Shown: positions 1 to 64,000 of the stretch, one piece after another
How positions within the stretch are numbered: the stretch's first letter is position 1
Layout: every line of letters begins with the position of its first letter
NCBI GenBank assembly: GCA_000818095.1
Contig: CP009416.1
Coordinates: 1,596,501-1,660,500, forward strand
Source: Jeotgalibacillus malaysiensis
Lineage (GTDB): Bacteria; Bacillota; Bacilli; Bacillales; Jeotgalibacillaceae
DNA: 64,000 nucleotides
Reading direction: 5' to 3'
Made by a program: the position numbers and the translations under genes
The notes under the pieces: model-generated
The model's database searches: none
Told to the model about the DNA's origin: nothing
The model's input: the letters and a program-made list of their open reading frames with translations, nothing else

Positions 1-1102
1 GCTTGATGTATTACGTGCCCACAAGGATTCATTTGAACTTGTCGCTTTTTCTGTGGGGCGTAATATTGATCAGGCCAGAAAAATTATTCAGGAATTTAAT
101 CCTTCACTTGTTTCTGTCCAATCAAAAGAGGATGCAGACATTTTGTCAGGAGAATACATAGGAAAAACAGTGATCATGCACGGTGCTGAAGGACTTGTCG
201 AAGTAGCTGTTCATCCTGAAGCAGATCTGCTTGTGAATGCCGTACTTGGCAGTGTTGGTCTTGAACCTACATTGAAGGCCATTCAAGCAGGTAAGACGAT
301 TGCAATTGCCAATAAAGAAACACTTGTTACTGCAGGTCACCTTGTGATGGAAGCTGCACAAAAGCATAACGTATCGATTCTGCCTGTAGACAGTGAGCAT
401 TCAGCTATTTATCAGGCATTACAGGGAGAACAGCACAAAAATATAGAAAGGCTGGTCATTACAGCATCCGGTGGCAGCTTTAGGGATCTGTCCCGCTCAG
501 AGCTCGATGGTGTAACAGTAAAGGACGCCCTCAATCATCCGAACTGGTCAATGGGCGCAAAAATTACGATTGACTCAGCAAGCATGATGAATAAAGGGCT
601 TGAAGTCATTGAGGCAAAATGGCTGTTTGATTTGCCTTATGACAAAATTGATGTCCTGCAACACCGTGAAAGTATTATTCATTCAATGGTGGAATTCCAT
701 GACAGCTCAGTGATGGCTCAGCTTGGAACACCTGATATGAGAGTGCCAATCCAGTATGCGCTCACTTATCCCGACCGATTTGTTCATAAAACAGACCGCA
801 GACTGAGATTAGAGGAAATTGGGAAGCTTCACTTTGAAAAAATGGATCTCGAACGCTTCAGGTGTCTCGATTTCGCTTATCAGGCCGGAAGAACAGGCGG
901 TACCATGCCAACTGTATTAAATGCAGCAAATGAAGCAGCAGTTGCACTGTTTTTGAATGAGCAGATCAGCTTTTTAGCGATTGAATCTGTAATTGAAAAA
1001 GCGATGTCATCCCATCAGACTGTCCTGAATCCTGATCTTGAAACGATTACAGCGATTGATCAGGAAACACGTTCAAAAATTCTTGCGGAATTTAAACGCT
1101 GA
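1..1102 (+). CDS. dxr: 1-deoxy-D-xylulose 5-phosphate reductoisomerase (5' end missing)
   Basis: Converts 1-deoxy-D-xylulose 5-phosphate to 2-C-methyl-D-erythritol 4-phosphate with NADPH, the committed step of the MEP isoprenoid pathway, in the cytosol. The frame is open from base 2 and the gene enters from outside the window; a GTG at 53 lies inside conserved sequence (LVAFSVGRN) and is not the start. About 366 residues are present. Visible family motifs are ANKETLV near base 310, the [10 protein letters not shown] metal/substrate motif near 390, the TASGGSFRD flexible loop near 460, and [20 protein letters not shown] near 535. Only the N-terminal NADPH-binding start is missing. It lies directly upstream of rseP, the usual Bacillales order. 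Identification is secure. Confidence 0.97.
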
Positions 1103-1126
1103 TTGTACACCCGTATTTTTGGAACG

Positions 1127-1159
1127 TGCTACAATAGGTTAAAGTCTGTTGATACAGAC
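1127..1159 (+). promoter_or_regulatory. Possible extended -10 promoter and small hairpin before rseP
   Basis: A TACAAT box at 1130-1135 is preceded by TG at 1127-1128, giving an extended -10 element, but no good -35 box is present. Just downstream, GTCTGT (1144-1149) and ACAGAC (1154-1159) form a perfect 6-bp inverted repeat with a TGAT loop. It could be an RNA hairpin at the start of the rseP transcript or an operator. Confidence 0.35.
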
Positions 1160-1185
1160 ACAACTATGTTAAAGGTGGTATGACG

Positions 1186-2460
1186 ATGAACTCAGTCATC
1201 GCATTTATAGTCATTTTCGGTGCGCTCGTATTTTTCCATGAGCTTGGACACTTTGTCTTTGCGAAAAGAGCGGGGATCCTGTGCCGTGAATTTGCAATTG
1301 GGATGGGACCGAAAGTACTTGCTTTCAAAAAAAATGAAACACAGTATACCCTCCGCCTGCTGCCCATCGGCGGATATGTAAGAATGGCCGGTGAAGATGC
1401 AGAATTAATGGAATTAAAGCCGGGCTTCAGAGCAGGTCTGATTCTTGGCCAGGATGAAAAGGTAGAAAAAGTAGTACTCAATAATAAAGATCGTTATCCT
1501 GATCTTCGAGTGATCGAAGTAGCTGAAGCAGAGCTTGAGAAAGAACTTTATATTAAAGGATATGAAGAAGGCGAAGATACGCTTCAGCGATTTGAGCTTT
1601 CTGAAAAAGCGGTCTTTATTGAAGATGGAGTAGAAACGCAGCTTGCCCCGTGGAACAGACAGTTTAATTCTAAGAAGCTGCACCAGAGATTTTTAACAAT
1701 TTTCGCTGGACCTGCAATGAATTTCGTTTTAGCCTTCATTGTGTTATCGATCATTGGGATGTCTGCTGGTATTCCTGTGGACCGCGCAGTTCTGGGTGAT
1801 ATCGTACCTGGTGACCCTGCTGATCAGGCGGGCCTTGAAAAAGGTGATGAAGTCACTGCGATCTCAGGCGAAGAGATTTCCACCTGGGCAGATCTGACAG
1901 GCATTGTCAGTGCTTCGCCAGGTGAGGAAATCACGATAGACGTTCAAAGAGGGGAAGAAACCTTATCTTTTGAGGTAACACCTGAAGAGAGAACATTTGA
2001 ACAAGGTGATGAAACCATCTCACAAGGAATTATAGGCGTATATAATCCGAGGATTGAATCACCGAGTATTTTCCAAAGTATTCAGTACGGTGCTGAACAA
2101 ACTTATTTCTGGACTGTAACCATTTTTGACCTCCTTGGAGATCTGATTACAGGTCAGTTTTCAATTGATGCATTAGCAGGACCGGTTGGTATTTATAAAA
2201 GTACTGAAGAAGTAGCTAAAGCCGGTATCTATCAGCTGATGCAGTGGGGAGCAATTTTAAGTATTAATCTTGGAATTATGAACCTGCTGCCACTGCCTGC
2301 CCTAGATGGTGGTAGGCTGCTGTTCTTCGGTTTTGAAGCCCTGCGTGGAAAACCGATCGACAGACAAAAAGAAGGTATGGTCCATTTTGTAGGATTCGCA
2401 TTATTGATGCTGCTTATGATCGTCGTAACATGGAACGATATTCAGCGGTATTTCTTATAA
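1186..2460 (+). CDS. rseP: Site-2 intramembrane zinc metalloprotease RseP/RasP
   Basis: Membrane protease that cuts transmembrane segments, classically anti-sigma factors such as RsiW and leftover signal peptides. The protein is 424 residues. HELGH, the zinc-binding HExxH motif, is at residues 18-22 in the first membrane segment. A single PDZ domain spans about 200-265. The third metal-ligand motif (LDGG) is near 373 in a late membrane segment, and the C-terminus is hydrophobic. I chose the ATG at 1186: the ribosome site AAAGGTGG (1171-1178) is 7 nt away, while the ATG at 1180 is only 1 nt away. It sits between dxr and proS as in B. subtilis. Confidence 0.95.
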   Translation: MNSVIAFIVIFGALVFFHELGHFVFAKRAGILCREFAIGMGPKVLAFKKNETQYTLRLLPIGGYVRMAGEDAELMELKPGFRAGLILGQDEKVEKVVLNNKDRYPDLRVIEVAEAELEKELYIKGYEEGEDTLQRFELSEKAVFIEDGVETQLAPWNRQFNSKKLHQRFLTIFAGPAMNFVLAFIVLSIIGMSAGIPVDRAVLGDIVPGDPADQAGLEKGDEVTAISGEEISTWADLTGIVSASPGEEITIDVQRGEETLSFEVTPEERTFEQGDETISQGIIGVYNPRIESPSIFQSIQYGAEQTYFWTVTIFDLLGDLITGQFSIDALAGPVGIYKSTEEVAKAGIYQLMQWGAILSINLGIMNLLPLPALDGGRLLFFGFEALRGKPIDRQKEGMVHFVGFALLMLLMIVVTWNDIQRYFL

Positions 2461-2486
2461 GCAGAGAGAAAATAGAGGTGCTATAG

Positions 2487-4199
2487 ATGAAACAAAGTCA
2501 AACGTTAATTCCAACATTAAAAGAAACGCCTTCAGAAGCTGATGTAAAAAGTCATCAGCTTCTGCTGAGAGCAGGATATATCAGACAAAATGCAAGCGGG
2601 ATATACTCCTTTTTACCACTTGGCTTAAAAGTGCTGCATAAAGTAGAAAATATTATCCGTGAAGAAATGAATGCTGCAGGCGGTGTCGAAATGCTGATGC
2701 CTGCACTTCAGCCGGCTGAACTTTGGGAAGAATCAGGAAGATGGTTTACTTATGGTCCTGAATTGATGAGAATGAAAGATCGTCACGAGCGTGAATTTGC
2801 ACTTGGGGCTACGCATGAAGAAATGATTACAAGCCTTCTGCGTGATGAAGTAAAGTCTTACAAGCGCCTGCCGCTGACCGTTTATCAGATTCAGACAAAA
2901 TACCGTGATGAAAAACGCCCAAGATTCGGCTTACTCAGAGGCCGTGAATTCCTGATGAAGGATGCTTATTCATTCCATGCATCTCAGGAAAGTCTGGATG
3001 AAGCATATGACAGATTATTTGAAGCCTATAAAAATATTTTCCGCAGATGCGGTCTGAACTTCCGGGCTGTACTTGCTGATTCCGGTGCAATCGGTGGTAA
3101 AGACAACCACGAATTTATGGTGCTGTCTGAGATCGGTGAAGATACAATTGCCTACTCTGACTCGTCAGATTACGCAGCAAACCTTGAGATGGCTGCTGTA
3201 AATAAACAGTATGAAAAGAAGAACCATAGTGGAAATGAAAAAGAAGAAGTATCGACTCCTGATCAGAAAACGATTGACGCTGTAGCAGACTTCCTTGGTG
3301 CGGATAAAGAAGATACAGTGAAATCGATGCTGTTTATTGTTGATGAAAAGCCTGTACTCGTTCTCGTTCGTGGAGATCATGAAGTGAATGATGTAAAGGT
3401 GAAAAATGCAGTCAACGGACGTGTCGCTGAGCTTGCATCAGAAGAAGAGACGATGCAATATACGGGCGTTAAGCCAGGTTCAATTGGCCCGGTGAATCTT
3501 TCTGAAGACGTAACAGTTATTGCAGACAATGCAGTTGAGGCAATGGGTGATATCATTGCTGGTGCGAACAAAGAAGGTTTCCATTTTAAGCACCTTCAGG
3601 CAGGAAGAGACTTTGAAGTTTCTCAATACGCTGATATCCGTGTAGTTGTTGAGGGGGATCCATCTCCTGATGGTAATGGAACGATTCAATTCGCACGTGG
3701 AATTGAAGTAGGTCACGTATTTAAGCTTGGTACTGTATATAGTGAGCCGATGGATGCTAATATTCTTGATGAAAATGGACGCTCTAACCCAATGATTATG
3801 GGGTGTTATGGTATTGGTGTATCACGTACACTTGCAGCAATGGCAGAGCAGTTCAATGATGAGAATGGTCTGATCTGGCCAACAAATATTGCACCATATG
3901 ATATTCATTTAATCGCAGTTAATATGAAAGACGAAGCACAGTCAAAGACAGCTGAAGAACTATACAAGCTGTTAACGGATTACCGTTATGATGTGTTACT
4001 CGATGACCGGAAAGAACGTGCCGGCGTTAAATTCGCAGATTCAGATCTTATGGGTCTGCCAGTAAGAATTACGGTTGGAAAGCGTGCATCTGAAGGTATA
4101 GTTGAAATTAAAATCAGAAAAAATGGCGAATCTTATGAAGTGCAGAAAGAGGAATTGACTGATAAGCTGCAGGAGATTTTCCGTCAGGCTAATGCCTAA
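2487..4199 (+). CDS. proS: Prolyl-tRNA synthetase, bacterial type with editing domain
   Basis: Charges tRNA-Pro with proline using ATP. The protein is 570 residues, normal for the bacterial-type enzyme. It has the class II core at the N-terminus ([32 protein letters not shown], motif 2), then a YbaK-like insertion from about 230 to 400 ([24 protein letters not shown]) that removes misacylated alanine. Motif 3 follows ([13 protein letters not shown]), then the anticodon-binding domain at the C-terminus. The ATG at 2487 follows GAGGTG with good spacing. It is 26 nt after rseP, so the two are probably co-transcribed. Confidence 0.97.
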
Positions 4200-4213
4200 C
4201 ATCTAAAAACCGA

Positions 4214-4236
4214 GGCTGGTGCTTGCACCAGCCTTT
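4214..4236 (+). terminator. Hairpin between proS and polC, weak terminator
   Basis: GGCTGGTGC (4214-4222) and GCACCAGCC (4225-4233) are perfectly complementary, giving a strong stem followed only by TTT. The short T tract suggests partial termination or transcript protection. Confidence 0.5.
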
Positions 4237-4258
4237 GCTGTCTGAATAAGGAGGAACT

Positions 4259-7200
4259 ATGAGTACAGATTTGTCAAAAAAAGAAAAGTTCCGGCTGTTA
4301 TTAACTCAACTGAATATGACTGGGGATCTGTATGCAGATCATTTTGAAGAAGCAGAAATTGAAAAGCTTGCAGTCCACAAGAAAGAAAAAAAGTGGCATT
4401 TTGTTTTTAATCTGAGGTCGGTTGTCCCGTGTCAGATCATGAAGGACTTTACCACGAGACTTAATCAGTCCTTCTCACATATTGCGCAGGTTTCATTCAC
4501 AGTCAAACTTGCTAATACTGATATTCCTGCAGATACCGTGCTCGATTACTGGGAAACATGTCTAGAAGAGCTGCAGGGCATCGCACCACCATTACTTAAT
4601 TTGTTAACTGTGCAAAAGCCTGAAGTAAACGGCAACAAAATTACGATTAAGGTATCTAATGAGACTGAAGGAATGCAGATTAAAAATAAATATGCTGATA
4701 TTTTAAACAGTGCATTTGAAAAATGGGGATTCGGTCCTTTTGTTCTTCATACAGAGGTTTCGACTGAAGGGTCTAATGAAGAATATGAAGCTTTCGTTGA
4801 ATCCAAGAAAAAAGAAGAAGAAGAGTGGGCCAAGCAGGCGCTTGTTGAGATGCAGAAGCTTGAAGAACAGAAAAATGCAGCTGAAACCCACACTGGTCCT
4901 GTTGCAATCGGTTATTCTATTAAACCTGATGAACCTGTAGCAATCAAAACGATCCAGGAAGAAGAGCGGAAGATTGCGATTCAGGGACTTGTGTTTGATG
5001 CGGAAGTAAAAGAATTGAGAAGCGGAAGATCACTGCTTACTTTTAAAGTGACAGACTATACAGATTCAATTTTAGTAAAGATGTTCTCACGTGATAAAGA
5101 AGATGCGGCAATTATGCAGCAGTTGAAAAAAGGAATGTGGGTCAGAGCAAAAGGATCCATTCAGAATGATACATTTGTCAGAGACCTTGTTATGATTGCG
5201 CAGGATGTAATGGAAATACAGCCGTTGCTTAGACAGGACACATCAGAGGAAAAACGGGTTGAGCTGCACCTTCATACGCCAATGAGTCAGATGGATGCAG
5301 TATCATCAGTGTCTTCTCTGGTCTCCCAGGCAAAAAAATGGGGACATAAAGCCGTTGCGATTACTGATCATGCTGTTGCTCAGTCTTATCCAGAAGCCCA
5401 TGCTGCAGGCGCAAAAAATGATATTAAAATCCTGTATGGATTAGAAGCGAACCTGGTGGATGACGGTGTTCCGATTGCCTACAACACTTCAAACAGAGAA
5501 CTTGAAACAGCATCATATATTGTCTTTGACGTTGAGACAACCGGCTTATCAGCGGTATACGATAAAATTATAGAGTTAGCTGCTGTGAAAGTGAAAGAGG
5601 GAGAAATCATTGACCGCTTTGAGCGTTTTGCCAACCCTCATCATCCACTTTCAGCAACGACCATTAACTTAACCGGTATCACAGATGACATGGTGAGAAA
5701 TGCACCGGAAATAGAAGATGTACTTGCAGATTTTAAAGAATGGTGCGGGGATGATATATTAGTTGCCCACAATGCATCGTTTGATATGGGCTTTTTAAAT
5801 GTAGGTTATAAACGTGCGGGTATGGAGAAAGCTCCGAATCCCGTTATAGATACGCTTGAACTTGCAAGATTTCTTCACCCGGAATTTAAAAATCACCGTT
5901 TAAATACGCTTGCAAAGAAATTCGATGTGGATCTTACACAGCACCACCGTGCGATTTATGATGCGGAAGCGACAGGATATATTCTTGCTAGGCTGCTGAA
6001 GGAAGCAAAAGAAAAAGCCATTTTAAATCATAATCAGCTGAATGATTATATGGGTGAGGGAGATGCATTCAAACGCGCAAGACCAAATCACATTACCATT
6101 CTCGCTCAGACACAGGCCGGTCTTAAAAACCTGTTTAAGCTTATATCTATTTCTCACCTGGAGTACTTCTACCGGGTACCGCGTATTCCAAGATCACTGC
6201 TTAATAAACATAGGGAAGGCCTTCTGATCGGTTCGGCATGTGATAAGGGAGAAATTTTTGAAGGCATGATGCAAAAATCACCTGAAGAAGTTGAAGAGCT
6301 TGCAGATTTCTATGACTACATTGAAGTGCAGCCACCAGCTGCCTATCAGCATCTCATAGATTTAGAGCTTGTCAGAGACGAAGATAATCTGAAAGAGATT
6401 ATTACAAAGGTTGTAGACTTTGCGGACAAAATGAATATTCCTGCAGTTGCGACCGGGAATGTACATTATGTTAATGAAGAAGATAAAATCTACCGTGAGA
6501 TTCTGATTGCCTCTCAGGGCGGTGCAAATCCGCTTAACAGACATAAGCTGCCTGACGTGCACTTTAGAACCACAAACGAAATGCTAGACGCCTTTTCATT
6601 TATCGGAAAAGAAAAAGCAAGGGAAATTGTGATTGATAATACGAATAAGATCGCTGATATGATTGAAGATGTGACGCCGATCAAGGATGAACTCTACACA
6701 CCTAAAATTGAAGGTGCAGATGAGGAAATGCGTGAGATGAGTTATGGAATGGCAAAAAGCATTTACGGGGAAGAACTTCCCGAGATTGTTGAAGCACGTC
6801 TTGAAAAAGAACTGAAAAGTATTATTGGTCATGGGTTCGCGGTTATCTATCTGATCTCGCATAAGCTTGTTAAAAAGTCACTGATTGATGGCTACCTGGT
6901 TGGATCACGTGGATCTGTAGGATCATCTTTTGTTGCTACAATGACTGAGATCACAGAGGTTAATCCGCTGCCGCCACACTATGTATGCCCGAAATGTAAG
7001 GAATCTGAGTTCTTTAATGACGGTTCAGTCGGTTCCGGGTTTGACCTTGATGATAAAGACTGTCCGAAATGTGAAGTGCCATATATTAAAGATGGACAGG
7101 ATATTCCGTTTGAAACGTTCCTAGGATTCAAGGGGGATAAGGTGCCTGATATTGACTTGAACTTCAGTGGTGAATATCAGCCTGTTGCGCACAATTATAC

Positions 7201-8566
7201 AAAAGTATTATTCGGTGAAGATTATGTCTATCGTGCCGGAACAATCGGTACTGTAGCTGATAAAACCGCCTTTGGCTATGTAAAAGGATATGCAGGTGAC
7301 CATAATCTGCACTTTAGAGGAGCAGAAGTTGAGAGACTCGCAGGCGGATGCACAGGCGTAAAGCGTACAACAGGACAGCACCCAGGTGGTATTATTGTTG
7401 TGCCTGATTACATGGATATTTATGATTTTACACCAATTCAGTTCCCTGCTAACGCAAGTGAATCTGAATGGAAAACAACGCATTTTGATTTCCATTCCAT
7501 ACATGATAATCTGCTGAAGCTCGATATACTCGGTCACGATGATCCTACTGTGATCAGAATGCTTCAGGATCTGTCAGGTATTGATCCTAAAACCATTCCT
7601 ACTGATGACCCTGAAGTCATGAAAATATTCAGTGGAACAGAATCACTCGGAGTAACCGAGGAGCAGATTATGTGTAAAACCGGTACACTTGGGATTCCGG
7701 AGTTTGGAACAAGATTTGTAAGACAAATGCTTGAAGATACAAAGCCGACAACCTTTTCTGAATTAGTTCAGATTTCCGGTTTGTCTCATGGAACGGATGT
7801 ATGGCTCGGTAACGCACAGGAGCTGATTCATAACGGTATCTGTGAACTGTCAGATGTAATCGGATGCCGTGACGATATTATGGTTTATCTGATCTATCAG
7901 GGACTTGAGCCTTCTCTGGCATTTAAAATCATGGAATTTGTACGTAAAGGAAAAGGTCTTTCTCCTGAGTGGGAAGAAGAAATGAAAAATAATGGTGTGC
8001 CGGACTGGTATATAGATTCTTGTAAAAAGATTAAATATATGTTCCCTAAAGCGCACGCAGCAGCCTATGTACTAATGGCTGTCCGGATTGCTTACTTTAA
8101 GGTTCACCACCCAATACTTTATTACGCTGCTTATTTTACAGTACGTGCAGAAGATTTTGACCTTGAAGCAATGGCTGCAGGTTCTCAGGCTATAAAAGCT
8201 AAAATCGAAGCGATTAATGCTAAAGGGCTTGATGCTGCACCGAAGGAAAAGAGTTTACTGACTGTACTTGAATTATGTCTTGAAATGGTGGAAAGAGGTT
8301 ATACTTTTAAACAAGTGGACCTTTATAAGTCAGATGCAAAAGAGTTTAAAATAGAAGGCAACTCGTTAATACCGCCATTTAATGCAATTCCGGGTCTTGG
8401 TACGAATGCCGCTATCAATATTGTTGAAGCCAGAAAAAATGGTGAGTTTCTTTCAAAAGAAGACTTACAAAAGCGTGGTAAGGTTTCAAAGACCATTATT
8501 GAATATCTGGACTCACAGGGGTGCCTTGCAGGACTGCCTGATCAGAACCAATTATCGCTCTTCTAG
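4259..8566 (+). CDS. polC: DNA polymerase III PolC (replicative, with 3'-5' exonuclease)
   Basis: Catalytic alpha subunit of the chromosomal replicase in low-GC Gram-positives. The protein is 1435 residues, family-typical. Order seen: N-terminal domain and OB fold; first half of the PHP domain starting near 336 ([15 protein letters not shown]); inserted DEDD exonuclease from about 420 ([12 protein letters not shown], with [11 protein letters not shown] and [11 protein letters not shown] further on); rest of PHP; a zinc-binding pair CPKC...CPKC near 909-935; polymerase active-site segment [10 protein letters not shown] near 962; C-terminal fingers and duplex-binding parts. The ATG at 4259 follows AAGGAGG. 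The frame is intact, and a separate promoter for rimP starts just after the stop codon. Confidence 0.98.
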
Positions 8567-8571
8567 GCGAT

Positions 8572-8600
8572 TTGCACGGGTTCGCAATATATGGTATTAT
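8572..8600 (+). promoter_or_regulatory. Sigma-A promoter of the rimP-nusA-infB operon
   Basis: TTGCAC (8572-8577), a 17-nt spacer and TATTAT (8595-8600) form a good sigma-A promoter that starts 6 nt after the polC stop codon. Transcription would begin near 8607, giving a leader of about 95 nt before rimP. Confidence 0.75.
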
Positions 8601-8633
8601 ATTCACGGAAATGTTTTAGATAACTCTGACGTC

Positions 8634-8664
8634 AAAAGAGTGGGTGCCGCCCGCTCTTTTGTGT
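8634..8664 (+). terminator. Attenuator-like hairpin in the rimP leader
   Basis: AAAAGAGTGGG (8634-8644) pairs with CCCGCTCTTTT (8650-8660) through 11 bp with one G-T wobble and a 5-nt loop; the stem ends in TTTT. It lies about 28 nt after the predicted transcription start and 40 nt before the rimP start, inside the leader. It may terminate polC read-through, attenuate the operon (NusA is encoded in it), or both. Confidence 0.65.
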
Positions 8665-8702
8665 TGTTTCAGGCATTTTTCAGAGAATGATGGAGGAAAC
8701 AG

Positions 8703-9170
8703 ATGAGTAAAATTACAGAACTAACTGAAGAACTTGTAAACCCAATTCTAGATGATATGAATCTTGAACTAGTAGATGTGGAGTTTGTGAAGGAAGGATC
8801 CAACTGGTTTCTTCGCGTATTTATTGACAAAGAAGCAGGCGTTGATATTGAAGAATGCGGGATTGTCAGTGAACGGCTGAGCGAAAAACTGGATGAGCTT
8901 GATCCGATTCAGCAGAACTATTTTCTTGAAGTCTCGTCTCCAGGTGCTGAGCGCCCTCTGAAAAAGGAAAAAGACTTTCATAATGCAATTGGCAAACAGG
9001 TATATGTAAAAACATACGAGCCAATCGATGGCATGAAGGAAATAGAAGGCGTACTGGACCATTATGATGGAGAAACACTAACGGTTACTGTAACCATCAA
9101 AACGAGAAAAAAAGAAATGGCAATTCCAAAAGAAAAAGTTGCGAAAGCAAGGTTAGCTGTTACATTCTAA
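8703..9170 (+). CDS. rimP: Ribosome maturation factor RimP
   Basis: Cytosolic factor needed for assembly of the 30S subunit head. The protein is 155 residues, family-typical: an alpha/beta N-terminal domain ([22 protein letters not shown]), the family motif [15 protein letters not shown] near residue 77, and an Sm-like C-terminal barrel. The ATG at 8703 follows GGAGG. First gene of the operon running through infB and rbfA. Confidence 0.95.
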
Positions 9171-9191
9171 CCGGTGAAAGGAGAGAAACTA

Positions 9192-10316
9192 ATGAGTACT
9201 GAATTACTCGATGCGCTCACATACCTTGAGAAAGAAAAAGGGATTGACCGCGATGTTTTAATTGATGCGATTGAAGCTGCACTTGTCTCTGCTTATAAGC
9301 GTAACTTCAACCAGGCACAAAACGTACGCGTGGATCTGAACCTTGAAAACGGCTCAATGCGCGTATTTGCCCGCAAAGAAGTTGTTGATGAAGTGTTTGA
9401 TTCGCGTCTTGAAATCTCAATTGAAGATGCCCAGGAAATTGATCCTGCCTATGAAGTTGGCGATATAGTAGAGCTTGAAGTAACACCGCGTGACTTTGGC
9501 CGTATCGCTGCTCAAACTGCCAAGCAGGTTGTTACTCAGCGCGTCAGAGAAGCTGAACGAGGCATTATCTACACTGAGTTTGTTGATCGTGAAGATGACA
9601 TTATGACTGGAATTGTCCAGCGTCAGGATCATCGTTTTATCTATGTTGCACTGGGTAAGATTGAAGCGCTTCTGCCACTGAATGAGCAGATGCCAAATGA
9701 ATCTTATAAGCCGCATGACCGTATTAAGGTTTATATTACCAAGGTTGAAAGAACAACTAAAGGTCCTCAGATCTTTGTATCAAGAACGCATCCAGGCCTG
9801 TTAAAGCGTCTATTTGAAATTGAAGTACCTGAAATTTTTGACGGTACTGTAGAAATCAAATCCGTATCACGCGAAGCCGGAGACCGCTCGAAGATCTCTG
9901 TGCATTCTGATAATGAAGAAGTGGATGCAGTAGGTGCTTGTGTTGGTGCTAAGGGCGGACGTGTTCAGGCTATAGTAAACGAGCTGAAGGGTGAAAAAAT
10001 TGATATTGTCGAGTGGTCAGAAGACCCGACTGTCTTTGTTGCAAATGCACTCAGCCCATCAAAGGTTGTAGATGTGCAGGTAAATGAAGAAGATAAGGCA
10101 ACGACTGTCATTGTACCTGATTATCAGCTGTCACTTGCAATTGGTAAGCGTGGACAAAATGCAAGACTTGCTGCAAAGCTTACAGGCTGGAAAATTGATA
10201 TTAAGAGTGAGACAGATGCCCGTGAAATGGGAATATTCCCACGTGATGATCAGCCGCTTTTCTCAGATGAAGATATGGAGAATTCATTCTCTTATCCGGA
10301 AGATGACATCGAGTAA
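9192..10316 (+). CDS. nusA: Transcription termination/antitermination factor NusA
   Basis: RNA polymerase-binding factor that modulates pausing, termination and antitermination. The protein is 374 residues, normal for Bacillota, which lack the C-terminal acidic repeats of E. coli NusA. Seen in order: N-terminal polymerase-binding domain ([32 protein letters not shown]), S1 domain from about 135, then two KH domains ([43 protein letters not shown]). The ATG at 9192 is preferred because AAAGGAGAG lies just upstream and matches the family N-terminus; the in-frame GTG at 9174 would add six unconserved residues. Confidence 0.97.
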
Positions 10317-10330
10317 AGGAGTTTATTCCA

Positions 10331-10606
10331 GTGACGAAAAAACGCAAAATACCTTTACGCAAATGTGTTGCAACACATGAAATGAAAGAAAAGAAAGAAA
10401 TGATCCGAATCGTCCGTTCTAAAGAAGGAATCGTATCAATCGATCCCACAGGAAAGAAATCAGGACGCGGTGCATATCTATCTAAAGATAAAGATGCAAT
10501 ATTAAAAGCAAAAAAGAAAAATGTATTAGCAAGCCACTTAGAAGCTGAAGTACCGGAAGAATTGTATGATGAGCTTCTTGACTATGTGGAAGCGGGACGC
10601 AAATGA
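10331..10606 (+). CDS. rnpM: RnpM/YlxR, RNase P modulator protein
   Basis: Small basic protein of the YlxR family (91 residues), named RnpM from reports that it binds RNase P RNA and modulates RNase P. Diagnostic features are [20 protein letters not shown] near the N-terminus and the GRGAYLSKD motif. It starts with GTG at 10331 after AAAGGAG. Its stop overlaps the ylxQ start (ATGA), indicating translational coupling. Confidence 0.93.
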
Positions 10607-10911
10607 AGCAGCCGAAATGGATGTCATTATTGGGTCTGGCGACTCGGGCAGGAAAAGTTATATCAGGCGAAGAATTAGTTGTAAAAGAGATCAGAAACAG
10701 TAAAGCAAAACTGATTTTACTGTCAGAGGATGCTTCAGCCAACACGAAGAAAAAAGTGACGGATAAAGCATCTTTCTACCAGGTTCCGGTCAGAACGGTA
10801 CAAGACCGGTATATACTTGGTCAATTGATCGGTAAGGACGCAAGAGTAACGGTTGCCGTTCTTGACAAAGGCTTCGCTGATAAACTGATCTCACTGCTCG
10901 ACGAATCTTAA
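10603..10911 (+). CDS. ylxQ: L7Ae-family ribosomal/K-turn binding protein YlxQ
   Basis: The protein is 102 residues of the L7Ae/L30e/S12e family ([35 protein letters not shown]). These proteins bind kink-turn RNAs, though a firm role for this member is lacking. It overlaps rnpM by 4 nt and precedes infB by 13 nt. Confidence 0.92.
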
Positions 10912-10924
10912 CGGGGGTGAACGA

Positions 10925-13081
10925 ATGAGTAAGGTACGTGTATATGAATACGCAAAAAAGCAAAATGTCACCAGTAAAGAAGTAATTGATAAATTAAAAA
11001 CGTTCAACATTGAAGTGAAAAACCACATGGCAGCGCTTGAAAATGATGCTGTAGCTAAGCTAGATAAGGCTTATACAAAAGGGCAGGATCAGCAGGCCAA
11101 GCCTCAGAATCAAAATAAACCACAAAATCAAAACCGCGGTGCTCAGCAAAATCGTGGAGGCCAGGGCGGCGGACCACAAAACCGTGGCGGTAAAGGTGGA
11201 CAAGGTAACCAGGGTGGCAAAGGCCGCGGTGGACAGCAGCGTCCCGGGCAGAACAGAGGCGGTAAGAACAACCGCAATCAAAAAAACAAGCAGCCATTTA
11301 CACCGACGCCAATGAAGCCTAAAGAACTGCCTGAAAAAATTACTTTCACAGAATCTCTGACAGTAGCAGAGCTTGCAAAGAAACTGCACAGAGAACCTTC
11401 TGAGATCGTTAAAAAGCTGTTTATGGTTGGCGTTATGGCAACAGTCAATCAGGAGCTTGATAAAGATTCAATTGAGCTAATCTGTGATGATTACGGTGTA
11501 GAGGTTGAAGAAGAAATTCTTGTAGATTCTACAGATCTTGAAACTTATTTCGAGGAAGAATCAGATCCAGCTAAGCTGGTTGAACGCCCATCAGTTGTTA
11601 CAATTATGGGACACGTTGACCATGGTAAAACAACGCTTCTTGATTCGATCCGTAAAACGAAGGTTACTGAAGGTGAAGCAGGCGGTATCACACAGCATAT
11701 CGGTGCTTACCAGATTGACCATGAAGATAAAAAAATCACTTTCCTTGATACGCCGGGTCACGCAGCTTTTACAACTATGCGTGCACGTGGTGCAAAGGTA
11801 ACGGATATTACAATTCTAGTTGTAGCGGCAGATGATGGCGTTATGCCACAGACAGTTGAAGCGATTAACCACGCTAAAGCTGCTGAAGTTCCAATTATCA
11901 TTGCAGTTAATAAAATGGACAAGCCATCAGCAAACCCTGATCGCGTTATGCAGGAATTGACTGAGCATGCACTTGTACCTGAGGCATGGGGCGGAGACAC
12001 GATCTTTGTTCCTGTATCTGCACTTACTGGTGAAGGAATTGATAACCTGCTTGAAATGATCGGTCTTGTATCTGAAGTTGAGGAATTGAAAGCTGACCCT
12101 ACACGCCGTGCAATGGGTACGGTAATTGAAGCCGAGCTTGATAAGGGCCGTGGCTCAGTTGCTACACTTCTTGTACAGGATGGAACACTTCGTGTTGGTG
12201 ATCCAATCGTTGTTGGTACAACATTCGGCCGAGTTCGTGCGATGGTAAATGATGTTGGCCGCCGCGTGAAGGAAGCAGGTCCATCAACTCCTGTTGAAAT
12301 TACAGGGTTAAATGATGTACCTCTTGCCGGGGACCGCTTTGTTGTTTTTGAAGATGAGAAAACAGCACGTTCAATTGGTGAATCACGTGCACAGCAGGCA
12401 CTTCAGGCACAGCGTGGAGAAAAAACCCGCGTCTCACTTGATAATCTTTTCGAACAGATGAAGCAGGGTGAGATGAAGGATCTTAACGTTATCGTAAAAG
12501 GTGATGTGCAGGGTTCTGTAGAAGCAGTTGCTGCATCTCTTCTCAAGATTGAAGTAGAAGGTGTAAATGTTAAAATCATTCACACTGCAGTAGGTGCAAT
12601 TACTGAATCTGATATTACGCTTGCTGCTGCATCGAATGCAATTGTTATTGGTTTCAATGTTCGTCCTGACGCCAATGCGAAGCGTGCAGCAGATGCAGAA
12701 CAGGTTGATGTGAGACTTCATAGAATTATCTATAAGGTAATTGAAGAAATCGAATCAGCAATGACAGGCCTTCTTGATCCTGAGTTCGAAGAAAAAGTGA
12801 TCGGTCAGGCAGAAGTCCGTCAGACGTTCAAAGTATCAAAAGTCGGTACAATTGCAGGAAGCTATGTAACGGAAGGTAAGATTACGCGCGATAGCGGCGT
12901 AAGATTAATCCGTGATGGCATTGTTGTATTTGAAGGTGAACTCGATACACTTAAGCGTTATAAAGATGATGCGAAGGAAGTAGCAAAAGGCTACGAATGC
13001 GGTATCACTTTAAAGAATTATAATGATGTAAAAGAAGGGGACATTTTTGAAGCGTTTGTGATGGAAGAAATCAAACGCTGA
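10925..13081 (+). CDS. infB: Translation initiation factor IF-2
   Basis: GTPase that brings fMet-tRNA to the 30S subunit and promotes subunit joining. The protein is 718 residues. The short N-terminal IF2_N helix region is followed by a linker at about 55-125 very rich in Gln, Asn, Gly, Arg and Lys. A second IF2_N motif comes next, then the G domain from about 225: [10 protein letters not shown] (G1), DTPGHAAF (G3) and NKMD (G4). The EF-Tu-like barrel and IF2 C-terminal domains end the protein. It ends in TGATG, overlapping ylxP by 1 nt. Confidence 0.98.
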
Positions 13082-13359
13082 TGATTGTCCGCGCTGAATG
13101 TGAATTTCATTTACCTCTTTCACACTCATTAAAAGATAAGCGATCTGTGTTAAAACGGGTCCTTACAAGGGTAAAGCAAAAGTATAATGTTTCCGCTGCT
13201 GAGACAGACTATCAGGATAAGTGGCAGCGCACAGTCATTGAACTCGTTTCGGCAGCTGCAGATTATTCTGCTGCTGAAACTGAAATCAAACGGGCAATCT
13301 CGCTGATGGAATCCTTTCCGGAGTGGGAGCCTGTCGCTTCCGAGATAGAAAGACTTTAA
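13081..13359 (+). CDS. ylxP: DUF503 protein YlxP
   Basis: The protein is 92 residues of the DUF503 family, conserved between infB and rbfA in Bacillales. It opens [26 protein letters not shown] and has a ferredoxin-like pattern. It has been linked to ribosome assembly or RbfA function by context only. The ATG overlaps the infB stop. Confidence 0.92.
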
Positions 13360-13394
13360 CGGAAACAAATCTTCTTGATAAGAGGTGGCATGTT

Positions 13395-13739
13395 ATGTCA
13401 TTGCGCTCAAACAGAGTAGGAGAACAAATGAAAAAAGAGCTTGGCGATATTATCGGCCGCAAGATCAAAGACCCAAGAATTGGTTTTGTGACAGTCACTG
13501 ACGTTGAAGTAACAGGTGACCTTCAACAGGCAACTGTCTATATTACCGTGCTTGGTGATGATGAACAGCGTGAAAACACACTTCGCGGCCTTGCTAAAGC
13601 AAAAGGGTTTATCCGTTCTGAAATCGGACAGAGAATCAGGCTAAGAAAAACACCTGAACTGTTATTTGAATTTGATGAATCAATTGAAACGGGTAACCGG
13701 ATTGAATCATTAATTCGTGACTTGAAAGAACGTGAATAA
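13395..13739 (+). CDS. rbfA: 30S ribosome-binding factor A
   Basis: Binds the 30S subunit and assists 16S rRNA 5'-end maturation and cold growth. The protein is 114 residues: N-terminal [40 protein letters not shown] and a KH-like fold with [22 protein letters not shown] chose the ATG at 13395 because AGAGGTGG at 13381-13388 is well spaced and the family starts here. Last gene of the operon, followed by a strong terminator. Confidence 0.96.
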
Positions 13740-13745
13740 AACAAA

Positions 13746-13777
13746 GGCAGGCAGAATCTATTCTGCCTGCCTTTTTT
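13746..13777 (+). terminator. Terminator after rbfA
   Basis: GGCAGGCAGAA (13746-13756) and TTCTGCCTGCC (13761-13771) form a perfect 11-bp stem with a 4-nt loop and a six-T tail. Confidence 0.95.
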
Positions 13778-13807
13778 AAATATTTAAACCGAACAGGAGT
13801 TATTATA

Positions 13808-14719
13808 ATGAACGGTATATTACCACTCTGGAAAGAACCAGGAATGACTTCCCACGATTGTGTATTCAAAGTCAGAAAAATACTGAAAACAAAAAAGGTC
13901 GGACACACCGGTACATTAGATCCTGATGTTGATGGTGTACTGCCGATCTGTATAGGAAGAGCTACCAAAATTGCTGAGTACATAACAGAAGCCGGGAAGT
14001 CTTACAGAGCAGTATTTGTAATAGGAGAATCTACCGAAACAGAAGATGCATCCGGTGAGATTGTTGAGAAAAAAGAAGTTGAACAGCCTTTTACAATGGA
14101 ACAACTTCTTTATGAAGCTGATCGATTGACCGGTAGTATTGAACAGACCCCTCCTATGTATTCTGCTGTAAAAGTAAACGGTAAAAGACTATATGAATAT
14201 GCAAGGGAAGGCAAAAAAGTCGAGCGGCCATCACGCATTGTCAAAATCCATCACATTCAAATTGATGAATCATCATTAAGTTATGATCAGGATAGAGGTA
14301 CATTTTCATTCGTAGCTGATATTGCCTGCGGGAAAGGGACATATATTCGTACACTCGCCGTCATGTTTGCCGAACAGCTTGGGTTTCCCGGCCATATGTC
14401 AAGGCTGACAAGAACCTCATCGGCAACGTTCACAGCTGAAGATTGTATTACACTTGAAGAACTCTCCGCTATTGAAGACCGGCAGTCTGTGCTAAAACCG
14501 CTTGAGCTTGGGTTATCCGGATTGAAGAACATCACAGTTAGTGATACAGTTGCAAGTAAAGTAAAACACGGCGCTGTACTTCCCGTACCCTCCGACTGGA
14601 CAGGCGAGATGGGGGAGCCGGTCGCTGTATATGATAAGCAAGAGGTTTTGGCTATTTATCACCTACATCCGGAAAAAGCTGGAATGATAAAGCCAGTAAA
14701 AGTGATTTGGACAGGATGA
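13808..14719 (+). CDS. truB: tRNA pseudouridine-55 synthase TruB
   Basis: Makes pseudouridine 55 in the T-psi-C loop of tRNAs. The protein is 303 residues. The catalytic Asp is in GHTGTLDPDVDGVLP near residue 39. Other motifs are GTFSFVADIACGKGTYIRTLA and a C-terminal PUA-like domain. Starts at ATG 13808 and precedes ribF by 13 nt. Confidence 0.97.
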   Translation: MNGILPLWKEPGMTSHDCVFKVRKILKTKKVGHTGTLDPDVDGVLPICIGRATKIAEYITEAGKSYRAVFVIGESTETEDASGEIVEKKEVEQPFTMEQLLYEADRLTGSIEQTPPMYSAVKVNGKRLYEYAREGKKVERPSRIVKIHHIQIDESSLSYDQDRGTFSFVADIACGKGTYIRTLAVMFAEQLGFPGHMSRLTRTSSATFTAEDCITLEELSAIEDRQSVLKPLELGLSGLKNITVSDTVASKVKHGAVLPVPSDWTGEMGEPVAVYDKQEVLAIYHLHPEKAGMIKPVKVIWTG

Positions 14720-14732
14720 GAAAGGAATTGTC

Positions 14733-15674
14733 ATGAAAGTTTTTACACTTCGTCACCCTCATGAGATGAGTCAGAATGATTTTCCTCCATTATCAATCGC
14801 GCTAGGTTTTTTTGACGGTGTTCATCTCGGTCACCAGAAAGTGATTGGTGCAGCACTTAATTATGCAAAAGAAAATGGGGTTAAAAGTGCCGTAATGACT
14901 TTTGATCCGCATCCTTCAGTTGTATTAAGCTCTAAAAAAAGCAGTGTACAATATTTATCAACGCTTGAGCAGAAAATCAGCAAAATCGAAGCCCTGGGCG
15001 TTGATTATGTTCTGGTTGTCCGCTTTACTTCAGCTTTTGCATCACTGGAGCCCCAGGAGTTTGTTGATCAGTACTTAATTGGGCTAAATGCTGTTCACAT
15101 TACAGCCGGATTTGATTATTCCTATGGAAAATTTGGTAGAGGGAAGATGGAAACACTGCCATTTCATGCCCGAGGAAAATTCACTTCTACAACTGTTGAA
15201 AAGCAGACGGATGAGCATGAAAAGATCAGCTCGACCAGGATACGTGAGCTTTTATCAAAAGGAGAAACAAATAAAGCAGCAGCATTACTCGGAACTCATT
15301 ATGAAACTGAAGGTCTGGTTGTCCATGGTGAAAAAAGAGGACGGAAAATCGGATTTCCTACTGCTAACATCGATACAAGAGATGGATTGTTAATTCCGTC
15401 ACCCGGCGTGTATGCGGTGAAGTTAAAAGTAAACGATACCTGGCATGATGGCATATGTAATGTAGGCTATAAACCGACTTTTAATAATCCAGATCATGCA
15501 CAGCTGAGTGTGGAAGTTCATCTATTCAGTTTTGATGAAAGTATTTATGGTGAACATGTACTTGTTAAGTGGCTTGACCGGATCAGAAGTGAAAAGAAAT
15601 TCAACGGAGTAGATGAGCTGGTTGCACAAATCGAAAAAGATAAAGAAAAGGCGCTCAGCATTCACCGTGCCTAG
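14733..15674 (+). CDS. ribF: Bifunctional riboflavin kinase / FAD synthetase
   Basis: Phosphorylates riboflavin to FMN, then adenylylates FMN to FAD. The protein is 313 residues (called RibC in B. subtilis). The N-terminal nucleotidyltransferase has GFFDGVHLGHQKVI, MTFDPHPSVVL and SSTRIRELL. The C-terminal flavokinase has GRKIGFPTANID and PGVYAVKLKVN. Starts at ATG 14733 after GAAAGGAATTG. Follows truB as in B. subtilis. Confidence 0.96.
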   Translation: MKVFTLRHPHEMSQNDFPPLSIALGFFDGVHLGHQKVIGAALNYAKENGVKSAVMTFDPHPSVVLSSKKSSVQYLSTLEQKISKIEALGVDYVLVVRFTSAFASLEPQEFVDQYLIGLNAVHITAGFDYSYGKFGRGKMETLPFHARGKFTSTTVEKQTDEHEKISSTRIRELLSKGETNKAAALLGTHYETEGLVVHGEKRGRKIGFPTANIDTRDGLLIPSPGVYAVKLKVNDTWHDGICNVGYKPTFNNPDHAQLSVEVHLFSFDESIYGEHVLVKWLDRIRSEKKFNGVDELVAQIEKDKEKALSIHRA

Positions 15675-15697
15675 CTTTTTGCAGCAGTAACTACAGG

Positions 15698-15726
15698 TTG
15701 CAACGGCATATCGCTTATGATAGTAT
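15698..15726 (+). promoter_or_regulatory. Sigma-A promoter of rpsO
   Basis: TTGCAA (15698-15703), a 17-nt spacer and TAGTAT (15721-15726). Transcription would begin near 15733, leaving a leader of about 90 nt. Confidence 0.65.
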
Positions 15727-15732
15727 AACTAT

Positions 15733-15823
15733 GTACGAATGAACCTTTGCTTGGCATCGCGGTTTCTCCGCCGTCTGCTCGGTAACAGGGGATTTTAATA
15801 AAAAACACAGGAGGCTATTAACT
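15733..15823 (+). promoter_or_regulatory. rpsO leader, possible S15 autoregulatory RNA
   Basis: The leader contains a small hairpin, GCGG (15759-15762) with CCGC (15768-15771), inside a GC-rich segment, then AACACAGGAGG before the ATG. In Geobacillus and Bacillus, S15 binds a structured rpsO leader to repress its own translation. Size and position fit that model, but I could not derive the full fold by eye. Confidence 0.5.
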
Positions 15824-16093
15824 ATGGCTATTACTCAAGAACGTAAGAACGAAATTATTCAGGAATTCCGTACACACGAAGGAGATACAGGATCTGTAGA
15901 AGTACAGGTTGCGATTCTTACTGAAGATATCAACAACCTGAACCAGCACCTTCGTACTCATAAGAAAGACCACCACTCACGTCGCGGTCTATTCAAAATG
16001 GTAGGACGTCGCCGTAACCTGTTGACTTACCTTCGTAATAACGACGTAGCTCGTTACCGCGAACTGATCAACAAGCTTGGTCTTCGTCGATAA
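15824..16093 (+). CDS. rpsO: Ribosomal protein S15
   Basis: Primary 16S rRNA-binding protein of the 30S platform, 89 residues as usual. Motifs include [41 protein letters not shown] and [18 protein letters not shown] precedes the ATG at 15824, and a terminator follows. Confidence 0.99.
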
Positions 16094-16106
16094 GAATGCA
16101 ATGATG

Positions 16107-16132
16107 AAAAGCGGGCCTCGTCCCGCTTTTTT
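16107..16132 (+). terminator. Terminator after rpsO
   Basis: AAAAGCGGG (16107-16115) and CCCGCTTTT (16122-16130) pair perfectly around a 6-nt loop; Ts run to 16132. Confidence 0.92.
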
Positions 16133-16212
16133 ATTAGGATAAAAATGAAAGATTTTGTACATAGTGAAAACAACAGAACGTTGCTATGTTAAATACAGAA
16201 AGGGGTTTTTCG

Positions 16213-18327
16213 ATGGACCAGAATAAACAGGTTTTTACAACTAACTGGGCAGGAAGAGAGCTTACAGTTGAAGTTGGCCAGCTTGCTAAACAGGCAAGCG
16301 GAGCAGCTTTGATCAGATATGGCGATACAGTTGTGTTAAGTACAGCAACAGGTTCAAAAGAGCCAAAACCACTTGATTTCTTCCCGCTTACTGTTAACTA
16401 TGAAGAAAGAATGTACTCAGTAGGAAAAATCCCTGGTGGATTTATTAAACGTGAAGGACGTCCAAGTGAACGTGCAGTTCTAACAAGCCGTCTTATTGAC
16501 CGTCCGATCCGTCCACTTTTCCCTGACGGCTTCCGTAATGATGTACAGATCATGAGCATGGTTATGAGTGTTGATCAGGATTGCTCATCAGAAATGGCAG
16601 CGATGTTTGGCTCATCACTTTCACTTTGTGTATCAGACATTCCGTTTGGCGGACCGATCGCGGGTGTAATGGTTGGATTAATTGATGGTGAGTTTATTAT
16701 AAACCCAACAATCGATCAACAGAATAAGAGTGAAATGGAATTAATCGTTGCAGGAACGAAAGATGCTATTAACATGGTAGAAGCAGGCGCTTATGAAGTA
16801 TCTGAGGAAAAGATGCTTGAAGCGATTATGTTTGGTCATGAAGAGATTAAAAAACTGATCGCATTCCAGGAAGAAATTGTTGCTGCATGCGGTAAAGAAA
16901 AAAGAGAAGTCGTTCTTGCTGAGCTTGATACAGAGGTTGTCAGCCGTATGCAGGAAATGGCTGGAGAAAAGCTTGTATCAGCTGTTCAGACACATGAAAA
17001 GCATGCGCGAGATGAAGCGATTTCAGGTGTGAAGAATGAAGTGCTTGCAGTGCTTGAAGAAGAAGAGGCTGATGAAGACTATGTGAAAGACGCAAAAAAA
17101 GCGCTTGATCAAATGGTCAAAGCAGAAGTGCGCCGTCAGATTACACAGGACAAGCTGCGCCCGGATGGACGTAAGCCAAATGAGATCAGACCGCTGTCTT
17201 CTGAAGTTGGCAAGCTTCCTAGAACACACGGTTCAGGCCTGTTCACACGTGGACAAACTCAAGCCTTAAGTATTGCAACGCTTGGACCGCTTGGAGACGT
17301 GCAGATCATTGATGGTCTTGGTCTTGAAGAATCCAAACGTTTTATGCACCACTATAACTTCCCTCTATTCAGTGTAGGGGAAACAGGACCAATCCGTGGA
17401 CCTGGCCGTCGTGAAATTGGTCATGGTGCCCTTGGAGAGCGTGCTCTTGAAAAAGTACTGCCTGACGAAAAAGACTTTCCATATACAATTCGTCTTGTAT
17501 CAGAAGTACTTGAATCAAACGGTTCTACATCACAGGCGAGTATCTGTGCAAGTACGCTTGCAATGATGGATGCGGGTGTACCTTTAAAAGCACCAGTAGC
17601 CGGTATTGCAATGGGGCTCGTTAAATCAGGTGAAGATTATACAATTTTGACTGATATCCAGGGGATGGAAGACTTCCTTGGCGACATGGACTTTAAGGTA
17701 GCAGGAACTGCAAAAGGTGTTACTGCTCTTCAAATGGACATCAAAATTGACGGTCTGACGAAAGAAATTCTTGAAGAAGCACTGATGCAGGCGAAAGAAG
17801 GCAGAATGCATATCCTTGATTCAATGCTTTCAACGATCAGTGAGCCTAGAAAAGAACTTTCAGAATATGCACCGAAAATTATTCAGCTGTCTATTAACCC
17901 GGATAAGATCCGTGACGTAATTGGACCAAGCGGAAAAACAATCAACAAGATCATTGAAGAAACTGGTGTTAAAATTGATATCGAGCAGGATGGTACGGTA
18001 TTCATTGCATCAGCTGATTCTGAAATGAACGCAAAAGCGAAGCAGATCATTGAAGACATGGTCAGAGAAGCAAAAGTTGGTCAAAACTACCTTGGTAAAG
18101 TGAAGCGCATTGAAAAATTCGGCGCGTTCGTCGAAATCTTCAGTGGTAAGGATGGTCTAGTTCATATTTCTGAACTGCAGGAAGAACGCACAAACAAAGT
18201 GGAAGATGTTCTCTCACTTGGCGATCAGATTGAAGTAAAAGTAACAGAAATTGATAACCAGGGACGCGTTAACTTATCGCGTAAAGCGGTTATCAAAGAG
18301 CAAAAGGAAAGAGAAGAGCAAAAGTAA
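16213..18327 (+). CDS. pnp: Polynucleotide phosphorylase
   Basis: Phosphorolytic 3'-5' exoribonuclease, and 3'-tailing enzyme, of the RNA degradation machinery. The protein is 704 residues. Two RNase PH domains are visible (first with [27 protein letters not shown]; second with [16 protein letters not shown] and [17 protein letters not shown]), separated by an alpha-helical linker. A KH domain ([21 protein letters not shown]) and an S1 domain ([28 protein letters not shown]) close the protein. The ATG at 16213 is preferred over the in-frame ATG at 16186, because AAAGGGG lies upstream and the family begins here. Confidence 0.97.
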
Positions 18328-18334
18328 AATGAAG

Positions 18335-18359
18335 AAACCGGCTAAAATAGCCGGTTTTT
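18335..18359 (+). terminator. Terminator after pnp
   Basis: AAACCGGCTA (18335-18344) and TAGCCGGTTT (18348-18357) form a 10-bp stem with an AAA loop and a T tail. A second, weaker palindrome (AAGCTTTTAAAAGCTT, 18382-18397, with Ts to 18401) lies 23 nt downstream. Confidence 0.93.
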
Positions 18360-18469
18360 CTATGTCAAAATGGATAGCTGCAAGCTTTTAAAAGCTTTTT
18401 TAGATGAAATAATCCTATATCCATAGTAAAATGTTTCATTAAGTGCAATAAGTTTAGGAGATGTTTTAA

Positions 18470-19705
18470 ATGATTACACGTCACACTTGTAAAAACGGTT
18501 TGAGAATTGTCTATGAGCATATCCCTTCAGTCAGATCAGCTGCAGTGGGGATCTGGATTGGTACAGGCTCAAGAGACGAAAGCCAGGAGAATAACGGGAT
18601 TTCCCATTTTATAGAGCATATGTTGTTCAAAGGAACAAAGGAGCGTTCAGCAAGAAGAATTGCTGAAAAGTTCGACCGAATCGGTGGACACGTTAATGCG
18701 TTCACATCAAAAGAATACACGTGCTATTATGCAAAAGTACTGGACAATCACGCAAAGCATGCTTTAGAAGTGCTTGCAGATATGTTCTTCAACTCAGTGT
18801 ACGATAAAGATGAGCTTGAAAAAGAAAAAAATGTCGTACTTGAAGAAATAAAAATGTATGAGGATACACCGGATGATATTGTGCACGACCTTCTGGGTGA
18901 AGCTGTGTATGGAAACCATCCGCTTGGTTATCCGATCCTTGGAACTGAATCGACGTTAAAGTCATTTTCAAGTGAGGGTCTGAAAAAGTACGTTTATGAA
19001 ATGTATCGTCCTGAAGATGTTGTCGTCTCTGTTGCAGGCAATATCAGTGAAGATTTCATCAAAGAAGTAGAAGCGTTGTTTGGTAGTTACACGGCTTCAG
19101 CTGAAGAAAAAAGAACAAATGAATTGCCTGAATTTAATTACACACACCTTTCTAGAAAAAAAGAAACCGAACAGGCGCATCTATGTCTTGGCTATGATGG
19201 GCTTCCGATCGGACATGAAGATACGTATAGTCTGATTGTCATGAATAATGTGTTAGGCGGAAGCATGTCATCAAGACTGTTTCAGGATGTAAGAGAAGAT
19301 AAAGGTCTTGCTTATTCCGTCTTTTCTTATCATTCAGCGCATCGTGACAGTGGGTTATTAACAATTTACGCAGGAACCGGTGCAGATCAGCTTGATGCAC
19401 TTTATGAAACGATTCAATCCACAACAGCTAAGCTGAAAGCAGACGGTCTGACAGATGACGAACTGCATTCTTCAAAAGAACAGCTGAAAGGTAACTTAGT
19501 ACTCGGACTTGAAAGCACGAATGCAAGAATGAGCAGAAACGGTAAAAATGAACTGATGCTCAGAAGGCACCGCTCTATGGATGAAATGATCGAGAAAATT
19601 GATCAGGTTTCACAGGACTCTGTTAAAAGAATTGCTGATCAGATTCTTGGCGGAAGATTTGCGTCTTCTGTGATATCACCTCAGGGAGAAAAGGTATCAG
19701 TTTAA
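18470..19705 (+). CDS. mlpA: M16-family zinc peptidase (MlpA/YmxG)
   Basis: Insulinase/processing-peptidase family protein of 411 residues. The inverted zinc motif HFIEH (HxxEH) is near residue 46 and the third ligand lies in KNVVLEEIKMYEDTPDD, so it should be catalytic. The second, inactive half contains GGSMSSRLFQDVREDKGLAYSVFSYHS. The ATG at 18470 follows AGGAG. It precedes ymxH and the dpa operon as in B. subtilis; its substrate is unknown. Confidence 0.93.
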   Translation: MITRHTCKNGLRIVYEHIPSVRSAAVGIWIGTGSRDESQENNGISHFIEHMLFKGTKERSARRIAEKFDRIGGHVNAFTSKEYTCYYAKVLDNHAKHALEVLADMFFNSVYDKDELEKEKNVVLEEIKMYEDTPDDIVHDLLGEAVYGNHPLGYPILGTESTLKSFSSEGLKKYVYEMYRPEDVVVSVAGNISEDFIKEVEALFGSYTASAEEKRTNELPEFNYTHLSRKKETEQAHLCLGYDGLPIGHEDTYSLIVMNNVLGGSMSSRLFQDVREDKGLAYSVFSYHSAHRDSGLLTIYAGTGADQLDALYETIQSTTAKLKADGLTDDELHSSKEQLKGNLVLGLESTNARMSRNGKNELMLRRHRSMDEMIEKIDQVSQDSVKRIADQILGGRFASSVISPQGEKVSV

Positions 19706-19770
19706 TAAAAATTGAAGCTTGTATACAGTTGTTTCTATCGGTGAATGATTAAAAATACAGCAGAACTGTT

Positions 19771-19798
19771 AGAGGGTGAGATGACTCACCCTCTTTTA
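19771..19798 (+). terminator. Terminator between mlpA and ymxH
   Basis: AGAGGGTGAG (19771-19780) and CTCACCCTCT (19785-19794) make a perfect 10-bp stem with an ATGA loop and a T-rich tail. It separates mlpA from the sporulation/lysine block. Confidence 0.93.
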
Positions 19799-19819
19799 TT
19801 TATATATTCTTTTTGGGCA

Positions 19820-19828
19820 CATATAGTA
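19820..19828 (+). promoter_or_regulatory. Possible sigma-K -10 box upstream of ymxH-dpaA
   Basis: CATATAGTA matches the sigma-K -10 consensus CATAnnnTA and lies 36 nt before ymxH. The B. subtilis dipicolinate synthase operon is sigma-K dependent. No matching AC -35 element is seen 16-17 nt upstream, so support is limited. Confidence 0.35.
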
Positions 19829-19863
19829 AAAGGTCAGCAATTTTATTTAATTGGAGGGTTACG

Positions 19864-20148
19864 ATGAGAATGAGTGAGCTGTATAGAAAAGAAATGATTG
19901 ATATTGATCAGGCAGAAAAGATGGGCATCCTCGGAAATGCTGATATCGAATTCAACGATGAAACAAGTGAAATCATTCATATTCTCGTTCCGACAGGGAA
20001 AATCAGTCCATTCAAAAGTAATAGAGCTGAATATGCAATTCCCTGGAAATCAGTGCATGCAGTAGGAAAGGAACTTATTCTTATTCATGGCAAGCGGTCA
20101 CCACTTGAGTCTCCATTACATACTATACCGGAGAATAAAGAAGAATGA
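19864..20148 (+). CDS. ymxH: YlmC/YmxH-family PRC-barrel sporulation protein
   Basis: The protein is 94 residues with the family opening MRMSELYRKEMIDIDQAEKMGILGNADIEF and a PRC-barrel-like pattern (YAIPWKSVHAVGKELILI). The family is widespread in spore formers, but its biochemical role is unclear. The ATG at 19864 follows GGAGGG (19853-19858) with 5-nt spacing; an ATG at 19870 is an alternative. It starts the block leading into dpaA. Confidence 0.88.
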   Translation: MRMSELYRKEMIDIDQAEKMGILGNADIEFNDETSEIIHILVPTGKISPFKSNRAEYAIPWKSVHAVGKELILIHGKRSPLESPLHTIPENKEE

Positions 20149-20164
20149 AGTGAGTGAATGCTGT

Positions 20165-21046
20165 GTGAAAAAGGAACTGACAAATAAAAAGACAGCTGTA
20201 ATTGGAGGAGACGCAAGACAGCTTGTCATTGCTGATGCTTTATGTAAGAAGGGAGCAGAGGTTTTTCTTTGCGGGTTTGATCAATTAAATCTTTCTGAAC
20301 CCGGTTACAGGAAAACCCATGTAGACCTGCTTCCATTTGAAGCACTTGATGCAATCATCTTCCCGGGAAGCGTAATAGGAGCTGGCGGTTATATTAAATC
20401 ATCTTTTAGTGCAGGGAGCTTATTCATCAGTGAACACCAGTTACTAACGCTGCCGGAAACCTGTTTATTATTTACTGGTATAAAGACGGCCTGGTCAGAG
20501 GAAAGCGCAAAGCAATTTATTTATCTGTTTGAAGAGGATGATATTGCAATTTCTAATTCAATTCCGACTGTTGAAGGAATCTTATTGCTGATTATTCAGC
20601 ATACTGACTTTACCATCCATGGATCCCGTGTCGTTATCACAGGCGGTGGAAGGGTTGGAAAGACGGCAGCAAGAGTACTTCATGCACTTGGCGCTTCAGT
20701 CACTGCGCTGTCATCGGATAAGTCAGAAATTGCCCGGATGATTGAAATGGGTGTAACAGGCGGGGACCTTACGGAGTTAAAAACGCATTTAACAAGGGCT
20801 GATATCTGGATCAATACAATTCCTTCGATCGAATTAATTAATCAGAACACCTTAACAGCCTGTCATCCGACCATATTAATAATAGAGCTCGCATCTAACC
20901 CGTCCGCCGCTCAAAAAGATCATGCGTTGCAAAAAAATATCAGTTATCTGGAAGCGCCAAGTCTTCCTGGATTAGTAGCACCAAAAACTGCAGGTGAAAT
21001 TCTCGCAAAGGCAATTCTTAATCAGATTATTAATAAAGGGGAATGA
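20165..21046 (+). CDS. dpaA: Dipicolinate synthase subunit A
   Basis: Mother-cell enzyme subunit that, with DpaB, converts a diaminopimelate-pathway intermediate to dipicolinic acid for the spore core. The protein is 293 residues. An N-terminal domain with AVIGGDARQLVIADAL is followed by a second Rossmann fold with ITGGGRVGKTAARVLHALGASV near 155 and PGLVAPKTAGEILA at the C-terminus. GTG at 20165 best matches the family start. GTG at 20150 is an alternative; both ribosome sites are weak, so translation may be coupled to ymxH, which ends 16 nt upstream. Confidence 0.93.
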   Translation: MKKELTNKKTAVIGGDARQLVIADALCKKGAEVFLCGFDQLNLSEPGYRKTHVDLLPFEALDAIIFPGSVIGAGGYIKSSFSAGSLFISEHQLLTLPETCLLFTGIKTAWSEESAKQFIYLFEEDDIAISNSIPTVEGILLLIIQHTDFTIHGSRVVITGGGRVGKTAARVLHALGASVTALSSDKSEIARMIEMGVTGGDLTELKTHLTRADIWINTIPSIELINQNTLTACHPTILIIELASNPSAAQKDHALQKNISYLEAPSLPGLVAPKTAGEILAKAILNQIINKGE

Positions 21047-21050
21047 AGAG

Positions 21051-21650
21051 ATGCTAAAAGGAAAGAGAATCGGTTTTGGTTTTACGGGCTCTCATTGCAC
21101 TTATCACCTTGCATTGCCGGAGCTTGAACACCTTAAAAAGCTTGGAGCTGAGATTATGCCAGTCGTGAGCTATACAATGCAGACGACAAACACCAGGTTC
21201 GGTGAAGGGGAGGAGTGGGTTGAAAAAATTGAAAAAGCCGCCGGTAGAAAGTGTATCAGGTCTATAGCAGAAGCTGAGCCCCTTGGACCTGCAGAACCGC
21301 TTGATTGCATGGTTATTGCCCCGTTAACAGGAAATTCACTTGCCAAGCTTGCAAATGCCTTAACAGATTCACCTGTTTTAATGGCAGCTAAAGCAACAAT
21401 GAGAAATCATAAACCGGTCGTCATCGCCATTTCAACAAATGATGGTCTTGGACTGAATGGGATGAACCTGATGAAGCTGATGGGGGCAAAAAATGTTTAT
21501 TTTGTTCCTTTCAGTCAGGATGATCCCGTAAATAAACCGAACTCCCTTGTCGCTCATATGGAGGAAATTCCTCAGACTGTATCTGAAGCATTAATTGGAA
21601 AACAGCACCAGCCTGTCATTACATTAAAGGGTTTGAATAAAAGAGATTGA
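21051..21650 (+). CDS. dpaB: Dipicolinate synthase subunit B (flavoprotein)
   Basis: The protein is 199 residues of the flavoprotein (HFCD) family. Motifs are GKRIGFGFTGSHCTYHLALPEL at the N-terminus and DCMVIAPLTGNSLAKLANALTDSPVLMAAKATMRN. It works with DpaA in dipicolinate synthesis. The ATG at 21051 follows AAAGGGG and starts 4 nt after the dpaA stop. Confidence 0.95.
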   Translation: MLKGKRIGFGFTGSHCTYHLALPELEHLKKLGAEIMPVVSYTMQTTNTRFGEGEEWVEKIEKAAGRKCIRSIAEAEPLGPAEPLDCMVIAPLTGNSLAKLANALTDSPVLMAAKATMRNHKPVVIAISTNDGLGLNGMNLMKLMGAKNVYFVPFSQDDPVNKPNSLVAHMEEIPQTVSEALIGKQHQPVITLKGLNKRD

Positions 21651-21676
21651 GAAAAGCAAAGAATAAATGATACAAT
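21647..21676 (+). promoter_or_regulatory. Sigma-A promoter upstream of asd
   Basis: TTGAGA (21647-21652), an 18-nt spacer and TACAAT (21671-21676). The -35 box overlaps the dpaB stop codon. It would give vegetative expression of asd-dapG-dapA independent of the sporulation genes upstream. An imperfect palindrome around TGTATGAATACA (centred near 21688) lies at the likely start site. Confidence 0.65.
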
Positions 21677-21750
21677 GTGTTGTATGAATACACATTAGTG
21701 CTTTACCTGTCTAACGCATTACAGGGAAAGAGTGGAAGGGAGTTTTTTAT

Positions 21751-22794
21751 ATGAAGGGTACAGGATATAACATAGCAGTAGTAGGAGCAACAGGAGCAGT
21801 TGGAACTCAGATGCTTGCGATGCTTGAGCAGAGAGATTTTCCGGTCGGAAAAATTAAACTCCTTTCTTCAGCGAGATCAGCAGGTCAGACTATACAATTT
21901 AACGGGGCACCGGTAACAGTAGAAGAGGCAACACCTGAGAGCTTTGAAGGAATTGATATCGCGCTGTTTTCAGCAGGAGGCGGCATTTCTAAGCAGCTGG
22001 CTCCGGAAGCGGCAAAACGTGGAGCAATTGTTATAGATAATACAAGTGCATTCAGAATGGATCCGGATGTGCCTCTTGTCGTTCCTGAGGTAAATGAGCT
22101 GGATCTTCAGCATCATAAGGGTATCATAGCGAACCCGAACTGTTCTACAATTCAAATGGTAGCAGCATTAGAACCAATCAGAAAAGAACTGGGACTTTCA
22201 AAAGTAATTGTCTCCACTTATCAGGCAGTGTCCGGAGCAGGTGTGCAGGCAATTGATGAGATGAAGGCACAGTCGCAGGCAATCCTGAATGGTGAAGAAC
22301 CAGAGGCGAATGTCTTACCGGTTAAAGGTGATAAGAAGCATTATCAGATTGCTTTTAACGCAGTTCCACAGATCGATGTATTTGATACAAATGGATATAC
22401 CTTTGAGGAAATGAAGATGATCAATGAAACAAAGAAAATTATGCATATGCCTGAGCTAAAGGTTTCAGCAACATGTGTCAGACTGCCTGTTGAAACAGGT
22501 CATGCTGAATCTGTTTATATTGAAGTAGATGCAAAGGGTAAGGATACAGCTGATATTCATAGAATCCTGTCTGGTGCACCTGGTGTAACATTACAGGATA
22601 ATCCCGGCGAGCAGGAATACCCAATGCCAAGTACGGCAGCGGGCAAAACCGATGTATTTGTAGGAAGGGTCAGAAAAGATCCTGATGAAGATCACGGATT
22701 CCATATGTGGATTGTATCTGACAACCTATTAAAGGGAGCTGCGTGGAATTCAGTACAGATCGCAGAAAGCCTGATTAAACTAAAACTAGTATAA
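21751..22794 (+). CDS. asd: Aspartate-semialdehyde dehydrogenase
   Basis: Reduces aspartyl phosphate to aspartate semialdehyde with NADPH, the branch point to lysine, diaminopimelate, methionine and threonine. The protein is 347 residues: NADP fold [22 protein letters not shown], catalytic Cys in [10 protein letters not shown] near residue 133, and [16 protein letters not shown]. The ATG at 21751 follows GGAAGGGAG. It has its own promoter and precedes dapG and dapA. Confidence 0.97.
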
Positions 22795-22821
22795 TACGCA
22801 CTCAGAGAGAGGAGCGTAACA

Positions 22822-24003
22822 TTGCCAATTTCAGTCTTGAAATTCGGTGGTACTTCATTATCTGATGAACACAAAAGGGAAGCTGCAGTCCGGAATGTAA
22901 GACGTGAACTCGATCAGAAAAAACAGGTCATTGTAATTGTATCGGCTATGGGCAGATTAGGAGATCCCTATGCTACTGATACACTTTATTCATTGACTAA
23001 GCGAGATTGTCTTCCTGATCATCAGCAATTTCTTTTATTATCATGCGGAGAGCTCATATCAGCAGCAGTCTTTTCTGCAGCGCTGCATCAGAGGGGCATT
23101 AAATGTGAGATTCTCACGGGGGAGCAGGCAGGAATCAAAACGGACAAAACCTATCTGGCTGATATATGTTCTGTTGATCCGCGAAAACTGCTTGAAACCT
23201 TGACATATGCAGAAGTCGTTGTTATACCCGGCTTTCAGGGGATAGATGTAAGTGGTAGAATATCCACTCTGGGCAGAGGAGGAAGTGACACTTCTGCATG
23301 TGCAGTTGCAGCAAATGTTAAAGCGGAATATTGCAAAATTTTTACTGATGTAGCAGGTATGATGAGTGGTGATCCGAAAATTGTCAGTCATGCCTCAGTT
23401 GTGAAAAGGCTTCATTATGATGAGGCCTTTCACGTGGCGCATCAGGGTGCTAAAATTATTCACCCAAAAGCAGTTGAATGGGCAAGTAAAGGCGGCATTC
23501 TTTTGTGGACCGGTGATTTGACCGGGGAAGGCGGAACATGGATCGGACCTGAATCGCACGCTGAATCAGTCCATTCCGTCACTGCAGTAGAAAATCTGGT
23601 GCAGATTTCAGTCCGTGCCCAGGATTGTGATGAGTTATTCAGACTGCTTGCAGAAAAAGAGATCAGTATTGATCTGATATCAATTCAGCCGGTTGAAGTG
23701 AAATTTACAATCGATCATGAATCTTTTCAGCGCGTGAATGATCTCTTGCAGCAGCATAAAATTGATTTCCGATGCAGAAAAAACGTATCAAAAATTGCAC
23801 TGATCGGCTCAAGCATCGCCGGACGGCCAGGAGTTGCTTCGGCAATTGTAACACTGCTTACAGAGAATAAAATCAGAATCTGGCAGACAGCTGATAGTCA
23901 TATGACTTTCTGGATTCTGCTTGACAGTCATAAATCGGCATCCGCCCAGCAACTGCTGCACGAATTTTTTATTAATCATGATACAGTAACGATACAGGAG
24001 TGA
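22822..24003 (+). CDS. dapG: Aspartokinase I, DAP-type (DapG)
   Basis: Phosphorylates aspartate for the lysine/diaminopimelate branch. In B. subtilis DapG is inhibited by meso-diaminopimelate. The protein is 393 residues. KFGGTSL is at 7-13, followed by VIVSAMGRLGDPYATDTLYSL, LSCGELISAAVF, STLGRGGSDTSACAVAANV and FTDVAGMMSGDPK, then two C-terminal ACT domains from about 255. It starts with TTG at 22822 after GAGAGGAG (22805-22812). The stop codon lies 5 nt before the dapA start. Confidence 0.94.
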   Translation: MPISVLKFGGTSLSDEHKREAAVRNVRRELDQKKQVIVIVSAMGRLGDPYATDTLYSLTKRDCLPDHQQFLLLSCGELISAAVFSAALHQRGIKCEILTGEQAGIKTDKTYLADICSVDPRKLLETLTYAEVVVIPGFQGIDVSGRISTLGRGGSDTSACAVAANVKAEYCKIFTDVAGMMSGDPKIVSHASVVKRLHYDEAFHVAHQGAKIIHPKAVEWASKGGILLWTGDLTGEGGTWIGPESHAESVHSVTAVENLVQISVRAQDCDELFRLLAEKEISIDLISIQPVEVKFTIDHESFQRVNDLLQQHKIDFRCRKNVSKIALIGSSIAGRPGVASAIVTLLTENKIRIWQTADSHMTFWILLDSHKSASAQQLLHEFFINHDTVTIQE

Positions 24004-24008
24004 AGAAA

Positions 24009-24902
24009 ATGAACTTTGGCAGAGTTTCCACTGCGATGGCGACCCCTTTTGATCAGGAAAATCGCATTGATTTCAGCAGACTGGAAAATCTTATTAACCA
24101 CTTAATTGAAAACGGCACGGATTCACTTGTTGTAGCAGGTACAACAGGAGAATCACCAACACTATCCTCTGATGAAAAAGTGGAGCTGTTCAAAGAGACA
24201 GTAAGAATTGTAGATGGAAGAGTCCCGGTGGTAGCCGGTACAGGAACAAACAATACTGAATCAAGCATCACACTATCTCTCGCTGCTAAAGAGGCTGGAG
24301 TTGATGCAGTAATGCTTGTAGCCCCTTATTACAGCAAACCGAGCCAGACAGGATTAAAAAAGCATTTTACAGCAATAGCAGAGCAGGTTGGTTTGCCTGT
24401 TATGATCTACAATATTCCGGGACGCTCAGCTGTTAATATTGAGCCTTCAACAATGATTGAATTGTCTAAAGTGCCGAATATAGTAGCTGTTAAGGAAGCA
24501 AGCGGAAGTCTCGATCAGATGACTGAAATCATCGCAGGAACTGATGATCAATTTCTGGTCTACAGCGGAGACGATGGCTTGACACTGCCACTGCTATCAA
24601 TCGGTGGAGCAGGCGTTGTATCCGTTACATCTCACGTTGCAGGTAATGAAATGCAAAAAATGATCAGCTATTTCCAGAATGGAGATCTTTCAAAGGCTGC
24701 AGCAATCCATCAGCTGCTTTTACCTTTAACGAGAGCGCTGTTTGCTCAACCAAGCCCCTCACCGGTAAAATCAGCATTAAATCATCAGGGTGTGATGTGC
24801 GGTGGTGTAAGGCTGCCTCTAGTTGAACTCAATACGGAAGAAGAAAACAGCCTGTTACGGGCTGTAAATCATTTTCGTTCTGAAATAGCACGAGTGTCAT
24901 AA
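24009..24902 (+). CDS. dapA: 4-hydroxy-tetrahydrodipicolinate synthase
   Basis: Condenses pyruvate with aspartate semialdehyde, the first lysine-branch enzyme and the source of the dipicolinate precursor. The protein is 297 residues. TTGESPTLSSDEK is the substrate loop, YNIPGRSAVNIEP carries the catalytic Tyr, and VAVKEASG has the Schiff-base Lys near 163. The ATG at 24009 has AGGAG at 23996-24000 with 8-nt spacing and matches the family N-terminus, whereas the GTG at 24000 lies inside that ribosome site. Confidence 0.96.
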   Translation: MNFGRVSTAMATPFDQENRIDFSRLENLINHLIENGTDSLVVAGTTGESPTLSSDEKVELFKETVRIVDGRVPVVAGTGTNNTESSITLSLAAKEAGVDAVMLVAPYYSKPSQTGLKKHFTAIAEQVGLPVMIYNIPGRSAVNIEPSTMIELSKVPNIVAVKEASGSLDQMTEIIAGTDDQFLVYSGDDGLTLPLLSIGGAGVVSVTSHVAGNEMQKMISYFQNGDLSKAAAIHQLLLPLTRALFAQPSPSPVKSALNHQGVMCGGVRLPLVELNTEEENSLLRAVNHFRSEIARVS

Positions 24903-24909
24903 AGATCAC

Positions 24910-24947
24910 CAGAAGGTCTTTTTCCGGATAGGAAAAAGACCTTTCTG
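24910..24947 (+). terminator. Long hairpin after dapA
   Basis: Bases 24910-24925 pair with 24931-24947 (16 bp, one bulged T, GGATA loop). The T run is inside the stem rather than after it, so it may act as an RNA 3'-end stabiliser as much as a terminator. Confidence 0.65.
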
Positions 24948-24976
24948 ATATCAAGCCTCAGCAGTTCACAAATACA

Positions 24977-25005
24977 TGTACAGTTTTCCAATCTTACAGT
25001 ATAAT
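24977..25005 (+). promoter_or_regulatory. Sigma-A promoter of rnjB
   Basis: TGTACA (24977-24982), a 17-nt spacer and a perfect TATAAT (25000-25005), about 50 nt before the rnjB start. Confidence 0.7.
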
Positions 25006-25057
25006 GAACACAGCTGTTTTAAAAGGTCGGATAACATATTTGTAGGAGGAAATTGGT

Positions 25058-26725
25058 TTGTCTAAAGATAAAAATGAAAAAGTAAAAATTATTCCTCTCG
25101 GCGGAGTAGGCGAGATAGGAAAGAACATGTACGTGATTGAAGTGGACGAAGACTTATTTATTATTGATTCAGGATTGATGTTTCCTGAAGATGAAATGTT
25201 CGGAATTGATATTGTTATCCCGGATTTTCAATACATTGAAGCAAATAAAGAGCGTGTGAAGGCGATCTTTCTGACGCATGGTCACGATGATTCAATCGGC
25301 TCTCTGCCTTATTTGCTTGAAAAAGTGAAAGTCCCGGTTTACGGTTCAAAGTTAACAGTTGCCCTGGCTAAGGCGCTGCTGAAAGAGTACGGATTCAAAG
25401 AGCGCGTGAAGTTTTACACTGTACATGAGAAAAGTAATATGAAGTTTGATTCTGTGAATGTAACATTCTTTAATACAACTCACAGTATTCCCGACTCGCT
25501 TGGTATTGCAATACACACTTCAGAAGGTGCGATTGTACATACAGGTGAATTTAAATTTGACCAGGCTTCTAAAGGTGGATACGCATCCAATATTGGTAAA
25601 ATGGCTAAGCTTGGTGACAAAGGTGTATTTGCACTGCTTTCAGATAGTACTGAAGCTGAAAAGCCCGGTCATACAACATCTGAAGCGGTGATTGAGAAAC
25701 ACGTTTCAAACAGTATTAATCAGGCAAACGGAAGAGTCATTGTTACATGCTATGCTTCCAACCTGATCCGTATACAGCAGATTTTTGAAGCAGCCGCTGC
25801 TTCAGGAAGAAAAGTTGCTGTGATTGGTGAAGCAGCAGAGCGAGTAGTAAATGTAGCTTCAAGACTTGAGCACTTAACATATGATGAAGATACAAGAATT
25901 AAACCGAATGAAATTGATCAGTACCGTAATGATGAAATTGTCATCATTCTGTCAGGAACGCACGATGAGCCATTTAAGGTGATGGAAAGTATGGCAAATC
26001 AGACGCATCCGATCGTAAATATTCAGGAAGGTGATACAGTATTAATTACGTTCACGCCATCTCCTGGTATGGAAGTATACCTGTATCGTTCTGTTAACGA
26101 AATGACAAAAGCCGGCGCTAACGTCCTTACATCGAGTAAGAATGTACACGTTTCCGGCCACGGCAGTCAGGAAGATCTGAAGATGATGATCAATCTGATG
26201 AAACCGAAATATTTTATTCCAATTCAGGGCGAGTACCGTCATTTAATTACGCACGGACGCCTTGCTGAAGAGATGGGTATTCCACGTGCTAATATTTTCA
26301 TTGCTGATAAAGGTGATATTGTAGAATATCAGTCCGGTAAAATGAAAATGAGTGGCAGAGTGCAGACAGGTAATGTACTCATTGATGGTAAAGGTGTCGG
26401 TGATGTAGGAAATATTGTACTACGGGACAGAAGATTACTGTCACAGGATGGTGTATTACTGGTCGTGGTCACGTTAAACCGCAAAACAAAAACAATCGCT
26501 GCAGGACCTGAAGTAATTTCAAGAGGCTTTGTTTATGTAAGAGAATCAGAAAAGCTTATGGAAGAGTCTGTAACTGCAGTGCGCAATATTGTTGAGAAAA
26601 ACGTTGAAAACCGTACATTTGACTGGTCAGGTATCAAGCAGGAGATCAGAGACTCGCTTAATCATCTGCTTTATACGCGTACAAAGCGCCGTCCGATGAT
26701 TTTACCGATCATTATGGAAGTCTAA
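25058..26725 (+). CDS. rnjB: RNase J2-type metallo-beta-lactamase ribonuclease with altered metal site
   Basis: Partner of RNase J1 in 5'-3' exonuclease and endonuclease RNA decay. The protein is 555 residues with beta-lactamase/beta-CASP and C-terminal domains; it ends RRPMILPIIMEV, typical of the family. The active-site motif reads HGHDDS at 74-79, so the family His79 is Ser. The family Asp164 is Glu (HTGEFKFD) and the family His390 is Gln (IPIQGEYRH). B. subtilis RNase J2 also deviates at positions 79 and 390, and its activity is weak. The start is TTG 25058 after AGGAGG with 8-nt spacing. Position between dapA and spoIIIE supports rnjB; the tepA and ylzJ genes found next to it in B. subtilis are absent. 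Confidence 0.93.
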   Translation: MSKDKNEKVKIIPLGGVGEIGKNMYVIEVDEDLFIIDSGLMFPEDEMFGIDIVIPDFQYIEANKERVKAIFLTHGHDDSIGSLPYLLEKVKVPVYGSKLTVALAKALLKEYGFKERVKFYTVHEKSNMKFDSVNVTFFNTTHSIPDSLGIAIHTSEGAIVHTGEFKFDQASKGGYASNIGKMAKLGDKGVFALLSDSTEAEKPGHTTSEAVIEKHVSNSINQANGRVIVTCYASNLIRIQQIFEAAAASGRKVAVIGEAAERVVNVASRLEHLTYDEDTRIKPNEIDQYRNDEIVIILSGTHDEPFKVMESMANQTHPIVNIQEGDTVLITFTPSPGMEVYLYRSVNEMTKAGANVLTSSKNVHVSGHGSQEDLKMMINLMKPKYFIPIQGEYRHLITHGRLAEEMGIPRANIFIADKGDIVEYQSGKMKMSGRVQTGNVLIDGKGVGDVGNIVLRDRRLLSQDGVLLVVVTLNRKTKTIAAGPEVISRGFVYVRESEKLMEESVTAVRNIVEKNVENRTFDWSGIKQEIRDSLNHLLYTRTKRRPMILPIIMEV

Positions 26726-26754
26726 GTTCAGCATGGTCTGAATGTAAGTATCAA

Positions 26755-26785
26755 AACAGGCAGAAATTTTTCTGTCTGTTTTTTT
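26755..26785 (+). terminator. Terminator after rnjB
   Basis: AACAGGCAGAA (26755-26765) pairs with TTCTGTCTGTT (26770-26780) with one wobble and a 4-nt loop; Ts run to 26785. Confidence 0.92.
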
Positions 26786-26809
26786 CAGCCGGAAAAGGAG
26801 GTTGTTTTT

Positions 26810-29167
26810 ATGGCTGAAGCCAAAAGAAAACCGGTAAAAAGAAAACCACAGACACGCAAGAAAACCAGAAAAACAAAGAAAAAGAGTACACCTCTTACAT
26901 ATGAGTTAACAGGTATTATCATGATCGCACTGTCACTGATTGCTGCTTTTGAGCTTGGGGCGGCCGGGCGTGTATTGACTTTAATGTTTACGTATTTAAT
27001 CGGTAACTTTCAGCTGCTGTTTCCTATTGCCATTATTTTATTGTCAGTATATGCCATTCTCTACAGAGGTTTTCCTTCTTTTAAAGGCTCAAGAATGATT
27101 GGCAGTCTGCTGATCCTGATCAGTTTATTCCTTTTAAGCCACGTATTATTATTTGATCAGCTGGCGCGGGATCAACTGATCACAGACAACAGCGTGCTTG
27201 TACAGACGCATACAATTCTTACAGATGAATTCACTGAAAATGCAGGTGCAGGAATGATCGGTGCATTGATATTTTCAATTTTCAATCTGTTGTTTGGCTC
27301 TGTCGGTTCAAAGGTTGCCTCAGCTACACTGATCATTATCGGCGTGATGATGCTGTCGGGTAAATCAATTGGTGAGACAGGACGATTGATCATCAGCTGG
27401 ACTGGTAAAAAACTGAGAGAATTAATTGCCCTGATTACTGACTGGATCGATGAAAAGCGTCAGGTTAAAAAAGCAAAAAGAAAGCAAACTCAGATCAATA
27501 GACGGTCTGCTTCAAAAGATAAAGCACCTGCTGAAGAATTAATGAGTGATGCAGAAGAGGAAGACACTGAAGAAACAAGTGGCTTTGAACCGCTGATATC
27601 AAGTTTTGCAGAAAAAGCAGCTCCGGTTCAGCAGGAATCTGCTCCAAAAGAACAGTCACCTTCTGACATTGACGTGGAAGAGGATGCTGCTGATCCGGCT
27701 CTTGAAGCATTTACAGCCTCGCCGGGAGTTGAAGAGGTTGAAAATAAAGAGTATCAAATACCAGCTCTGGATCTGCTGGCAGTCCCACCACATGCTGATC
27801 AAAGCAGTGAATACAAAGCAATACAAAAAAATGCTTCTAAGCTTGAAAAGACTTTCCAGAGTTTTGGGGTGCGTGCAAAAGTTACACAGGTGCATCTTGG
27901 TCCTGCTGTAACAAAATATGAAGTACATCCTGATGTTGGCGTAAAGGTTAGTAAGATTGTTAACCTGAATGATGATCTTGCACTTGCCCTTGCTGCAAAG
28001 GACATCAGAATTGAAGCGCCGATTCCGGGCAAATCTGCAATCGGTATAGAGGTTCCAAATACCGAAGTAGCGATGGTATCTTTAAGAGAAGTTCTTGAAG
28101 CAAATAAAAATAAACGTGACGATGCAAAGCTACTGATTGGACTTGGAAGAGATATTACAGGAGAAGCAGTTGCAGCCGAGCTGAACAAAATGCCTCATAT
28201 GCTTGTAGCAGGCGCTACAGGAAGCGGAAAGTCTGTTTGTATTAATGGCATTATCGTATCCATCCTGATGCGGGCTAAACCGCATGAAGTAAAACTAATG
28301 ATGATTGATCCCAAAATGGTGGAGCTAAATGTCTATAACGGGATTCCTCATCTACTGGCACCTGTTGTAACAGATGCTAGAAAAGCATCACAGGCGCTGA
28401 AAAAAGTAGTCAGTGAAATGGAAAGACGATATGACCTGTTTTCACATACCGGCACGAGAAACATTGAGGGTTATAATGAATATGTAAGAAAGCATAACGA
28501 AAAAAATGAAGAAAAACAGCCTCAGCTTCCATTTATTGTAGTAATAGTAGATGAGCTTGCAGACCTGATGATGGTTGCTTCTAATGACGTTGAGGATTCG
28601 ATTACAAGGCTTGCACAGATGGCCAGAGCGGCGGGTATTCACTTGATCATCGCGACCCAAAGACCTTCAGTTGATGTCATCACCGGGGTAATCAAGGCGA
28701 ACATCCCATCGAGAATTGCATTTGCAGTGTCATCCCAGATTGATTCAAGAACGATTCTCGATACCGGTGGAGCTGAAAAACTCCTCGGGCGAGGGGATAT
28801 GTTGTTTATGCCAGTTGGTGCAAATAAGCCTGTTCGTGTTCAAGGAGCATTTTTAAGTGATGAAGAAGTTGAGAAAGTAGTTAATGCAGTCATTGAACAG
28901 CAAAAAGCACAGTATCAGGAAGAGATGATTCCTGATGAAGTGGATGAATCAAAACCCGAAGAATCAGATGATGAATTATACGGAGAAGCTGTTGATCTTG
29001 TTGTGGATATGCAGACTGCCTCAGTATCTATGCTTCAGAGAAGGTTCAGAATCGGTTATACACGTGCAGCCAGATTAATCGATGCAATGGAACAGCAGGG
29101 TGTAGTAGGCCCTTATGAAGGCAGCAAGCCGCGTACAGTATTAAAAGGAAAAGTAGAAGATGAATAA
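26810..29167 (+). CDS. spoIIIE: DNA translocase SpoIIIE/FtsK
   Basis: Hexameric DNA pump that moves the chromosome into the forespore and clears DNA from division septa. The protein is 785 residues, matching the family. A Lys/Arg-rich start is followed by four membrane segments between about 28 and 190. A charged Glu/Ala/Pro-rich linker spans about 230-330. The motor domain has Walker A GATGSGKS near 466 and Walker [13 protein letters not shown] near 580. The C-terminal winged-helix gamma domain ([24 protein letters not shown]) reads the chromosome orientation sequences. The ATG at 26810 follows AAGGAGG, and a terminator follows the gene. Confidence 0.95.
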
Positions 29168-29171
29168 TTGT

Positions 29172-29203
29172 AAAAGCAGGGTGCTTCAATGCCCTGCTTT
29201 TTT
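29172..29203 (+). terminator. Terminator after spoIIIE
   Basis: AAAAGCAGGG (29172-29181) and CCCTGCTTTT (29192-29201) form a 10-bp stem with a T tail. Confidence 0.93.
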
Positions 29204-29309
29204 ATGGCTTTGTAAGTTGTCTGATTATTATGACTGAAAGCGTCTTTTAGATGTGCAACAGCAGCAAACATTTACAAATTCAGCAGCTTAATCGGAAATT
29301 AGAAAAAAA

Positions 29310-29331
29310 TCAGACCTTTGATGTCAGACCT
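29310..29331 (+). repeat. Tandem direct repeats TCAGACCT
   Basis: TCAGACCT occurs at 29310-29317 and 29324-29331, 14 nt apart start to start, just upstream of the first promoter candidate. A third copy lies at 31611-31618, before the transporter ATPase gene. Possible regulator-binding sites; the protein is unknown. Confidence 0.45.
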
Positions 29332-29356
29332 ATATACAAAGAATGAAAGAATAAGC

Positions 29357-29378
29357 TATACTATTGTTACCGCTTTCA
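29357..29378 (+). promoter_or_regulatory. Promoter -10 box overlapped by a consensus cre (CcpA) site
   Basis: TATACT at 29357-29362 has a weak upstream element TATACA (29333-29338, 18-nt spacing). TGTTACCGCTTTCA at 29365-29378, read on the minus strand, fits the cre consensus TGWAANCGNTNWCA at every position. It sits at the expected transcription start, the classic position for CcpA repression. Confidence 0.6.
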
Positions 29379-29526
29379 AAAATACTATAACGTAAGAAAG
29401 AAATGTTTAATTTCCTTTCATTAACAATGTTAAGGGTTTCATTTCACTGTTTTTTATAATACTGTAACAAATGTAATTATTATGTAACTTAATAGAAAGA
29501 ATTTTTGTGAAAACTACACAATTGTA

Positions 29527-29575
29527 TTCCTTTTAGAAAGGAAAAGTGTTATAGTATTTTCGATTAGTAGGAATG
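29527..29575 (+). promoter_or_regulatory. Proximal promoter of gntR with two possible operators
   Basis: TTCCTT (29527-29532), a 17-nt spacer and TATAGT (29550-29555). A palindrome, TTCCTTT-TAG-AAAGGAA (29527-29543), covers the -35 box and spacer. ATTAGTAGGAATG (29563-29575) covers the predicted start site and recurs in reverse complement at 30358-30370, before the BMP lipoprotein gene. This looks like autoregulation by the GntR protein. Confidence 0.5.
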
Positions 29576-29580
29576 AAATA

Positions 29581-29596
29581 CATCAGATGTCTGATG
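29581..29596 (+). promoter_or_regulatory. Palindrome before gntR start codon
   Basis: CATCAGA-TG-TCTGATG is a perfect inverted repeat with 7-bp arms and a 2-bp centre, 25 nt upstream of the ATG. Size and symmetry fit a GntR-family operator, but no family consensus proves it. Confidence 0.45.
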
Positions 29597-29621
29597 TCAA
29601 AAGAGTTGGTGGTGTCTTTAT

Positions 29622-30347
29622 ATGACTATTAAATCAGATAATCGGCATCTGTATCTTCAGGTAATTGACAGACTGAAGAAAGATATCGACAAAGGCGTTT
29701 ATAAAGAAAAGGAACGCCTGCCTTCGGAGTTTGAACTTTCAAGGCAGCTGGGTATCAGCAGGGCTACACTAAGAGAAGCGCTGAGAATTCTCGAAGAAGA
29801 AAACAGAATTGTCAGAAGGCATGGTGTAGGAACATTTGTTAACGCAAAACCATTATTCTCTTCAGGGATCGAACAGTTATACAGCGTAACTGACATGATC
29901 CGGATGGCAGGTATGGAACCGGGAACAGTATTCTTAAGTTCTTCTGTTCATCAGCCGACTGATGAGGATATTAACCGTTTTAACTGCACGCCAGATGATG
30001 ATATGACCATTATCGAACGTGTCAGAACAGCAAACGGTGACCCGGTGGTTTACTGTGTCGATAAAATCCCGACAGACTTGATGCCTACTTCTTTTACACA
30101 CCAGGACCGGTCGATTTTCTCTTTGCTTGAGGAGAATGGGGGAATGTACATATCTTATGCCGTAACCCACATTGAACCTGCAGGCTACCATGAGAAGGTT
30201 TCGCCAATTCTCGGTTGTGAACCTGAAACTGCTTTACTTGTTTTAAAGCAGCTTCATTATGATGATAAGGATCAGCCTATTCTGTATTCTCTGAATTATT
30301 TTAAAGCTGATCGATTTAGTTTTCATGTTGTACGTAAGCGTGTTTAA
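29622..30347 (+). CDS. ymfC: GntR/HutC-family transcriptional regulator (YmfC)
   Basis: The protein is 241 residues. The N-terminal winged helix-turn-helix ([41 protein letters not shown], about 32-72) is followed by a UTRA ligand-binding domain ([39 protein letters not shown]), which places it in the HutC subgroup. It lies directly after spoIIIE, the position of ymfC in B. subtilis, and before a nucleoside-type ABC importer that it probably controls. The ligand may be a nucleoside or its breakdown product; that is inference from context. Confidence 0.88.
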
Positions 30348-30370
30348 TGCATTTATGCATTCCTACTAAT
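30346..30370 (+). promoter_or_regulatory. Palindrome and mirrored gntR motif before the BMP lipoprotein gene
   Basis: AATGCAT-TT-ATGCATT (30346-30361) is a perfect 7-bp inverted repeat overlapping the gntR stop codon. CATTCCTACTAAT (30358-30370) is the exact reverse complement of the ATTAGTAGGAATG motif at 29563-29575, and CGAAAA follows it just as TTTTCG precedes the first copy. Likely a second operator for the same regulator. Confidence 0.5.
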
Positions 30371-30397
30371 ACACGAAAAATTTTAGGGGGTAACAAA

Positions 30398-31477
30398 ATG
30401 AAAAAGCGTAAGTACGGAGTAGCACTTTCAATGATCCTTGCAGCAGGTACTGTTCTTGCAGCATGTGGAAGCGATGAAGCTGACACAGGTACTGATGAAG
30501 GCAACGGCGGCGGAGAAGGCACAGAAGAAACAAGTGACTTTAAAGTAGCAATGGTAACAGATACTGGCGGTGTTGATGATAAATCATTCAACCAGTCAGC
30601 GTGGGAAGGTCTTCAGCAGTTCGGAGCTGATAATGGTCTTGAAGAAGGTACAGACGGTTACACTTACTTCCAGTCAAATAACGATGCAGACTATGTAACA
30701 AACATGAACACTGCAGTACGTAATGACTTCAACCTTGTTTTTGGTATCGGTTTCCTTCTTAATCAGGCAATTACAGACGTTGCAAGTCAGAACCCTGATA
30801 CTAACTTTGCCCTTGTAGATGACGTTTCTGAAGGTGATAACGTTGCTTCAATTACATTTAAAGAGCATGAAGGTTCATTCCTTGTAGGTGTTGCAGCAGG
30901 TATGGCAACTGAATCAGATCAGATTGGGTTTGTCGGAGGAGTTGAATCTGACCTGATCAATAAATTCGCAGCAGGTTTCCAGGCTGGCGTTGAAGCGGTA
31001 AATCCAGATGCAGAAGTTCAAATTGAATTCGCTGGTGACTTCAATGACGCTGCGGGTGGTCAGCAGATCGCAGCTTCAATGTACGGTTCTGGCGTTGACG
31101 TAATTTATCACGCAGCAGGTGGAACTGGTAACGGTGTATTCACTGAAGCGAAAAACCTTAAGCAGCAGGACCCTGATCGTCAGGTTTGGGTAATCGGAGT
31201 TGACCGTGACCAGTGGGAAGAAGGTCAGGTTGGTGATGATAACGTAACACTTACTTCAATGGTTAAGCGTGTTGACGTTGCTGTCCAGGATATTTCTACT
31301 CGTGCAATGGAAGGCGACTTCCCTGGTGGAGAAGTAATTGAGTACGGAATTCAGGAAGAAGGTATTGCAATCGCTGAAAGCCAGGACAACCTGTCACAGG
31401 AAATCCTTGACGAGATTGCTAACTACCAGCAGCAAATCGTTGATGGTGAGATTGAAGTTCCATCTACACTTGAGTAA
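30398..31477 (+). CDS. BMP-family nucleoside-binding lipoprotein
   Basis: Solute-binding lipoprotein of an ABC importer. The protein is 359 residues. A signal peptide ends in the lipobox LAAC with the lipidated Cys at position 23, followed by a Gly/Glu/Asp-rich linker. The BMP/PnrA domain shows VAMVTDTGGVDDKSFNQSAWEGL, VNPDAEVQIEFAGDFNDAAGGQQIA and VIYHAAGGTGNGVF. Family members bind purine nucleosides (PnrA, and YufN/NupN for guanosine). The ATG at 30398 follows TAGGGGG. The terminator right after it and the separate downstream genes suggest it is made in excess over the transporter. Confidence 0.92.
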   Translation: MKKRKYGVALSMILAAGTVLAACGSDEADTGTDEGNGGGEGTEETSDFKVAMVTDTGGVDDKSFNQSAWEGLQQFGADNGLEEGTDGYTYFQSNNDADYVTNMNTAVRNDFNLVFGIGFLLNQAITDVASQNPDTNFALVDDVSEGDNVASITFKEHEGSFLVGVAAGMATESDQIGFVGGVESDLINKFAAGFQAGVEAVNPDAEVQIEFAGDFNDAAGGQQIAASMYGSGVDVIYHAAGGTGNGVFTEAKNLKQQDPDRQVWVIGVDRDQWEEGQVGDDNVTLTSMVKRVDVAVQDISTRAMEGDFPGGEVIEYGIQEEGIAIAESQDNLSQEILDEIANYQQQIVDGEIEVPSTLE

Positions 31478-31488
31478 AACAAATGCAT

Positions 31489-31533
31489 AGGGAATGGAGG
31501 GGCTGAATCAGTCCTGAAATTCCCTTTTTTTTT
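31489..31533 (+). terminator. Terminator after BMP lipoprotein gene
   Basis: AGGGAAT (31489-31495) pairs with ATTCCCT (31519-31525), with further pairing inside (GGGCTGA with TCAGTCC), and is followed by a T run to 31533. Partial read-through would give lower expression of the ATPase and permease genes. Confidence 0.85.
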
Positions 31534-31593
31534 GCAAGAATGTTAACTGAATAAGGGAATTTTCTTCCTTCTTCATTTAGCATTTTTCATAAC

Positions 31594-31618
31594 AGGTCTG
31601 GAAAAAGAAGTCAGACCT
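31594..31618 (+). repeat. Inverted AGGTCTG / CAGACCT before the transporter ATPase gene
   Basis: AGGTCTG (31594-31600) is complementary to CAGACCT (31612-31618), part of TCAGACCT, the same octamer repeated at 29310-29331. It could be an mRNA hairpin or a shared binding site. Confidence 0.4.
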
Positions 31619-31661
31619 CATTCAACCTACCACCGCATGATAAATAAAGGAGTGATAACGG

Positions 31662-33194
31662 ATGGATTACGTAATAGAAATGCTCGACATCCGAAAAGAG
31701 TTTCCGGGGATTGTAGCCAATGATAATATCACACTTCAATTAAAGAAGGGTGAAATTCATGCGCTGCTTGGAGAAAACGGAGCAGGGAAATCTACATTAA
31801 TGAATGTTCTTTTTGGCCTGTATCAGCCTGAAAAGGGAGAAATAAAAGTACGCGGGGAAAAAGTAAAAATTACAAGTCCGAACGTAGCTAACGACCTTGG
31901 GATCGGGATGGTACACCAGCACTTTATGCTTGTAGATACGTTCACTGTAACTGAAAATATTGTGCTCGGTCTGGAACCTAAAAAAGGTTTAAATATTGAT
32001 ATGAAAAAAGCTGAGCGTGAAGTTCAGGAAATTTCCGACCGGTATGGCCTTAAAGTTGACCCGAAGGCAAAGATTGCTGATATTTCTGTTGGAATGCAAC
32101 AGCGAGTGGAAATCTTAAAAACGTTATACCGAGGTGCTGAAATCCTCATTTTTGATGAGCCGACAGCTGTTTTAACACCACAGGAAATCAAAGAACTGAT
32201 TCAGATTTTCAGAACGCTAATTTCAGAAGGGAAATCAATCATTCTAATTACTCACAAGCTGAAAGAGATTATTGAGGTGTGTGATCGCGTAACTGTTATC
32301 AGAAAAGGAGTAGGGATCGATACGCTGGATGTTGAAGGCGCAACCCCAACGCAGCTTGCAAGTCTGATGGTAGGACGTGAAGTTACTTTTAAAACAGATA
32401 AAACTGAAGCAAACCCTAAGCATAATGTACTTGAAATATCAAAATTGAACGTGAAAGATTCCCGTGGGGTAAATGCAGTGAAAGATCTTGATCTGAATGT
32501 CAGAGCAGGGGAGATTGTTGGAATTGCCGGGGTTGATGGGAACGGACAATCTGAACTGATCGAGGCCATTACGGGACTTAGAAAGATTACTTCAGGAAAA
32601 ATAAAGCTGAACGATCAAGATTTGTCTTCTTATAAAACAAGGAAAATTACTGAAGCGGGTGTGGGACATATTCCACAGGACAGACATAAACACGGTCTGG
32701 TCCTTGACTTTCCAATCGGTGACAACATGGTGTTGCAGACTTACTACCACAAACCATATTCAAAATACAGTCTGTTAAATAATAAAGAGATTAATAAGCA
32801 GGCCAAAAAACTGATTCAGGAATTTGATGTGCGGACTCCGTCAGAAATGACTCCTGCACGTGCGCTCTCAGGTGGTAACCAGCAAAAAGCCATCATTGGT
32901 CGTGAAATTGACCGTGATCCCGATCTTTTGATTGCTGCCCAGCCTACACGTGGACTTGACGTAGGAGCAATTGAATTTATCCACAAGCGTCTGATTGAAC
33001 AGCGTGATAGTGGTAAAGCTGTTTTGCTTGTCTCTTTTGAACTTGAAGAAATCATTAATGTAAGCGATCGGATTGCTGTTATCTATGACGGTAATATTAT
33101 CGAAATCGTCGATCCTAAAACAACTACTGAGCAGGAACTCGGATTACTAATGGCGGGTTCAAAGAAAAAGGCAGGTGAAGCAGAAAATGTTTAG
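31662..33194 (+). CDS. Nucleoside ABC transporter ATPase (NupO/YufO type)
   Basis: Dual ATP-binding protein of 510 residues, the normal size. The first half has Walker A GENGAGKSTLM near 37, a variant signature (ISVGMQQRVEI) and Walker B LIFDEPTAVL. The second half has a degenerate P-loop (GVDGNGQSEL), signature LSGGNQQKAI and an atypical Walker B (LLIAAQPTRGLD). Such asymmetry is normal for RbsA/YufO-type proteins. It energises the two permeases that follow; its 3' end overlaps the first permease gene by 8 nt. Confidence 0.93.
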   Translation: MDYVIEMLDIRKEFPGIVANDNITLQLKKGEIHALLGENGAGKSTLMNVLFGLYQPEKGEIKVRGEKVKITSPNVANDLGIGMVHQHFMLVDTFTVTENIVLGLEPKKGLNIDMKKAEREVQEISDRYGLKVDPKAKIADISVGMQQRVEILKTLYRGAEILIFDEPTAVLTPQEIKELIQIFRTLISEGKSIILITHKLKEIIEVCDRVTVIRKGVGIDTLDVEGATPTQLASLMVGREVTFKTDKTEANPKHNVLEISKLNVKDSRGVNAVKDLDLNVRAGEIVGIAGVDGNGQSELIEAITGLRKITSGKIKLNDQDLSSYKTRKITEAGVGHIPQDRHKHGLVLDFPIGDNMVLQTYYHKPYSKYSLLNNKEINKQAKKLIQEFDVRTPSEMTPARALSGGNQQKAIIGREIDRDPDLLIAAQPTRGLDVGAIEFIHKRLIEQRDSGKAVLLVSFELEEIINVSDRIAVIYDGNIIEIVDPKTTTEQELGLLMAGSKKKAGEAENV

Positions 33195-34239
33195 TCAATT
33201 TAGTAAATGGCAAAAAATCCTGATTCCAGTCATTTCAGTTATTCTAGGCTTGATTGTAGGAGCCATTGTCATGCTTGTGTCTGGATATAACCCGATTGAA
33301 GGTTATTCAGCACTTCTGGCTGGTTCGCTTGGAGAAGGATTTTATATTGGTGAAACAGTCAGACAGATCACTCCATATATCTTTGCAGGACTTGCAGTTG
33401 CATTCGCATTTCGTACAGGTCTATTTAATATAGGTGTTGAAGGACAACTTCTAGTAGGCTGGATAGCATCTGTATGGGTAGGACTTGCGTTTGATCTCCC
33501 TAAAATTATTCACCTGCCAATGGCTATACTTGCAGGTGCAGTTGCAGGTGCGATTTGGGCGTTTGTTCCAGGTCTGTTAAAAGCAAAACTTCGCGTTCAC
33601 GAAGTAATTGTAACAATCATGATGAACTATATCGCACTTCACTTGTGCAACTACCTTGTTCGTTATGTTATTTCTGATGAACAGAATACTACAGATCGAG
33701 TACCAGAGTCTGCATCTCTGAAGTCACCATTTTTTGAAACGCTGACTGAATTTTCTACAATGCACTACGGGATTTTTCTTGCGCTCGCAGCAGCGATCAT
33801 CTATTTTGTCGTACTTGAAAAAACAACAACTGGTTTTGAATTGCGCTCAGTAGGTTTTAATCAGCATGCTTCAGAATATGCTGGGATGAACGTAAACCGC
33901 AATATTATTCTTTCAATGGTCATCTCAGGTGCTTTCGCAGGACTTGGAGGAGCGATGGAGGGTCTTGGAACGTTTGGTTATGGATTTATTCATGGGGCTT
34001 TCTCTGGAGTAGGCTTTGATGGTATCGCAGTAGCTCTTCTAGGTGGTAACGTAGCCTCAGGTATTATCCTGGCAGCAGCGCTCTTTGGAATATTAAAACA
34101 GGGTGCATTGATTATGCCGCTGCAATCTGGTGTTCCTACAGAACTCGTTGAAATTGTTATTGCCATTATTATTTTCTTTGTTGCATCTAGTTACATTATT
34201 GCGTATCTGCTGCAGCGTCTTAAAAAGGGGGCAAAATAA
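33187..34239 (+). CDS. Nucleoside ABC transporter permease 1
   Basis: BPD_transp_2 (LivH/RbsC-like) permease, 350 residues with about eight to ten membrane segments. Conserved stretches include IFAGLAVAFAFRTGLFNIGVEGQLL and ELRSVGFNQHASEYAGMNV, the latter a cytoplasmic coupling loop. The ATG at 33187 is favoured: AGGTGA at 33174-33179 is about 8 nt upstream, and it overlaps the ATPase gene by 8 nt. GTG at 33175 is a weaker alternative. Equivalent to NupP/YufP in B. subtilis. Confidence 0.92.
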   Translation: MFSQFSKWQKILIPVISVILGLIVGAIVMLVSGYNPIEGYSALLAGSLGEGFYIGETVRQITPYIFAGLAVAFAFRTGLFNIGVEGQLLVGWIASVWVGLAFDLPKIIHLPMAILAGAVAGAIWAFVPGLLKAKLRVHEVIVTIMMNYIALHLCNYLVRYVISDEQNTTDRVPESASLKSPFFETLTEFSTMHYGIFLALAAAIIYFVVLEKTTTGFELRSVGFNQHASEYAGMNVNRNIILSMVISGAFAGLGGAMEGLGTFGYGFIHGAFSGVGFDGIAVALLGGNVASGIILAAALFGILKQGALIMPLQSGVPTELVEIVIAIIIFFVASSYIIAYLLQRLKKGAK

Positions 34240-35196
34240 ATGGATGTATTAACAGCGTTTGAAATATTAGTGAAATCCATGCTATTTGCATCAGCCCCGC
34301 TAATTTTCACAGCACTCGGTGGTGTATTCTCAGAGCGGTCTGGTGTGGTTAACATTGGTCTTGAAGGTCTGATGGTCATTGGTGCCTTTGCAGCAGTTGT
34401 ATTTAATATTACATTTGCTTCGGCTCTTGGTGGCTGGACACCATGGATTGCGCTACTTGCAGCTATGGTGATCGGAGGACTATTTTCACTCCTTCACGCA
34501 GTTGCGTCGATTTCTTTCAGAGCTGATCAGGTTGTCAGTGGGGTGGCGATTAACTTCCTGGCACTAGGACTTGGAGTTTATTTAATCAAGGACTGGTATG
34601 GAGCTGGGCAAACACCACAAATACCTGTACCACTCTATTATGAGAGAATTCCATTACTTTATGACATTCCAGTTATTGGACCTATTTTCTTTAATAACTA
34701 TATTACATCTTACCTTGCAATATTTGTTGCAGTAATTGCTTGGTTTGTTCTTTATAAAACACCGTTTGGACTTCGCTTACGATCTGTGGGTGAGCACCCA
34801 ATGGCCGCTGATACAATGGGAATCAATGTATACAGAATGCGTTATATTGCTGTATTTATCTCGGGAATCTTTGGTGGACTTGGCGGCGGTGTGTATGCAC
34901 AAACTATTACACAGGATTTCAGTGCCGGTACAATTACCGGACAGGGATTTATTGCTCTTGCCGCTGTAATTTTTGGTAAATGGCATCCGCTTGGTGCAAT
35001 GGGAGCAGCAATGTTCTTCGGTCTTGCACAATCGCTTGCGATTATTGGTTCAAGCTTCCCGCTTCTTGCGGATGTGCCTAACTGGATTTTACTTTCAGCT
35101 CCATACATTCTGACAATCCTTGCACTTGCTGGATTTATCGGACGAGCTGACGCGCCTAAAGCAAATGGACAGCCATATATTAAAGGCAGTCGCTAA
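34240..35196 (+). CDS. Nucleoside ABC transporter permease 2
   Basis: Second BPD_transp_2 permease, 318 residues, multi-pass. PLIFTALGGVFSERSGVVNIGLEGLMVIGAF lies near the N-terminus, with the coupling loop LRSVGEHPMAADTMGINVYRMRY. It starts at the base after the stop codon of permease 1, so translation is coupled. Equivalent to NupQ/YufQ. A terminator follows. Confidence 0.93.
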   Translation: MDVLTAFEILVKSMLFASAPLIFTALGGVFSERSGVVNIGLEGLMVIGAFAAVVFNITFASALGGWTPWIALLAAMVIGGLFSLLHAVASISFRADQVVSGVAINFLALGLGVYLIKDWYGAGQTPQIPVPLYYERIPLLYDIPVIGPIFFNNYITSYLAIFVAVIAWFVLYKTPFGLRLRSVGEHPMAADTMGINVYRMRYIAVFISGIFGGLGGGVYAQTITQDFSAGTITGQGFIALAAVIFGKWHPLGAMGAAMFFGLAQSLAIIGSSFPLLADVPNWILLSAPYILTILALAGFIGRADAPKANGQPYIKGSR

Positions 35197-35201
35197 TAAA
35201 T

Positions 35202-35236
35202 AAAACCGTCTGATTCAGTGTCAGGCGGTTTTTTTT
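35202..35236 (+). terminator. Terminator after the nucleoside transporter
   Basis: AAAACCGTCTGA (35202-35213) pairs with TCAGGCGGTTTT (35221-35232) with one wobble; Ts continue to 35236. Confidence 0.92.
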
Positions 35237-35250
35237 ATAGCTTTAAATGC

Positions 35251-35280
35251 TTGTTGTACAAGTATCAAGAAATGTATAGT
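35251..35280 (+). promoter_or_regulatory. Sigma-A promoter of ymfF
   Basis: TTGTTG (35251-35256), an 18-nt spacer and TATAGT (35275-35280), about 55 nt before the start codon. Confidence 0.55.
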
Positions 35281-35334
35281 GAATGTAGAGAATATAAATA
35301 CTATAAAGCAACCACGAACCCGGGAGGAACCTGT

Positions 35335-36615
35335 ATGCATTTAGATGAATATAAAATAAAACAGAACGGCCTGAACATAAGAATTGTTAAAACAGAAAAA
35401 TTTAAAACGAATCAGTTTGTCTTTAAATTTAAATCTCTGCTGACTAAAGATGATGTCACAGCAAGGGCACTGCTGCCATATGTACTTCAGAGCAGTACAG
35501 ATAAGTGGCCGACAACCGCAATATTTAGAAGTCACCTTGATGACCTTTATGGTGCCAGTGCTGCAGTAGATGTCAATAAAAAAGGGGAATATCACATCCT
35601 GACATTTGCAGTAGATGTTCCTAACGAAAAATATCTTCAGGATAAAACGCCTTTAACAGAAAAGGCACTCGAGGTATTGTCTGAAATGATCTTTAACCCC
35701 TTGCTTGAGGATGGTGTATTCAGTGAAAAGGTTACAGAAGCTGAAAAGCGTACGCTTATGCAGAAATTAAAAGCGGTTAAAGACGATAAAATGCGCTATG
35801 CATCTCAAAGACTAGTCGAGGAAATGTGTAGTGACGAGGCATATGCACTGCATCCTAATGGAATCGAAACTGAACTTGAGCGTGTAACCCCTGAAAGTCT
35901 GTTTAATACCTACAATCAAATGATACAAAATGATGAAGTGGATTTATATATTGTCGGCGACGTTGAAACGGATCAGATTGAAGCGCTTTGCAATGAGAAA
36001 TTTTCATTAGGTGAACGTGAAAATATCTATGCCAAGCAGCAGCATATAAAAATTGATGAATCGAAAAAAGTTGTTGAAAAGCAGCAGATAAAACAGGGGA
36101 AATTAAATATTGGATACAGATCGCAGACTGTCTATGGAGATGATGATTATCTGTCAATGGCTGTTATGAATGGTATTCTTGGGGGCTTTCCTCATTCGAA
36201 GCTCTTTATTAATGTCCGTGAAAAAGAGAGCCTGGCCTATTATGCTGCAAGCAGGCTTGAGAGTCATAAAGGATTAATTGTCATCATGTCAGGTGTTGAC
36301 CCTGGTAAAATTGAAAAAGCAGAAGAAATTATTGAGCGTCAGCTTGAGTTAATTAAAAGCGGTGAAATTTCTGATCAGGAGCTGAGTCAGACAAAAGCAG
36401 TAATGACAAATCAGATGCTTGAAACACTTGACTCCCCAAGAGGAATTGTTGAGGTGCTTTATCAGGGTGAGACAGCAGGTATTCCTGTAAAGATCCAGGA
36501 TTGGTTTAAAGGCATAGAAGATGTGACTAAAGAGAACGTTATAAAGGCAGCTAATAAGCTGATAAAAGATACAACCTACGTATTAACTGCTAAGGAGGTG
36601 GCTGAAAGTGCATAA
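35335..36615 (+). CDS. ymfF: Inactive M16 peptidase-like protein YmfF
   Basis: Insulinase-family fold, 426 residues, lacking the zinc motif: the region where HxxEH should stand reads ALLPYVLQSSTDKWPT. The second domain shows FPHSKLFINVREKESLAYYAASRLESHKG, typical of the substrate-binding half of M16 enzymes. It is presumably the non-catalytic partner of YmfH next door, as in two-subunit M16 peptidases. The ATG at 35335 follows GGGAGG. Its 3' end overlaps ymfH by 8 nt. Confidence 0.92.
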   Translation: MHLDEYKIKQNGLNIRIVKTEKFKTNQFVFKFKSLLTKDDVTARALLPYVLQSSTDKWPTTAIFRSHLDDLYGASAAVDVNKKGEYHILTFAVDVPNEKYLQDKTPLTEKALEVLSEMIFNPLLEDGVFSEKVTEAEKRTLMQKLKAVKDDKMRYASQRLVEEMCSDEAYALHPNGIETELERVTPESLFNTYNQMIQNDEVDLYIVGDVETDQIEALCNEKFSLGERENIYAKQQHIKIDESKKVVEKQQIKQGKLNIGYRSQTVYGDDDYLSMAVMNGILGGFPHSKLFINVREKESLAYYAASRLESHKGLIVIMSGVDPGKIEKAEEIIERQLELIKSGEISDQELSQTKAVMTNQMLETLDSPRGIVEVLYQGETAGIPVKIQDWFKGIEDVTKENVIKAANKLIKDTTYVLTAKEVAESA

Positions 36616-37903
36616 AAAGGAATTTACTCAGCTCAATGAAGCATTATATATGGAAACAATGGAAAATGGCCTGCAGGTATGCATATTGCCGAAAAAAGAT
36701 TTTAATAAAACTTTCGCTACCTTTACAACTAAATACGGTTCAATTGATAACCAATTTGTTCCGCTCGGAGAAGAAAATTTAGTCCAGGTGCCTGATGGTG
36801 TGGCCCATTTCCTTGAGCATAAAATGTTTGAAAAAGAAGAAGGCGACGTATTCCAGAAATTCAGTATGAATGGAGCTTCTGCGAATGCCTTTACATCCTT
36901 TACCAGAACCGCTTACTTATTCTCAAGCACCTCTCACTTTGAGAAAAACCTTGATGTATTAATAGATTTTGTACAATCGCCTTATTTTACAGAGGAAACA
37001 GTTGAAAAAGAGAAAGGCATTATCGGCCAGGAAATCACAATGTACGATGATAATGCTGACTGGCGTCTGTACTTCGGAGCGATTGAAAATATGTTCAAAC
37101 ATCATCCGGTAAAGGTGGATATAGCAGGAACCGTGAAATCGATTTCCTCAATTACTAAGGATCATCTATACCAGTGCTATCACACGTTTTATCATCCTTC
37201 TAACATGATGTTATTCATTGTCGGTTCGGTAGACCCTGAAGATGTGATGAAATATGTAAGGGGAAATCAGCAGCAAAAGCATTTCGATCCGAAAGAAGAG
37301 ATTGACCGGAAGTTTGTAGATGAGCCTGAAGAAGTCAATAGGGCCCATCATGAGCTTCATATGGATGTTCAGGTAGCAAAGTGTATGGTAGGCATCAAAT
37401 CCAATGAAAAAGACATCAGCGGCGAGCGTCTGATGAAAAAAGAACTATCTGTCAATACAGCGCTGGATGTGTTATTTGGAAAGACATCAAAACACTACAC
37501 CGCACTATATGAAGAAGGGCTGATAGATGACCACTTCTCATACGACTTCACCCAGGAAAACAATTTTGGCTTTGCGTTAATTGGCAGTAACTCATCAAAC
37601 CCGGAGAAACTATCAGCAAGAATTAAACAAATTCTGCTTGAGGAAGTTAAAGCTCCTTCTATCAGTGAAGAGCAGCTCCAGTCAGTTAAAAAGAAAAATA
37701 TCGGAGGGTTTTTGCGATCATTGAACTCCCCGGAGTTTATTGCGAATCAATTTACCCGCTATGCTTTTAACGATATGGATCTTTTCGAGGCAGTTCCTGT
37801 TCTAGAAACATTAACACTAGAGGATGTAAATGAAGCTTTTTCTGAACTTGTCAGCGAAGACAGAATGACCAGCTTTTATATCCTGCCTAAAGTAAATGGA
37901 TAA
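36608..37903 (+). CDS. ymfH: M16 zinc peptidase YmfH
   Basis: Catalytic-type M16 protein, 431 residues, with the inverted zinc motif HFLEH near residue 61 and the third ligand in EKGIIGQEITMYDDNADWR. Its substrate is unknown; related pairs in Bacillota have been linked to peptide maturation. It starts with GTG at 36608 after AAGGAGGTG, overlaps ymfF by 8 nt, and its own end overlaps ymfI by 8 nt. Confidence 0.93.
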   Translation: MHKKEFTQLNEALYMETMENGLQVCILPKKDFNKTFATFTTKYGSIDNQFVPLGEENLVQVPDGVAHFLEHKMFEKEEGDVFQKFSMNGASANAFTSFTRTAYLFSSTSHFEKNLDVLIDFVQSPYFTEETVEKEKGIIGQEITMYDDNADWRLYFGAIENMFKHHPVKVDIAGTVKSISSITKDHLYQCYHTFYHPSNMMLFIVGSVDPEDVMKYVRGNQQQKHFDPKEEIDRKFVDEPEEVNRAHHELHMDVQVAKCMVGIKSNEKDISGERLMKKELSVNTALDVLFGKTSKHYTALYEEGLIDDHFSYDFTQENNFGFALIGSNSSNPEKLSARIKQILLEEVKAPSISEEQLQSVKKKNIGGFLRSLNSPEFIANQFTRYAFNDMDLFEAVPVLETLTLEDVNEAFSELVSEDRMTSFYILPKVNG

Positions 37904-38615
37904 AATCGCACTCGTCCTCGGCAGCAGCGGAGGAATCGGCGTTGAAATATGCAAAAAACTCCTCGAGGCTGATTGTACTGTACTTGCCCAGTTTAATACC
38001 AACAGTGAACCGCTTAATGAATTAAGCAGTCATACAACGCGCGATGGTCAGTTAATCCCACTCAAACTTGACCTGTCAGATCAGGATGCAGTAGACATTG
38101 TAAATGAACATATTCTTAAGCCGGATATGATTATTCATGCAGGAGGACATCACTACGAGGGACTGTTTGAAGAGATGCCTGATCATGAAATTGAAAAGCT
38201 ATGGAATGTTCATTTATATCAGCCCGTCAGAATGATTCGTGGTCTGATACCGGCGATGCGTCACAAAACAAATTCATCCATTATTTTTGTCAGCTCAATA
38301 TGGGGAGAAACAGGTGCTTCCTATGAAGTGATGTACTCTACTGTAAAAGGTGCTCAAATCGCTTTTGTTAAAGCACTTGCTAAGGAACTTGCCCCAAGTG
38401 ATATACGTGTAAATGCAGTTGCCCCTGGTGCAGTCAATACCAAAATGACAGATCATTATTCCGACGAAGTTAAGAAGGAAATAGCTGAAGAGATTCCTGC
38501 AGGAAGATTTGCACGCCCGGATGAAATTGCTGATGCAGTTATGTTTCTTGCAGGACCGCAGTCGAGCTATATAAATGGTCATATTTTGTCTGTAAACGGC
38601 GGCTGGTACAGCTGA
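37896..38615 (+). CDS. ymfI: Short-chain dehydrogenase/reductase YmfI
   Basis: Classical SDR, 239 residues. Nucleotide motif GSSGGIG near residue 9, catalytic Ser in FVSSIWGE and Tyr/Lys in YSTVK, and PAGRFARPDEIADAVMFL near the C-terminus. FabG-like, but its substrate is unknown. Translationally coupled to ymfH. Confidence 0.93.
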   Translation: MDKIALVLGSSGGIGVEICKKLLEADCTVLAQFNTNSEPLNELSSHTTRDGQLIPLKLDLSDQDAVDIVNEHILKPDMIIHAGGHHYEGLFEEMPDHEIEKLWNVHLYQPVRMIRGLIPAMRHKTNSSIIFVSSIWGETGASYEVMYSTVKGAQIAFVKALAKELAPSDIRVNAVAPGAVNTKMTDHYSDEVKKEIAEEIPAGRFARPDEIADAVMFLAGPQSSYINGHILSVNGGWYS

Positions 38616-38618
38616 ATC

Positions 38619-38647
38619 GCATAATTTCAACTCCTGCAGCCATACTA
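38619..38647 (+). promoter_or_regulatory. Candidate sigma-G promoter of ymfJ
   Basis: GCATA (38619-38623), a 17-nt spacer and CATACTA (38641-38647) fit the forespore sigma-G consensus (GHATR, 17-18 nt, CATnHTA). From memory, ymfJ is listed in the B. subtilis sigma-G regulon. It lies about 40 nt before ymfJ. Confidence 0.6.
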
Positions 38648-38687
38648 TTGATGAGCCGGGTGAGGTTCACCAATAAAGGAGGAAAAG

Positions 38688-38948
38688 ATGATGTCGATAC
38701 TGGATAACTGGCAGCAGTGGAAAGACTTTTTAGGTGATAAAGTCATTGCAGCTCAAAAACAGGGAATGGATAAAGAAAAAATGTCAGAAGTAGCCTTTCA
38801 GATCGGGGATTACCTTGCAAAAAACGTTGATCCGAAAAATGAACAGGAACGTGTACTTGCAGACCTCTGGAGAGCTGCAGATGAAAAAGAACAGCACGTA
38901 CTGGCAAACCTGATGATCCGTCTTTCAGGCGGTTCAGTGAATCATTAA
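38688..38948 (+). CDS. ymfJ: DUF3243 protein YmfJ
   Basis: The protein is 86 residues of the DUF3243 family, largely helical (DNWQQWKDFLGDKVIAAQKQGMDKEKMSEVAFQIGDYLAKNVDPKN; LWRAADEKEQHVLANLMIRLS). Its function is unknown. The ATG at 38688 or the adjacent one at 38691 both follow AAAGGAGG. A candidate sigma-G promoter suggests forespore expression. A very strong hairpin begins in its stop codon. Confidence 0.9.
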   Translation: MMSILDNWQQWKDFLGDKVIAAQKQGMDKEKMSEVAFQIGDYLAKNVDPKNEQERVLADLWRAADEKEQHVLANLMIRLSGGSVNH

Positions 38949-38993
38949 GTAGAAAATTGCCTCCTCAGTCTGTGAGGAGGCAATTTTCTACTT
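38947..38993 (+). terminator. 21-bp perfect hairpin after ymfJ
   Basis: Bases 38947-38967 and 38973-38993 are exact reverse complements with a 5-nt loop. The stem starts in the ymfJ stop codon and includes A-rich and T-rich stretches, so it can act as a terminator on either strand. Confidence 0.85.
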
Positions 38994-39160
38994 ATTTCGA
39001 TACAATTTCTGTTTTTCCTTTTCTAATCCATTCAAATGATTTATTATTAACCATATAGATATGAATGTTTTTTATATTTAGCTGTTTGAAAGATCATGAT
39101 TGTCTGAAGCTGAAAATAACAGCTGACTTGAACCGTGTTAACTATAAAGGAGCTGACACC

Positions 39161-39952
39161 ATGGAGAAAAAGGAATGGTACCTCGAATACGAAATTCAAA
39201 AGAACCGTCCTGGACTGCTTGGTGACATATCATCTTTGCTTGGTATGCTTTCAATTAATATTGTAACAATCAATGGCGTCGATGAAGGTCGCAGAGGTAT
39301 GCTGCTGCTTGCAAGAAGTGATGAGCAAATTGTCAGACTTGAACTCATTCTGCGCACGATGGACACGATTCAGATGACGAAGCTGAGAGAGCCGAAACTG
39401 CGTGACCGAATGGCAGTCCGGCACGGCAGATATATCCAAAGAGATGCTGATGATAAAAAAACATTCAGGTTTATTCGTGATGAACTGGGGCTGCTTGTGG
39501 ATTTCATGGCAGAACTTTATAAACAGGATGGTCATAAATTAATCGGTATACGCGGCTTACCGCGTGTTGGCAAAACAGAGTCAATCGTTGCGGCAAGTGT
39601 GTGCGCAAATAAAAAATGGCTGTTTATGTCATCCACTCTTCTTAAGCAGACAGTCCGTGATAAATTAATTCCTGATGAATATAATGAAAACAATTTATTT
39701 ATTATAGATGGCGTTGTATCAACCCAGCGCGCTTCAGATAAGCACTGGCAGCTCGTACGGGAAATTATGAGAATGCCATCCATCAAAGTGATAGAGCACC
39801 CGGATATTTTTGTTGAGAACTCTGAATATTCGATTGATGACTTTGATTATATTATTGAACTGAGACACGATCCGGACGAAGAAATTACATATGAATTAAT
39901 GCACAAAAATGCAATGTTCAGCGGATCAGATTTTGGGGAATTTGAATTTTAA
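39161..39952 (+). CDS. ymfK: DUF3388 protein YmfK (ACT-like plus P-loop)
   Basis: The protein is 263 residues. The N-terminus resembles an ACT domain (EYEIQKNRPGLLGDISSLLGMLSINIVTINGVDEGRRGMLLLA). The middle holds a P-loop-like motif GLPRVGKTES near residue 131, then IIELRHDPDEEITYELMHKN. The family is conserved next to ymfM in Bacillales; its function is not established. The ATG at 39161 is chosen because AAAGGAG is 8 nt upstream and the conserved protein begins here. Confidence 0.9.
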   Translation: MEKKEWYLEYEIQKNRPGLLGDISSLLGMLSINIVTINGVDEGRRGMLLLARSDEQIVRLELILRTMDTIQMTKLREPKLRDRMAVRHGRYIQRDADDKKTFRFIRDELGLLVDFMAELYKQDGHKLIGIRGLPRVGKTESIVAASVCANKKWLFMSSTLLKQTVRDKLIPDEYNENNLFIIDGVVSTQRASDKHWQLVREIMRMPSIKVIEHPDIFVENSEYSIDDFDYIIELRHDPDEEITYELMHKNAMFSGSDFGEFEF

Positions 39953-39971
39953 GCATTGGCAGGTGTAAACA

Positions 39972-40862
39972 TTGACAGAACTAGGAAACCGCCTGAAAGA
40001 AGCCAGAGAAGCGAAAGGCTACTCTCTTGAAGAGCTTCAGGGGTTAACAAAAATACAAAAAAGATATCTCCAGGGGATTGAAGAGGGAGATTACTCAATG
40101 ATGCCTGGAGCATTTTATATACGGGCATTTATTAAGCAATACGCTGAGGCAGTAAATCTGAATGTAGATGAATTATTTGAAAATTATGCTTCCGATATTC
40201 CTAAAAACCAGGATGACCACATGCCTACTCAACTTTCAAGGGTTAAAACCAGAGGTAGTAAAAATACATCCACTGCCTTCAGATTCATACCTACTGCAGT
40301 AATGGCTGTGTTTGTAGTAGGGATTGTGGCACTTGCATATGTCCTTGTGCAGTCTTTTATGTCAGCTGACGGTGATGAACCGCAGGGAAATGAAGAGGTT
40401 CAGCAGGAAGAAGCTGTATCACTTGATCAGTCTGATGATACTGAGCAAGCTGTTGAAGAAGAACCTGCTGAAGAAACTGCAGAGGAAGATGTTGAAGAGG
40501 AGCCAGCAGAAGCTGAAGAAGAGCCTGCAGAGCCTGAAACACCTGCACTGGAAATTGAAAACGCAGGTACTGAAGGTGACACAACTAATTATCAGATCTC
40601 TTCATCTGAAGAGCTGACTGTGACGATTAATTCTGATTCTACATGGGTTGGAATTACAGATCAGTCAGGCAATCAGCTGGTGGATCAGATGCTTTCAGGC
40701 AGCGAAGAACTAACCTTTGATGCAACTGATCTGAATTGGTTCCGGATCCGCGTTGGAAGTGCTCCAGGTACTACAGTTTCCATTAACGGAGAACAGGTGG
40801 ACTTCGGCGCAACAGATATCATTACCCAAAACATGATTTTTGAAGTGCAAAATCCATCATAA
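39972..40862 (+). CDS. ymfM: RodZ-like cell-shape protein YmfM
   Basis: Single-pass membrane protein of 296 residues. The cytoplasmic N-terminal HTH_25 domain (ELGNRLKEAREAKGYSLEELQGLTKIQKRYLQGIEEGDY) matches the MreB-binding RodZ type. A membrane segment lies near 112-133. A Glu/Ala/Pro-rich acidic stretch covers about 140-195, and an extracytoplasmic DUF4115 domain follows (SWVGITDQSGNQLVDQML; WFRIRVGSAPGTTVSINGE). Starts with TTG at 39972 after GCAGGTG. It links shape/elongation to the pgsA lipid gene that follows. Confidence 0.92.
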   Translation: MTELGNRLKEAREAKGYSLEELQGLTKIQKRYLQGIEEGDYSMMPGAFYIRAFIKQYAEAVNLNVDELFENYASDIPKNQDDHMPTQLSRVKTRGSKNTSTAFRFIPTAVMAVFVVGIVALAYVLVQSFMSADGDEPQGNEEVQQEEAVSLDQSDDTEQAVEEEPAEETAEEDVEEEPAEAEEEPAEPETPALEIENAGTEGDTTNYQISSSEELTVTINSDSTWVGITDQSGNQLVDQMLSGSEELTFDATDLNWFRIRVGSAPGTTVSINGEQVDFGATDIITQNMIFEVQNPS

Positions 40863-40867
40863 TCTTT

Positions 40868-40900
40868 AAAATAGTCATCATGCGTGATGACTATTTTTTT
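40868..40900 (+). terminator. Terminator after ymfM
   Basis: AAAATAGTCATCA (40868-40880) and TGATGACTATTTT (40885-40897) form a perfect 13-bp stem with a TGCG loop and a T tail. Confidence 0.94.
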
Positions 40901-40908
40901 GATTGGGG

Positions 40909-40937
40909 TTTACATAGATGTAAGGGAAGGCTATTAA
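40909..40937 (+). promoter_or_regulatory. Sigma-A promoter of pgsA-cinA
   Basis: TTTACA (40909-40914), a 17-nt spacer and TATTAA (40932-40937), 40 nt before pgsA. Confidence 0.6.
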
Positions 40938-40976
40938 TTAATAAGTAGAAAATATCAGATTTAAAGGAGCACTAAT

Positions 40977-41555
40977 ATGAATGTACCTAATAAGATCACG
41001 ATTTCAAGAATTTTTCTGATCCCATTATTTATGGTGATTATGCTGGTTGATTTCGGCTGGGGGGAAATCACTCTTCTTGGCGCGGAAATGCCGGTTGCGC
41101 ACTTTGTTGGGGCACTGATTTTTATTTTTGCAGCTACAACCGACTGGGTGGATGGTTATTATGCAAGAAAGTATAATCAGGTAACAAACCTGGGGAAATT
41201 TCTTGACCCTCTTGCTGACAAACTTCTTGTTTCAGCAGCATTGATTATTCTCGTTGAGCTGCAAATGGCTCCGTCATGGATTGTGATTGTGATCATTTCA
41301 CGTGAATTTGCTATTACCGGTCTTAGACTCGTACTTGCTGGAACCGGGGAAGTACACGCTGCTGCCATGCTTGGTAAAATTAAAATGTGGATGCAGATTG
41401 TGGCCATTTCAGCGCTGCTGCTTCACAATATATTCTTTACGATGTTTAATGTACCGTTTGATTTAATTGCCCTCTATATTGCGGCATTTTTCACGATCTG
41501 GTCCGGAGTTGATTACTTTATCAAAAACTGGGGTGCTTTTAAAGATTCCAAATAA
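40977..41555 (+). CDS. pgsA: Phosphatidylglycerophosphate synthase
   Basis: Joins CDP-diacylglycerol and glycerol 3-phosphate on the way to phosphatidylglycerol. Integral membrane protein of 192 residues. The CDP-alcohol phosphotransferase motif D-x2-DG-x2-AR-x8-G-x3-D-x3-D is complete, from TDWVDGYYAR to FLDPLADK, near residues 53-80. About five membrane segments. RBS AAAGGAG precedes the ATG at 40977; cinA starts 12 nt after the stop. Confidence 0.96.
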   Translation: MNVPNKITISRIFLIPLFMVIMLVDFGWGEITLLGAEMPVAHFVGALIFIFAATTDWVDGYYARKYNQVTNLGKFLDPLADKLLVSAALIILVELQMAPSWIVIVIISREFAITGLRLVLAGTGEVHAAAMLGKIKMWMQIVAISALLLHNIFFTMFNVPFDLIALYIAAFFTIWSGVDYFIKNWGAFKDSK

Positions 41556-41567
41556 GGAGCTACCTAT

Positions 41568-42827
41568 ATGAATGCTGAAATTATTGCAGTGGGGTCTGAA
41601 CTTTTGCTTGGTCAGATTGCCAATACTAATGCACAATTTATCTCTGCGAGGCTCGCGGAATCAGGAATCAATGTCTATCATCACAGTGTGGTGGGAGACA
41701 ATGAAGAGCGGCTTTTACAAACGCTTTCCCATGCTGATAAGAGATCTGATCTGATTATTATTACAGGTGGTTTGGGACCTACTAAAGACGATTTAACAAA
41801 AGAAACGACAGCGGACTTTCTCGCCTGCGGACTTTCCTATGATGAAGAGTCTTTAAAAGCAATAGAGCAGTATTTTATCCAGACAGGAACTACTATGACA
41901 GAAAATAACCGCAAGCAGGCTCTCGTGCTTGAAGACAGTACGGTATTCTTTAATTTTCACGGGATGGCTCCAGGAATGCTGAAGTCTTCTGGTGATAAAA
42001 GCTATCTTTTACTGCCAGGGCCTCCGCGTGAAATGAAGCCGATGCTTGTTGACCAGGTACTTCCTTATCTGCAGCACCATAAAACTGAAAACAGTTCAAT
42101 TCATTCAAAAGTGATGCGTTTTTTCGGTATAGGTGAAGCAGACCTTGAATCCCGCATAGAGGATATTCTAAGCGAACAGTCAAATCCAACAATCGCACCC
42201 CTTGCTGAAGACGGTGAGGTAACGCTCAGAGTTACTGCAAGAAGCAGTGACTTAAATGAAGCTGAACACCTTGTGGATCAGATGGTTAGAGTGATCGAAG
42301 ACAGAGTTGGTGATTATTGCTACGGATATGATCAGAACAATCTTTTACAAAAGCTGTCTTTGCTGCTTGAACATAAGAAAATGACTGTATCCTCAGCTGA
42401 AAGTCTCACGGGTGGGCTCTTCTCTTCAGAACTTGCTTCAATCCCGGGAGCAAGTAATTACCTTTCTGGTGGCATTACAGTCTATACAGATGAAGCAAAG
42501 AAAAATGTACTTGGCGTAGAGAAGGACCTTTTAGATCAGTACGGTGCTGTAAGCCGGGAATGCGCTGAATCCATGGCACAACAAATCCGTATAAAGTTCG
42601 GCAGTGATGTGGGTATCAGCTTTACAGGCGTTGCGGGTCCGGGGGACTATCATGGTATTGCTGAGGGCACAGTATGGATTGGTGTTTCACTCTCGAGCGG
42701 ATATACGGCTTCCTTCACACTGACATTAAAAGGAGACAGAAACTTTAAAAGAATCAGTGCGGTAAAATACGGTATTTATTCACTTATTCAGCTGATTGAG
42801 AAAGATGCGGGTCCGTTGAAAGTATAA
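41568..42827 (+). CDS. cinA: CinA-family nucleotide pyrophosphatase/amidohydrolase
   Basis: The protein is 419 residues. The N-terminal MoaB/MogA-like domain has GSELLLGQIANTNAQFIS and ITGGLGPTKDDLTKE. The C-terminal CinA/PncC domain has SSAESLTGGLFSSELASIPGASNYLSGG and FTGVAGPGDYHGIAEGTVWIG. The family is tied to NAD recycling (NMN deamidation, ADP-ribose hydrolysis) and in some species to competence. It precedes recA, a conserved order. Confidence 0.95.
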   Translation: MNAEIIAVGSELLLGQIANTNAQFISARLAESGINVYHHSVVGDNEERLLQTLSHADKRSDLIIITGGLGPTKDDLTKETTADFLACGLSYDEESLKAIEQYFIQTGTTMTENNRKQALVLEDSTVFFNFHGMAPGMLKSSGDKSYLLLPGPPREMKPMLVDQVLPYLQHHKTENSSIHSKVMRFFGIGEADLESRIEDILSEQSNPTIAPLAEDGEVTLRVTARSSDLNEAEHLVDQMVRVIEDRVGDYCYGYDQNNLLQKLSLLLEHKKMTVSSAESLTGGLFSSELASIPGASNYLSGGITVYTDEAKKNVLGVEKDLLDQYGAVSRECAESMAQQIRIKFGSDVGISFTGVAGPGDYHGIAEGTVWIGVSLSSGYTASFTLTLKGDRNFKRISAVKYGIYSLIQLIEKDAGPLKV

Positions 42828-42859
42828 TAACAATCTGAATTTCAAATATGACCGGATTA

Positions 42860-42923
42860 AAAAGATCATTTTTGCAGGTTGATCAGTGTTTTTTTAGCAC
42901 ATACCTGTTAAAAATGATCTTTT
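42860..42923 (+). terminator. Overlapping hairpins between cinA and recA
   Basis: A 14-nt arm (42860-42873) is the exact reverse complement of 42910-42923, reinforced by CAGGT/ACCTG inside. Within it, GATCA (42864-42868) can instead pair with TGATC (42880-42884), directly upstream of a run of seven Ts, forming a forward terminator. The two folds are mutually exclusive. Confidence 0.7.
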
Positions 42924-42932
42924 AAAAAAATA

Positions 42933-42946
42933 CGAATAAATGTTCG
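42933..42946 (+). promoter_or_regulatory. LexA/SOS box of recA
   Basis: CGAATAAATGTTCG fits the Gram-positive SOS box (CGAACRNRYGTTYG) with GAAT in the left half, as I recall for the B. subtilis recA box. It ends 9 nt before the recA -35 element, so LexA should repress recA until DNA damage. Confidence 0.8.
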
Positions 42947-42954
42947 GTTTTTAC

Positions 42955-42983
42955 TTGTTATCTGTTCTGAAAAAGAGTATAGT
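42955..42983 (+). promoter_or_regulatory. Sigma-A promoter of recA
   Basis: TTGTTA (42955-42960), a 17-nt spacer and TATAGT (42978-42983). Transcription would start near 42990. A small hairpin (AGACG/CGTCT) lies in the leader before the ribosome site. Confidence 0.7.
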
Positions 42984-43036
42984 AGAGTTAGGTTATGAGA
43001 CGTCATCGTGGCGTCTATTTTAAAGGAGGAATTAAT

Positions 43037-44095
43037 GTGAGTGATCGTCAGGCAGCGCTCGATATGGCGCTTAAACAGATAGAAAAACAGTTCGGTAAAG
43101 GTTCAATCATGAAGCTTGGAGAACAGACAGACAGAAGAGTAAATACAGTATCAAGCGGTTCCGTTTCACTCGATGCAGCACTTGGGGTAGGCGGATACCC
43201 TAGAGGCCGTGTAATTGAAATCTACGGTCCTGAAAGTTCAGGTAAAACGACAGTTGCACTTCATGCAATCGCTGAGGTACAGGCAAATGGCGGACAGGCT
43301 GCTTTTATCGATGCTGAGCACGCACTTGATCCTGTATATGCACAAAAGCTTGGAGTTAACATAGATGAATTGCTTTTATCACAGCCGGATACCGGTGAAC
43401 AGGCACTTGAGATTGCTGAAGCCCTGGTACGAAGCGGAGCGGTTGAGATTGTGATCGTCGATTCAGTAGCGGCACTTGTACCAAAAGCGGAAATCGAAGG
43501 AGAAATGGGAGATTCACACGTTGGTCTGCAGGCGCGTTTAATGTCTCAGGCACTTCGAAAGCTTTCAGGTGCAATCAGTAAATCAAATACAATTGCAATC
43601 TTTATTAATCAGATTCGTGAAAAAGTAGGCGTGATGTTCGGAAGCCCGGAAACTACACCAGGCGGACGTGCCCTTAAGTTCTACTCTTCAGTGCGCCTTG
43701 ATGTACGCCGTGCAGAAACACTGAAGCAGGGTAATGATATGGTTGGAAACAAAACGCGTATTAAGGTCGTCAAGAATAAAGTTGCGCCACCATTCCGTAT
43801 TGCGGAAGTAGATATTATGTATGGTGAAGGGATTTCAAAAGAAGGAGAAATCATTGACCTTGGTGCAGAAGCGGATATCGTCCAAAAGAGCGGCTCATGG
43901 TATTCTTATGAAGGTGAACGTCTTGGTCAGGGACGCGAGAATGCGAAGCAGTTCCTGAAAGAGAATACAGACCTGCGCCAGCAGATCCTTCTGAAGATCC
44001 GGGAGCATTATGGTATGGATCAGGCTCATAAAGCACCTGAAAATGAACAAGATGATGCAGAAGCAGAAGAATTTGATCTGCTTGAAGATAAGTAA
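43037..44095 (+). CDS. recA: Recombinase RecA
   Basis: Forms filaments on single-stranded DNA, drives strand exchange and triggers LexA self-cleavage. The protein is 352 residues. Walker [10 protein letters not shown] near 65, [37 protein letters not shown], and loop [21 protein letters not shown]. The C-terminus is acidic. GTG at 43037 is chosen: AAAGGAGG is at 43022-43029 and the family starts [11 protein letters not shown]. Confidence 0.98.
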
Positions 44096-44104
44096 TAGGA
44101 CTTT

Positions 44105-44136
44105 AAAAAGGCGGGAAAATGACTCCTGCCTTTTTT
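44105..44136 (+). terminator. Terminator after recA
   Basis: AAAAAGGCGGGA (44105-44116) pairs with TCCTGCCTTTTT (44124-44135), one wobble, T tail to 44136. Confidence 0.92.
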
Positions 44137-44174
44137 CTTATTAAAATGTTATAGGACAGATTATTCAAGGTTAC

Positions 44175-44276
44175 TTGACAATGAAAAATTGCAGACTTAA
44201 AATTAAGATTGTATATTTTTCAATTTTTCTAATTGATAAGTAAATGTCATGAAGTCTTCCGTGAGCATTCGGAAGA
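44175..44276 (+). promoter_or_regulatory. Promoter and leader of rny
   Basis: TTGACA (44175-44180), a 17-nt spacer and TAAAAT (44198-44203) make a near-consensus sigma-A promoter. The leader of about 115 nt has a hairpin, TCTTCCG (44255-44261) with CGGAAGA (44270-44276), without a T tail. RNase Y leaders could be self-processed; that is speculation. Confidence 0.75.
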
Positions 44277-44324
44277 TCCTGAAAAGACAAGCATGAAGAG
44301 AATAAGCAAGAGGAGGTGAATACG

Positions 44325-45884
44325 ATGGGAGCATTCGAGATCACCTTCATTTTGGCTGGCATTATCGTCGGTGTGGTTGTTGGTTATTTGATACACAAAT
44401 TCATGATGGACGCGAAAGTCGGCGGTGCGAAAGGAACTGTTGAACAAATCCTGGCAAACGGGAAACGTGAAGCAGAGGCACTGAAGAAAGAAGCGCTGCT
44501 TGAAGCGAAAGATGAGAATCATAAACTTCGCTCAGAAATTGAAGCAGAACTCCGTGAACGCAGAAATGAACTGCAAAAGCAGGAAAACCGCCTGATGCAG
44601 CGGGAAGAAAACCTGGATCGCAAAGATGACTCGCTTAATAAGCGGGAGTCAATGCAGGAACGTAAAGATCAATCACTGCATGAAAGACAACAACATATTG
44701 AAGAGATGGAAAGCAAAGTGGAGGAGATGGTTCAAAAGCAAGAGCTCGAACTTGAACGTGTATCTGGACTGACGCGCGAAGAAGCGAAAGCAATTATACT
44801 TGATCAGGTAGAGAAAGAACTGTCACAGGATATTGCAGTTATGGTGAAAGAACAGGAAAACCGTGCAAAAGAAGAATCAGAGAAGAAAGCAAGAGAACTG
44901 CTGTCTCTGGCAATTCAAAGGTGTGCGGCTGACCATGTGGCTGAAACCACTGTTTCTGTCGTAAACCTGCCGAATGATGAAATGAAAGGCCGCATCATCG
45001 GAAGGGAAGGACGAAATATCAGAACGCTGGAAACGCTGACAGGAATTGATCTTATTATTGATGATACACCGGAAGCGGTTATTCTATCAGGATTCGATCC
45101 TATCAGAAGAGAAACAGCAAGAATTGCGCTTGAAAAACTGGTTCAGGATGGGCGCATTCACCCTGCAAGAATTGAGGAAATGGTTGATAAGGCACGTCGT
45201 GAAGTAGACGAGCATATTCGTGAAATCGGTGAACAGACGACATTTGATGTTGGTGTACACGGGCTTCACCCGGATCTGATCAAAATTCTTGGCAGGCTGA
45301 AATACCGTACAAGTTACGGACAAAATGTACTCAAGCATTCTACTGAGGTGGCTTACCTTTCAGGCTTACTTGCAGCTGAACTGGGTGAGGATGTTGCGCT
45401 GGCACGAAGAGCAGGACTCCTTCACGATATCGGTAAAGCGATTGACCATGAGGTTGAAGGCAGTCACGTTGAAATTGGTGTGGAACTTGCAACTAAGTAT
45501 AAGGAACATCCTGTAGTGATTAACAGTATCGCGTCACACCACGGTGATTATGAAGCAACTTCAGTCATTGCGGTACTCGTTGCAGCAGCTGATGCACTTT
45601 CAGCAGCTAGACCGGGCGCAAGAAGTGAAACGCTTGAAAACTATATCAGAAGACTTGAACGCCTTGAAGAAATCTCTGAAGGCTATGAAGGTGTTGAAAA
45701 ATCATTTGCTATCCAGGCGGGCCGCGAAATTCGTATAATGGTTCGTCCTGAGCAGATTGATGACCTGACCGCTCACAGACTTGCTCGTGATATTCGCAAG
45801 CAGATCGAAGAAGAGCTGAATTATCCTGGTCACATTAAAGTAACAGTCATTAGAGAAACAAGGGCTGTTGAATACGCGAAATAA
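44325..45884 (+). CDS. rny: Ribonuclease Y
   Basis: Membrane-anchored endoribonuclease that initiates mRNA decay. The protein is 519 residues. One N-terminal membrane segment (about 5-25) is followed by a long charged coiled coil to about 190. Then come a KH domain ([31 protein letters not shown]) and an HD domain ([42 protein letters not shown]). The ATG at 44325 has AGGAGG 8 nt upstream; the in-frame GTG at 44316 overlaps that ribosome site. Partner of RicA, encoded downstream at 51689. Confidence 0.97.
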
Positions 45885-45886
45885 TC

Positions 45887-45915
45887 AAAGCGATGTGCTT
45901 CAGCACATCGCTTTT
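45887..45915 (+). terminator. Terminator after rny
   Basis: AAAGCGATGTGCT (45887-45899) and AGCACATCGCTTT (45902-45914) form a 13-bp stem (terminal bases open in the loop) followed by T. Confidence 0.85.
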
Positions 45916-46016
45916 AACTTGTTCAATTTTTAGGCAGGGGATTAGCCGTTATATTGAAACGTCGAACTTTTCATGCTAAAGTTTGAACAAAGTCCATATT
46001 TAGAAAGAGGAATATA

Positions 46017-46808
46017 ATGAAAATACTTTTTATTGGAGACGTTGTAGGTTCTCCCGGGAGAGAAATGATAGATGAATACCTTCCAAAATTAAAAGAAAGA
46101 CATGAGCCGGATGCGGTGATCGTAAATGGTGAAAATGCTGCGTCTGGACGAGGAATCACGCAAAAAATTTATGATCAGCTGATTCAGGCAGGAGCTGATA
46201 TGATCACTCTCGGGAATCACACCTGGGATAATAAAGACTTATTCAATTTTGTTGATAAAGCGGATCAGCTTGTCAGACCGCTTAATTATCCTAAAGGAAC
46301 ACCGGGTAAAGGGATCCGCTTTTTTCAGGCGGGCAGTGCTGAAGTCGCAGTAGTGAATGCGCTGGGCAGAACCTTTATGAATCCTGTAGATGATCCTTTT
46401 CCCGCAGTGAGACAGGCGGTCACAGAGGCAAAGAGACAGACGCCATTTGTATTTGTTGATTTCCATGCAGAGGCTACAAGCGAGAAGCAGGCTATGGGCT
46501 GGTATCTTGACGGTAAAGCGTCTGCAGTGGTCGGTACCCATACACATGTTCAAACTGCAGATAACAGAATTCTTCCTGGGGGAACAGCATATTTATCAGA
46601 TGTAGGGATGACCGGACCTTACGATGCAATTTTAGGGATGGAAAAAGAAGCAGTACTAAAGCGTTTTATTACAGGCTTACCTTCAAGGTTTGAAGTGCCT
46701 AAGACCGGCAGAGCGATTTTAAGCGGCTGTCTGATTACACTGGATCGGAAATCAGGTAACGCTTTGTCTATTGATCGCATCTTAATTAATGAAGACCATC
46801 CTTTTTAA
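46017..46808 (+). CDS. ymdB: Metallophosphodiesterase YmdB
   Basis: 2',3'-cyclic nucleotide phosphodiesterase family, 263 residues. Metal-site motifs are FIGDVVGSPGR, VNGENAASGRGI, GNHTWDNKD, FHAEATSEKQAMG and VGTHTHVQTAD. In B. subtilis YmdB affects biofilm-versus-motility choice. The ATG at 46017 follows GAAAGAGG. It follows rny as in B. subtilis. Confidence 0.95.
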   Translation: MKILFIGDVVGSPGREMIDEYLPKLKERHEPDAVIVNGENAASGRGITQKIYDQLIQAGADMITLGNHTWDNKDLFNFVDKADQLVRPLNYPKGTPGKGIRFFQAGSAEVAVVNALGRTFMNPVDDPFPAVRQAVTEAKRQTPFVFVDFHAEATSEKQAMGWYLDGKASAVVGTHTHVQTADNRILPGGTAYLSDVGMTGPYDAILGMEKEAVLKRFITGLPSRFEVPKTGRAILSGCLITLDRKSGNALSIDRILINEDHPF

Positions 46809-46907
46809 ACACTGTAATATTGCTTCCTTCTGCATAACTTCACGCTAAATGGAATATAGTGAATGGACACTAGCACATGTTAGCGGTTGAAGAAGGGGGA
46901 TCTGCAG

Positions 46908-47144
46908 TTGAATGTATTAAAAGTATCGTCAAAATCTAATCCAAATTCAGTGGCAGGTGCATTAGCAGGTGTTTTGAGAGAAAAAGGCTTTGTTGAAGTT
47001 CAGGCGATTGGTGCAGGAGCGCTGAATCAGGCGGTCAAAGCGGTCGCCATCTCAAGAGGTTTTGTGGCACAGGCAGGGATTGATCTGATCTGTATTCCAG
47101 CATTTACAGATATTCAGATTGAAGGAAAAAAGAACCGCCATTAA
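46908..47144 (+). CDS. spoVS: Stage V sporulation protein S, frameshifted C-terminus
   Basis: Small Alba-like protein needed for late sporulation; normally one of the most conserved spore proteins, 86 residues in B. subtilis from memory. Here 78 residues read from TTG 46908 (after GGGGGA) to the stop at 47142-47144. The body matches closely (SVAGALAGVLREKGFVEVQAIGAGALNQAVKAVAISRGF; DLICIPAFTDIQIEG). After a run of six As (47126-47131) the frame ends GKKNRH, while another frame continues TAIKLIIEPR to a stop at 47164-47166, which is the normal family end. Two more As would restore exactly 86 residues. See findings. Confidence 0.92.
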   Translation: MNVLKVSSKSNPNSVAGALAGVLREKGFVEVQAIGAGALNQAVKAVAISRGFVAQAGIDLICIPAFTDIQIEGKKNRH

Positions 47145-47170
47145 ATTAATTATTGAACCAAGGTAAGAGT

Positions 47171-47196
47171 AAGCCGCTGCTTTTGCAGCGGCTTTT
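47171..47196 (+). terminator. Terminator after spoVS
   Basis: AAGCCGCTGC (47171-47180) and GCAGCGGCTT (47185-47194) form a perfect 10-bp stem with a TTTT loop and short T tail. It begins 5 nt after the ancestral spoVS stop (47166). Confidence 0.85.
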
Positions 47197-47295
47197 GATT
47201 TTGTATATAGTAATATTATTATGTAAACTAATATTCAACCAAAGGACTGAATTTACTGCATGTCTCTTCAAATAGATGTGCCGCTTCAGTAAACG

Positions 47296-47304
47296 TGATA
47301 AAAT
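47296..47304 (+). promoter_or_regulatory. Extended -10 promoter candidate of korA
   Basis: TGATAAAAT is a TG-extended -10 box (TAAAAT at 47299-47304) 49 nt before korA. No clear -35 box is seen. Confidence 0.4.
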
Positions 47305-47352
47305 GAACAATGATGAATTTCTACATATTGCGCAGTTGAAGGAGAGATTAGA

Positions 47353-49098
47353 ATGAAACAGCAGCTTTCCTGGAAAGTGGGCGGTCAGCAGGGAGAAGGA
47401 ATTGAAAGTACAGGCGAAATCTTTTCCATGGCTATGAACCGTCTTGGTTATTTCTTATATGGCTACAGACATTTTTCTTCGAGAATTAAAGGTGGACACA
47501 CAAATAATAAAATTAGAGTCAGTACGACCCGCGTCAGAGCGGTAGAAGACCGTCTGGATATATTAGTAGCATTTGATCAGGAAACGATCGATGTGAATTA
47601 TCACGAAATGGGTTCAGATGGTGTAATTGTAGCAGACGCAAAATTCAAGCCGGTTAATCCTGAAGATTGTCAGGCGGAATTGATTATCGTGCCTTTTACT
47701 GAAATTGCTTCTGAACTTGGCACATCATTAATGAAAAACATGGTTGCGATTGGTGCAACCTGCGCCATTATGGACCTGCCGACAGATGTTTTTTCAAAAG
47801 TACTGCAGGAAACCTTTAATCGTAAAGGTGAGATTGTAGTGCAGAAGAATATGGAAGCAATTGAAGCTGGTTTTAAAGCAACTTATGAATTGCTTGCAGA
47901 TAAAAAAGGTTCCCATAAACTTGAAGAAGCAGATGGAATTCAGAGAATGTATATGATTGGAAACGATGCTATTGCACTCGGTGCGATCTCTGCAGGTGTA
48001 AGATTTATGGCTGCTTACCCAATCACGCCGGCTTCTGAAATTATGGAATACTTAATTAAAAAGCTTCCTGCATTGGGCGGAGCAGTAATCCAGACTGAAG
48101 ATGAGATTGCAGCTGCCACTATGGCGATCGGATCAAATTATGCAGGTGTAAGAGCATTTACAGCATCAGCAGGACCGGGTTTATCTTTAATGATGGAATC
48201 AATCGGCTTATCAGGAATGACTGAACAGCCGCTTGTAATCGTTGATACGCAGCGCGGTGGACCGTCAACCGGATTGCCGACAAAGCAGGAACAGTCGGAT
48301 CTGATGCAGATGATTTACGGTTCCCATGGCGATATTCCAAAAATTGTTCTGGCACCTAGTACAGCTGAAGAAGCATTTTACGATACAATCGATGCATTTA
48401 ATCTTGCTGAAAAGTATCAGTGTCCTGTTATCGTTTTATCTGACTTACAGCTTTCACTTGGTAAACAGTCTGTGGATCCTTTAGATTATTCTAAGGTCCA
48501 GATCGGCAGAGGTAAGCTCGTGACAGACGAATCAGACCTTTCTGAGCTCGAACCGAAACAATATTTCAAACGGTATGAAGTGACGGAAGACGGGGTTTCA
48601 AACAGGGTACTTCCAGGGATGAAAAACGGTATACATCACGTTACAGGTGTTGAGCATGATGAGACCGGAAAGCCCTCAGAATCCTCATTGAATCGTCAGG
48701 TTCAGATGGATAAAAGAATGAGAAAGCTTATTCAGGTTTCACTCTATAAAGCGGTGGATATAGACAATGCAAAGCATGAGGATTCAGATATCTTACTTGT
48801 TGGTTTTAATTCTACACGCGGAGCACTTGAAGAAGCACAGGAAAGACTTGAGGAGCAGGGACTGAAAGTTAATCATGCACATATCAGATTACTGCATCCT
48901 TTCCCGACAGATCAGCTTGCACCACTAATGGAAAAGGCAAAGAAAGTAGTAGTAGCTGAACATAATGCGACGGGGCAGCTGGCATCATTAATCAAAATGA
49001 ATGTCGGAATGGCTTCAAAAATTCACAGCCTGAAGAAGTATGACGGAACACCGTTTTTACCTTCAGAAGTTGAATTATTAACGAAGGAGCTGATTTAA
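47353..49098 (+). CDS. korA: 2-oxoacid:ferredoxin oxidoreductase, fused gamma-alpha subunit
   Basis: With KorB it oxidatively decarboxylates a 2-oxoacid (probably 2-oxoglutarate) to the acyl-CoA, reducing ferredoxin. The protein is 581 residues. The N-terminal gamma domain (WKVGGQQGEGIESTGEIFSMAMNRLGYFLYGYRHFSSRIKGGHT) is fused to the alpha/pyrimidine domain from about 195 (RFMAAYPITPASEIMEYL; QTEDEIAAATMAIGSNYAG; SAGPGLSLMMESIGLSGMTE), ending with a domain II-like C-terminus. Substrate assignment is by family name only. The korB start follows its stop directly. Confidence 0.9.
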   Translation: MKQQLSWKVGGQQGEGIESTGEIFSMAMNRLGYFLYGYRHFSSRIKGGHTNNKIRVSTTRVRAVEDRLDILVAFDQETIDVNYHEMGSDGVIVADAKFKPVNPEDCQAELIIVPFTEIASELGTSLMKNMVAIGATCAIMDLPTDVFSKVLQETFNRKGEIVVQKNMEAIEAGFKATYELLADKKGSHKLEEADGIQRMYMIGNDAIALGAISAGVRFMAAYPITPASEIMEYLIKKLPALGGAVIQTEDEIAAATMAIGSNYAGVRAFTASAGPGLSLMMESIGLSGMTEQPLVIVDTQRGGPSTGLPTKQEQSDLMQMIYGSHGDIPKIVLAPSTAEEAFYDTIDAFNLAEKYQCPVIVLSDLQLSLGKQSVDPLDYSKVQIGRGKLVTDESDLSELEPKQYFKRYEVTEDGVSNRVLPGMKNGIHHVTGVEHDETGKPSESSLNRQVQMDKRMRKLIQVSLYKAVDIDNAKHEDSDILLVGFNSTRGALEEAQERLEEQGLKVNHAHIRLLHPFPTDQLAPLMEKAKKVVVAEHNATGQLASLIKMNVGMASKIHSLKKYDGTPFLPSEVELLTKELI

Positions 49099-49965
49099 GT
49101 GGTTACATTTAAAGATTTCAGAAATAATGTTAAGCCTAACTGGTGTCCTGGATGCGGAGATTTCTCAGTTCAGGCTGCAATCCAGCGTGCATCAGCAAAT
49201 GTCGGATTAACACCTGGAAATCTCGCTGTCATCTCAGGTATCGGTTGTTCAGGAAGAATTTCAGGTTATATTAATTCATATGGCTTTCACAGTATTCACG
49301 GCCGTGCACTTCCACTTGCACAAGGTGTTAAAATGGCTAACAGGGACTTGACCGTCATTGCATCAGGAGGAGATGGAGACGGGTTTGCTATTGGACTTGG
49401 TCATACAATTCATGCAATCAGAAGAAATATCGATATGACTTATATTGTTATGGACAATCAGATTTATGGGCTAACAAAGGGTCAGACGTCCCCGCGTTCT
49501 TCGGCGGGTTTCAAAACGAAATCAACACCTAAAGGCGCAATTGAGCCTTCTATTAACCCAATGGAAATGGCACTGACTTCAGGTGCTACATTTGTCGCAC
49601 AGGGCTTTTCCTCAGACCTGAAAGAACTGACAAGCCTGATTGAGCAGGGGTTAAATCATAAAGGGTTTTCTCTTATCAATGTATTCAGTCCATGTGTTAC
49701 CTACAATAAAGTAAATACGTATGACTGGTTTAAAGAAAATCTGGTGAAGCTCACTGAGATTGAAGATTATGACGCAGGTAATAAAGAAGCCGCAATGCAG
49801 ACACTTATGAAGCATGATGGTCTTGTAACCGGTCTGATCTATCAGGATATCGAGCAGCCTTCTTATCAGGAGCTGATTGACGGGTATGATGAAGCGCCGC
49901 TCAGTAAGCAAAACCTGAAGCTTGATGAGGAGTATTTTAATTCTCTTGTCAAAGAATTCATGTGA
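49099..49965 (+). CDS. korB: 2-oxoacid:ferredoxin oxidoreductase beta subunit
   Basis: Thiamine-diphosphate subunit, 288 residues. WCPGCGDFSVQAAIQRA holds the N-terminal Cys motif, GIGCSGRI the next conserved Cys, and the TPP motif runs GDGDGFAIGLGHTIHAIRRN to the Asn in MDNQIYGLTKGQTSP. The GTG start at 49099 is adjacent to the korA stop, with AAGGAG inside the korA end. Confidence 0.92.
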   Translation: MVTFKDFRNNVKPNWCPGCGDFSVQAAIQRASANVGLTPGNLAVISGIGCSGRISGYINSYGFHSIHGRALPLAQGVKMANRDLTVIASGGDGDGFAIGLGHTIHAIRRNIDMTYIVMDNQIYGLTKGQTSPRSSAGFKTKSTPKGAIEPSINPMEMALTSGATFVAQGFSSDLKELTSLIEQGLNHKGFSLINVFSPCVTYNKVNTYDWFKENLVKLTEIEDYDAGNKEAAMQTLMKHDGLVTGLIYQDIEQPSYQELIDGYDEAPLSKQNLKLDEEYFNSLVKEFM

Positions 49966-49969
49966 AGGT

Positions 49970-50000
49970 AAAAGCGCACGTGTGTAAAGCGTGCGCTTTT
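49970..50000 (+). terminator. Terminator after korB
   Basis: AAAAGCGCACG (49970-49980) and CGTGCGCTTTT (49990-50000) form an 11-bp stem with a 9-nt loop. Confidence 0.88.
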
Positions 50001-50016
50001 ATGCTGAAGTGATTGG

Positions 50017-50081
50017 AATTGAGTCAATTTATCGACATCCATATCAGTTGTGTTGTCAGTGACTCAATTTACATTTATACT
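50017..50081 (+). promoter_or_regulatory. miaB promoter with a spaced inverted repeat
   Basis: TTGTCA (50053-50058), a 17-nt spacer and TATACT (50076-50081) form a strong sigma-A promoter. AATTGAGTCA (50017-50026) and TGACTCAATT (50060-50069) are exact 10-bp reverse complements 33 nt apart; the second arm lies in the promoter spacer. Possible operator pair. Confidence 0.65.
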
Positions 50082-50144
50082 TGTGTAACATGGGGTTTTT
50101 TAACTCTGTTTATGAATATCGACGGGAAGAAAGGGGACATCAGG

Positions 50145-51689
50145 ATGAATGAAGAGCAGCGCCTTGCCAGTCAGGATGCCACTCAGACATCAGAGGGACA
50201 GAAGAAAGAAAAAGACTATAGTCAATACTTTCAGACTGTTTATAGCCCGCCATCGTTAAAAGATGCAAAAAGACGCGGTAAAGAAGATGTGAATTATCAT
50301 GAAGATTTTAAAATAGATCAGTCCTTGCAGGGAATGGGTAAAGGACGTAAGTTTTATATCCGTACTTATGGCTGTCAGATGAATGAGCATGACACTGAAG
50401 TGATGGCAGGTATTTTCCTGCAGCTCGGATATGAGCCGACTGATACAACTGAAGATGCAGATGTAATTTTATTAAATACTTGTGCCATCCGTGAAAACGC
50501 TGAAAATAAAGTGTTCGGTGAAATCGGTCATCTAAAGCCGTTAAAGCTTGAAAAGCCGGATTTGCTGATTGGTGTATGCGGATGTATGTCTCAGGAAGAA
50601 TCAGTTGTAAATAAAATTCTTAAAACGCACCCTCACATTGATATGATCTTTGGTACTCATAACATTCACCGCCTTCCGAACATTTTGAATGAAGCATATA
50701 TGAGTAAGGAAATGGTGATTGAAGTATGGTCTAAAGAGGGGGATGTAATTGAGAATCTTCCTAAAGTCAGAAAAGGTGCCATTAAAGGGTGGGTAAATAT
50801 TATGTACGGCTGTGACAAATTCTGTACATACTGTATTGTCCCTTACACCAGAGGAAAAGAGCGAAGCAGGCGTCCTGAGGATATTATTCAGGAAGTCAGA
50901 CACCTTGCTGCTCAAGGTTATCAGGAAATTACCCTGCTTGGGCAGAATGTGAATGCTTACGGTAAAGATCTGAAGGATATGGAATATGGTCTTGGGCAGC
51001 TGATGGACGAGCTAAGAAAGATTGACATCCCGAGGATCAGGTTTACAACAAGTCATCCAAGAGACTTTGATGATTATTTAATCGAAGTACTCTCAAAGGG
51101 TGGAAATCTAGTAGAGCACATTCATCTTCCGGTTCAGCACGGATCATCTCAGGTGCTCAAGCTGATGGCTAGAAAATATACACGGGAGCAGTTTTTAACA
51201 CTTGTTGGAAAGATTAGAAAAGCAATCCCCAATGCAGTGCTGACAACAGACATTATTGTCGGATTCCCGAATGAGACTGAAGAGCAGTTTGAAGAAACGC
51301 TCTCTTTATATAAAGAAGTTGGATTCGAAACTGCATTTACTTATATCTACTCTCCACGAGAAGGTACACCTGCTGCAAAGATGAAGGATAATGTCCCGAT
51401 GGAGGTTAAAAAAGAGCGCTTGCAGCGTTTAAATAATCTCGTGAATGACATGTCTCTTGCAGCAATGAAAAAGCTTGAGGGTCAGACAATTGAAGTATTA
51501 GTAGAAGGTGAAAGCCGCAAAAACGCTGAAGTCCTCTCGGGCTATACAAGAACAAGTAAACTAGTTAACTTTAAAGGGCCAAAAGAGATCGTTGGAAAAA
51601 GAGTCATGGTCAAAATTACTGATGCTAGAACCTGGAGCCTGAATGGTGAACTGGTTGAAGCAGAGGAACCAGCAGGAGTGAATGGATAA
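50145..51689 (+). CDS. miaB: tRNA methylthiotransferase MiaB
   Basis: Radical-SAM enzyme that adds the methylthio group to i6A37 of tRNAs. The protein is 514 residues. The N-terminal UPF0004 domain has [19 protein letters not shown] and [15 protein letters not shown]. The radical-SAM cluster CDKFCTYC (CxxxCxxC) follows in [23 protein letters not shown], and a TRAM domain closes the protein. The ATG at 50145 is chosen from AAGGGG and the family N-terminus (MNEEQ). Its stop overlaps ricA by 1 nt. Confidence 0.96.
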
Positions 51690-52123
51690 TGGAAAAGAAA
51701 TATACTAAAAAAGAAATTATCGCACGTGCAAAAGAACTTGCACAGATGATTACAGAAACAGAAGAAGTAGATTTTTTCAAACGCGCTGAAGCACAGATTC
51801 AGGAAAACCAGAAAATAAGAGAGAAAATTGCCAGCCTGAGAAGCCTTCAGAAGCAGGCAGTTAATTTTCAGCACTATGGTAAGCATGAGGCGCTGAAAAT
51901 GATCGAAGCTAAAATCGAAAAAGTGGAAAATGAAATTGATGAAATTCCGATTGTACAGGAATTTAAGCAGTCACAAACTGAAGTCAATGATCTTCTGCAA
52001 ATGGTGGCTAACACGGTGTCGAACACTGTAACAGATGAGATTATCCGTCAGACAGGCGGAGATGTTATGAAGGGTGAAACTGGTGCTCAAGTAAAAAATG
52101 CACCGGGCGGCAGCTGTTCATAA
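51689..52123 (+). CDS. ymcA: RicA/YmcA, RNase Y specificity and biofilm factor
   Basis: The protein is 144 residues of the YlbF/YmcA family (ITETEEVDFFKRAEAQIQENQKI; LRSLQKQAVNFQHYGKHEALKMIEAKI), mostly helical. In B. subtilis YlbF, YmcA and YaaT form a complex, reported to carry Fe-S clusters, that directs RNase Y and is needed for biofilm, competence and sporulation. The C-terminus keeps a Cys (GGSCS). Overlaps miaB by 1 nt. Confidence 0.93.
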   Translation: MEKKYTKKEIIARAKELAQMITETEEVDFFKRAEAQIQENQKIREKIASLRSLQKQAVNFQHYGKHEALKMIEAKIEKVENEIDEIPIVQEFKQSQTEVNDLLQMVANTVSNTVTDEIIRQTGGDVMKGETGAQVKNAPGGSCS

Positions 52124-52133
52124 AATTAGATAT

Positions 52134-52165
52134 AGGATCCGGATCTTACATCCGGATCCTTTTTT
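52134..52165 (+). terminator. Terminator after ymcA
   Basis: AGGATCCGGAT (52134-52144) and ATCCGGATCCT (52150-52160) form a perfect 11-bp stem with a 5-nt loop; Ts to 52165. Confidence 0.94.
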
Positions 52166-52184
52166 ATCTATTTTGTTCTGAAAA

Positions 52185-52270
52185 TTGACAATGATCTTAA
52201 TATTTGATAAAAATGAAATATGGCTCAATATGAGAGCTTAATATTTTCCGTTAAAATGAAAGCGATTACA
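52185..52270 (+). promoter_or_regulatory. Promoter and cre (CcpA) site of the aldehyde dehydrogenase gene
   Basis: TTGACA (52185-52190), a 17-nt spacer and TAAAAA (52208-52213). TGAAAGCGATTACA at 52257-52270 fits the cre consensus TGWAANCGNTNWCA at every position. It lies about 40 nt past the predicted start, a position where CcpA can block elongation. Expression is probably lowered on preferred sugars. Confidence 0.65.
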
Positions 52271-52327
52271 TAAAGGGGGATAGGGAGAAATTCAGTACAA
52301 CTATTATTAAATATAGGGGGAAAAATA

Positions 52328-53848
52328 ATGACTTACGCAAATCCGAATACTGATGGATCTCTAGTAAATTTCAAAGAAAAATATGATAACTTCATAGGAG
52401 GGGAATGGGTAGCACCTGTTAAGGGGCAGTATTTTGATAATCCTTCTCCGGTAGATGGCAAAACGTTTTGCCAGATTGCACGTTCCACTGAAGAAGATAT
52501 TGAAAAAGCACTTGATGCAGCACATGCGGCAAAGGATGCCTGGGGTAAAACTTCTGTTACAGAAAGGTCAGTTATTCTTAATAAGATTGCTGACAGGATG
52601 GAAGAAAACCTTGAAATGCTTGCAGTAGCTGAGACATGGGAAAATGGAAAAGCGGTACGAGAAACCCTGAATGCAGACATTCCGCTTGCAATTGACCATT
52701 TCAGGTATTTTGCCGGTGTAATCCGTGCACAGGAAGGCACACTTGGTGAGATTGATCATGATACAGTTGCGTATCATTTCCATGAACCGCTTGGTGTTGT
52801 GGGGCAGATTATACCCTGGAACTTCCCGCTTTTAATGGCGGTCTGGAAGCTTGCACCTGCACTTGCTGCAGGTAACTGCGTTGTGTTAAAACCTGCAGAG
52901 CAGACACCTTCATCTATACTTGTATTGATGGAACTGGTAGGAGATCTTCTGCCTAAAGGAGTAGTGAATATTGTAAATGGATTCGGACTTGAAGCAGGTA
53001 AGCCGCTTGCATCAAGTAAACGGATTGCAAAAATTGCATTTACAGGGGAAACAACAACTGGCCGTATGATTATGGAATACGCATCTCAAAACCTGATTCC
53101 GGTTACGCTTGAGCTTGGTGGTAAGTCACCGAACATTTTCTTTAAAGATATTATGGACCAGGATGACGAATTTGTAGATAAGGCTGTAGAAGGGCTTTTA
53201 ATGTTCGCACTCAACCAGGGTGAAGTTTGTACTTGTCCTTCAAGAGCATTAATCCATGAAGATATATATGATGAATTTATGGCTCGTGTTGTAAAGAGAG
53301 TCAAAGAAATTAACACCGGTAATCCGCTTGACCCTAATACAATGATGGGTGCACAGGCATCGACTGAACAAATGGAAAAAATCCAGAAATACCTTCAGAT
53401 TGGTAAAGAAGAAGGAGCCGAACTTGTAACAGGTGGAGACATCAATAAAAAAGAAGGCGAATTTGCTGAAGGGTATTACATTCAGCCGACAATTTTTAAA
53501 GGAACAAACGATATGAGAATCTTCCAGGAAGAAATTTTTGGACCGGTTCTATCAGTTACGACTTTTAAGACAGATGAAGAGGCAATGGAGATCGCAAATG
53601 ATACACTATACGGTCTTGGTGCGGGCATCTGGACAAGAAATGTAAATACTGCATACCGCTTCGGAAGAGGAATCCAGGCTGGACGTGTCTGGACAAACTG
53701 TTACCATCAATACCCTGCACACGCAGCATTTGGCGGTTATAAGATGTCAGGTATCGGTCGTGAGAATCATAAGATGATGCTTGATCATTATCAGCAGACT
53801 AAAAATATGCTGGTCAGCTACAGCCCTAAGAAGTTAGGATTCTTTTAA
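52328..53848 (+). CDS. NAD-dependent aldehyde dehydrogenase (AldB/ExaC-like)
   Basis: The protein is 506 residues of the ALDH superfamily. [34 protein letters not shown] is the cofactor region, ELGGKSPN carries the general-base Glu, and the nucleophile Cys is in GEVCTCPSR near residue 300. [28 protein letters not shown] closes the protein. The sequence type resembles acetaldehyde dehydrogenases AldB, AcoD and ExaC; the exact substrate cannot be told. It lies outside the usual ricA-cotE neighbourhood and has a cre site. Confidence 0.9.
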
Positions 53849-53905
53849 AAAAAGGCTTAGTATAATCATTTAACACCAAAGCAAAAAAGGATGGGGGAAC
53901 CTTAC

Positions 53906-53984
53906 TGAAGGGTAAACACCCTTCAAGTTGTCCGATCAATGTGAAGATGAAAGCAGCTCAGTTCATATACTGGAGCTGCTTTCA
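53906..53984 (+). terminator. Two hairpins after the aldehyde dehydrogenase gene
   Basis: The 225-base gap holds a perfect hairpin TGAAGGGT-AAAC-ACCCTTCA (53906-53925), then a larger one with arms 53948-53959 and 53973-53984 followed by TATTTTTAAAA. The second looks like the terminator. The first is unexplained. Confidence 0.6.
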
Positions 53985-54079
53985 TATTTTTAAAACGTGC
54001 ATACCAGAAATTGTGAATGGTTTAAAGGGGTGGATTAAGGGTAAAAGTGCTGTAAACTGTACTGCTGAGGAGGATGAAG

Positions 54080-54424
54080 ATGGAACATCATTTACAGGCC
54101 TATTTTAAAAATGAAAGTGATGCAGAAACTGCATTAGCAAAATTACAGAGGTGTCCAATCAGAGATGCAAGAATCGATTCGATACCTGATACTGACAGCA
54201 ATCCGTTTTTGCTTCCCGCGTTAAGCTTTACTACAAATTCATCACCAAATACAGGAATTATTACAGACCGCGATGTAATAAGCCAGGCAGATTCTTCAGA
54301 CACTTTTCATTATCTCCTTGAATTTTATGTAAAGGAAGAAGACAGAAAAGAAGCTGTCTCTATCTTAAGTAAGACTGATGCGCACCTAGATAAGGAAGCA
54401 TATGAGAAAATAAATAAAAATTAA
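54080..54424 (+). CDS. Hypothetical protein, 114 residues
   Basis: I do not recognise this protein. It is soluble with no signal peptide or membrane segment. The N-terminal part (HHLQAYFKNESDAETALAKLQRCPIRDARIDSIPD) and the C-terminal part (FHYLLEFYVKEEDRKEAVSILSKTDAHLDKEAYEKI) each look like a beta-alpha-beta half, suggesting a ferredoxin-like fold. The middle is Ser/Thr/Asn-rich. The ATG at 54080 is chosen because GAGGAGG (54067-54073) is 6 nt upstream, whereas the ATG at 54074 abuts it. It is convergent with the LacI-type gene and shares a hairpin with it. Confidence 0.7.
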   Translation: MEHHLQAYFKNESDAETALAKLQRCPIRDARIDSIPDTDSNPFLLPALSFTTNSSPNTGIITDRDVISQADSSDTFHYLLEFYVKEEDRKEAVSILSKTDAHLDKEAYEKINKN

Positions 54425-54466
54425 GTAAAGCTCTAATAATAACGTTGTTATTATTAGAGCTTTACT
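54424..54466. terminator. Bidirectional 20-bp hairpin containing an operator-like core
   Basis: Bases 54424-54443 and 54447-54466 are exact reverse complements around a GTT centre, between two convergent genes; the ends of both genes lie in it. It should terminate both transcripts. Its core AATAATAACGTTGTTATT (54435-54452) combines the left half of the operator at 55388 with the right half of the one at 55461. Confidence 0.8.
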
Positions 54467-55374
54467 GTGTAATTAAGCATAATTTCGGGTTTATTGTTTA
54501 CATAATCAAATTCCTGTTCATTAATCTTAGCAGTAATATAATCAGCGGTTTTTACTGCTGATTTTTCTGCTGAATAACCGAATAAGGAAATAGGAGAACC
54601 CGGTTCAATATTTTCCTCATACGCTATTATCGAGCACTCAACAGGAATATTCAGCCCCAGACTCTTACTGATCATCAGTGTCAGTTCTGCCAATTTTCGG
54701 CTTGAGCACATAATGGCATCAGGTAAAGTTTGATCCAGCGCCTTTTTAATTGCTGTAAATAAGCGCTCAAGGTCATTTGTATTCACATAACAATGGTGCA
54801 CTTTATCAAATAGCGCTTCTTTTTTTATCACTTCACTTAACCAGTCTTCTTCATATTCACTCACGGTAAGAACGGAATGATGACCGGAATGAGTGAGGAG
54901 GGATGCAGCTTTTATAGCGGCATCCTTTTTTAACGCGTAAAATCGCTCTTTCGTTTCATTATTTTCTGTATAAGGGTTATAAGTGAAGTCCACGTTAGTG
55001 AAATAAAAATCCTGTTGATCGAGTATGATAATACATGCGACTTTTAACCGGGAGAACAACTCCTTAGCATCATTGAATGAGGATGTAGAAAGTGCCGGGA
55101 GAAATCCGCGCAATTTCAGCTGATGACTAATCTCTAGGCATGCAGCTGCATACGCCGGTTTTGTAATAGAAGGACAGTATATCCCGACTGCGTTGGATTT
55201 GCCTGTAGCAAGTATTTTAGCAGATGTATTAATTTCGTAGCCCATCTCTTTTGCTAAAGCAAGAATCATCTGTTTTGTAGGTTCTTTTACAAGCGGGCTG
55301 TCATTTAGTGCTTTAGAGACAGTAGAAAAACTGACGTTAGCTTCTCTTGCGATATCTTTAATTGTTATAGACAT
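54454..55374 (-). CDS. LacI-family transcriptional regulator
   Basis: The protein is 306 residues, somewhat short for the family (usually about 330-340). The N-terminal helix-turn-helix (IKDIAREANVSFSTVSKALND) and hinge (AKILATGKSN) are typical. The periplasmic-binding-protein-like sensor domain is diverged (VGIYCPSITKPAYAAACLEISHQLKLRGF; PDAIMCSSRKLAELTLM), so the ligand cannot be guessed. The only gene on the minus strand in the window. Two perfect palindromic operators flank its promoter, so autorepression is likely. Possible targets nearby are the 114-residue protein gene and the aldehyde dehydrogenase gene, but the latter has no matching operator. Confidence 0.9.
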   Translation of the reverse strand: MSITIKDIAREANVSFSTVSKALNDSPLVKEPTKQMILALAKEMGYEINTSAKILATGKSNAVGIYCPSITKPAYAAACLEISHQLKLRGFLPALSTSSFNDAKELFSRLKVACIIILDQQDFYFTNVDFTYNPYTENNETKERFYALKKDAAIKAASLLTHSGHHSVLTVSEYEEDWLSEVIKKEALFDKVHHCYVNTNDLERLFTAIKKALDQTLPDAIMCSSRKLAELTLMISKSLGLNIPVECSIIAYEENIEPGSPISLFGYSAEKSAVKTADYITAKINEQEFDYVNNKPEIMLNYTVKL

Positions 55375-55387
55375 ATCATCACCTCGA

Positions 55388-55405
55388 AATAATAACGTTA
55401 TTATT
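55388..55405. promoter_or_regulatory. Operator O1 of the LacI-type regulator
   Basis: AATAATAACGTTATTATT is a perfect 18-bp palindrome with the central CG typical of LacI/GalR operators. It lies between the -10 box and the start codon of the regulator gene. Confidence 0.8.
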
Positions 55406-55411
55406 AATGAA

Positions 55412-55440
55412 AGTATAAATCATATGATAAAAACAAACAA
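55412..55440 (-). promoter_or_regulatory. Sigma-A promoter of the LacI-type gene
   Basis: Read on the minus strand: TTGTTT (55440-55435), a 17-nt spacer and TATACT (55417-55412). O1 lies just downstream over the start site and O2 upstream of the -35 box. Confidence 0.7.
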
Positions 55441-55460
55441 TTATTATAATTGTTAATTAA

Positions 55461-55478
55461 AATAACAACGTTGTTATT
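55461..55478. promoter_or_regulatory. Operator O2 of the LacI-type regulator
   Basis: AATAACAACGTTGTTATT, a perfect 18-bp palindrome differing from O1 at one symmetric base pair. The centre-to-centre distance to O1 is 73 bp, close to seven helical turns, so a looped repressor complex is possible. Confidence 0.8.
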
Positions 55479-55499
55479 AAGAGTATACCGGGTTATTTG

Positions 55500-55528
55500 C
55501 ACATGTTTTGAATCCTGTGCATAAGATA
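55500..55528 (+). promoter_or_regulatory. Sigma-K promoter of cotE
   Basis: CACA (55500-55503), 16 nt, then CATAAGATA (55520-55528) matches the mother-cell sigma-K consensus (mACm, 16 nt, CATAnnnTA) completely. B. subtilis cotE has a sigma-K promoter. I saw no clear sigma-E promoter here. Confidence 0.7.
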
Positions 55529-55555
55529 AGGGAGAAATGAAAGGAGGCCGCTTTA

Positions 55556-56086
55556 ATGACGGAATACCGTGAGATCATTACGAAATCGGTGGTCGCAAAA
55601 GGGCGTAAATATGTGAAAGCTAAACATACTGTTCAGCCGCCGCACAAACCATCGAGCATTCTGGGTTGCTGGATTATCAATCATAAATACGCGGCAAAAA
55701 AATCCGGTCATAAAATTGAAGTGAATGGATCATATGAGCTGAATGTCTGGTATTCACACCATCACAACACTAAAACATCTGTAATGATTGAAAATGTAAA
55801 CTATAGAGATGAGATTAATCTAAGATACCGCGATAAGGACGCAAGGAATGATCACGAAGTCATTGCAAGAGTGCTTCAGCAGCCGAATTGTATAGAGGCT
55901 GAGATTTCAGATAAGGGCCAGCATATTGTTGTTCATGCAGAAAGAGAAATTGCAGCAGAATGTGTTGGAGAAACCAAAGTATGCGTTGCTTTTACGCATG
56001 AACAGCCTTCAGATGATGACTGGGAAGGTTACGATCTTGATGAAGAACTTGAACATATCAATCAAAATGTATTTGATCACGATTAA
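55556..56086 (+). CDS. cotE: Spore outer coat morphogenetic protein CotE
   Basis: Builds the outer spore coat around the forespore in the mother cell. The protein is 176 residues (about 181 in B. subtilis). [24 protein letters not shown] and [19 protein letters not shown] are family hallmarks, and the C-terminus is acidic ([16 protein letters not shown]). The ATG at 55556 follows AAAGGAGG. It precedes mutS-mutL as in B. subtilis. Confidence 0.96.
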
Positions 56087-56112
56087 ACACTGTCCCCGGA
56101 CAGTGTTTTTTT
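56085..56112 (+). terminator. Terminator after cotE
   Basis: AAACACTGTC (56085-56094) and GACAGTGTTT (56099-56108) pair perfectly around CCCG; Ts to 56112. Confidence 0.93.
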
Positions 56113-56155
56113 AATGAATTGACAGGTATACAGGTAAGTGATCAGAGGGTATTTA

Positions 56156-56164
56156 TGCTATACT
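56156..56164 (+). promoter_or_regulatory. Extended -10 promoter of mutS
   Basis: TGCTATACT is a TG-extended -10 box (TATACT at 56159-56164), 39 nt before mutS. A TTGACA at 56119-56124 is too far upstream (34 nt) to be its -35 box. Confidence 0.5.
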
Positions 56165-56202
56165 CTTCACATATATTATGATGACGAACGGAGAGAATGG
56201 TT

Positions 56203-58755
56203 TTGACGAAATACACACCAATGATGCAGCAATACTTAAGGATAAAAGCAGAGGTGCCTGATGCTTTTTTATTTTTCAGGCTCGGAGATTTTTATGAAAT
56301 GTTTTTTGATGATGCACTCAAGGCATCAAAAGAACTTGAAATTACATTAACAGCCCGTGGAGGAAATAAAGAAGATAAAATTCCGATGTGTGGTGTTCCG
56401 TATCATTCAGCAGCAGCTTACATAGAAAAACTGATTGATAAAGGTTATAAGGTGGCGCTTTGTGAGCAGACGGAAGATCCGAAGCATGCTAAAGGCGTTG
56501 TTAAAAGAGAAATTGTTCAAATGATTACACCAGGTACAGCTGTGACTACTGTCAATGACCGTGAGAATCATTTCCTTGGCTCAGCTGTCCAGCTCAACGG
56601 TGAACGATACAGTATTGCCTATTTGGATCTGTCTACAGGAGAATCAAAAGCTTCGGTTGTTGAAAGTGAAGATCTTCTTCTTCAGGAAATGTCATTGATA
56701 AAAGCGAAAGAAATAATTTTACCTGCTTCAGTCAGTGAGAAATTGATCGGTAAATTCAGAGACAGAGGAATCACATCCATTTCAAAAGTCGAGCAGGAAG
56801 AGCTGTTTTTTGATGAAACACTTTTATCCCTTCTTGAAGGTGAGGAGGTAAAGCGGGGGATCAGTCTTCTGCTGCATTATACGACAGACACTCAAAAAAG
56901 AGCGCTTGACCATCTGCAGCAGACTGAACAGTATGAAGTTAGTGCTTATTTGCAGATTGACCCCAATTCAAAAAGAAATCTTGAACTGACTGAGAATAAC
57001 CGCAGTGGTGCTAAAAAAGGATCTCTTGTCTGGCTGCTTGATGAGACAGTCACAGCGATGGGCAGCAGGCAGTTAAAGTCTTGGGTTGAAAGGCCTTTGA
57101 TTAATCAGTCAGATATTAAAGAAAGGCTTGGTCTTGTTGAAAGTCTGAAGAATCATTTTTTTGAGCGTGAATCTTTAAGAGAACTGCTGCAGAATGTATA
57201 TGATCTTGAGAGACTTGCAGGCCGCGTAGCATTTGGTTCGATCAGTCCGAGAGACCTTGTGCAGCTGAAAAAGTCACTGCAACAGGTACCATTTATTAAA
57301 GAACAGCTAAAAGAAATCCCGGATAACGGTCTGATCAAAAGAGCTGATGAAATGGATGCCTGTATAGATCTTGCTGATCTGCTAGATGCAGCAATTGATG
57401 ATCAGGCACCGATTACAATCAAGGATGGAAATTTCATTAAAGATGGTTATTCCGAAGAGCTTGATCAATATAAGGATGCAAGCCGGAACGGGAAGAAATG
57501 GATTGCGGAACTCGAACAGAAGGAAAGATCAATTACAGGGATAAAATCACTTAAAATCGGTTATAACCGGATATTTGGCTATTACATTGAAATCACTAAA
57601 GCAAACCTTACGTCTTTAAATGATGATCGATACGAAAGACGTCAGACACTTGCAAATGCCGAGCGGTATATCACCCCGGAGCTCAAAGAAAAAGAAACAC
57701 TGATTTTAGAAGCTGAAGAAAAGTCGGTTGAACTTGAACAGCAGATCTTCCAGGTTGTCAGAGAGCATGTGAAGCAGGAAATCCCCCGGATTCAGCAGCT
57801 TGCAAAAGAAATTAGTGAAATTGATGTGCTGCAATCATTTGCGTTTGTCAGTGAAAAGAGGCATTATGTAAAACCGGTCTTTTCAAAGACAAAACAGCTT
57901 GATATTCAAGAAGGCAGACACCCCGTTATTGAAAAAGTAATGAATATGAACGAGTATGTACCTAATTCATGCAAAATGGATAAAGAACGGTCTATGCTTT
58001 TAATTACAGGGCCTAATATGTCTGGGAAAAGTACATTTATGCGGCAGATTGCACTGATTTCCGTGATGGCGCAAATGGGCTGCTTTGTCCCGGCAGACTA
58101 TGCAGAGCTTCCTGTGTTTGACCGGATTTTCACAAGAATTGGTGCGGCGGATGATCTTGTAAGTGGACAAAGTACCTTTATGGTGGAAATGCTTGAAGCA
58201 AAACATGCGCTTGAACATGCGACTGATAATAGCCTGATATTATTTGATGAAATAGGGCGTGGTACCTCCACGTATGATGGGATGTCTCTTGCGCAGGCAA
58301 TCATTGAGTATGTTCATGATTCAATTAAAGCTAAAACACTATTTTCTACCCACTATCATGAACTGGTTGAGCTGTCTTCAAAGTTGAAGCGATTGAAAAA
58401 TATCCATGTGGCTGCTGCTGAACAGGACGGCAAAGTCGTATTCCTTCATAAAGTAAAAGAAGGTCCTGCTGATAAAAGCTACGGAATTCATGTAGCTGAA
58501 CTGGCAGAATTGCCTCCGTCGCTGATTAATCGGGCGAACGAATTGCTTACTCTATTTGAAGCTGAAAAAGAGGCTGGTGAATCTAGAGAGCAGATGACGC
58601 TGTTTGATATAACTGAAAAAACCGCGGTTGATGAAAGTGCAGTATTGAAAGAAATCCAGGAGCTCAATGTGCTGGAAATGACACCAATGGAAGCAATGAA
58701 TGAGCTTTATAAACTTCAGAAAAAAGCTGGTAAGCTCCTGGCTGAGTCAAAATAA
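56203..58755 (+). CDS. mutS: DNA mismatch recognition ATPase MutS
   Basis: Binds mismatches and small loops and recruits MutL. The protein is 850 residues. The mismatch-wedge motif FFRLGDFYEMFF is near 27. Connector, lever and clamp domains follow. The ABC-type ATPase has Walker A GPNMSGKST near 603 and LFDEIGRGTSTYDG. The C-terminus has a helix-turn-helix dimer region. TTG at 56203 is preferred: GGAG at 56190-56193 is 9 nt away, and the product then starts MTKYTPMMQQYL, aligning in length with B. subtilis MutS. The ATG at 56197, two codons upstream, is possible but too close to the ribosome site. Confidence 0.96.
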   Translation: MTKYTPMMQQYLRIKAEVPDAFLFFRLGDFYEMFFDDALKASKELEITLTARGGNKEDKIPMCGVPYHSAAAYIEKLIDKGYKVALCEQTEDPKHAKGVVKREIVQMITPGTAVTTVNDRENHFLGSAVQLNGERYSIAYLDLSTGESKASVVESEDLLLQEMSLIKAKEIILPASVSEKLIGKFRDRGITSISKVEQEELFFDETLLSLLEGEEVKRGISLLLHYTTDTQKRALDHLQQTEQYEVSAYLQIDPNSKRNLELTENNRSGAKKGSLVWLLDETVTAMGSRQLKSWVERPLINQSDIKERLGLVESLKNHFFERESLRELLQNVYDLERLAGRVAFGSISPRDLVQLKKSLQQVPFIKEQLKEIPDNGLIKRADEMDACIDLADLLDAAIDDQAPITIKDGNFIKDGYSEELDQYKDASRNGKKWIAELEQKERSITGIKSLKIGYNRIFGYYIEITKANLTSLNDDRYERRQTLANAERYITPELKEKETLILEAEEKSVELEQQIFQVVREHVKQEIPRIQQLAKEISEIDVLQSFAFVSEKRHYVKPVFSKTKQLDIQEGRHPVIEKVMNMNEYVPNSCKMDKERSMLLITGPNMSGKSTFMRQIALISVMAQMGCFVPADYAELPVFDRIFTRIGAADDLVSGQSTFMVEMLEAKHALEHATDNSLILFDEIGRGTSTYDGMSLAQAIIEYVHDSIKAKTLFSTHYHELVELSSKLKRLKNIHVAAAEQDGKVVFLHKVKEGPADKSYGIHVAELAELPPSLINRANELLTLFEAEKEAGESREQMTLFDITEKTAVDESAVLKEIQELNVLEMTPMEAMNELYKLQKKAGKLLAESK

Positions 58756-58770
58756 TGGGAGGAGATCGAT

Positions 58771-60582
58771 ATGGGACGGATTCAGCAGCTCAATGAATTT
58801 TTATCGAATAAAATTGCTGCAGGTGAAGTAGTTGAACGGCCTGCTTCAGTCGTGAAAGAGCTGATGGAAAATGCCATCGATGCTCATTCTACAATTATCG
58901 AAATTGATTTAGTAGAAGCTGGTCTTTCAAGCATCAGAATTAAAGACAATGGAGACGGAATAGCAGAGGAGGATCTGCTGACTGCATTTTCAAGGCATGC
59001 AACGAGTAAAATAAAAAATGAACATGATCTCTTCAGAATCAAGACGCTCGGTTTCAGAGGGGAAGCGCTGCCAAGTATTGCCTCTGTGTCAAAAGTTGAG
59101 ATCGCTTCTTCAACAGGTGGGCAGGGGACTGCCGCTGTCATTCACGGAGGCAGATTGATCAGCCAAAGTGCTGCCCCTGCAAGAAAAGGCACTGATATCA
59201 AAGTGGAAGAGCTTTTTTACAATACTCCTGCAAGACTAAAGTATATGAAAACAATTAATACTGAGCTCGGTAATATTACTGATATTGTGAATAGGCTGGC
59301 GCTATCTCATCCCGAGATTTCAATCAGACTGATCCATAACGGGAGAACGCTTCTTCATACAAACGGTCAGGGAGATGTACGCCAGGTGCTTGCTGCTATA
59401 TATGGTATGCAGACAGTGAAGAAGATGGTCCCTTTTAAAGGAGATTCACTGGATTTCAATGTTTCAGGCTGGGCTGCGCTCCCGGAGATTACAAGAGCAT
59501 CAAAGAGCTATGTTTCTATTCTTGTAAATGGCCGTTATATTAAAAATTACGGTATTACCAAGTCAGTGCTTGAAGGTTACCGTACCATGCTTCCGATCGG
59601 CAGATTCCCTGTCATTTTATTATCAATTGAAATGGACCCGATACTCGTTGATGTAAATGTACACCCGTCAAAACAGGAAGTGCGGTTTAGTAAAGAAAAA
59701 GAACTGCAGCATGTGATCTCAGAAACAATTAAAAAAACTTTTAGAAAAGAAACGCTGATTCCAAGCGGTTTGACTGAAAAGAAAGAGCCGAAAAGACAGA
59801 GTGAGCAGACTTCATTTGACTGGAATCTGCCGAGTAAAAAGCATGAAGCAGCTGAACAGTCATTTGTGAGAGAGTCAGAGTTCAGAGAAGAAGTTCCTGC
59901 TGCTATTAAAACGCCAGTTACTGAACCTGCTTTGACAGAACCGGATCAATCTGAACCACCTTTATATGAAGAGTCTGAGCAGGTACAGGAGGAGCGTAAA
60001 AGAATGCCTGAGCTTTCTGTAATCGGACAGGCTCACGGAACTTATATTATCTGTCAGAGTGAAGAAGGCTTATATATGATCGATCAGCATGCAGCGCAGG
60101 AAAGAATTAAGTATGAATATTTTAGAGAAAAGCTTGCCCGTGACCCGGGTGATGTTCAGGACCTCCTCGTACCGATAACCTTTGATTTTTCTAATGATCA
60201 ATTCATTAAAATCAAAGAAAATATTCACCTCCTTGAACAGTCAGGTGTTATAGCTGAAGAGTTCGGTCAAAACAGTTTAATTGTAAGAGCTCATCCTGCG
60301 TGGTTTCCTGAAGGGGAAGAACATGAGACCATTGAAGAAATGATTGAGCAGCTATTAACAAATAGAAAAATAGACCGCTATCAACTTAGAGAAGAAGTAG
60401 CTATTCTTATGAGTTGTAAAAGATCTATAAAAGCAAATCACTATCTCAAAACAGATGATATGGAATCATTGCTCGATCAGTTGTCTGAATGTGTAGACCC
60501 GTTTACATGTCCTCACGGCAGACCTGTTATTATTCATTTTTCCACATATGAAATGGAAAAAATGTTCAAGCGTGTAATGTAA
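58771..60582 (+). CDS. mutL: Mismatch repair endonuclease MutL
   Basis: GHKL ATPase that nicks DNA during mismatch repair. The protein is 603 residues. Motifs [24 protein letters not shown] and [20 protein letters not shown] form the ATP site. A variable Glu/Pro-rich linker spans about 335-410. The endonuclease motif [12 protein letters not shown], near 436, plus [12 protein letters not shown] and CPHGRP show it is the nicking type, consistent with no MutH. Starts 15 nt after mutS. Confidence 0.97.
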
Positions 60583-60601
60583 ATTATAAAGTAGGTGACG
60601 T

Positions 60602-61159
60602 ATGGAATTTGGTAACCAGAAAATTCTGCCTGCCGTTCATTCGATGAAAGATTTTGATAAAATGCTTAAGTATTCTTTTGAATATGGTGTATTTCTGGAT
60701 CTTCATGTAGGTATGGTTAAAAGTGTATTTGATTACGCCAATAGTAAAAACAAAAAAATGTTTCTACACATGGACCTGATTCAGGGGCTCTCAAATGATG
60801 AATATGCATGTGAATATATATGTCAGACGGTTAAGCCGTACGGTATTATTTCCACAAGAAAAAATGTTGTAAAGAGAGCCCGTGAGCTTAATGTAAAAGC
60901 GATTCAGCGGACTTTTGTCATCGATTCCAATGCATATAGAAGAAGTGTCGAACTGATCAGACAGTCTGATCCTGATTATATTGAGCTGCTTCCTGGTGTT
61001 GTACCTAAAATGATTGAGAGAATTAAAACAGAAACCGGCAAACCGATCATTGCCGGGGGATTGATTGATGATCCCGAAGAGGTGCAGGCGGCGCTTAATG
61101 CAGGTGCCAGTGCCATTTCGACTTCTTCAAAAGAACTTTGGACAATTTTCGGCAAATAG
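60602..61159 (+). CDS. glpP: Glycerol operon antiterminator GlpP
   Basis: RNA-binding regulator activated by glycerol 3-phosphate; binds glp leaders and prevents termination. The protein is 185 residues with a TIM-barrel-like fold (GVFLDLHVGMVKSVFDYAN; MFLHMDLIQGLSNDEYACEYICQ; IELLPGVVPKMIERIKTETGKPIIAGGLI; GASAISTSSKELW). RBS GTAGGTGACG precedes the ATG at 60602. It lies 19 nt after mutL and directly before the leader it should control. Confidence 0.95.
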   Translation: MEFGNQKILPAVHSMKDFDKMLKYSFEYGVFLDLHVGMVKSVFDYANSKNKKMFLHMDLIQGLSNDEYACEYICQTVKPYGIISTRKNVVKRARELNVKAIQRTFVIDSNAYRRSVELIRQSDPDYIELLPGVVPKMIERIKTETGKPIIAGGLIDDPEEVQAALNAGASAISTSSKELWTIFGK

Positions 61160-61160
61160 A

Positions 61161-61189
61161 TTGACAGCGTTTTCATGAACTGATATTAT
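61161..61189 (+). promoter_or_regulatory. glpF promoter with overlapping cre site
   Basis: TTGACA (61161-61166), a 17-nt spacer and TATTAT (61184-61189). TGACAGCGTTTTCA (61162-61175) matches the cre consensus at 13 of 14 positions and covers the -35 box, closely resembling the cre I recall for B. subtilis glpFK. Confidence 0.8.
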
Positions 61190-61195
61190 AATCCT

Positions 61196-61273
61196 CAAGT
61201 TAATAAAACGTGAAGAGACCAAGAGACTCACAGATCCTATTTTATTTATAAAGGGAATCTGTGGGTCTTTTTT
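61196..61273 (+). promoter_or_regulatory. glpF leader: GlpP target and terminator
   Basis: CAAGTTAATAAA (61196-61207) begins at the predicted transcription start. It is followed by a terminator: AGACTCACAGAT (61224-61235) pairs with ATCTGTGGGTCT (61257-61268) with one wobble, then Ts to 61273. GlpP with glycerol 3-phosphate should allow read-through into glpF. Confidence 0.8.
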
Positions 61274-61299
61274 CTTTTCATCATTTAGGAGGATTAGAG

Positions 61300-62106
61300 A
61301 TGAATGAATACATCGCAGAATTAATTGGCACAGCTGTTTTAATCTTATTTGGGGGAGGCGTTGTAGCGAACGTCAACCTGAAAAAATCTCTTGCAGAAGG
61401 TGCCGGCTGGGTAGCGATTGCAATTGGCTGGGGGCTAGCTGTCTCAATGGGCGTGTATGCCGTAGGGCAGTTTAGTGGTGCCCATTTAAATCCGGCTGTA
61501 ACATTAGGGCTCGCATTTAACGGAGATTTCAGTTGGGCGCAGGTACCTGGGTATATGTTAGCGCAGATTGCAGGAGCGTTTATTGGTGCAACACTAGTGT
61601 GGCTTCACTTCCTCCCTCACTGGAAGGTTACAGAAGATCAGGGTGCGAAATTAGGGGTTTTCTCAACGGGACCAGCTATTCCGCATAACTTTTCAAATCT
61701 GCTGAGTGAAATCATTGGAACTTTTATTCTTGTAGTGGGAATATTATTTATCGGTGCAAATGATTTTACAGAAGGCCTGAATCCACTGATTGTAGGTACT
61801 TTAATTGTTGCGATCGGGTTATCGCTTGGTGGAACAACAGGATATGCAATTAATCCTGCGCGTGACCTTGGTCCGAGGATTGCTCATTTTGTTTTACCAA
61901 TCAGCGGGAAGGGTAATTCTAACTGGGGATACAGTTGGATTCCGATCCTGGGACCGGTTCTTGGCGGGTCGTTTGGCGGACTGTTTTACAGATATATATT
62001 TTCCGGAGACTTTCATGTCATGTTCTGGATCATGGCAGCGGTAACACTACTATGTTTGCTGGCTGCGTACTTAATTGATAAGAAACAAACTTCATTAATC
62101 CAATAA
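61300..62106 (+). CDS. glpF: Glycerol uptake facilitator (aquaglyceroporin)
   Basis: Channel for glycerol diffusion across the membrane; MIP family, 268 residues, six membrane spans. The two pore motifs are HLNPAVTLG near 62 and INPARDLGPR near 184; Asp after the second NPAR favours glycerol over water. The ATG at 61300 follows TTAGGAGGA; an in-frame GTG at 61261 lies inside the terminator and is not used. glpK follows 21 nt later. Confidence 0.96.
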   Translation: MNEYIAELIGTAVLILFGGGVVANVNLKKSLAEGAGWVAIAIGWGLAVSMGVYAVGQFSGAHLNPAVTLGLAFNGDFSWAQVPGYMLAQIAGAFIGATLVWLHFLPHWKVTEDQGAKLGVFSTGPAIPHNFSNLLSEIIGTFILVVGILFIGANDFTEGLNPLIVGTLIVAIGLSLGGTTGYAINPARDLGPRIAHFVLPISGKGNSNWGYSWIPILGPVLGGSFGGLFYRYIFSGDFHVMFWIMAAVTLLCLLAAYLIDKKQTSLIQ

Positions 62107-63618
<1,512 letters not shown>

Positions 63619-63631
63619 ACCTCATTTATGC

Positions 63632-63722
63632 TATGATAGTACCAAGTTAATAAACGGGGTAGAGAGCAGAGAGGCCTGGATTCATTATGAGATTTTCATA
63701 TATGGATTCGGTCTCTCTTTTT
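63632..63722 (+). promoter_or_regulatory. glpD promoter and GlpP-controlled leader
   Basis: TATGAT (63632-63637) is the -10 box; the -35 (TTTTAA, 63609-63614) is weak. CAAGTTAATAAA (63643-63654) at the predicted start is identical to the glpF leader element. The terminator pairs AGAGAGGCC (63668-63676) with GGTCTCTCT (63710-63718), with an inner stem TATGA/TCATA, and Ts to 63722. glpD would thus be induced together with glpFK. Confidence 0.75.
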
Positions 63723-63775
63723 CTACTTTTACAAAAATTACCATTTTAAGAGGTTTAGATTAAAGGAGGATATTT

Positions 63776-64000
63776 ATGAATTTTTCAAGTGCCAACAGAG
63801 CGGATAAGCTGAAGAAAATGTCAGAGGAAGTGTACGATCTAGTCATTATTGGTGGTGGTATTACAGGTGCAGGAATTGCGCTTGATGCAGTAACGCGAAG
63901 AATGAAAGTGGCAGTTATTGAAATGCAGGACTTTGCCGGCGGTACATCAAGCCGCTCAACTAAGCTTGTACACGGTGGACTCCGTTATTTAAAGCAATTT
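63776..64000 (+). CDS. glpD: Glycerol-3-phosphate dehydrogenase (3' end outside window)
   Basis: FAD enzyme that oxidises glycerol 3-phosphate to dihydroxyacetone phosphate and feeds electrons to the quinone pool at the membrane. The first 75 codons are present: [19 protein letters not shown] is the FAD-binding Rossmann motif, followed by [21 protein letters not shown]. The ATG at 63776 follows AAAGGAGG. The gene runs off the window. Confidence 0.96.

Follow-up and report, generated by a model that had tools for sequence, protein, structure and literature searches.

The window analyzed here is a 64,000-nucleotide stretch of the genome of the marine bacterium Jeotgalibacillus malaysiensis D5 (genome G000; G000:C1:1596501-1660500), and positions below are counted within it unless a contig is named. 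It carries a shortened gene of the SpoVS family whose conserved C-terminus lies in another frame, together with three intact sporulation genes. The features are as follows:

46890..46899, plus strand: Shine-Dalgarno-like sequence AAGAAGGGGG ahead of the spoVS TTG (direct sequence reading)
46908..47144, plus strand: shortened spoVS frame, 78 aa, with a TTG start at 46908 and the ending EGKKNRH-stop (sequence; Pfam PF04232)
47070..47075, plus strand: codons 55-56, Q-A (comparison with relatives)
47124..47136, plus strand: changed stretch GGAAAAAAGAACC, with six A residues at 47126-47131, 2 bases shorter than in relatives (comparison with relatives)
47134..47166, plus strand: stranded conserved C-terminus TAIKLIIEPR-stop, out of frame (comparison with relatives)
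47171..47194, plus strand: predicted hairpin followed by T-rich sequence, terminator-like, beyond the tail's stop
20087..21650, plus strand: dpaA and dpaB (dipicolinate synthase), frames intact (congener orthologues named by NCBIfam)
55562..56077 (G000:C1:1652062-1652577), plus strand: cotE, frame intact (sequence search)

The product of the shortened frame matches PF04232 at 117.6 bits (cut-off 24) through residues 2-75, which cover model positions 1-74 of 83. Profile search of the whole genome, megaplasmid included, returned this gene as the single SpoVS match, ruling out a second spoVS copy elsewhere in D5. The shortened frame closes with TAA at 47142-47144, and the tail frame opens with ACC at 47134 (ACC GCC ATT ... 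AGG TAA) and ends with its own TAA at 47164-47166; the GKKNRH-stop ending at 47144 and the TAIKLIIEPR-stop in another frame, both reported in the preliminary description, are confirmed. Unbroken sporulation genes inside the window are dpaA, dpaB and cotE.

We compared the 3' end of spoVS across 110 loci, comprising the window's own, 29 from relatives (of 81 genomes searched, 80 had a match, and loci were taken for the top 30) and 80 named loci, retained as the best of 537; two loci duplicate others, giving 108 distinct tail-bearing sequences. Among the matches listed, a tail of the RTAIKLIVEPR type is in frame in 109 of the 110 loci, the window being the sole exception, so the tail downstream of its spoVS is no coincidence. 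The earlier claim of a frame change relative to a conserved 86-aa protein stands. The junction leading into the tail reads GEERTA in 90 of these 109 intact loci, GEDRTA in 9, GQERTA in 5 and GDERTA in 2, with GDKKTA, GEEKTA and DEERTA found once each. SpoVS is intact in all 11 congeners. Residues 1-73 of the window protein fit nearly the whole family model, and its relatives share an 86-aa architecture; the window gene differs in a frame shifted past residue 73, a tail replaced by KKNRH and the loss of P55. Residue 55, Q in the window, is P in 109/109 relatives among the matches listed, and residue 56, A in the window, is S in 91, G in 15 and N in 1 of the 107 listed relatives of 86 aa; A56 recurs in one longer relative, L087. 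The SpoVS proteins of L087 and L088 are 88 and 87 aa long, with one or two additional C-terminal residues.

At the position of GGAAAAAAGAACC, the nearest relatives have a G codon followed by GAAGAAAGAAC, 2 bases longer than the window. No run of six A residues occurs in the last 48 nt of any of the 109 intact relatives among the matches listed, where the longest A run is 5, in one gene. The run in D5 is a product of the lesion and not an ancestral slippery site, because the relatives are without it and the window is 2 bases shorter. This departs from the preliminary description, which placed the break at the A run and named A5 or A8 in reads or sister genomes as the mark of a sequencing error; the relatives have neither, GEERTA-type codons stand in their place, and an ancestral run of either length is rejected. 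The frame shifted through a 2-base shortening of the codons given as GAAGAA by the nearest relatives, and the simplest histories are two 1-base losses, or one 2-base loss plus one base change. In consequence KKNRH and a stop stand in for the 13 C-terminal residues of the conserved protein.

Could the stranded tail still be read? Recoding, either by transcriptional slippage on the A run or by a ribosomal shift, would give a full-length SpoVS, and the six A residues form part of an in-frame A AAA AAG at 47126-47132, where a +1 shift after the AAA at 47127-47129 would yield GKRTAIKLIIEPR. This heptamer is a slippage site of the -1 type, known from dnaX and from cdd of B. subtilis. The window shares it in frame with those sites, but here it is unconserved (the run is missing in 109/109 relatives among the matches listed), and a -1 shift would produce KKEPPLN and miss the tail frame, which requires +1 or -2. 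The predicted hairpin starts past the tail's stop and resembles a terminator. In the window, 5 in-frame heptamers of this kind and 54 runs of six A residues occur across the 44 frames of at least 150 aa. Rescue by slippage, as raised in the preliminary description, could moreover not restore sporulation, because D5 lacks sigF, spoIIIAC-AF and most of spoIIE and has a stop in spoIVA, as described below. We consider recoding scarcely credible.

The remainder of the genome provides the context in which the spoVS lesion can be judged. We carried out a census of conserved genes against two congeners, G008 and G011, over the window, 120 kb around spoIVA and spo0A (region A) and 60 kb that starts ahead of the window and overlaps its first 3.5 kb (region B). 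Frames of G008 that were unconserved in the G011 stretch or lay outside the compared ranges were dropped, retaining 52 of 62 in the window, 109 of 130 in region A and 60 of 65 in region B. In this comparison of one J. malaysiensis genome, with one genome per species and liable to miss lesions that fall within the first 40 residues or leave at least 80% of a frame matched without a stop, 12 of the 221 genes conserved in both congeners are damaged or absent in D5, every one of them a sporulation or germination gene:

spoVS: frameshift, tail out of frame
spoIVA: internal TAG stop at residue 88 of the G008 frame, protein otherwise 97.6% identical
ypeB: mostly deleted
gerA-family gene at the spoVA locus: stop at 300
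spoVAB: mostly deleted
spoVAA, sigF, spoIIAB and spoIIAA: absent
D-Ala-D-Ala carboxypeptidase gene beside spoIIAA (dacF-like): absent, save a weak 29% match to another carboxypeptidase gene
spoIIM: frameshift and stop
spoIVB: frameshift and stop

Names of damaged genes come from NCBIfam and Pfam; the spoVAA match is under its cut-off (21.1 versus 25 bits), SpoIIM falls below the NCBIfam cut-off and above that of Pfam, and the dacF label of the gene adjoining spoIIAA is one we presume from position. D5 has about 3.5 kb less DNA than G008 between the spoVAB remnant and the gene that follows it, and no repeats were found at the sigF deletion in the one 1.5-kb stretch of D5 inspected. Intact sporulation genes in the census set include spo0A, sleB, dpaA, dpaB, cotE and three that we take to be dacB, spmA and spmB. 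The sequence changes in D5 are concentrated in sporulation genes, with a Fisher p of 6e-15 given 8 intact sporulation genes and of 1e-8 assuming 40. The earlier suggestion that the spoVS break is relevant to sporulation is correct. In the reverse control, 16 of 234 genes conserved in D5 and G008 were flagged in G011. Thirteen of these sit where the G011 stretch or contig ends, or past that point; of the remaining three, one has a stop at 370 of 379, one differs in 9 C-terminal residues and one is a doubtful 135-aa frame. Two frame changes near the N-terminus, seen relative to G011 only (G011 66016 and 67264), were set aside as lying, by eye, upstream of likely starts.

Genus-wide searches of ten families in 12 genomes, D5 and its 11 congeners, gave a concordant picture, with five of the ten families damaged in D5 and none in any congener. 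The internal stop in the SpoIVA frame is found in D5 only (0/11 congeners). SigF exceeds its cut-off in 11/11 congeners and not in D5, where only other sigma factors match. SpoIIIAE is present in 11 of the 12 genomes and absent only from D5; 6 of those 11 matches are below the curated cut-off but without stops. SpoVAD is whole in the 11 congeners, and 44 end positions are left in D5. SpoIIE, likewise whole in all 11, retains profile positions 4-47 and 504-763 in D5 as a single 417-aa frame. The D5 spoIIE open frame (G000:C1:82718-83662, locus L204) joins what in the G008 frame are residues 6-102 and residues 529-810, an internal deletion, and the phosphatase end of the protein may still be made. 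At the spoIIIA locus, compared with G008, AC, AD, AE and AF have no match, AB is reduced to 50 residues and AA is frameshifted near its end (AA, AB, AC and AD being named by position). All 12 genomes carry Spo0A, SASP, SpoIID, SpoIIGA and CotE, each free of stops. Altogether, more than a dozen spore genes are broken or missing in D5, including most of spoIIE, spoVAD and spoIIIA. The 11 congeners retain all ten searched families, so that the genus offers a clean comparison for the erosion of sporulation.

These surveys bear directly on whether the spoVS lesion might be an error of sequencing or assembly at this spot, with the organism's gene intact. The D5 assembly was made from PacBio RS II reads with HGAP, and the available portion of its report names no second platform for D5 (PMC5027565). 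A PacBio-only assembly and a perfectly preserved tail are what such an error would look like, and of the 52 window genes that G008 and G011 share, spoVS alone is damaged, a frequency compatible with rare consensus errors. The change, however, is not one homopolymer count: 2 bases are missing, the run is absent from the relatives among the matches listed, and codons 55-56 are altered too. Lesions elsewhere, multi-kilobase deletions among them, fall on sporulation genes, while the other 209 census genes are unflagged. The preliminary description had offered a sequencing or assembly error as one possibility; because D5 has many other lesions on sporulation genes, a read error alone is very unlikely. 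Poor assembly throughout the window was unsupported, the other flags there being by eye N-terminal extensions, antisense frames and, at 35.2 kb, an upstream stretch that is non-coding. Nor was there support for a systematic loss of G from GAAGA contexts, this word occurring 403 times per 100 kb on the plus strand of the window and 366-417 times in four congeners; variation is greater for rarer words (GGAGAAG, 11 in the window versus 16-27 in congeners).

The pattern of substitution in spoVS points to a recent event. The stranded tail has 0 nonsynonymous differences from loci L002-L005 across its 11 codons, which agrees with the earlier reading that a well-preserved downstream frame implies a recent change. 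Synonymous divergence (dS) between D5 and G008 is about 1.29 over 13,797 window-gene codons (ungapped matches of at least 80% identity), and drift over the whole D5 branch, taken as half of dS, would be expected to leave nonsynonymous changes numbering about 15 for the tail and about 105 for the core. Residues 55 and 56 have changed, yet the core shows only 2 nonsynonymous codons (2-3 changes) and the tail none. As a rough estimate, limited by a dS near saturation and by the half-branch assumption, constraint on spoVS would have been lost within about the final 7% of the branch, an upper 95% bound given by the core (the tail gives 20%). A recent loss therefore explains the perfect stranded tail without any rescue.

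We also counted residues unique to D5 against residues unique to G008, with G011 as outgroup:

Broken genes: spoIVA 6:4; gerA-type gene 24:18; spoIIM 14:12; spoIVB 28:11; spoVS 4:1
Intact sporulation genes: sleB 6:11; spo0A 5:3; dacB 28:27; spmA 14:7; spmB 14:7; dpaA 29:23; dpaB 9:9
Other region A genes: 1051:813

The broken genes are without clear excess, which fits a recent loss and is not in itself a test of recency.

A conserved core might alternatively mean that the shortened SpoVS (78 aa, with Q55 and A56) still works in altered form, serving some purpose other than sporulation. Its residues 1-73 are otherwise the same as in the nearest congeners (L002-L004), and a SpoVS-type protein has solved structures (2eh1, 2ek0), which we take to be from Thermus thermophilus, presumably an organism that does not sporulate. 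Against this, the tail is kept in 109/109 relatives among the matches listed, 2eh1 itself has P at 55 and retains EERTALK in the tail, and recent loss accounts for a conserved core without function. We regard a working short protein as highly improbable. With a frame-disrupting change in D5 and intact orthologues in 11/11 sister species, spoVS is very probably a young pseudogene, marking a real and recent loss in a lineage that lost sporulation. Disruption of spoVS1 and spoVS2 leads to defective sporulation in B. thuringiensis, according to the part of PMC8510167 available to us, which contained no residue-level work on the SpoVS tail.

In B. subtilis, sigF, spoIIAA, spoIIAB, spoIIE, spoIIIAE, spoIVA and spoIVB are among the genes essential for sporulation. 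The D5 lineage has lost by deletion the forespore switch (spoIIAA-spoIIAB-sigF and most of spoIIE) along with most of spoIIIA, and stops or frameshifts interrupt spoIVA, spoIVB and spoIIM. Under the B. subtilis model, a cell with these lesions could not form spores, and spoVS would therefore be free of selection. From these gene contents we infer that D5 lost spore formation, relaxing selection on spoVS; the genome suggests, and it appears, that the ability to make spores was lost recently. Evidence against loss is that spo0A, SASP, spoIID, spoIIGA, cotE, sleB, dpaA and dpaB are intact in D5.

Published accounts of the genus can be set beside this reading, each as far as the accessible text goes. 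Jeotgalibacillus is described as an endospore-forming genus (PMC13348283). SpoIIIAC and SpoIIIAE were independently found missing in D5 in a study that still called the strain sporulating and urged experiments (PMC7924749), an anomaly for which a recent loss of sporulation offers an explanation. The same study reported SpoIIM missing in Jeotgalibacillus (PMC7924749), in contrast to the intact SpoIIM-family frame that we find in two congeners. At least 10 sporulation genes were raised at high salt in D5, and endospore production was suggested (PMC5027565); caution is warranted, as raised 'sporulation genes' at high salt need not mean endospore production. Among the titles and opening abstracts listed for Jeotgalibacillus in openly accessible papers, none states that D5 has lost sporulation.

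Another view is that the sporulation programme was selectively dismantled and its remainder repurposed, for example in a high-salt response; the parts staying intact are spo0A, spoIIGA, cotE, dpaAB and the neighboring genes for sigma factors, by position sigE and sigG. A bolder version would have D5 sporulate without SigF, a whole SpoIIE or SpoIVA. We think this view very improbable in either form. Most likely, D5 is a new case of a known kind, recent loss of sporulation. Non-sporogenous firmicutes with such a loss were treated by Onyenwoke et al. 2004, as described in the available text of PMC3533761. Like D5, they have close relatives that keep sporulation genes and they retain many such genes, spo0A included, with some broken or deleted; unlike them, D5 has many lesions rather than few. 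Sporulation genes that are essential in B. subtilis are lost or broken in D5 and kept in 11/11 congeners (spoIVA, sigF, spoIIE, spoVAD and spoIIIAE).

Just outside the census ranges, a gene unrelated to sporulation is also split in D5 by an intron-like insert (G000:C1:1959089-1962908, the end of locus L158 plus L230). Within the insert lie a 300-aa frame at 1961068-1961970 that to the eye looks HNH-like and, on the minus strand at L230:866-1114, a match to the group I intron family (Rfam RF00028) scoring 42.4 bits, short of the gathering score of 50. In G008 the gene encodes 854 aa, and it is presumably ribonucleotide reductase-like.
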